From the IMG/VR virus record IMGVR_UViG_3300025570_000114, positions 1 through 23,821 of that record: a DNA stretch of 23,821 nt. The stretch is one strand, 5' to 3'. Below the pieces are notes generated by a model, which was given only the letters and a program-made list of their open reading frames with translations, ran no database searches and was not told the origin of the DNA. The translations under genes and the position numbers were made by a program. Positions 1-23,821 of the stretch are shown piece after piece. Source of the stretch: a virus. Each line of letters starts with the position of its first letter. Positions within the stretch are counted from its first letter, which is position 1.

Positions 1-1
1 A

Positions 2-178
2 AAACTCGAAGCCCATGAACGTGAATGCGCTGTAAGGATGGAAGCCATTGAAGATAAGTTCAAAGCTATAGAGAAACGCCTCGATGAAGGTTCTGTTAGA
101 TTTAAAAAAGCAGAAATGATGGTGTGGGGAATGTATCCTCTGATCATTGGTTTGTTCCTGATTGAAAGATTGTCGTAA
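2..178 (+). CDS. Coiled-coil membrane protein of the lysis region (5' truncated)
   Basis: The reading frame is open from the left edge and stops at TAA 176-178, so only the last 58 residues are seen. They comprise a charged helix rich in E, K and R (EAIEDKFKAIEKRLDEG) that looks like a coiled coil, then one hydrophobic segment (WGMYPLIIGLFLIERL) at the extreme C terminus. The stop overlaps the holin start (TAATG), so the two are translationally coupled. Small phage proteins with a coiled coil and a C-terminal membrane anchor are common beside holins, but their role (accessory holin, haemolysin-XhlA-like, or spanin-like) is not settled. I infer a membrane-associated lysis accessory protein; no catalytic motif is visible. 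Confidence 0.6.
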   Translation, partial: KLEAHERECAVRMEAIEDKFKAIEKRLDEGSVRFKKAEMMVWGMYPLIIGLFLIERLS

Positions 179-549
179 TGTTAGAAGCACTGATTGCCCC
201 TGTCACTGGTTTACTCGATAAATGGATACCTGATGCCACCGAAAAGCAGAAGATTGCTTATGAACTCTCAACGCTTTCTGAACGCCACGCGCAGGAACTC
301 GCAATCGCTCAGATTGAACTCAACAAAGCCGAAGCCCAAGGCAACTGGTTCCAAAGTTCTTGGCGACCTGCAACAGGATGGGTCTGCGTCCTTGGATTCG
401 CGGTTAACTTCCTGATCTCGCCACTGGCGGCAGGGTTCGGAATAGACATACCCCAAGCTGATACGTCTGTAATGATGCCAGTTCTAATGGGAATGCTTGG
501 ACTTGGTACGATGAGATCAGCAGAACGCATAAAAGGAGTCGGAAAATGA
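178..549 (+). CDS. Holin, GTA-type (3-TM holin family)
   Basis: This 123-residue protein matches the 'holin of 3 TMs, for gene-transfer release' family. The N terminus has an amphipathic IDKWIPD-like stretch (here LLDKWIPDATEKQK), then a charged helix with the family pattern IELNKAEAQ. Next come the hallmark WRPATGWVC and hydrophobic segments at about residues 67-87 and 97-110. The C-terminal RSAERIKG tail is basic. Holins of this type form inner-membrane lesions that let the endolysin reach peptidoglycan. The gene is coupled upstream by TAATG and downstream by ATGA at 546, where AAAGGAG (532-538) serves the endolysin. The length is normal for the family. Confidence 0.85.
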   Translation: MLEALIAPVTGLLDKWIPDATEKQKIAYELSTLSERHAQELAIAQIELNKAEAQGNWFQSSWRPATGWVCVLGFAVNFLISPLAAGFGIDIPQADTSVMMPVLMGMLGLGTMRSAERIKGVGK

Positions 550-941
550 CTACAAAGAAAAAAGAAAAGAAAGAAGAAAAGAATTACTTCAAACCTAAAG
601 AACTCAAGTGCAAAGCAACAGGAGAAGAAGGGTTTGATCCTGACTTCTTAGCCCTGCTAAATGAGATACGGCATGAGTGTGGTTTTAGCTTTCCCCTGTC
701 TAGTGCTTACAGATCACCACAGCACCCCATAGAAGCGCGTAAGGAGCGTCTAGGAGCGCATACATACGGAAAGGCGGTAGATATATTAGCTAACGGAGAA
801 AGCGCCTTAGAAATCATTAGAGTGGCACAAAAGCATGGGATAAAAAGAATAGGTGTTCAGCAGAAAGGTGGTGGTAGGTTTATCCATCTGGACGTTTGTA
901 CAGAGGAAGAGGGTTTTCCCCCTGCTATTTGGTCTTACTAG
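546..941 (+). CDS. Endolysin, M15-family peptidase
   Basis: This 131-residue protein carries the M15 (VanY/Peptidase_M15_3) zinc-peptidase signature. It has SSAYRSP (52-58), H72 followed seven residues later by D79 (GAHTYGKAVDI), and HLD at 114-116, so H72, D79 and H114 are the predicted Zn ligands. Family members cleave D-Ala-D-Ala or L-Ala-D-Glu bonds in peptidoglycan, and phages use them as endolysins. The N terminus is extremely Lys/Glu rich (first 12 residues) and has no signal peptide, so export would rely on the holin just upstream. The start ATG at 546 overlaps the holin stop and has AAAGGAG at 532-538. Confidence 0.88.
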   Translation: MTTKKKEKKEEKNYFKPKELKCKATGEEGFDPDFLALLNEIRHECGFSFPLSSAYRSPQHPIEARKERLGAHTYGKAVDILANGESALEIIRVAQKHGIKRIGVQQKGGGRFIHLDVCTEEEGFPPAIWSY

Positions 942-956
942 TACCATATAAAACAT

Positions 957-984
957 AAGCCCTGCCTAGTGTGGGGTTTTTTTT
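957..984 (+). terminator. Probable intrinsic terminator after lysis genes
   Basis: A short, imperfect stem (AAGCCC 957-962 against GGGGTT 973-978, one mismatch, 10-nt loop) is followed by eight consecutive T residues (977-984). The stem is weak, but the T tract and its position between the lysis operon and a new promoter support termination. Confidence 0.45.
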
Positions 985-1006
985 GCCTAATTAATTAACA
1001 AAAAGG

Positions 1007-1035
1007 TTTACATTTAAGATTAGATAGACTAAGAT
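1007..1035 (+). promoter_or_regulatory. Early promoter PE1 (sigma70-like)
   Basis: TTTACA (1007-1012), a 17-bp spacer and TAAGAT (1030-1035) lie 62 bp upstream of the ATG at 1069. The same TTTACA-to-ATG distance and the same downstream leader occur at 7824-7886, which supports a functional phage promoter family. It should drive the first early operon. Confidence 0.65.
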
Positions 1036-1045
1036 GTAATCTCAA

Positions 1046-1072
1046 TCAATAAAACAAGGTAATAAATTATGA
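1046..1072 (+). repeat. Leader repeat, copy 1
   Basis: This 27-bp block is identical to 7863-7889. It starts TCAATAAAAC, contains the ribosome binding site AAGG (1056-1059) and ends with the start codon of the next gene (ATGA). A shorter match (TCAATAAAAC) also occurs at 3933-3942 downstream of the third early promoter. Confidence 0.9.
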
Positions 1073-1362
1073 GTAATTTAGATAATAAAGTTAAAGTTCT
1101 AGGTTTTTTAGACGGATATAGAGACTCTTGCGCTCCCATTACTTCTGATTTGATTAAGTATTTTTCTATCAGGATTGAATGGCCCGAGAAAAAAAGTATG
1201 GATGTTTATCCGTTGGAGGAAATATTGGAGATATACACGCCAGAAGAAATCAAATCTGGTTTTATGGGCAATCTTGATGGTGATGCATGGTTTGCTTTAG
1301 TTGGTCGAGGCAAAGAGGTTTACAACTGGAAACACGCATTACGGGATATATTAAATATCTAA
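1069..1362 (+). CDS. Hypothetical early protein (97 aa)
   Basis: I do not recognise this family. The 97-residue product is soluble and mixed alpha/beta in appearance, with several Trp/Tyr residues and an acidic middle (VYPLEEILEIYTPEEIKSG). No cysteine motif, signal peptide or membrane segment is visible. It is the first gene behind early promoter PE1 and starts inside the 27-bp leader repeat shared with the gene at 7886, so it is probably among the first phage proteins made. Small first-position early proteins often act on host functions, but nothing in this sequence shows such a role. A GC hairpin with UUCG loop follows it. Confidence 0.7.
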   Translation: MSNLDNKVKVLGFLDGYRDSCAPITSDLIKYFSIRIEWPEKKSMDVYPLEEILEIYTPEEIKSGFMGNLDGDAWFALVGRGKEVYNWKHALRDILNI

Positions 1363-1377
1363 GACTTCAAATCAACC

Positions 1378-1394
1378 GCCCCTTCGGGGGCTTT
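1378..1394 (+). terminator. GC hairpin with UUCG loop (attenuator or mRNA-stability element)
   Basis: GCCCC (1378-1382) pairs with GGGGC (1387-1391) around a TTCG tetraloop, followed by only three T residues. It sits between two genes of the same apparent operon, so it is more likely a partial terminator or a 3'-end stabiliser than a full stop. Confidence 0.45.
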
Positions 1395-1409
1395 GCTGTA
1401 GGAGGCAAT

Positions 1410-1565
1410 ATGAATATCAACGAGTTAAACGACTATGAGCGCGGTGAGTATGACTGCATTCTTGGCTACCCTGCCTTAGAGGGTCAATCAGAGGCTTACG
1501 AACTAGGTTACGGTGAGCGATACCAGAAACAAGAGACTGTAGGAGGTCAATGTGAAGAAGCATAA
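1410..1565 (+). CDS. Small phage protein with YERGEYDC motif (51 aa)
   Basis: The start is ATG 1410, chosen because TAGGAGGCAAT gives a near-perfect Shine-Dalgarno (GGAGG 1401-1405) at the right spacing. A longer frame reaches upstream into the preceding gene and through the hairpin and is not needed. The 51 residues are acidic and aromatic, with DYERGEYDCILGYPA and YELGYGERYQKQE, a pattern I have seen in small phage proteins of unknown function that are often next to recombination genes. It overlaps the next gene by 14 bases. No enzymatic motif is evident. Confidence 0.7.
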   Translation: MNINELNDYERGEYDCILGYPALEGQSEAYELGYGERYQKQETVGGQCEEA

Positions 1566-2133
1566 TATACCGCAGAAAGTAGCAGACGTTTTAAAAGACA
1601 TTGGAGAGACATCAAAAACAGCTACGTGGGATTGTCATGGCACTGTTGTTATATTACATAAAGCACTTGAGAAAGTTGCCGCGCATAAGGACATTACCTT
1701 TGACGCGCCTGTAGTAATTGAAAGCAATGTAGAAAAGAAGATGGTCGTGATGTTAGTCACTGGTAGGTTTGGCGATAAAGTTGAGTGGAGTTTTGGCGAG
1801 GCCGCACCCTATAACCTTAAGAATAATTACCCTTTTGCAATGGCTGAAAAGAGAGCAAAAGATAGAGTGATTTTGAAGTTAGTTGGCTTGCACGGTGATG
1901 CATACAGCGAAATAGAAGCTGATGAGTTTAATGAAACTAAGCCGTCTAAACTTAATAAAGAGCCTGATGAGGATACGGTTAGTGAAGATCAAATAATTGC
2001 TATCAAGAAATTACTTGATGAAACAAAATCAAATGAGGCTAGGTTTTTAAAGTGGCTTAAGGTAGAAAATATTGATCAAGTTTTAGCCAGTGATTACGAC
2101 AGAGCGATTGCCGCACTAGAGGCTAAGTTGTGA
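1552..2133 (+). CDS. Probable single-strand annealing protein (Erf/Rad52-like)
   Basis: The start is GTG 1552, set by AGGAGG at 1541-1546; the overlapping ATG at 1550 reads straight into TGA. The 193-residue product has an N-terminal domain ending in YPFAMAEKRAKDRVILKL, which resembles the helix of Erf/Rad52-like and related phage annealing proteins. An acidic linker (about 125-145) follows. The C-terminal helical domain (EDQIIAIKKLLDET ... ARFLKWLKVENID) is typical of the tails of phage RecT/Erf-class proteins. It lies two genes upstream of a YqaJ-type exonuclease and SSB, the classic annealing-recombination operon. The role would be pairing complementary strands during phage recombination. 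The N-terminal assignment is by motif resemblance and context, not certain. Confidence 0.6.
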   Translation: MKKHNIPQKVADVLKDIGETSKTATWDCHGTVVILHKALEKVAAHKDITFDAPVVIESNVEKKMVVMLVTGRFGDKVEWSFGEAAPYNLKNNYPFAMAEKRAKDRVILKLVGLHGDAYSEIEADEFNETKPSKLNKEPDEDTVSEDQIIAIKKLLDETKSNEARFLKWLKVENIDQVLASDYDRAIAALEAKL

Positions 2134-2351
2134 GAAAGCATATAGAAATCATCTGTCCAGATTGCGGTGATAGCTTAGGTGCAAATCAAAGTTTATCTGA
2201 CAGCCCAGATTATGAGTGTGTTTTGGAGGGTGGGTGCGTTGATTGCCATACTCATGTTATCGCTTTTATCCCTACAAAAAAATACGCGAATCAATGTAAC
2301 AGGGAAATACACGCGCAAATCGTAAAGGAAAGAACTCATGATTATTCTTGA
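2130..2351 (+). CDS. Zinc-ribbon protein (73 aa)
   Basis: GTG 2130 overlaps the upstream stop (GTGA), with AGAGG at about 2117 as a weak ribosome binding site. The 73-residue product has C9-x2-C12 (CPDCG) and C36-x2-C39 (CVDC), plus C30, consistent with a small zinc ribbon. The C terminus is basic. It lies between the annealing protein and the exonuclease, so a nucleic-acid-binding accessory role is plausible but not shown. It overlaps the exonuclease gene by 14 bases. Confidence 0.6.
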   Translation: MRKHIEIICPDCGDSLGANQSLSDSPDYECVLEGGCVDCHTHVIAFIPTKKYANQCNREIHAQIVKERTHDYS

Positions 2352-2937
2352 GCATGAACAAGGGACTGAGGAATGGCTTGCCGCTCGATTGGGTAGGCCA
2401 TCTGCCAGTGGCTTTTCTAAGCTGATTACTGCAACTGGTAAGCCGTCAACTTCTGCTAGTGGATATATTCACGAACTAATTGCAGAGCGTCTTACAGGTG
2501 AATCCACCCCCTTCCATGTTACTGAGTGGATGGAGCGTGGGACTAAGTTAGAACCAGAGGCTAGAGAGGCATATGAGTTTATAACCGATAACGAGGTTAT
2601 AGAAACTGGCTTCATTTTAGACCCTAGCTTTGAGTTTGGCTGTTCACCTGATGGTCTGATTAATGGTGATGGCGGTTTAGAAATTAAATGTCCTGCGCCT
2701 AAAACGATGGTTAGCTATCTGGCAGACGAGCAGGTCGGTGTTAAGAAATACTGGCAACAAATCCAAGGTTGTATGTGGATTACTCAACGTGATTGGTGGG
2801 ATTTTTTTGCCTATCACCCAAAAATGCGGCACGTTCTTGTGCGCGTTAAACGCGATGACGAATACATCGCAAAGTTAGCCGCTGAAGTTAATGCGGCTGT
2901 AAGTCAAATTTTAAACCAAGTGGAGAAGTTAAAATGA
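2338..2937 (+). CDS. YqaJ-like viral exonuclease (lambda Exo family)
   Basis: This 199-residue protein has the lambda-exonuclease/YqaJ fold motifs in order. They are GTEEWLAARLGRPSASGF (9-26), the ERGTKLEPEAR helix with E72, CSPDGL with D105, and LEIKCP with E115 and K117. D105, E115 and K117 form the PD-(D/E)xK catalytic core, and a Q-rich WQQIQGCMW helix follows, as usual. The family degrades one strand of duplex DNA 5' to 3', handing 3' tails to the annealing protein encoded just upstream. Length is normal. It is coupled to SSB by an ATGA overlap. Confidence 0.9.
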   Translation: MIILEHEQGTEEWLAARLGRPSASGFSKLITATGKPSTSASGYIHELIAERLTGESTPFHVTEWMERGTKLEPEAREAYEFITDNEVIETGFILDPSFEFGCSPDGLINGDGGLEIKCPAPKTMVSYLADEQVGVKKYWQQIQGCMWITQRDWWDFFAYHPKMRHVLVRVKRDDEYIAKLAAEVNAAVSQILNQVEKLK

Positions 2938-3320
2938 GTATTAATGTAATGGTATTTTGTGGGAATGTAGGAAGTGACATGGAGGTAAGGCATACAGCAA
3001 ACGGAAAGGCAATAGGTCAGTTTAATGTGGCTGTAAACCAAGGGTGGGGTGAGAACAAAAAAACGTCTTGGGTTACTTGCAAAATGTTTAATGATCGCGC
3101 AGAAAAGTTAGCCCCTTATGTTAAAAAAGGAATGCAACTCACTGTGACAGGTGAATTGTCTGTTGATGAGTGGGAAAAAGAAGGAGTCAAAAACAAAAAA
3201 GTTTGCTGTATTGTCAAAGATGTTCAGCTTCCAAAGCAACAAGCAACTGAAGAAACCGCAAGCGTAACGCAAAACAATACAACTGCGGATGAAGACTTTG
3301 ACAACGCTATTCCATTTTGA
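2934..3320 (+). CDS. ssb: Single-stranded DNA-binding protein
   Basis: The 128-residue product is a bacterial-type SSB. It has an N-terminal OB fold (MSINVMVFCGNVGSD, then an IGQFNVAVNQ strand and SWVTCKMFNDRAEKL), a Gln/Thr-rich linker from about residue 100, and an acidic tip ending DNAIPF that resembles the host-protein-docking tail of SSB. It protects the 3' strands made by the exonuclease and probably recruits host replication and repair enzymes. The start ATG overlaps the exonuclease stop (ATGA). The gene ends just before a 7-bp GC hairpin. Confidence 0.92.
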   Translation: MSINVMVFCGNVGSDMEVRHTANGKAIGQFNVAVNQGWGENKKTSWVTCKMFNDRAEKLAPYVKKGMQLTVTGELSVDEWEKEGVKNKKVCCIVKDVQLPKQQATEETASVTQNNTTADEDFDNAIPF

Positions 3321-3323
3321 TCT

Positions 3324-3346
3324 AAAAAGCCCCCCTTTCGGGGGGC
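3324..3346. terminator. Strong GC hairpin after ssb; minus-strand terminator shape
   Basis: GCCCCCC (3329-3335) pairs perfectly with GGGGGGC (3340-3346) around TTTC. On the + strand it is followed by AAACC, not T residues; on the minus strand it is followed by five T residues. It therefore looks like a textbook intrinsic terminator for leftward transcription, although no leftward gene was found. For rightward transcripts it may act as a 3'-end stabiliser or pause. Confidence 0.6.
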
Positions 3347-3409
3347 AAACCATAGGAGGTTGTCGATCGGGGGAACCGACCAAACAAATATAACATAGGA
3401 TTTAATGCA

Positions 3410-3622
3410 ATGAAATTAATACACGTAGGCAAATGCGTAGTAGCCGCCCAAGAACTTAAAGGAATCACTAGCGTGGAGTTTGCTAAAATAGCAAAGACCT
3501 CCCCTCAACAAGTATTACGTTGGCGCACTCAATCCAATATGAAACTGCACACTATTCAGCGCGTATGTGATGCTTTAGATATAAGCCTAGAGTCTTTTAT
3601 AACTTTTGGGTATAAGGTTTAG
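3410..3622 (+). CDS. Cro/C1-type HTH transcriptional regulator (70 aa)
   Basis: The 70-residue product is a single XRE-family helix-turn-helix domain. TSVEFAKIAKTSPQQVLRWR spans the recognition region at about residues 20-39, and TIQRVCDALDISLESF is the usual fourth and fifth helices. There is no cleavage or dimerisation domain as in full-length CI, so it resembles Cro or small phage regulators. A TAGGAT motif precedes the ATG at 3410. An inverted repeat TTTAC-N6-GTAAA begins two bases after its stop and overlaps a promoter, so it may control the region directly downstream. Whether it sets a lysogeny switch is unknown because no integrase or opposing repressor is present. Confidence 0.8.
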   Translation: MKLIHVGKCVVAAQELKGITSVEFAKIAKTSPQQVLRWRTQSNMKLHTIQRVCDALDISLESFITFGYKV

Positions 3623-3623
3623 G

Positions 3624-3639
3624 TTTACCTTTTTGTAAA
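3624..3639. promoter_or_regulatory. Inverted repeat TTTAC-N6-GTAAA, candidate operator
   Basis: A 16-bp inverted repeat with 5-bp arms (3624-3628 and 3635-3639) lies immediately after the XRE gene and overlaps the -35 of the promoter at 3633-3661. The same half-sites occur as a fused palindrome at 3843-3854. It is a candidate binding site for the adjacent regulator. Confidence 0.4.
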
Positions 3640-3661
3640 AATGATTTTTAATTAATACAGT
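3633..3661 (+). promoter_or_regulatory. Promoter in front of structured segment
   Basis: TTGTAA (3633-3638), a 17-bp spacer and TACAGT (3656-3661) form a plausible sigma70 promoter (4/6 in each box). The predicted start, 6-8 bases after the -10, falls at the GGG (3666-3668) that opens the foldable segment. It overlaps the candidate operator at 3624-3639. Confidence 0.45.
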
Positions 3662-3665
3662 ATTC

Positions 3666-3842
3666 GGGCTAGAGCAGATATGAATTGACATATCCCTTCG
3701 GGTGGCGAACTCCCTAACAGAATGCCATAGACGCGGTTGACCCTCCGCACATAGCCCCTAATAGAGATCGGTTTCTCTTGATGGATAGTTTGGCGATACG
3801 ATACGAATACGAATTAACCGCTGAGTCGCATAGCCCTCAGAT
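3666..3842 (+). ncRNA. Candidate structured RNA (unknown family)
   Basis: No ORF of note exists here, but the segment is rich in pairing. GGGCTA (3666-3671) is complementary to TAGCCC (3752-3757) and would close a multibranch domain. Inside are GATATG/CATATC (3677-3682 with 3689-3694), TGGC/GCCA (3703-3706 with 3724-3727) and GCGG/CCGC (3733-3736 with 3745-3748). Beyond are AGAGA/TCTCT (3763-3767 with 3774-3778) and CTGAG/CTCAG (3821-3825 with 3836-3840). A second TAGCCC at 3831-3836 could compete for GGGCTA. The arrangement is faintly tRNA-like but lacks a T-loop GTTCRA, anticodon arm and CCA. No intrinsic terminator is evident, so it could be an sRNA or the 5' leader of the gene at 3976. 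The 3' limit is a guess. Confidence 0.35.
3796..3812 (+). repeat. Short ATACG(A) tandem repeats
   Basis: ATACG occurs three times at 3796, 3801 and 3807 (periods of 5 and 6 bp), giving a GATACGATACGAATACGA run. This may be a protein-binding cluster or a degenerate iteron, followed downstream by an A-rich tract (3885-3930). Confidence 0.5.
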
Positions 3843-3854
3843 CGTAAATTTACG
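3843..3854. promoter_or_regulatory. Perfect 12-bp palindrome, candidate operator
   Basis: CGTAAATTTACG is a perfect palindrome; a further half-site CGTAAA lies at 3863-3868. It shares GTAAA/TTTAC arms with the inverted repeat at 3624-3639 and sits upstream of the promoter at 3892. Confidence 0.45.
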
Positions 3855-3891
3855 GAAACAGTCGTAAAAGGGTTAAAACGTCTTTTAAAAA

Positions 3892-3919
3892 GTTACATAA
3901 AATAAAAAAAGAAAATAAT
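3892..3919 (+). promoter_or_regulatory. Early promoter PE2 (diverged copy of the cassette)
   Basis: GTTACA (3892-3897), a 16-bp spacer and AATAAT (3914-3919) are followed by TCAATAAAAC (3933-3942), the same leader start found behind PE1 and PE3. TTACAT is common to all three. It should drive the operon that begins at 3976. Confidence 0.5.
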
Positions 3920-3975
3920 AAGAAACAATTTATCAATAAAACGGGCGAGGCTTGACCGAGCCATAGGAGATAAAA

Positions 3976-4260
3976 ATGAGTATTAAACATAAAGATGTAT
4001 GCAATTTAATTGGAATGACCGAGCAAGAGTTTATGAGTTGGACGCAAACATTTAACGCGGATTATAAAACTTTTATATCTGAAGACGGTTATTTAGGTTG
4101 TATTTATACTGATGGTGATGATGGGTTTATGTTGTTTAGCACTGATTGTGAATGCTTTGAAGATGAAGGTGTTAGCGTACAAGTCAGTGGCAAATATTGT
4201 GATATAGATTTTGCATCAATGCACGACATTCATCTAAAGCTATCTGGGTGGGAGGATTAA
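3976..4260 (+). CDS. Acidic hypothetical protein (94 aa)
   Basis: I do not recognise this family. The product is strikingly acidic: 19 Asp/Glu, 5 Lys and no Arg in 94 residues. It has an N-terminal helix-like part (KDVCNLIGMTEQEFMSW) and a strand-rich remainder with five Cys (DGYLGCIYTDGDDGF, CECFEDEG). TAGGAGAT at 3963-3970 is a good ribosome binding site. It is the first gene behind promoter PE2 and follows the regulatory interval. Its charge would be compatible with a DNA-mimic or a protein-interaction role, but this is only inference from composition. Confidence 0.7.
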   Translation: MSIKHKDVCNLIGMTEQEFMSWTQTFNADYKTFISEDGYLGCIYTDGDDGFMLFSTDCECFEDEGVSVQVSGKYCDIDFASMHDIHLKLSGWED

Positions 4261-4262
4261 TA

Positions 4263-4724
4263 ATGATTACTATGCGAGAAACATCAGCAGATAGATCAAG
4301 AGAGCAACGATTATTGTCCGCAATGGCAAAGCGTTTAGGGTGTCAATATAAACAATCACCAAATCTTACAAAGTACAGGCTTGATGGGTGGTTTCATAAT
4401 GGTCAGGATTCTGATAGCCGAGGTGAGATGATTGGTTGGGCAGAATGCAAATGGTATGGCGATGGCAAAAAGGCATTTTGTGCGTTGAATGTTCCTAAGT
4501 ACATGGAGATTCTGCATTTAAGTCAAACAACTATGCTTCCATCTTATTTTATTTTTAGAGAAGAAAACAGATTTGGCTATATAATAGTACATGATGGTGT
4601 TATGCATAGGGCGAAGTTTAAAGTCTTTCAGACAGGTGGCACTGCTAAGGGAAGACAACCTAACCCCGATGATATAGAGCCTTTAATTATGTTTGATAAA
4701 TCAGAAATACACTGGGGGAACTAA
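4263..4724 (+). CDS. PD-(D/E)xK nuclease-like protein
   Basis: The start is ATG 4263, with GGAGG at 4251-4255 seven bases upstream; an earlier in-frame GTG (4248) overlaps that ribosome binding site and is unlikely. The 153-residue product contains YRLDGWF (about 38-44) and, after a loop, GWAECKWYG (about 59-67), which fit the D...ExK core of endonuclease-like folds. A YFIFREENRFGYIIVHDG strand region follows. This resembles small phage nuclease-like proteins (resolvase or VRR-NUC style), but the exact family is not recognised. It begins two bases after the upstream stop and overlaps the next start (TAATG), inside an operon of DNA-metabolism genes. Confidence 0.55.
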   Translation: MITMRETSADRSREQRLLSAMAKRLGCQYKQSPNLTKYRLDGWFHNGQDSDSRGEMIGWAECKWYGDGKKAFCALNVPKYMEILHLSQTTMLPSYFIFREENRFGYIIVHDGVMHRAKFKVFQTGGTAKGRQPNPDDIEPLIMFDKSEIHWGN

Positions 4725-5101
4725 TGATTTTAAATAATGGCGACAACTGGCAACCAGAAGAGACTGACATTATTGCTTGGCAACGCGCCTTTCCAAAGGT
4801 CGATGTATACCAAGAACTGATGGCGATGGAATCTTGGCTAGATGCTAATCCAACTCGCAGGAAAAAACCCACAGGAATAAAACGCTTTGTTAACTCTTGG
4901 TTATCTAGATCACAAGAGCAGGGTGGCAGTTCCCCTATTGCTAAGAAATATAACAAACCTGATAGCATAAGAGCCAAAACATTAGAGATGCAAATGGCTG
5001 ATGTCACTTGGGTCGATCCTGATGAGGTTCAGATGATGAAGGAGTTCTACTTAAATAAATTTGGTTACTATTACGACGGAGAAATACGTGAGCGCATCTA
5101 G
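4724..5101 (+). CDS. DnaT-like replication protein domain (125 aa)
   Basis: The 125-residue product has the conserved pattern WQRAFP, then VDVYQELMAMESWLDANPTR, then KGI-type GIKRFVNSWLSR (about 50-61). This is found at the C terminus of many phage O-like/DnaT-like replication initiators, where it contacts ssDNA and helps load the helicase. Here it stands alone, without the usual N-terminal winged-helix origin-binding domain, so the protein is either a minimal loader or works with the small HTH protein encoded next. The start overlaps the upstream stop (TAATG), preceded by GGGGGA. Confidence 0.6.
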   Translation: MILNNGDNWQPEETDIIAWQRAFPKVDVYQELMAMESWLDANPTRRKKPTGIKRFVNSWLSRSQEQGGSSPIAKKYNKPDSIRAKTLEMQMADVTWVDPDEVQMMKEFYLNKFGYYYDGEIRERI

Positions 5102-5348
5102 TCAAGCAAAACAAATACGGTATGAGGGCAATAAGCCAGACTTGGTACATGGTCGGTATTACACTATTAAAAGATTGTCTGAGATAACTGGCCTGTCAGA
5201 TACAGCGATTCGATACAGGCTTAACGGTAGTGATATATGTACAGACGATGAGTTGGTTAAAAGTCACTGCGGTAGAACACTGAGAAAAAAGAAGGTTAAG
5301 GTAAATACGACACTATCTCAGAAGTGGCTTACGCGGAAGCTAGTATGA
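5088..5348 (+). CDS. Small HTH DNA-binding protein (86 aa)
   Basis: I choose GTG 5088 because GGAGAA (5079-5084) lies just upstream; a TTG further 5' has no ribosome binding site. The 86-residue product contains YYTIKRLSEITGLSDTAIRY (about 26-45), a clear helix-turn-helix, followed by a basic C-terminal tail (TLRKKKVKVN). It overlaps the DnaT-like gene by 14 bases and the NinB-like gene by ATGA. Together with the upstream protein it could supply the DNA-binding and helicase-loading halves of a split replication initiator; that is inference from order only. It could equally be a transcription factor. Confidence 0.6.
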   Translation: MSASSQAKQIRYEGNKPDLVHGRYYTIKRLSEITGLSDTAIRYRLNGSDICTDDELVKSHCGRTLRKKKVKVNTTLSQKWLTRKLV

Positions 5349-5791
5349 GTCAGGGAGATTTTATTAGGATAGGCAACTTGCTTGAGGTAGAGAAGCGGTT
5401 GCCTTTTCTTATTAAACGAGTCAATGACTGGGATTATGCAAAACCTCTATGTGTGACCCTAAAGCCTTACACAAACCCAAGAAGCCTAAATCAAAACGCT
5501 CTTTTCCATGTTTGGTGTAAAACCATGTCAGAAAAGTTCATCGAGAAAGTCCCAACGGCTACGCCTGATAATATGAAGCTAATGATGAAGCAAAGGTTTT
5601 TAGGGACAGAAGATATAGTGGTAGGTAAGACAGTAATTGAGAATCAGGTAAAGCACACCAGTGATCTGGATGTTGGCGAAATGGTGTATTTTTTGGATCA
5701 GTGTTATAGTTGGGCGAGGGACAACGGAATATTCTTAGAAGTGCCAGAGAATTCCGAGTATCAAAAGCTGAAAAACCAACAGGAGAGTTGA
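5345..5791 (+). CDS. NinB-like recombination protein
   Basis: The start is ATG 5345, overlapping the upstream stop as ATGA with GGAAG at 5334-5338; a GTG 21 bases earlier is less likely. The 148-residue product has the NinB/Orf signature: a strand ending PLCVTLKPY, then RSLNQNALFHVWC (about 46-58), a helical region and a C-terminal WARDNGIFL. Lambda NinB (Orf) binds single-stranded DNA and acts as a recombination mediator replacing RecFOR. The pairing with NinG downstream supports the call. Similarity to lambda NinB is by motif only. Confidence 0.65.
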   Translation: MSQGDFIRIGNLLEVEKRLPFLIKRVNDWDYAKPLCVTLKPYTNPRSLNQNALFHVWCKTMSEKFIEKVPTATPDNMKLMMKQRFLGTEDIVVGKTVIENQVKHTSDLDVGEMVYFLDQCYSWARDNGIFLEVPENSEYQKLKNQQES

Positions 5792-6970
5792 ATGATTAAG
5801 GCTGACCCCAGAACGCTAATAGAATTTACAACAACTGAAAGACAAAAAGAAGTAGTGAATGCCGTTATTAAAAATGGCTCTGCTACAAAAGCCGCCAAAG
5901 AACTAAAGTGTGACAGACGAACCGTCGATAAAATGATAGTTCGACTAGAAAAGATAGCCGCATCCAACGGAGTAGCCCCCCATAGAGATGTAGACCATCG
6001 CACTATGGAAGGCTTTAACACTAAGTTTGTTACAAGCAGATATGATGGAGAGGGTAATCTACAAGGGCAGTATGTAAGACAAGAAAAAGGCAAGTCAATT
6101 AGCCTGTCAGAAGTCATAGAAGCTATCGAGGGATTTGAATGGAAACCTGCCCCTAAGATTAAAACGCCTAAAGGACATGACTCAGAACTATTAACGCTTT
6201 ATACCTTAACGGATTTTCACTTGGGAATGTATTCATGGCAAGCCGAAACTGGTGATGCTTGGGATATGTCTATAGCGGAGCATGAAGCATTGTCTGCGAT
6301 TACTCGAATGGCAGACGGCTCACCTAACAGCGAAACAGCAATACTAAATCTACAGGGTGATTTTTTACACTGGGATGGATTGTTAGCAGTGACTCCTGCT
6401 TCTAAACACGTACTTGACGCAGACACGCGATATGGAAAGCTAATAGAAATGGCTTTAACTATCACGATGCAATGTATTGAAATACTGCTGTCTAAGCATA
6501 AGAAGGTCAAGCTACTAGTATGTGAAGGCAACCACGATGAATCTGGGTCTGCGTGGCTGAGAAAAGCCTCTAAGGTAATCTACAAGAATAACCCTAGATT
6601 AGAGGTAGATGATACTGAGTTTCCATATTACGCTCACTTGCATGGCGAAATCATGTTGGGCTTTCATCATGGACATAAAAAGAAAAACTCAGCACTGCCA
6701 ACCTTATTTAGTTCAGAGCCACGTTACAGGGCTATGTGGGGTAATTCTAAATACTGCTATATTCATACAGGGCATTATCACCACACTGAGCAAGATATGT
6801 CTGAGCAGGGGGGTGCTATCGTAGAGCGTCACCCGACAATTGCAGGTAGCGATGCTTACGCGGCTAGAGGCGGCTATGTCAGTTGGAGGGCGGCTCACGC
6901 AATAACATATCATTGCACAGCAGGAGAGCATTCTAGAAAAACCGTTGTTCCGAGCCTCAAGGATGAGTAA
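5792..6970 (+). CDS. Metallophosphoesterase with N-terminal HTH
   Basis: The 392-residue protein has a helix-turn-helix-like N terminus (about 16-52, SATKAAKELKCDRRTVDKM) and a calcineurin-type metallophosphatase domain. Its motifs are in order: DFH (141-143), GD (189-190), GNHDE (246-250), HHGH (292-295) and GHYHH (327-331). These are the two-metal ligands of the superfamily, which includes SbcD/Mre11-type nucleases and phage phosphatases. In phages it sits among recombination genes, as here between NinB- and NinG-like genes, so DNA end processing is plausible. The substrate is not known. AGGAGA (5781-5786) precedes the ATG. Confidence 0.82.
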   Translation: MIKADPRTLIEFTTTERQKEVVNAVIKNGSATKAAKELKCDRRTVDKMIVRLEKIAASNGVAPHRDVDHRTMEGFNTKFVTSRYDGEGNLQGQYVRQEKGKSISLSEVIEAIEGFEWKPAPKIKTPKGHDSELLTLYTLTDFHLGMYSWQAETGDAWDMSIAEHEALSAITRMADGSPNSETAILNLQGDFLHWDGLLAVTPASKHVLDADTRYGKLIEMALTITMQCIEILLSKHKKVKLLVCEGNHDESGSAWLRKASKVIYKNNPRLEVDDTEFPYYAHLHGEIMLGFHHGHKKKNSALPTLFSSEPRYRAMWGNSKYCYIHTGHYHHTEQDMSEQGGAIVERHPTIAGSDAYAARGGYVSWRAAHAITYHCTAGEHSRKTVVPSLKDE

Positions 6971-7148
6971 TGTTATTAAACTACACTCAGGGACAATTAC
7001 TCTTAACAAACTATTCTGTGATTGCGGACAGTCTCTTGAGTACTGGCTTGGGGATGATGGCTGTGGTTACGGTATTTGTGCTAGGTGCGATCTACATTGT
7101 CCAGAAGAGGTTACAGTGCAAGGAGAAGAAGAATGTCAAAAGCATTAA
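6963..7148 (+). CDS. Cysteine-rich zinc-finger-like protein (61 aa)
   Basis: The start is ATG 6963, overlapping the phosphoesterase stop by 8 bases; the product begins MSNVIKLHSG, a start seen in similar small phage proteins. Six cysteines (C19, C21, C34, C39, C42, C46) suggest one zinc site, with CDCG and CARC motifs. An overlapping frame at 6970-7152 encodes a possible membrane peptide but lacks these conserved features. Function unknown; probably nucleic-acid or protein binding. Confidence 0.55.
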   Translation: MSNVIKLHSGTITLNKLFCDCGQSLEYWLGDDGCGYGICARCDLHCPEEVTVQGEEECQKH

Positions 7149-7399
7149 ATAAGCAGGTAGGGGGCAGTCATTACAAGTTGCCGATACAGCCAGTTGAGTT
7201 TATTTACAAAAACGATCTGGATTATATTCGCGGAAACGTCATTAAGTACGTAACCAGAAAGAAGAATGGGGCAGAAGATATACTGAAAGCCATTCACTAT
7301 TGCGAGATGTTATTGGAGTTGGAGTATGGCGAAGAAGAAGAAATCTACGGTAGCACAGGAAGTCGAGAAAGCCGCAAAGTTGCTACAAAGATTAGTTAG
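7133..7399 (+). CDS. DUF3310 family protein
   Basis: The start is ATG 7133 with AGGAG at 7120-7124. The 88-residue product has the DUF3310 hallmark VGGSHYKLPIQPVEFI, then IRGNVIKYVTRKKNG and EDILKAIHYCEMLLE. The domain is widespread in phages; it occurs in T7 gp1.7, a nucleotide kinase, but the isolated domain has no proven activity. The 3' end (from about residue 65) overlaps the NinG-like gene by 74 bases in another frame and encodes a low-complexity tail (EEEEIYGSTGSRES). Confidence 0.8.
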   Translation: MSKALNKQVGGSHYKLPIQPVEFIYKNDLDYIRGNVIKYVTRKKNGAEDILKAIHYCEMLLELEYGEEEEIYGSTGSRESRKVATKIS

Positions 7400-7754
7400 A
7401 TTAAAGGCATCAGATGACAACGGCTATTGCCAGTGCGTTAGCTGTGGTCGTATTGGTCATTACAAGACAATGGATGGAGGGCATTTTTACAGCCGAAGAC
7501 ATTCTAGGCTAAAACTGTTTATGGAAAATGTTGCACCTCAGTGCAAGCGATGCAATATGAACATGGGTGACGCAGTTGTTAGTGAAGGTTATCGCACATA
7601 CATGATAGATATGTATGGAGAGAGAAGGGTAAAAGCAATGAAACGGCTAACCTATCTTCCACCAAGAAAATGGGTAAGAGAAGAAGTTATTCAGTTTTCA
7701 CGCGATCTAAAAGAGCAAATAAAAGATCAAGAATGGCGAATAGGCGAGATTTAA
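7326..7754 (+). CDS. ninG: NinG/Rap-like recombination nuclease
   Basis: The 142-residue product matches the NinG (Rap) family. A basic N terminus (MAKKKK) is followed by a CQCVSCG zinc motif (C35, C37, C40), MDGGHFYSR (49-57, H53), NVAPQCKRCN (68-77, C73, C76) and YMIDMYGE in the C-terminal helix region. The HNH-like metal site fits a structure-specific endonuclease; lambda Rap resolves D-loops and Holliday junctions in annealing-type recombination. This agrees with the annealing protein, exonuclease and NinB genes upstream. It starts well inside the preceding gene and ends the second early operon. Confidence 0.88.
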   Translation: MAKKKKSTVAQEVEKAAKLLQRLVRLKASDDNGYCQCVSCGRIGHYKTMDGGHFYSRRHSRLKLFMENVAPQCKRCNMNMGDAVVSEGYRTYMIDMYGERRVKAMKRLTYLPPRKWVREEVIQFSRDLKEQIKDQEWRIGEI

Positions 7755-7775
7755 TTTTCGTTCTATATACGAAAA
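7755..7775. terminator. Hairpin after ninG
   Basis: TTTTCGT (7755-7761) pairs with ACGAAAA (7769-7775) around a 7-nt loop directly after the ninG stop. No T tract follows on the + strand (AAGTTC), so rightward termination is doubtful; it may be a weak bidirectional terminator or an RNase barrier. Confidence 0.35.
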
Positions 7776-7823
7776 AGTTCTAAGAAACACATTTTTTATT
7801 CCATAATATTATATACAAATTAG

Positions 7824-7852
7824 TTTACATTTAGGGTTATGTAAGTAATAAT
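7824..7852 (+). promoter_or_regulatory. Early promoter PE3 (sigma70-like)
   Basis: TTTACA (7824-7829), 17 bp and AATAAT (7847-7852; TAATAA with 16 bp also fits) lie exactly 62 bp before the ATG at 7886, the same geometry as PE1. An identical 27-bp leader follows. Confidence 0.65.
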
Positions 7853-7862
7853 GTACCTACAT

Positions 7863-7889
7863 TCAATAAAACAAGGTAATAAATTATGA
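7863..7889 (+). repeat. Leader repeat, copy 2
   Basis: Identical over 27 bp to 1046-1072, including the AAGG ribosome binding site and the start codon. It probably arose by duplication of a promoter-leader module or by exchange between phages. Confidence 0.9.
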
Positions 7890-8047
7890 AATACGAAATC
7901 AATCAAAAAGTTTGGGTTAAATGCGCTAACACTAATGCTTGGGTTAGCGGCTTTGTTACTGGCACAACAGAAAAACGAGTCAGAGTTTACAATGAAGTAA
8001 GATGCCTAGAAGGTTTGTACGCTCCACAAAATGTATCTGTAAAATAA
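7886..8047 (+). CDS. Small SH3-like hypothetical protein (53 aa)
   Basis: The frame opens at ATG 7886 inside the shared leader repeat and stops at TAA 8045-8047. The 53 residues look like an all-beta barrel: KVWVKCANTNAWVSGFVTG, then TEKRVRVYN and GLYAPQNVSVK. The ending 'glYAPxNV' recurs in small proteobacterial and phage proteins I recall, function unknown. It sits first behind promoter PE3 and has its own AAGG ribosome binding site, so I consider it a real gene despite its length. Confidence 0.7.
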   Translation: MKYEINQKVWVKCANTNAWVSGFVTGTTEKRVRVYNEVRCLEGLYAPQNVSVK

Positions 8048-8054
8048 TTAAACA

Positions 8055-8068
8055 GCCCCCCTGGGGGC
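8055..8068. terminator. GC hairpin between small genes
   Basis: GCCCC (8055-8059) pairs with GGGGC (8064-8068) around a CCTG loop. No T tract follows on the + strand. It belongs to the set of intergenic GC hairpins in this phage. Confidence 0.4.
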
Positions 8069-8085
8069 AATCAATTAAATGTTTT

Positions 8086-8104
8086 ATCATGAAATATCAT
8101 GAAA
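8086..8104. repeat. ATCATGAAA direct repeat, 10-bp period
   Basis: ATCATGAAA occurs at 8086-8094 and 8096-8104. Each copy contains the palindrome TCATGA, one helical turn apart, directly before the ribosome binding site of the next gene. Possible protein-binding pair. Confidence 0.4.
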
Positions 8105-8115
8105 GGGGAAACACA

Positions 8116-8301
8116 ATGAAATTATCAAACTCAAGAATAGCCGCACAAAACAGAGCCGCACGTTACTTGGCTCAAAAAGCATTCGAAAAAACTCAGAAAG
8201 AAGACCATGATGCAGATATGTTTATGGCTTTTATTACTGGCATATCCGTTGCAGTAGTTGTTGGTATGGGTTATCAAATGTACGTACTGGGGGCGTTGTA
8301 A
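8116..8301 (+). CDS. Small membrane protein (61 aa)
   Basis: The start is ATG 8116, preceded by AAGGGGAAAC. A longer frame back to 8002 overlaps the preceding gene and hairpin and is rejected. The 61 residues comprise a basic amphipathic N-terminal half (SNSRIAAQNRAARYLAQKAF), a short acidic stretch and one transmembrane segment (FMAFITGISVAVVVGMGYQM). The expected topology is N-terminus inside with a very short outside tail. It overlaps the next gene (TAATG). Function unknown; many phages encode such single-span peptides in early regions. Confidence 0.65.
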   Translation: MKLSNSRIAAQNRAARYLAQKAFEKTQKEDHDADMFMAFITGISVAVVVGMGYQMYVLGAL

Positions 8302-8654
8302 TGTCTATTAGCACTGTTAAAAATAATATAGCTGAGAGCATCCTGTCGATGAAGCAAGATTGGGATGGTGACATTTTAGAACTGGACTGCGATTGGAAAG
8401 ACCACTTCTGTTACATATTCTTAGACGTTATGGAGTCATGGTGGGATGATGTATTACCTTACCCTGTCATTGACCGTAGAGGCTTTCTGGAGTTGCTGTA
8501 TAACGGCTCTAACGAAGAGAGACTGTCAGGGGTTTTACGTGACGACATTTACCTCGCCATTGAGCCAACATTGCGTGACATAGTTCAAGAGGTATATGAT
8601 GAAGTTTACAATACACCTGTAGAACCATTCGCAGGTTATGAGAGAGGGCAATAA
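8301..8654 (+). CDS. Hypothetical acidic protein (117 aa)
   Basis: I do not recognise this family. The 117-residue product is acidic and aromatic, with several Trp (QDWDGD, DCDWKDHF, MESWWDDVLPYP) and a mostly helical C-terminal half (TLRDIVQEVYDEVYN). There is no Cys pair motif, signal or membrane segment. It is coupled to the membrane protein upstream by TAATG and followed two bases later by another small membrane protein, so the three may work together. Confidence 0.65.
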   Translation: MSISTVKNNIAESILSMKQDWDGDILELDCDWKDHFCYIFLDVMESWWDDVLPYPVIDRRGFLELLYNGSNEERLSGVLRDDIYLAIEPTLRDIVQEVYDEVYNTPVEPFAGYERGQ

Positions 8655-8655
8655 G

Positions 8656-8769
8656 ATGATAGATTTTCTAGGAACAGTGACAGCTATATTTATTCTTGCA
8701 TACTTGATGAGGGGATCATACTTTATAGTACAAGATGCACAGAAACGATGGGAAGAGAGAAACAAATAG
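8656..8769 (+). CDS. Small single-span membrane protein (37 aa)
   Basis: ATG 8656 lies one base after the upstream stop and the frame ends at TAG 8767-8769. The 37 residues have a hydrophobic N-terminal segment (FLGTVTAIFILAYLM) followed by a charged helix (QDAQKRWEERNK). GAGAGGG at 8641-8648 is a suitable ribosome binding site. The gene ends three bases before a terminator-like hairpin, which supports its being the last gene of the PE3 operon. Function unknown. Confidence 0.55.
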   Translation: MIDFLGTVTAIFILAYLMRGSYFIVQDAQKRWEERNK

Positions 8770-8772
8770 ACC

Positions 8773-8791
8773 AAGGCTCCCCTAGCCTTTT
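8773..8791 (+). terminator. Intrinsic terminator of the PE3 operon
   Basis: AAGGCT (8773-8778) pairs with AGCCTT (8784-8789) around CCCCT, ending in TTTT. It is short but well placed directly after the last small gene. Confidence 0.55.
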
Positions 8792-8800
8792 GAGCCAGAT

Positions 8801-8827
8801 TAGTCCACTGGTGGTCGAGACGGACTA
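8801..8827 (+). other. Hairpin in late leader region
   Basis: TAGTCC (8801-8806) pairs with GGACTA (8822-8827) across a 15-nt loop. No gene is visible from 8770 to 8919, and this is the second of three successive stem-loops in that interval. Purpose unknown. Confidence 0.35.
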
Positions 8828-8889
8828 TTAATTTAATGCATAACGCAGATGATTAAATAGCATTATTTATCATAAGCTAACCTGTATAG

Positions 8890-8918
8890 AATGCGCCTCC
8901 ACCAACCAGAGAGGCATT
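8890..8918 (+). promoter_or_regulatory. Hairpin sequestering a ribosome binding site
   Basis: AATG (8890-8893) plus CCTC (8896-8899) pair with GAGG (8911-8914) plus CATT (8915-8918), with a 2-nt CG bulge. GAGG is the Shine-Dalgarno of the micro-ORF starting at 8920, so folding would block its translation. Confidence 0.45.
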
Positions 8919-8919
8919 T

Positions 8920-8988
8920 ATGATTCTATATATGATCGTTTTTTGCGTTATTAGCCTATGCGCGATAGCCAAAGATGAATTTAATTAA
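8920..8988 (+). CDS. Possible 22-residue membrane peptide
   Basis: ATG 8920 has AGAGAGG (8908-8914) five bases upstream and the frame ends at TAA 8986-8988. The peptide is almost entirely hydrophobic (MILYMIVFCVISLCAIA) with a short polar tail (KDEFN). The last bases overlap the -35 of the late promoter. The size alone makes chance possible, but the combination of ribosome binding site, hydrophobicity and the hairpin that masks the site argues for a regulated micro-protein. No homologue is known to me. Confidence 0.35.
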   Translation: MILYMIVFCVISLCAIAKDEFN

Positions 8989-9013
8989 CACTTTTAGTAA
9001 TTTATAGTACAAT
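8985..9013 (+). promoter_or_regulatory. Late promoter before packaging genes
   Basis: TTAACA (8985-8990), a 17-bp spacer and TACAAT (9008-9013) match the sigma70 consensus at 5/6 in both boxes, about 30 bp before the first late gene at 9043. It is the best promoter in the window and probably drives the terminase-to-tail operon. Confidence 0.7.
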
Positions 9014-9042
9014 ACGGCAACTAATTACATACAGGTGATAGT

Positions 9043-9279
9043 ATGGAGTTGCAATTAGTAACCAAAATCAATGAAGTTTACAAGCGAGAGTGGTTTGATT
9101 TGCTTGATAAGATAGATCAGATCACTCAAACTCTTGGCTATGCTGAGTACAACAGGCAACAATTCAGGGCTGAGATCATTAACTGGTGTGAAGAAGTCGA
9201 TGCCAAGTTAAATGAACCACCACCAGAACCTATAATCCCACAACCTTTATCAGAAGAAGTATTTGGAACAGAGCAGTAA
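9043..9279 (+). CDS. Hypothetical protein at head of late operon (78 aa)
   Basis: The 78-residue product is helical and acidic (TKINEVYKREWFDLLDKIDQ, then QQFRAEIINWCEEVDAKLN) with a proline-rich C-terminal tail (EPPPEPIIPQPL). I do not recognise a family. It is the first gene behind the late promoter, with AGGTGA at 9033-9038, and is coupled to the small terminase by TAATG. A packaging accessory role is conceivable from position only. Confidence 0.65.
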   Translation: MELQLVTKINEVYKREWFDLLDKIDQITQTLGYAEYNRQQFRAEIINWCEEVDAKLNEPPPEPIIPQPLSEEVFGTEQ

Positions 9280-9644
9280 TGGGCAGACCTAAGTGGATAC
9301 CAGACGAACTAACCTGCAAGAAAGCTAAGGACATGGCTTCTAGAGGGCTTACGATCTTACAGATAGCCGATTGCCTTGGTGTAAGTCACACGACCATTTA
9401 CGAAAGACAGAACGAGTTTCCTGAGTTTGCTGAGGCTATAAAAAGGGGTAGAAGTCAAGGAATAAAAGAAGTTGCTAACGCCCTGTTTGATAAAGCTGTT
9501 GGGGGTGATACCACTTCAATGATCTTTTATCTTAAGAAAAGAGACAGAGAATCGTGGGGAGATGAGTACATTGACCCAGTAAAAGAAATCCCTCCTATCA
9601 ATATTATCGTAGACAGCAATGCAATTAACCAAGAGTCAAAGTGA
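9279..9644 (+). CDS. terS: Terminase small subunit
   Basis: The 121-residue product begins MGRPKWIP, has an N-terminal helix-turn-helix (GLTILQIADCLGVSHTTIYE, about 28-47) and the FPEFAEAIKRGRSQGIKEV helix typical of phage small terminases, then a DKAVGGDTTSMIFYLKKR segment. The small subunit recognises the packaging site on the phage genome and regulates the large subunit, which is encoded immediately downstream with a 26-base overlap. That context and the HTH make the call firm. Confidence 0.82.
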   Translation: MGRPKWIPDELTCKKAKDMASRGLTILQIADCLGVSHTTIYERQNEFPEFAEAIKRGRSQGIKEVANALFDKAVGGDTTSMIFYLKKRDRESWGDEYIDPVKEIPPINIIVDSNAINQESK

Positions 9645-10836
9645 GATATTTTGTTCTAACTCTCGCTTTCGAGTATGTGTGGGAGGCCGCAGATTTGGGA
9701 AAACCTTTCTTTCAACGGCTGAATTACTCAAAGCGGCCATTGGTGGCAAGAATAGAAACTGTTGGTATTTAGCCCCCACCTATCAGGCGGCCAAAGAAAT
9801 TGCTTGGTCTATGCTAATCGACACCATTCCAGAAGAGTACATCGTCAAGACTAATGAAACTTCTTTAACTTTGAAACTAATCAATGGATCAACGATCAGC
9901 CTTAAAGGGGCTGAAAACGCTCAGAGTTTAAGAGGAAGGGCACTAGACTTCTGCGTGCTAGATGAATTCGCAGATATGCGGCCAGAGGCATGGTATGAGG
10001 TTATACGTCCGTCACTATCTGACAGGCAGGGTTCAGCCCTATTTATCGGAACACCGAAAGGCAGAAACCACTTTTACGACTTGTGGGCATCTGGCTTAAA
10101 CAAAGAGAATGATTGGCAGAGTTTCCAATATACAACCCTACAGGGTGGTAATGTTCCTGAATCAGAGGTTGAAGCGGCTAAAATAGACTTAGATGAGCGT
10201 ACTTTTCATCAAGAATATTGTGCAGAGTTTGTTTCATATAGTGGCATTATTTACTACTCCTTTAGCCGTGAACACTCTGTCTTGGCGTGTGGCGATGATA
10301 ATGGTACACTGTTAATCGGTATGGATTTTAACATATCCCCAATGAGTGCTTGCATTGCTATACGTAAAGGCGGGAAGCTGTATATCTTTGACGAGATTTG
10401 TCTTTTTGGGTCTAATACTGACGAGATGGTTACGGAAATAAAACACCGTTACCCTAACCGTCATATAGTTGTGTTTCCAGACCCCGCATCAAGACAGCGT
10501 CGAACTTCGAGCGCAGGTGGTCGTACAGATTTGTCGATCTTACAGAACGCAGGATTTGAGGTTAAAGCCAAGAAGTCCCATGCTCTGGTTAGAGATAGAA
10601 TAAACGCAGTGAATAGCCGTTTACTGTCTAGCAGTGGTGAACGGAATTTGTTTGTTAGCCCTAAATGTAAGCAGACGATTAAGAGTTTAGAGAGACAAAC
10701 ATATAAGGAAGGAACGAGTATTCCAAACAAAGATGATGGCTACGATCATATGAACGATGCCCTTGGTTATCTTGTGGAGACGATTTTTCCTGTTCGCACA
10801 GAATACAACACACCACAACCTACTAGGTGGACTTGA
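9619..10836 (+). CDS. terL: Terminase large subunit
   Basis: The 405-residue protein has the packaging ATPase and nuclease motifs in order. They are Walker A GGRRFGKT (22-29), Walker B CVLDE (112-116), coupling motif GTP (144-146), and an RNase H-like nuclease domain with D236 (GMDFN), D288 (FPDP) and the HMND motif (377-380). It translocates DNA into the prohead and cuts the concatemer. The first ATG at 9619 lies within the small-subunit gene and lacks a strong ribosome binding site, suggesting translational coupling. It ends in a TGATGA overlap with the portal gene. Length is typical. Confidence 0.95.
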   Translation: MQLTKSQSEIFCSNSRFRVCVGGRRFGKTFLSTAELLKAAIGGKNRNCWYLAPTYQAAKEIAWSMLIDTIPEEYIVKTNETSLTLKLINGSTISLKGAENAQSLRGRALDFCVLDEFADMRPEAWYEVIRPSLSDRQGSALFIGTPKGRNHFYDLWASGLNKENDWQSFQYTTLQGGNVPESEVEAAKIDLDERTFHQEYCAEFVSYSGIIYYSFSREHSVLACGDDNGTLLIGMDFNISPMSACIAIRKGGKLYIFDEICLFGSNTDEMVTEIKHRYPNRHIVVFPDPASRQRRTSSAGGRTDLSILQNAGFEVKAKKSHALVRDRINAVNSRLLSSSGERNLFVSPKCKQTIKSLERQTYKEGTSIPNKDDGYDHMNDALGYLVETIFPVRTEYNTPQPTRWT

Positions 10837-12224
10837 TGAGATTGAACGCAGATACAACACACCCTGACTATGATAAATACGAGAGCCGATGGGAGTTCTA
10901 TGTTCGCTCTTATCTGGGTGGAGAAGATTACTTTAATGGCGCATATCTAACGCGCTATATATCAGAAACCAGTGATGACTACGACCGCAGACTTGATCTG
11001 ACACCCCTAGATAACCACGTTAAGAACATCGTGCATATCTATTCTAGCTTCCTATGGCGAGTGCCACCTACCAGAGCATATAACAGCGCGGCTAACAATG
11101 TCGCCTTAGAGCCGTTTCTAGATGACTGTGACTTAGAGGGTCGTAGCTTCAATGCGTTTATGCGTGAATGCCAGATATGGGCAAGCGTCTATGGTCATGT
11201 TTGGGTAATGATGGACAAGCCTAAGTCTAACGCAGGTACAAAGGCAGAAGAGTTAGCGCAAGACATCCGACCTTATGTAACTATGTTTACCCCTGAGAAC
11301 GTCTTAGATTGGAACTACGTAAGAACCCCTAGTGGTAGATTTGAACTTGATTACCTTAAGGTCAGAGAGTCTGTTATACGTGTAGATGAGACGACCACAG
11401 AGACTTACTACCGCGTCTGGTACAAAGACCGCGTGGAGTTATGGCATTCTGTTAATGACCTTGATAAGCAAATAGAGGTTGATAACAACGTACTAGGTCG
11501 CATCCCTGCTGTATTCCTACCTGCTAACCGTAGCGTCACCAGAGGTATAGGGTTGAGTGACATAGCAGATGCAAGCTATATGCAACGCGCTATCTACCAA
11601 GAACTGTCAGAGATAGAACAGCTTATACGGATCAGCAACCACCCGACCCTGTGTAAAACGCACGGTACAGATGCCAGTGCAGGAGCAGGGGCAGTCATTA
11701 ATCTACCTGATGATATGGACGCAAGCCTAAAGCCTTACCAACTACAACCTAGTGGACAGAACTTAGACGCTGTACGCGCATCTATAACCGATAAGATCGA
11801 ATCTATTAACCGCATGAGCCATATGGGTGCTGTACGTGGCACAGAAGCTATGACCATGAGTGGCGTGGCTATGCAGACAGAATTCCAAATGCTCAATGCG
11901 AAATTAGCAGAAAAGGCTGATCTACTAGAATTAGCTGAAGAGCAGTTATGGCTGTTGTTCTGTGATTGGCAAGACGTTACCCCTGATGTAGAGATATTCT
12001 ATCCAGATGCATTCGACCTACGTGATTACGATAAAGAACTAATGTTCCTTCAGCAGTTGCGTTCTACTGGCGTTAAGTCAGTTACATTGTCACAAGAGAT
12101 AGACAAGAAGATTGCCGATTTGTTGCTTGATGATGAGGAACTTGCAAAGTCACACGTTGAAATAGAATCTGGTACACAAGTATTAGGTCAGTTTAATGAA
12201 CAGGCACTTGAGATCGGAAGCTAA
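10836..12224 (+). CDS. Portal protein (DUF4055-like)
   Basis: The start is ATG 10836, overlapping the terminase stop with AGGTGG at 10825-10830; an in-frame GTG at 10827 is inside that site. The 462-residue product has features of the DUF4055/SPP1 gp6-type portals: an N-terminal YESRWEFYVRSYLGGEDYF, an RRLDLTPLDNHVKNIVHIYSSFLWR helix region, then GHVWVMMDKP. A later long helical segment (LAEKADLLELAEEQLWLLFC) also fits. The portal forms the dodecameric vertex through which DNA passes and where the tail attaches. Position directly after terL and before a head morphogenesis gene is canonical. Confidence 0.85.
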   Translation: MRLNADTTHPDYDKYESRWEFYVRSYLGGEDYFNGAYLTRYISETSDDYDRRLDLTPLDNHVKNIVHIYSSFLWRVPPTRAYNSAANNVALEPFLDDCDLEGRSFNAFMRECQIWASVYGHVWVMMDKPKSNAGTKAEELAQDIRPYVTMFTPENVLDWNYVRTPSGRFELDYLKVRESVIRVDETTTETYYRVWYKDRVELWHSVNDLDKQIEVDNNVLGRIPAVFLPANRSVTRGIGLSDIADASYMQRAIYQELSEIEQLIRISNHPTLCKTHGTDASAGAGAVINLPDDMDASLKPYQLQPSGQNLDAVRASITDKIESINRMSHMGAVRGTEAMTMSGVAMQTEFQMLNAKLAEKADLLELAEEQLWLLFCDWQDVTPDVEIFYPDAFDLRDYDKELMFLQQLRSTGVKSVTLSQEIDKKIADLLLDDEELAKSHVEIESGTQVLGQFNEQALEIGS

Positions 12225-12967
12225 TGGCCGCAGATATTGATCAGTTGCGTGAACTGATTAGGCTTGCTGAAACCCATCAGGCAAAGTTAGCAAGCGCGTT
12301 AGTTAAGCTAGAGAATCGTATAGCTGACATCATGGCTACTGCCCCGCTAAGAGATGGCGAGTTGTTTGACCTAGAGTGGGCTGTACAGGCTAGGGTTGTT
12401 CTGCGTGAGGCTATAGAGCAAGAATACCTAACGGTAGTTGATGGCTTAGTTCGACAGTATAACGATGTAGCGGCTAAGGCTATTGCCATGCTAGGGCAGT
12501 ACGGTGACATTGCTAACCTAGATGCTAGTATTATTCAGCAGTTACAGAGCCTAACCTTTAAAGGCTTTGAGGATTTAGGACAACAGTACCTAGATGTCAT
12601 TGCTAAAGAGGTCTACGAAAGCACCCTAACAGGAACACCATTTGCCGCAAGCGTAGCAACGATTAGAGCCACTGTAGGCAGTGATCTAGGGCGTTATGCT
12701 AGTCAGCAGTTACACGACTCCCTAATGCAGTTTGACGCGGCTGTAAACACTAGAGTTGCCTTAGAGTCAGGTGCTAAAGAGTTTAAGTATCAAGGGCCAG
12801 ATGATGAGGTCACTAGAGCATTTTGTGGAAAGCACGTAGGCAAGACATATACTAAAGAAGAAATTGAAGAAATCTGGTCTGGTAGTTGGACTGGTAAGAT
12901 AGATGGTAATCCATTTATTGTGCGTGGTGGCTATAACTGCCGCCATAGGTTTAGGGCTGTATTCTAA
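12224..12967 (+). CDS. Head morphogenesis protein (Mu F / SPP1 gp7 like)
   Basis: The 247-residue product has a helical N-terminal two-thirds and the family C-terminal signature: KYQGPDDEVTRAFCGKHVGK, then YTKEEIEE, and finally NPFIVRGGYNCRHRF (about 229-243). The conserved Cys/His residues (C202, C239, H241) suggest metal binding. Minor head proteins of this type are packaged in small numbers and bind the portal. It starts at the portal stop (TAATG). Confidence 0.85.
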   Translation: MAADIDQLRELIRLAETHQAKLASALVKLENRIADIMATAPLRDGELFDLEWAVQARVVLREAIEQEYLTVVDGLVRQYNDVAAKAIAMLGQYGDIANLDASIIQQLQSLTFKGFEDLGQQYLDVIAKEVYESTLTGTPFAASVATIRATVGSDLGRYASQQLHDSLMQFDAAVNTRVALESGAKEFKYQGPDDEVTRAFCGKHVGKTYTKEEIEEIWSGSWTGKIDGNPFIVRGGYNCRHRFRAVF

Positions 12968-12977
12968 GGAGACAATC

Positions 12978-13049
12978 ATGCCACAAGGTAAAGGTACATA
13001 CGGTAGTAAAGTAGGACGACCCAAAAAGAAGAAAAAAACCAAGAAATAA
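12978..13049 (+). CDS. Small basic phage peptide MPQGKGTYGSKVGRP (23 aa)
   Basis: A good ribosome binding site (TAAGGAGA, 12965-12972) precedes ATG 12978, and the frame ends at TAA 13047-13049. The 23-residue product begins MPQGKGTYGSKVGRP and ends in a Lys-rich tail (KKKKKTKK). I recall near-identical short peptides ('MPxGKGTYGSKVGRPxKKK') in phage head regions, so I regard it as a real conserved micro-gene. The basic charge suggests nucleic acid binding or an interaction with head proteins; its function is unknown. Confidence 0.7.
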   Translation: MPQGKGTYGSKVGRPKKKKKTKK

Positions 13050-13054
13050 TTATA

Positions 13055-13063
13055 TGCTACAAT
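13055..13063 (+). promoter_or_regulatory. Extended -10 promoter before scaffold/capsid genes
   Basis: TGCTACAAT (13055-13063) matches an extended -10 element (TGnTATAAT, one mismatch) 36 bp before the scaffold start. No -35 is visible, which extended -10 promoters tolerate. It would boost scaffold and capsid expression. TACAAT is also the -10 of the late promoter. Confidence 0.4.
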
Positions 13064-13098
13064 GTTAATTCACCAATACTCTATAAGAGGTTCGTAAC

Positions 13099-13758
13099 AT
13101 GAGCGATGAAATCATGGCATCAGAAGCTGATACTGAGACAGCGGCAGTAGAAACTCAGGAAACCAAGACCTTTACTCAGGACGAACTAGATCGAATTGTT
13201 GCGGATCGCGTAGCAAGAGAGCAAAGAAAGTTCGACAAGAAGATACAAGGCATTGATCTGGATGACGCAAAGGAACTGATGGCAAAGCGTGAAGCCGCAG
13301 AACTGGAACGACAAAAGGAGCGTGGCGAGTTTGATTCTATCCTTAAGAAAACGGTCGAAAAGAAAGATATGGAAATACAGAGTTACAAAAGCAAGTTGCA
13401 ACAGACGCTCGTAGATGGAGCGATTCTTGGTGCGGCTTCTAATAATAACGCTGTCAATCCAAATCAAGTATCACAGTTATTGAAAGACCAGACCAGACTA
13501 TCAGATGATGGAACGGTAGAGGTGCTAGACGGTAACGGTGTACCGCGATACAATGACAGCGGTGATCTGCTATCAGTTAATGAAATGGTATCAGAATTTT
13601 TAACAGTAAACCCACACATGGTCAAAGCGTCACAAGGTGGCACAGGCTCGATGGGTAACACTGGTGGCTCTACACAGAAGCCTCAATCTGTGGCAGATAT
13701 GGTTGCTAACTGGAGTAATGGCGGCAAAGAAGCATTTGCCTCCATGAAGAAAAAGTAA
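13099..13758 (+). CDS. Scaffold protein
   Basis: The 219-residue product is acidic at the N terminus (SEADTETAAVETQET), then a long charged coiled coil (about 28-110: FTQDELDRIVADRVAREQRK, MAKREAAELERQKERGEF, EKKDMEIQSYKSKLQQ). A helix LVDGAILGAASNNNAVNPNQ and a Gly/Ser-rich segment follow, and it ends in a basic KEAFASMKKK tail. This is the pattern of capsid scaffolding proteins (gp20/DUF4355-like). It lies directly upstream of the major capsid gene, with AGAGG at 13086-13090. Scaffolds guide prohead assembly and leave before or during packaging; no protease motif is present. Confidence 0.85.
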   Translation: MSDEIMASEADTETAAVETQETKTFTQDELDRIVADRVAREQRKFDKKIQGIDLDDAKELMAKREAAELERQKERGEFDSILKKTVEKKDMEIQSYKSKLQQTLVDGAILGAASNNNAVNPNQVSQLLKDQTRLSDDGTVEVLDGNGVPRYNDSGDLLSVNEMVSEFLTVNPHMVKASQGGTGSMGNTGGSTQKPQSVADMVANWSNGGKEAFASMKKK

Positions 13759-13795
13759 CCACCAAACCACTATTTAATTTTTTGAGGATACAATC

Positions 13796-14629
13796 ATGGC
13801 CGCAACAACTTCAACAACTCTTGACGATCTCTTTGTAAATATCGTCGCACAAGCACGTTTCACTGCTGAAGAGCAGTCCCTAATGATGGGTCTCGTTACT
13901 CAGTACAACATCCAAGCCCAAGCAGGAAAGACCATTCAGGTTCCTAAGTACCCTGCCATTGCCGCGGCAAACTTGACCGAAGGCACTGACATGACTAGCA
14001 CTACTGTTTCTACTTCTTCAGTTTCTGTAACTGTAGGAGAGGTAGGCGCACAGGTTCTATTGACTGACATGGCTACTTACGGTGACGGCAACCCTGCTGT
14101 TGAGTTAGGTACTGTTCTTGGTAACGCTATCGCTACTAAGATTGATACTGACCTTATTGCTTTGTTTGACGGTTTCTCTGGTTCTATCGGAACCGCAGGA
14201 GCAGAAATCACTGTAGCTGACCTATTTAAGGCCGCGGCTACTTTGCGTTCTAACAAGGTTACTGGAACTATCAATGCTGTTGTACACCCATTCCAAGCGT
14301 ACCAGTTGAAAGCTAACCTAACTAACACCTTTGCTAACCCAAATGGTGGCGACTTGCAGAACGAAGCAATGCGTAACGGTTATGTTGGTACTATCGCAGG
14401 TATCAATGTATATGAGTCTGCTAACGTAGCTATTGATGGTAACGACGATGCTAAAGGTGCTGTATTTGCTCCAGAAGCATTGATGATCGCTATGAAGCGT
14501 GACTTCAACATTGCGCCTCAGCGTGATGAGTCACTACGCGCATTCGAGTTAAACGCTACTGCTGTATATGGCGTTGCTGAACTTGATGATGCATTCGGTG
14601 TTGAGATTCTATCTGACTCCGCATTGTAA
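13796..14629 (+). CDS. Major capsid protein
   Basis: The 277-residue product has an HK97-fold-like composition: an N-arm, then TIQVPKYPAIAAANLTEGTD, a strand region, ALFDGFSGSIGTAG, VVHPFQAYQLKANL and a C-terminal MIAMKRDFNIAPQRDESL with AVYGVAELDDAFGVEI. It follows the scaffold gene and precedes a strong terminator, as major capsid genes often do. TTTTGAGGATACAATC upstream provides GAGG. The codons are noticeably T-ending (GCT, ACT, GGT), compatible with high expression. The exact capsid subfamily is not resolved by eye. Confidence 0.88.
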   Translation: MAATTSTTLDDLFVNIVAQARFTAEEQSLMMGLVTQYNIQAQAGKTIQVPKYPAIAAANLTEGTDMTSTTVSTSSVSVTVGEVGAQVLLTDMATYGDGNPAVELGTVLGNAIATKIDTDLIALFDGFSGSIGTAGAEITVADLFKAAATLRSNKVTGTINAVVHPFQAYQLKANLTNTFANPNGGDLQNEAMRNGYVGTIAGINVYESANVAIDGNDDAKGAVFAPEALMIAMKRDFNIAPQRDESLRAFELNATAVYGVAELDDAFGVEILSDSAL

Positions 14630-14637
14630 GACTGACT

Positions 14638-14663
14638 GCCCCTTCTTCGGAGGGGGCTTTCTT
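14638..14663 (+). terminator. Strong intrinsic terminator after major capsid gene
   Basis: GCCCCTTC (14638-14645) pairs with GAGGGGGC (14650-14657), one G-T pair, around a TTCG tetraloop, followed by TTTCTT. The 8-bp stem with a UUCG loop is very stable. It probably reduces read-through so that capsid outnumbers downstream products. Confidence 0.8.
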
Positions 14664-14673
14664 ATAAGGTAAA

Positions 14674-15090
14674 ATGGTAATGGCATATTCAAGCGATGCA
14701 GATTTATTAAAGTTAATTCCAGACATTCTCGATCTAGGTATCGAGTCTTTTGTATTGGAACACCCAAAAGCACAGGCAGACATACAGCGCGAGTTACGGA
14801 TTAAATGGTGGCCGCGAAAGAATATTGCAGGTGAGATGGACAACAGCAAACTTACCTCAACACAGTTTACAATGGCAAGTGCCTATCTAGTATTATGGCG
14901 TTATGCTTTACCGCAGTTAACCAACTGGGTAGAGGGTGATCGATTCCAAAGCATGATTGATTTCTACAAGGCGCGATACGGTGAAGAGTTAGAGGCTGTA
15001 TTGGCTGATGGCGTTGACTATGATGCAGATGGCGATGGCGTTATTAAGGAAGATGAAAAGCAACCTGTAGGACAAAGGTTAGACAGGTAA
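14674..15090 (+). CDS. Head-tail connector / adaptor protein
   Basis: The 138-residue product is predicted mainly helical: YSSDADLLKLIPDILDLGIE, then KWWPRKNIAGEMD, a FTMASAYLVLWRYALPQL helix and FYKARYGEELEAVL. It ends with an Asp-rich loop (DYDADGDGVIKEDE, EF-hand-like in composition). Its size and its position right after the capsid terminator and before neck genes fit a gp6-like head-tail connector. ATG 14680 two codons downstream is an equally good start (AAGG at 14666-14669 is 4 or 10 bases away). Confidence 0.6.
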   Translation: MVMAYSSDADLLKLIPDILDLGIESFVLEHPKAQADIQRELRIKWWPRKNIAGEMDNSKLTSTQFTMASAYLVLWRYALPQLTNWVEGDRFQSMIDFYKARYGEELEAVLADGVDYDADGDGVIKEDEKQPVGQRLDR

Positions 15091-15512
15091 TGGAATTTAC
15101 TGTTGACGCTGATTTTAAACAAGCATCTCGCGCTTTAAAAAAGAGAGGCAAAGATTTAAAGTCGAGCGTTAAAAAAGCCTTATTAATTACAGGATTAAAA
15201 GGCATAGAAATTATAGAAGATAGAACCAGTAAAGGAAGAAGTTACAAAGGTTCGTTTTTTAAGAAGTATAATGCTCAATATAAAGCATATAGACTTTCAA
15301 GAGGTAGAAGCAGTAAGCCTAATTTAGAGTTTACTGGAAAAATGCTTGGTAGCATGGCGGTAATATCTAGTAGTAGGCAAGCAGAGATTTACTTTACTAG
15401 AGGCACTGAATCTAAGAAAGCGGCTATGAATGAAAAGAAAAGACCGTTTTTCGGGTTTAGTCGGAGTGAGCAAAAGCAACTTGGTAAAGTATTTGAAAGG
15501 TATTTGAAATGA
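15090..15512 (+). CDS. Virion morphogenesis protein (Mu gpG / HK97 gp10 like)
   Basis: The 140-residue basic product has KQASRALKKRGKDLKSSVKK at the N terminus and KKYNAQYKAYRLSRGRSSKP, then NLEFTGKMLGSM (about 76-87). This is the motif of phage virion morphogenesis proteins, in which a substrate-like loop precedes 'L..TG.m..s'. KKRPFFGFSRSEQKQLGKV near the C terminus is also typical. The family acts at the head-tail joint or tail completion. It is joined by TAATG upstream and ATGA downstream. Confidence 0.75.
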   Translation: MEFTVDADFKQASRALKKRGKDLKSSVKKALLITGLKGIEIIEDRTSKGRSYKGSFFKKYNAQYKAYRLSRGRSSKPNLEFTGKMLGSMAVISSSRQAEIYFTRGTESKKAAMNEKKRPFFGFSRSEQKQLGKVFERYLK

Positions 15513-15943
15513 GCGTAAGAGAAGAAATAGCTGAAAATATTGTTACTACACTAAAGGGCATTAAAAGCCCTGTTGCTGTAAAATATGCTACTCGTGAGCC
15601 GTTTGACTTTGAGAAGCTGTCTAACGCTCAATACCCTGCTGTCTTAGTGCGTAGTGCTGATGAAAGCAGAGAAGATACATCGATAGGTGGATCGATAACC
15701 CAGAGAATGGGTACGATTAATTATGACTTGGTTTGTTTTGTTAAAGGCTCTGCGATTGACAGTGCAAGAAACAACATAATCGAGGCGATTGAAGAAGGTC
15801 TTGATGTTGACCGTACTAGAGGCAGTAAAGCCATAGATACGCAGGTAGTCAATGTTGAGATAGATGAAGGTTCTATTGATCCCATTGGTGGGGTCATTAT
15901 TACAGTCCGTATAGTATATCAGTATACTCGCGGCACAACTTAA
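15509..15943 (+). CDS. Tail terminator/completion protein
   Basis: The 144-residue product has the alpha/beta layout of tail terminator proteins. It has an N-terminal helix (VREEIAENIVTTLKGI), a strand with YPAVLVRSADE, then QRMGTINYDLVCFVKG, a second helix (SARNNIIEAIEEGLDVD) and a final strand VIITVRIVYQYTRG. Such hexameric proteins stop tail-tube polymerisation and connect it to the head. It sits between the neck gene and the tail-tube gene, the usual place. No sequence-specific motif makes it certain. Confidence 0.7.
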   Translation: MSVREEIAENIVTTLKGIKSPVAVKYATREPFDFEKLSNAQYPAVLVRSADESREDTSIGGSITQRMGTINYDLVCFVKGSAIDSARNNIIEAIEEGLDVDRTRGSKAIDTQVVNVEIDEGSIDPIGGVIITVRIVYQYTRGTT

Positions 15944-15965
15944 CTTAACTTAAAAGGTACATATC

Positions 15966-16367
15966 ATGGCGACTAAAACAGGCGCATCTGGAGTAGTAAA
16001 AGTACAAGTCTCAGGCACGACTGTTGCCGTGGTAGGCGAGGTACGTTCTTTCACGTTTGACGGTTCAGCAGACACCATTGAAGATTCAGTAATGGGCGAT
16101 TCTTCTAGAACTTACAAGCAAGGCTTAAAAACTAACACAGTTTCAATCGAATGCTATTGGGATGAGGCTGATGCACAGCAGTTAATTCTTGACGAACGTG
16201 CTTCTGTAGATTTTGAAATCTATCCTACTGGCACTGGTTCAGGCGAGACTTTCTTTTCAGGCGGTGGCATTGTAACTTCTCGTTCTATCAGTGGAGCATT
16301 TGATGGAATGGTTGAAGCAAGTTTTACCATTCAGTGCAGTGGAGATGTAACCGAAGCACAAGTATAA
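15966..16367 (+). CDS. Major tail tube protein
   Basis: The 133-residue product is beta-rich: SGVVKVQVSGTTVAVVGEVR, then FTFDGSADTIEDSVMGDSSR, a YKQGLKTNTVSIECYWDEAD strand and IVTSRSISGAFDGMVEASFT. This is the arrangement of TP901-1/lambda-gpV-type tube proteins, with the W/D-rich 'cyWDe' segment and a C-terminal strand pair. It assembles into stacked hexameric rings forming the tail tube. AAAGG lies upstream at 15952-15956. Its place between terminator and chaperone genes is canonical. Confidence 0.85.
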   Translation: MATKTGASGVVKVQVSGTTVAVVGEVRSFTFDGSADTIEDSVMGDSSRTYKQGLKTNTVSIECYWDEADAQQLILDERASVDFEIYPTGTGSGETFFSGGGIVTSRSISGAFDGMVEASFTIQCSGDVTEAQV

Positions 16368-16379
16368 GGGGATTAAACC

Positions 16380-16727
16380 ATGGGATTAGCAAAAGAGTTA
16401 CGAAGCAGAAGAAAGTTATCAGCGCGAGAAGTATTAGTGCCTGAGTGGGGTGACGATTCTGGAGCATTTAAGTTATATTGCAGAAGCATTACGTGTTATG
16501 ACTTAGACCAGTTACAGAAGAAGCACCCTAACTTTTTAAACAATATGACTATCAGTGCAATGGTGGATTTGATTTGCATGAAGGCAGAGGATGAAGGCGG
16601 CACTAAGTTGTTTGCATCTGCGGAAGATAGGTTAGATTTGATGGGCGAGGAGACAAGCGTTATATCAGAAATAGCCAATCAGATGTTTGCTGAGATAGAG
16701 TCTGCTGAGGAACACGAAAAAAACTGA
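16380..16727 (+). CDS. Tail assembly chaperone gpG-like (short product)
   Basis: The 115-residue product is acidic at the C terminus, with VPEWGDDSGAFKLYCRSITC near the N terminus and a helical FLNNMTISAMVDLICMKAED. An acidic tail follows (FAEIESAEEHEKN). It sits between the tail tube and tape measure genes and ends in the slippery heptamer of a -1 frameshift signal, the hallmark of the lambda G/GT arrangement. It is expected to bind the tape measure during tail assembly and not be in the virion. Confidence 0.85.
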   Translation: MGLAKELRSRRKLSAREVLVPEWGDDSGAFKLYCRSITCYDLDQLQKKHPNFLNNMTISAMVDLICMKAEDEGGTKLFASAEDRLDLMGEETSVISEIANQMFAEIESAEEHEKN

Positions 16728-16867
16728 GAAGCGATCACTCAAGGATGACCATGTTATCTCTGGCTGATCGCCTTCACATGAGTATTGCTGAAGCGGAACA
16801 AACGCCCGTTAGTCATTTGAACGAATGGGTTGCATACCACAAAATAGTTGGCGAGAAAAATGATTAA
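16380..16867 (+). CDS. Tail assembly chaperone gpGT-like, made by -1 frameshift
   Basis: A -1 shift at AAAAAAC (16718-16724) bypasses the TGA at 16725 and adds 47 codons ending at TAA 16865-16867, giving 162 residues. The added part includes LADRLHMSIAEAEQTPVSHL and NEWVAYHKIVGEKND, which resemble the T part of GT chaperones (Trp-containing helix, charged end). In lambda, G and GT are made in a fixed ratio and both are needed for tail assembly, GT bridging to tail tube protein. The tape measure start (16860) overlaps its end. An independent start at ATG 16751 is an alternative. Confidence 0.8.
16718..16775 (+). promoter_or_regulatory. Programmed -1 ribosomal frameshift site with stimulatory stem
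   Basis: The slippery heptamer A AAA AAC is in the correct zero frame (gaA AAA AAC tga). After a 6-nt spacer, GCGATCA (16731-16737) pairs perfectly with TGATCGC (16765-16771). Three more pairs are possible (GAA 16728-16730 with TTC 16773-16775) across one bulged C. The loop is 27 nt. Confidence 0.85.
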
Positions 16868-18701
16868 CCCTATTAAAATTGCTATTGCAGGTCTCGATAA
16901 CACAGAAGCAGTATTTGCGGCAGTACAAAAAAGGTTTAGGAAACTTTCTGCAACTATCGACAAGGTTAAAAACCGATTTCCTTTATTAAGTGCATCATTC
17001 GCAAAGGTTGGCGGTTTTCTTAAAAGCGCAATATCTACTATTGTCAAAAGTGCATTAGCGATGGGGGCGGCCTTCACGGTTGCCTTATCCGCTATCACTA
17101 TCAAAACTATGTCTTCTATAGATGCATTAGGGAAGATGTCATCTAAGATAGGAACAACGGCAGGGTCACTTGCTAAACTCCAATTTGCCGCAGAGCAGAC
17201 AGGCGTATCTGCTGAAACTATGGGTATGGCAATGCAACGCTTTACTCGTAGGGCGGCAGAAGCGGCTAGAGGTACAGGCGAGGCTAAAGGTGCATTGAAA
17301 GAACTAAATCTAAGCGCGGCTGAATTAATTAAGATGCCGTTAGAAGATCAAGTTCTTGCTCTTTCTAAATCATTTGACAAAGTAGAAACATCTGCTGACA
17401 AAGTTAGATTGGCTATGAAGCTGTTTGACTCTGAAGGTGTTGCGCTTGTAAACACTTTAGGCGCAGGTTCTGATGGCTTACAGGCAATGTTTAGTGATGC
17501 TGAAGCATTGGGTCTAGTTTTATCCGAGGACGCAGTAGACGGTGTAGAAGCCGCTAATGACTCCATGAATCGTCTTAAGACATTGTTTGTTGGATTTAGC
17601 CGACAAGCCGTTGCCGCGTTTGCTCCTGCAATAGACGAGATAGCAAAATCATTAACTGAACTTGGTTTGAAAGCCGCTGATGGCGATGTTCAGAATATTG
17701 GTGAAGTAATTGCAAAGTCTATTGTCGACGGTCTGGTTTCTGTTTTGGAAGTCATACAGAAAATGATGAATGCGTTTGGTGAGATGGCGCACGAAATCAA
17801 AAAAATATATAGAAACTTTTTCCCAAGCAAGGAAATGGAAGCTGACAAAAAACGCTTAAACGATTTGTTCAGTACGCCTATTGAAGACATTAATTTATTT
17901 TCAGATAAGCAATATGAACTATTTGAAGCAGAAATTGCGGCACTAAAAAACAAGATTGCAGGAGAAGAAGGCGATTTTATACCTTTTGATTTTTCAGAAT
18001 TAATTGCAGGTCTTGTGAGAGTTAAAGACGCTATCGGTGTAGTCGGTGAAGCGGTTGAGCCAGTAATAGATGAGATCGCGACATTAGGGGAAGGTAACTG
18101 GTTTGAAAAACTTATTGGCTCTGCATTAGATTTTAAAGATATAGCAAGTGTAGCTTTTGGAAGGGTTGCAGATCAAGTATTTGACTTTGATAGCGCAATG
18201 AATTCATTAGTTACTGGCTCTATTGATGCAATGGTTCAGGGTTTTTCTGACATGATGACAGGTGCTAAGAGTTTTGGTAACGCTATGAAGGATATGGCAA
18301 AAACCGTTATTGATGCTTTAATGAAAATGTACATTAAATATATGATTGTTCAGCCGCTGTTTGACATGATGTTTCCAAATGCAAGAGCAGGGGAAGATGT
18401 GCCAGCAGGCAAAGCATTAGGCGGCCCAGTGCAGGCTAATACTCCTTATCTTGTAGGTGAGCGTGGCCCAGAACTATTTATGCCTAACTCTGGCGGTAAC
18501 ATTATTCCAAATAACAAAATGGGTGGCGGTAGCAGTAGTGTAGTAGTACAGCAGACTATCAACGTGACTACAGGCGTACAGCAAACCGTACGTGCTGAGA
18601 TCGTTCAGTTAATGCCTCAGATAGCCCAAGCCGCTAAAGGTGCTGTTGCAGACGCTAGGTTGCGCGGTGGTAACTTCTCTAAAGCAATGGGAGGCGCATA
18701 A
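16860..18701 (+). CDS. Tail tape measure protein
   Basis: The start is ATG 16860; a TTG four codons earlier is less likely. The 613-residue product has a basic N terminus (KIAIAGLDNTEAVFAAVQKR), a hydrophobic segment (about 66-84: IVKSALAMGAAFTVALSAIT), and a tape-measure-like LAKLQFAAEQTGVSAETMGM / MQRFTRRAAEAARGTGEAKG region. Helical and hydrophobic parts follow in the C-terminal half, then the C-terminal VGERGPELFMPNSGGNIIPN typical of tape measures. It sets tail length, roughly 90 nm if 0.15 nm per residue applies, and is released into the host with DNA. It overlaps the end of the GT frame. Confidence 0.9.
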   Translation: MINPIKIAIAGLDNTEAVFAAVQKRFRKLSATIDKVKNRFPLLSASFAKVGGFLKSAISTIVKSALAMGAAFTVALSAITIKTMSSIDALGKMSSKIGTTAGSLAKLQFAAEQTGVSAETMGMAMQRFTRRAAEAARGTGEAKGALKELNLSAAELIKMPLEDQVLALSKSFDKVETSADKVRLAMKLFDSEGVALVNTLGAGSDGLQAMFSDAEALGLVLSEDAVDGVEAANDSMNRLKTLFVGFSRQAVAAFAPAIDEIAKSLTELGLKAADGDVQNIGEVIAKSIVDGLVSVLEVIQKMMNAFGEMAHEIKKIYRNFFPSKEMEADKKRLNDLFSTPIEDINLFSDKQYELFEAEIAALKNKIAGEEGDFIPFDFSELIAGLVRVKDAIGVVGEAVEPVIDEIATLGEGNWFEKLIGSALDFKDIASVAFGRVADQVFDFDSAMNSLVTGSIDAMVQGFSDMMTGAKSFGNAMKDMAKTVIDALMKMYIKYMIVQPLFDMMFPNARAGEDVPAGKALGGPVQANTPYLVGERGPELFMPNSGGNIIPNNKMGGGSSSVVVQQTINVTTGVQQTVRAEIVQLMPQIAQAAKGAVADARLRGGNFSKAMGGA

Positions 18702-19261
18702 TGCCCTTATCTTTTCCCTCAGTAGGCATACAGAATATGTCAATGCGGCTAAAACGTGTTGTTGCTGTTGCTGAATCGCCCTTTACTTTAGATACTCAAG
18801 TATATACTCATCAAGGCGCAAGATGGGAAGCAGAGGTATCTTTACCTCCACTTAGCCATGCAGAGGCACGATCAGTTGAAGCATTTATTGTTGGCCTTAT
18901 CGGAAGGGAAGGCACTTTTACTTTTGGCAATCCTTTACATACAAGCACTCTTTCGGCTAACACTGTCAGTAGTGCCGCTATAAGGGCAGAGTCATTCACA
19001 CTAGGCTCAGGAACAGCCGCAGTATCCGCAGGAACTTACTTTGAGTTAAATGATTACCTTTACCTAGTCACGCAAGATAAGGCGGCAGGAGCGACTACGT
19101 TAAACTTTCAGCCACCCTTAAGAGTTGCTGTTACCTCATCTCAGGCTGTTAAATACAACCTTCCTAAAAGTCTATGGCGTATGACCTCTAATGATATTGG
19201 TTGGTCGATTAACGAGGCTAGTATTTACGGCTTTACCTTTGCTTGTGTGGAGGCGTTATGA
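18701..19261 (+). CDS. Distal tail / minor tail protein
   Basis: The 186-residue product begins PLSFPSVGIQNMSMRLKRVV and is beta-rich. The N-terminal part, containing YTHQGARWEAEVSLPPLSHA (about 37-56) and an EAFIVGLIGREGTFTFGNPL segment, is typical of tail proteins placed just after the tape measure in marine siphoviruses. A second domain contains TYFELNDYLYLVTQDKAAG. I infer a distal tail or hub-adaptor protein; the family is not known to me by name. Coupled by TAATG upstream and ATGA downstream. Confidence 0.65.
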   Translation: MPLSFPSVGIQNMSMRLKRVVAVAESPFTLDTQVYTHQGARWEAEVSLPPLSHAEARSVEAFIVGLIGREGTFTFGNPLHTSTLSANTVSSAAIRAESFTLGSGTAAVSAGTYFELNDYLYLVTQDKAAGATTLNFQPPLRVAVTSSQAVKYNLPKSLWRMTSNDIGWSINEASIYGFTFACVEAL

Positions 19262-20055
19262 GTAGAACACTTACTACCTCTATGCGTGATGCGCTTGTCG
19301 CTGATACGGTTCGACCTATCTACCTAGTACGCATGGTATTTGACCAAAATATTGCGGCAGGTACTTTTGTTACAGGACACAAGTATAAAATAGTCAGTGT
19401 TGGTAATACTGATTTTACAGCTATTGGGGCAAGTGCAAACACGGTTGGTGTGACCTTTACTGCTACTGGTGCAGGTTCAGGAACTGGAATTGCAAGTGAA
19501 AGCCCTGCTGAATTAAACCTATGGTCTGGTGTTGGCGATCTTTCTTATGATGGCGAGACCTATCTTGGTGTTGGCGATTTGCTAGGCATAAGTGAAATCA
19601 AAGAAAGTGCTGACATCTCAGCGACAGGAATGAACATTAGTCTTACAGGTGTTAAATCATCTTTAGTATCTGTGGCAAAAGATCACGAATATCAAGGCAG
19701 ACCATTGACGGTTCACCTTGGCGCGTTTGATACATCTGGCTCTTTAGTTGCTGACCCTATCATTATCTTTTCTGGCTTTATGGATACCATGACTATTGCC
19801 GAAGCAGGGGAATACTCAACTATATCGATTGCAGTGGAAAACAAACTTATCGCTTTTGAGAAAACAAAAATAAGACGATATACAGCAGAAGATCAGAAGA
19901 TTGAACATCCTACAGACAAAGGTTTTGAGTTTGTAACCGCCATTGTAGAGAAAGAAATCATCTGGGGTAGGCCAACAGGTTCAACTGGTGGCAGTTCAGG
20001 AGGCTCTGGCGTTAATGGTGGTGCAGGTAATAATGGTAGTTGGAATACAGCTTGA
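19258..20055 (+). CDS. DUF2163-like tail hub protein with inserted domain
   Basis: The start is ATG 19258 (GGAGG at 19249-19253; overlaps the upstream stop). The 265-residue product resembles DUF2163-type baseplate/hub proteins: RPIYLVRMVFD at the start, then ELNLWSGVGDLSYDGETYLG, ISEIKESADISATGMNISL, IIIFSGFMDTMTIAEAGEYS and RRYTAEDQ. Between the first two lies a 50-residue insertion (31-80, 19348-19497) of a separate module: KYKIVSVGNTDFTAIGASAN then FTATGAGSGTG. That module is seen in diverse phage proteins. The C terminus is an unusual Gly/Ser/Asn-rich tail (from about residue 238). Confidence 0.75.
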   Translation: MSRTLTTSMRDALVADTVRPIYLVRMVFDQNIAAGTFVTGHKYKIVSVGNTDFTAIGASANTVGVTFTATGAGSGTGIASESPAELNLWSGVGDLSYDGETYLGVGDLLGISEIKESADISATGMNISLTGVKSSLVSVAKDHEYQGRPLTVHLGAFDTSGSLVADPIIIFSGFMDTMTIAEAGEYSTISIAVENKLIAFEKTKIRRYTAEDQKIEHPTDKGFEFVTAIVEKEIIWGRPTGSTGGSSGGSGVNGGAGNNGSWNTA

Positions 20056-20507
20056 TAATTGCTCACGAATGTCTAGCCAATGTTAAGCAAGATATTCTGC
20101 CGCTTTTAGAAAAGCACTGGCTAGAAACAGAACCAAACCAAGAAACAATTTTGCTTAATCCAGATTGGGAGCAGTATGCCTTGTTAGATTTAGCAGGGAT
20201 TTTGCATATTTTTACAGCGCGTAACGAAGGAATCCTTGTTGGATATTTGGTAATGATGGTTTCAAAAAGCATCCACCATAAAGACCACTTATTCGGTTCT
20301 ACTGATGTTATTTACGTTAAGCCTGAGTATCGCAAAACACATACTGGTGCAGATTTAATTAAGTTTGCAGAATCACATTGTAAAGAAAATGAAGTTTCTT
20401 TGATGACTCTTAACATGAAGGTAGAATTTCCATTTGATCGGCTAATGACTACAATGGGGTTTAATCTTCTTGAGCGTGTATATCACAAATGTTTTTTAGG
20501 AAAATAA
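20052..20507 (+). CDS. GNAT-family N-acetyltransferase
   Basis: The start chosen is TTG 20052, which overlaps the upstream stop (TTGA); a TTG four codons earlier is possible and neither has a strong ribosome binding site. The product is about 151 residues. Its core ILVGYLVMMVSKS, then FGSTDVIYVKPEYRKTHTGADLI, with a helix after the pantetheine loop, fits GNAT motif A. MTTMGFNLLERVYHKCF is the usual last strand. Phage GNATs are frequent near tail or internal virion genes; substrates are unknown, and host or virion protein modification is possible. It sits where many siphoviruses place an NlpC/P60 tail peptidase. Confidence 0.8.
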   Translation: MIIAHECLANVKQDILPLLEKHWLETEPNQETILLNPDWEQYALLDLAGILHIFTARNEGILVGYLVMMVSKSIHHKDHLFGSTDVIYVKPEYRKTHTGADLIKFAESHCKENEVSLMTLNMKVEFPFDRLMTTMGFNLLERVYHKCFLGK

Positions 20508-20508
20508 A

Positions 20509-23500
20509 ATGGCAACAGTAGTCGTAGCAGGGTTAAGTGCCGCAATAGGATCAGCGGCCGCAGGATTAACTATCTTTGGTCTTGCGGCAACTAGTCTTGC
20601 AGGATTTGCCGCGGCTTTTGCTCTTGGAGCAGGACTTAGCTTAGTCTCGCGCGCATTAATGCCTAAGCCTGATCTTGGCGCTCAGATGGCAGGTCAGTCT
20701 GTAATGACTAGAGAGGCGGCTCATTCTCGCAAGATTATTTATGGTCGTGCGCGTATTGGTGGCAATGTTGTTTACTTAGAGTCTACTGGAGATGATAACA
20801 AATACCTTTGGCTTGTAATTGCTGTTGCAGGGCATGAGATTGATGCCTATGAACAGGTCTGGTTCAACGACAAAAAGATTTGGGATGGTGGCTCATATGT
20901 TAGTGATTGGGGGTCGTATGTATCAATCAGTTTTAAAGACGGTTCTCAAACAACAGCAGATTCAGGACTAGTTGCCGCATCTACTAAGTGGACATCTAAT
21001 CATAAGCTACTGGATACCGCTTACATGGTGGTCAAGCTAACCTATGACCAAGAGCAATTTGCCCAAGGTCTGCCAAATATCTCTACCGTAGTTCGCGGCA
21101 AAAAGGTTTGGCATCCAAGCCACTCATCGCCTGTATGGTCGCAAAACCCTGCGCTCTGTGTAAGGGATTACCTGACTGATACCAAATACGGTTTAGGCGA
21201 ATCATCATCTAATATTGCTTCTATTAATACTGCTTTGGGGGTGTGTGATGAAGCTGTCGATCTAGCGGCAGGTGGAACGCAACCGCGCTACACATTAGAT
21301 GGAGTTATTGATACTGGTAACTCTATAAAAGCAAATATCGAAAACATGGTAGGTTCTATGATTGGCCGCTTGGTTTATTCTGGCGGTAAGTTTGAGATTC
21401 ATGCAGGTGAATACGTTGCTCCTACGGTGACGATTGATGAGTCAATGATGATCGGTGAAATTAGTGTTCAGACTAAACAGTCAAGACGCAGTGCCTACAA
21501 TGGCGTTAAGGGAGTTTTTTTAAGCGAAGAAGATAATTACATCCTCGCTGATTACCCTGCTCAAATATCCTCTACCTATGCCGCTCAAGATGGTGATCCA
21601 ATATATTTGGATATGCCTCTGCCATATACCGTAAATAATGTACGCGCTCAGAGGATCGCACAACTCGCTCTAAGGCGATCTAGGCAACAGGAATCTATTA
21701 CTATTCCCTGCAACTTAAACGCGCTTAAATTCAAAGTAGGGGACAATATAAGCGTTACAAACACACGCCTTGGGTATTCTGCCAAGGTGTTTGAAGTTGT
21801 TGGCTACTCGATGGGCTTTAGTTCCGATCAAATGGTTGTCAACGTAGACGCTATTGAAACAGCATCTTCTATTTGGTCTTGGGATGAAGATGAAGAAGTA
21901 TTCTTAGGTGCAGGTGAAGTTGATATTTATGACGGAACAAGCACTACTGCCCCTGCGAGTATTTCTGTTACAGCGGATACTTTTATATCATCGGACGGAA
22001 CATCTAGTGCTTCTTTTGATGTTAGTTGGCCTAACTCTGTTGATGCGTTTGTAGATCATTATGTCGTAGAGTGGAAAGTATCTACGGATAGTTCTTATTT
22101 TTCTCAGTCCACAAAGACTTCCCCTCTACAGATTGTTGGTTTAGACCCTAGCAAAACTTATAACGTAAGAGTGAAAGCAGTAAATGGGTTAGCGGTATCT
22201 AGTAGTTATGTAAGCGCACAAGCAGTTCCTGCAACTGACACCACTGCTCCCAATGCTCCAACGTCTGTTAATGCTAAAAATGAATTTGAGCAAATTACTA
22301 TTTCGTGGGTTAATCCAACCGCAAAAGATTTTGAAATTGTGTTTATTTATGGATCAAATTCTGGAACAAGTGGTTTTACAAAAATAGGAGAAAGCAGAGG
22401 GACTACATTTACAGAGCCTGAACTTGGAACTGGTGTTACTAGATATTACAAGTTAAAGGCATTGGATAAAACTGGCAATGCGTCTAATTATAGTAGCGTT
22501 GATAGTGCTACTACTACTCAAGTTCCTGTCGGTGGCATTGCTAATGATGCTGTTGATACCGATCAGATTGCTGATGATGCTGTTGATACAGGCCAGATTG
22601 CAGATGAAGCTGTTGAAATTAATCAAATTGCCGCTACATTGCAATCAACAAATTATTCTTCTGGTTCATCAGGTTGGAAAATACAAAAAAGCGGTGCGGT
22701 TGAATTTGAAGAAGCAACGATTCGCGGAGAGATTACTGCTAATACTGGAGTCATAGGCGGCTTTACAGTTGGGTCTGATTCATTAATTGCAGGGGCTAAC
22801 GCAACAAGAGTCTCTTTAAGCACTGCTGATGGTATTCATCTTGGTCATAATACGTTTGCTTCTGCGCCTTTTAGAGTAGATAGAGCAGGCGCTTTGACTG
22901 CAACAAGTGCAACAATTACAGGCGCGTTGACCCTAACCAATGTCGATGGGACTACAGTTGAGTATAGTGGTGGCAATCTTCAAGTTGGAACCGTTCAAAC
23001 AGCAAACATTGCTAACGATGCAATTACTAACGCTCAAATTGCCGTTGATGCTATTCAGGGTGACGTTATAGCCGCAGGAGCTATTGTTACAACAATGTTG
23101 GGCGTTGATGCTGTAACCAGTGCAAAGATTGCCGACAATGCAGTTTTGACAGCGGCTATTGCGGCTGATGCTGTTACAACAGTTAATATTGCAAATGACG
23201 CAATTACTACGGCTTTAATTGCAGATAATGCTGTAACCAGTGCTGTTATTGCCGCAGGTGCGATTACTTCTACAGAACTGGGCGTTGATGCAGTTACTAG
23301 TGCCAAGATAGCAGACAATGCGGTCACAGCGGCACAAATAGGTGCGGACGCAGTTACCACAGCCAAAATAGCTGACGATGCAGTGACTAATGCGTTAATT
23401 GCTACTGATGCGGTGAATGGTGATTCTATTGCGGCTAACAGCGTTACTGCCTCATCTATTGTTGCAGGAACCATTACTGCTAGTGAATTGGCCGCTGATT

Positions 23501-23821
23501 CCGTTACTGCTTCTCAAATAGCCGCAGGGTCGGTTACAGCAAGTGAGATTGCCGCAAATACTATTACAGCAAGTCAAATAGCCGCAGACGCTATAACTGC
23601 AAATGAGATTGCCGCAGACGCAGTAACAGCAGATGCAATAGCCGCAAATACTATTACAGCCGCAGAAATAGCCGCCAATACTGTTACCGCTTCTGAAATA
23701 GCCGCTGATGCAATTACCGCAGATGAAATAGCCGCCAATGCCGTAACCGCAAGTGCTATTGCCGCAAACACAATTACTGCTTCAGAGATTGCCGCTAATG
23801 CTATAGGTGCAAATGAAATAG
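20509..23821 (+). CDS. Tail-tip host-specificity protein, gpJ-like (3' truncated by window)
   Basis: The start is ATG 20509 with TTAGGA at 20496-20501. At least 1,104 codons are open to the window edge. The N terminus is hydrophobic and Ala/Gly rich (VVVAGLSAAIGSAAAGLTIF), then the tail-attachment part with REAAHSRKIIYGRARIGG, NPALCVRDYLTDTKYGLG (about 221-238) and RRSRQQESITIPC. Two fibronectin type III domains follow (about 481-577 and 582-672), then three decapeptide repeats (680-709) and a WKIQKSGAVEFEEATIRG region (about 723-740). A further module leads to an uninterrupted decapeptide array from residue 827 on. It should form the tail tip that contacts the receptor. Confidence 0.88.
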   Translation, partial: MATVVVAGLSAAIGSAAAGLTIFGLAATSLAGFAAAFALGAGLSLVSRALMPKPDLGAQMAGQSVMTREAAHSRKIIYGRARIGGNVVYLESTGDDNKYLWLVIAVAGHEIDAYEQVWFNDKKIWDGGSYVSDWGSYVSISFKDGSQTTADSGLVAASTKWTSNHKLLDTAYMVVKLTYDQEQFAQGLPNISTVVRGKKVWHPSHSSPVWSQNPALCVRDYLTDTKYGLGESSSNIASINTALGVCDEAVDLAAGGTQPRYTLDGVIDTGNSIKANIENMVGSMIGRLVYSGGKFEIHAGEYVAPTVTIDESMMIGEISVQTKQSRRSAYNGVKGVFLSEEDNYILADYPAQISSTYAAQDGDPIYLDMPLPYTVNNVRAQRIAQLALRRSRQQESITIPCNLNALKFKVGDNISVTNTRLGYSAKVFEVVGYSMGFSSDQMVVNVDAIETASSIWSWDEDEEVFLGAGEVDIYDGTSTTAPASISVTADTFISSDGTSSASFDVSWPNSVDAFVDHYVVEWKVSTDSSYFSQSTKTSPLQIVGLDPSKTYNVRVKAVNGLAVSSSYVSAQAVPATDTTAPNAPTSVNAKNEFEQITISWVNPTAKDFEIVFIYGSNSGTSGFTKIGESRGTTFTEPELGTGVTRYYKLKALDKTGNASNYSSVDSATTTQVPVGGIANDAVDTDQIADDAVDTGQIADEAVEINQIAATLQSTNYSSGSSGWKIQKSGAVEFEEATIRGEITANTGVIGGFTVGSDSLIAGANATRVSLSTADGIHLGHNTFASAPFRVDRAGALTATSATITGALTLTNVDGTTVEYSGGNLQVGTVQTANIANDAITNAQIAVDAIQGDVIAAGAIVTTMLGVDAVTSAKIADNAVLTAAIAADAVTTVNIANDAITTALIADNAVTSAVIAAGAITSTELGVDAVTSAKIADNAVTAAQIGADAVTTAKIADDAVTNALIATDAVNGDSIAANSVTASSIVAGTITASELAADSVTASQIAAGSVTASEIAANTITASQIAADAITANEIAADAVTADAIAANTITAAEIAANTVTASEIAADAITADEIAANAVTASAIAANTITASEIAANAIGANEI
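22546..22635 (+). repeat. Minor decapeptide repeat block (3 units)
   Basis: Three in-frame 30-bp units encode DAVDTDQIAD, DAVDTGQIAD and EAVEINQIAA, related to the longer array at 22987. Confidence 0.85.
22987..23821 (+). repeat. Decapeptide (30-bp) repeat array in tail-tip gene
   Basis: About 28 consecutive in-frame units of 10 residues follow the pattern (D/N/G)(A/S/T)(I/V)T-x-x-x-I-A-(A/D), e.g. DAVTSAKIAD, NTITASEIAA. There is no indel of other length within the window, and the array continues to the window end. The later units (from about 23440) are much more uniform, with IAA at each end. Confidence 0.92.

Follow-up and report, generated by a model that had tools for sequence, protein, structure and literature searches.

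A conserved structured RNA family behind a Cro-like gene in uncultured marine phages

A structured non-coding RNA of about 215 nt (3660-3876, + strand) was identified in the gap 3' of a Cro-like gene in a marine phage, and comparison with homologues revealed compensatory changes backing nine helices, a long-range pseudoknot included. The window, i.e., the whole stretch of DNA analysed, comprises the 23,821 bases of an IMG/VR virus record; the Cro-like gene (3410-3622) is separated from the one that follows (3976) by 353 bases without a convincing gene. Besides the window, at least 155 contigs of uncultured viruses in IMG/VR carry homologues, a count in which the same population may be represented by more than one fragment, and the shape of the RNA is kept while its letters change. 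That a conserved structured RNA family exists is virtually certain, and each single mechanism is held at well below an even chance.

Relatives of the nearby SSB gene yielded 17 loci, several of which keep the gap with graded divergence, and a pattern derived from the most conserved block retrieved at least 119 contigs; among the pattern-matched contigs, L055 lacked the fold. The window scored 173.4 bits (E 1.6e-49) against covariance model R1, of which it is one of the constituent sequences, and 157.7 bits against model R2, which was built without it. All family features (P1, P2, P3, P3b, P4, PK1, P5, P6, and the tail) are present in the window (Table 1). The covariation alignment comprised 39 diverse members, below about 94% identity, in which 94.2% of pair cells were kept. 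Changes on both sides were found in 35 of 55 pairs, compared with a shuffled mean of 22; double-change cells numbered 297 versus 82 in shuffles and at most 40 with the partner slid; and the covariation score was 0.387 versus 0.153 shuffled and at most 0.070 slid by 1-3 columns. None of 500 shuffles reached 35 pairs or attained the observed value on any measure. A structured RNA beside a Cro-like regulator had been proposed from the window's letters alone (the sequence-only reading), with covariance among homologues as a suggested check, and the homologues strongly bear it out. Moreover, RNAalifold, run unguided, recovered most of the nested helices. The single-sequence folding energy of 3660-3876 was the same as that of shuffled sequence (z -0.13), so that such folding is no evidence on its own and the support is comparative.

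Table 1. Coordinates of the RNA, its elements and the neighbouring features in the window
Feature	Position	Strand	Basis or remark
Cro-like HTH regulator gene, 70 aa	3410-3622	+	ORF; Pfam HTH_26, E 6.6e-07
Promoter-like TTTACC (3624-3629)-N17-TTTAAT (3647-3652)	3624-3652	+	Position conserved in homologues
Structured RNA, whole conserved domain	3660-3876	+	Covariance model match (reported 3657-3876); 39-sequence covariation
P1 5' strand GTATTCG	3660-3666	+	Both-side changes in 6/7 pairs
P1 3' strand CGAATAC	3804-3810	+	Pairs with 3660-3666; 39-sequence covariation
P2 5' strand GGCTA (outer stem of the sequence-only reading)	3667-3671	+	Compensated as GGTGT/GCACC in type II
P2 3' strand TAGCC	3752-3756	+	Type II compensation
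Extra hairpin GATATG...CATATC, subtype-specific	3677-3694	+	Homologue alignment
P3 hairpin, GTGGCG/TGCCAT here, CTGACG/CGTCAG elsewhere	3702-3728 (strands 3702-3707/3723-3728)	+	Both-side changes in 5/6 pairs
P3b hairpin GCGG-TTGACCCT-CCGC, near-invariant loop TGACCC	3733-3748 (strands 3733-3736/3745-3748)	+	Closing pair UA/CG/GC, AU in type II
P4 hairpin with pseudoknot loop	3757-3784	+	10 pairs changed on both sides
PK1 5' strand CGGTT	3769-3773	+	Seven complementary allele pairs in the family
Mini-hairpin GT...AC; GG/CC, GA/TC elsewhere	3788-3799	+	39-sequence covariation
PK1 3' strand AACCG	3816-3820	+	Pairs with 3769-3773; covariation in types I and II
P5 hairpin CTGAG...CTCAG	3821-3840 (strands 3821-3825/3836-3840)	+	Both-side changes in 3/5 pairs
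P6 hairpin TTTACG...CGTAAA	3849-3868 (strands 3849-3854/3863-3868)	+	Homologue alignment and type II
Conserved 3' tail AAAGGGTT	3867-3874	+	CCC/GGG core invariant, no covariation
GGGCGAGGCTTGACCGAGCC and ATAGGAG before the next gene (3976)	3944-3968	+	Found at the corresponding position in many homologous loci

The comparison shows a predicted architecture in which P1 closes a domain holding P2, P3, P3b, P4, and the mini-hairpin, followed by P5, P6, and the tail. P2 is invariant across type I except at its inner end, the extra hairpin is present in the window and in L027, L033, L057, L083, L096, and L125 and missing from other members, and another domain takes the place of the mini-hairpin in type II. 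As judged from homologues, PK1 links the P4 loop to the strand just 3' of P1, locking the domain. Its alleles are CGGTT/AACCG, CGGTA/TACCG, CGATT/AATCG, TGGTT/AACCA, CAGTG/CACTG, CAGCA/TGCTG, and TGACT/AGTCA, with L035 and its near copies as an exception in which PK1 is shifted and P5 lost. PK1 is not part of the covariance model, yet type II shows TGACT/AGTCA, and there the pseudoknot holds in 98.6% of cells, with double changes in all five pairs.

A second pseudoknot, PK2, may form between the tail and loop 3740-3744; its core (loop CCC, tail GGG) is invariant and the flanking positions vary on one side only. The first search pattern required GGTTGACCCTCC, which belongs to P3b, and CATRGCC, and AAAGGGT was used to trim the training set, so that the invariance of these motifs in the 39 members is partly built in, and PK2 (CCC/GGG) is accordingly retained as a candidate interaction. 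Types found by other routes vary there, including L153-L155 with TTGCCCCT, type II with TGACCCC, and L071 with AAAGGGG. The minimum-energy fold pairs the AACC strand with the GGGTTAA tail; this was rejected because the tail is constant and the other strand changes. Also discarded was an anti-Shine-Dalgarno reading of the CTCCTTA loop, a sequence that differs between members and is missing from type II and from the BcepC6B-like group.

Compared with this architecture, the sequence-only reading was correct in part. Its GGGCTA (3666-3671)/TAGCCC (3752-3757) stem and three hairpins are real helices in homologues, but the RNA is longer, and the proposed ends at 3756 and 3842 gave way to a domain running from about 3660 to 3876 with P1, the pseudoknot, and two 3' hairpins. 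The second TAGCCC (3831-3836), taken as the partner in a switch between two folds, is present in the P5 loop, but homologues carry GTCCC, TTGCCC, AAACCC, or TATCCC in its place, and the switch is thus not conserved. P1, the pseudoknot, P5 and P6, the subtype hairpin at 3677-3694, and the wide distribution go beyond that reading. Its remaining statements, that no known RNA family is recognised and that any likeness to a tRNA is superficial, agree with the searches: Rfam 15 gave no match in the window at the gathering threshold and chance-level matches only for four members searched permissively, and ARAGORN detected no tRNA or tmRNA gene in the window. Furthermore, the RNA was not found in 50,697 cultured-phage records, plasmids, or GTDB species genomes at the sensitivity used, the phage and plasmid searches returning chance fragments only, and it is absent from the cultured or isolate-type relatives HTVC111P, HTVC026P, DSL-LC06, Vibrio phage 1.240.O, and BcepC6B. 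Host assignment by a scan of GTDB genomes was abandoned, as all 11 pattern matches were due to chance and lacked the fold. The family appears to be previously undescribed; no description was found in the literature searched, and supplementary lists of candidate structured RNAs from virus collections could include it.

A divergent form, type II, was reached through relatives of the downstream exonuclease, among which L163, outside the model set, carries a divergent RNA of the same fold (77.7 bits). A pattern derived from L163 retrieved 41 contigs, 34 of them with type II RNA (76-96 bits), in which the architecture is kept and the letters are new. For distant relatives sharing the exonuclease gene, many of whose records are fragments, a broader model matched nothing but one fragment at the edge of a contig. 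The same or almost the same Cro and promoter sequences precede either type, as in L080, L132, and L139 (type I), which have both in common with L314 (type II), suggesting that RNA types are exchanged as cassettes under one Cro/operator unit. Recombination between two type II alleles was also observed in L343 (352-579), whose 5' half resembles L313 and whose 3' half resembles L311.

The Cro-like gene belongs to cluster 0, present in 96 of the 123 sources examined. At most loci TTTACT-like and TATAAT-like hexamers lie 17 bases apart and end about 7 bases before P1; a minority have a different upstream region from which the usual promoter is absent. A search with an upstream-only pattern, containing no RNA base but the first, retrieved 20 contigs, and the RNA was present at one register in all 20, with type II forms in several, which argues for a promoter belonging to the RNA. 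An own promoter had already been read from the window as TTGTAA (3633)-N17-TACAGT (3656) with a start at GGG 3666; a promoter-like sequence does exist and both strings are present, but the conserved element is TTTACC-N17-TTTAAT, which leaves that start unsupported and suggests one near G3660. Mantel analysis of 89 loci gave an r of 0.50 between Cro and promoter similarity, which may reflect linkage because the two adjoin, and 0.26 between RNA and promoter similarity. This closer tracking of the promoter by Cro, together with the same Cro and promoter before both RNA types, suggests control by Cro. Operator dyads in the promoter region showed a mild excess only (p<=0.1 for 35% of the 37 promoter types). 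Upstream of the RNA in L027 and L136, three to four direct repeats of ~10 bases (GTGTCTTATA, CGTCTGATAA type) replace the usual promoter and are possible operator arrays. In many phages, the first gene behind the RNA is preceded by a small hairpin rich in G+C, GGCGAGGCTTGCCGAGCC or a near variant, and then ATAGGAG, and a comparable hairpin with CATAGGAG lies ahead of cro in the window (3329-3358).

The RNA was found in three genomic contexts. In the main group, whose portal and terminase are about 50% identical to those of Pelagibacter phage HTVC111P, the Cro-like gene is directly upstream on the same strand at 87 of 100 loci, and the next gene, about 86 nt away, is on the same strand in 102 of 102; this first downstream gene varies by phage (clusters 21, 23, 17, 25, 18, 42, and others), and no clear intrinsic terminator lies between it and the RNA. 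Seven further loci have inverted upstream genes, so that the RNA starts divergently from them; in L065, L066, and L127 the inverted block includes cro, giving a lambda-like divergent layout. In the third, BcepC6B-like group, whose terminase shares about 50% identity with that of Burkholderia phage BcepC6B, the RNA lies on the strand opposite to both neighbours (8/8 and 7/7), and + strand genes further on have their own promoter (TATAAT). Many close relatives are without the RNA; no match was obtained in 22 related records of the BcepC6B-like group, which were picked by terminase similarity (about 89-97%) and searched over the whole record with the broader model, many of them being incomplete. 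A T-tract behind the RNA in this group was rejected as its terminator, since the same tract occurs in RNA-less relatives. Elsewhere in the window, a strong terminator-like hairpin, GCCCCTTCTTCGGAGGGGGC, with T-rich sequence lies behind the major head protein gene (14638-14657). In addition, a conserved site of the form C7-8 TCCCGAAG ... ATATATATG ... A9 (TerS strand) was noted beside a TerS-type gene in L026, L043, L049, L092, and L153-L155, ~65-290 nt behind the RNA, and in L233, L250, L260, and L304; it is perhaps a packaging (cos/pac) site.

The likeliest reading is an accessory RNA made early under Cro control, which would function as a folded molecule and would either be bound by a host factor in trans or ride on RNA polymerase like HK022 put. 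The former version is favoured tentatively, at somewhat less than an even chance: the RNA would be transcribed early from the promoter right behind cro under the control of the Cro-like protein and, least certain, the folded RNA would bind, in trans, a protein (or RNA) of the host or the phage in an accessory role and would not be a switch for the next gene. The conserved fold, the exchange of types, the patchy presence, and the autonomous unit in the BcepC6B-like group speak for an RNA whose effect lies in the molecule itself; its autonomy there is suggested by neighbours on the other strand and later + genes with their own TATAAT, and its accessory role by the 22 related records without it. 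It is possible, and held with less confidence, that the RNA represents a new class of phage RNA with allelic types exchangeable under cognate Cro operators, which, without a partner protein of its own, would target the host machinery of transcription, translation, or defence early in infection. The position at the start of the early transcript, as for putL behind PL (PMC9378689), also leaves open a put-like action, by analogy, in which the first-transcribed RNA would stay on RNA polymerase and confer resistance to downstream pauses and terminators. Such an action would fit with the constant placement on the early-gene strand in the main and inverted groups, a fold closed by the RNA's own 5' end, and the lack of a protein partner gene travelling with it; it is nevertheless rather unlikely, given that put is far smaller and folded differently (about 70 nt, two stem-loops, no pseudoknot; PMC9378689), that the window has no strong + strand intrinsic terminator from the RNA to about 9500, and that the RNA of the BcepC6B-like group points into an antisense region, with later + genes served by their own promoter.

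Leader, primer, and packaging readings fit less well. With a next gene invariably co-oriented and close by and no clear intrinsic terminator before it, a 5' leader is equally possible within the main group, where orientation says little because nearly all the genes are on one strand. Across the family, a riboswitch- or attenuator-like leader acting in cis on that gene is improbable, since that gene changes family from phage to phage and no common gene or pathway emerges downstream, the RNA is swapped independently, homologues do not keep the suggested alternative pairing through the second TAGCCC, and in one group neither neighbour shares the RNA's orientation. In the main group the RNA stands first in a replication-type operon, with an A+T-rich stretch behind it, as might suit a replication primer or origin RNA like ColE1 RNA II; this is quite improbable in view of the missing GC-skew switch at the RNA, the RNA-less records with very similar terminase, and the distance from replication genes in the BcepC6B-like group. 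A role in packaging or other late morphogenesis is hardly to be expected: in one group the RNA adjoins a conserved C-rich/T-rich site flanked by genes of the TerS and TerL sides, but that site is also present in relatives without the RNA, and the main-group RNA lies some 5.5 kb from the terminase genes.

Few structured RNAs of such complexity show clear pseudoknot covariation, and unusual functions have emerged for several of them. The present one occurs in many marine phage contigs and in at least two terminase lineages, and no cultured phage searched has it. Because it comes with a defined promoter, with allelic types that occur in nature, and with relatives that lack it, its function is open to direct testing.

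Among known systems, the EAR element of the Bacillus eps operon is likewise a pseudoknotted RNA, longer than 100 nt, for which an action on the transcription machinery has been proposed; unlike the RNA described here, which matched no Rfam family, it is not a phage element and is believed to be in Rfam. The P4 CI RNA and P22 sar are short antisense or immunity RNAs of phages that act by base pairing and share the setting in a regulatory region beside a repressor-type gene, whereas in the present RNA it is the fold, and apparently not a complementary target, that is conserved. GOLLD and ROOL are also structured RNAs of unknown function from phages or prophages, found through metagenomes, and both have Rfam profiles, ROOL with several pseudoknots (PMC12286853); they are about 660-800+ nt long and often near tRNA islands, whereas the window is without tRNA and gave no covariance match to either in the Rfam search. 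The put RNA of the lambdoid phage HK022 (putL/putR) antiterminates by way of the zinc-binding domain of the RNA polymerase beta' subunit. It is about 70 nt long with two stem-loops (PMC9378689), a size and shape that the RNA here does not have. Both are phage RNAs at the start of an early transcript, a predicted one in the present case, with a fold of their own and no evident partner protein, and the present RNA differs in its length of about 215 nt, nine covarying helices, 7-bp closing stem, and long-range pseudoknot.
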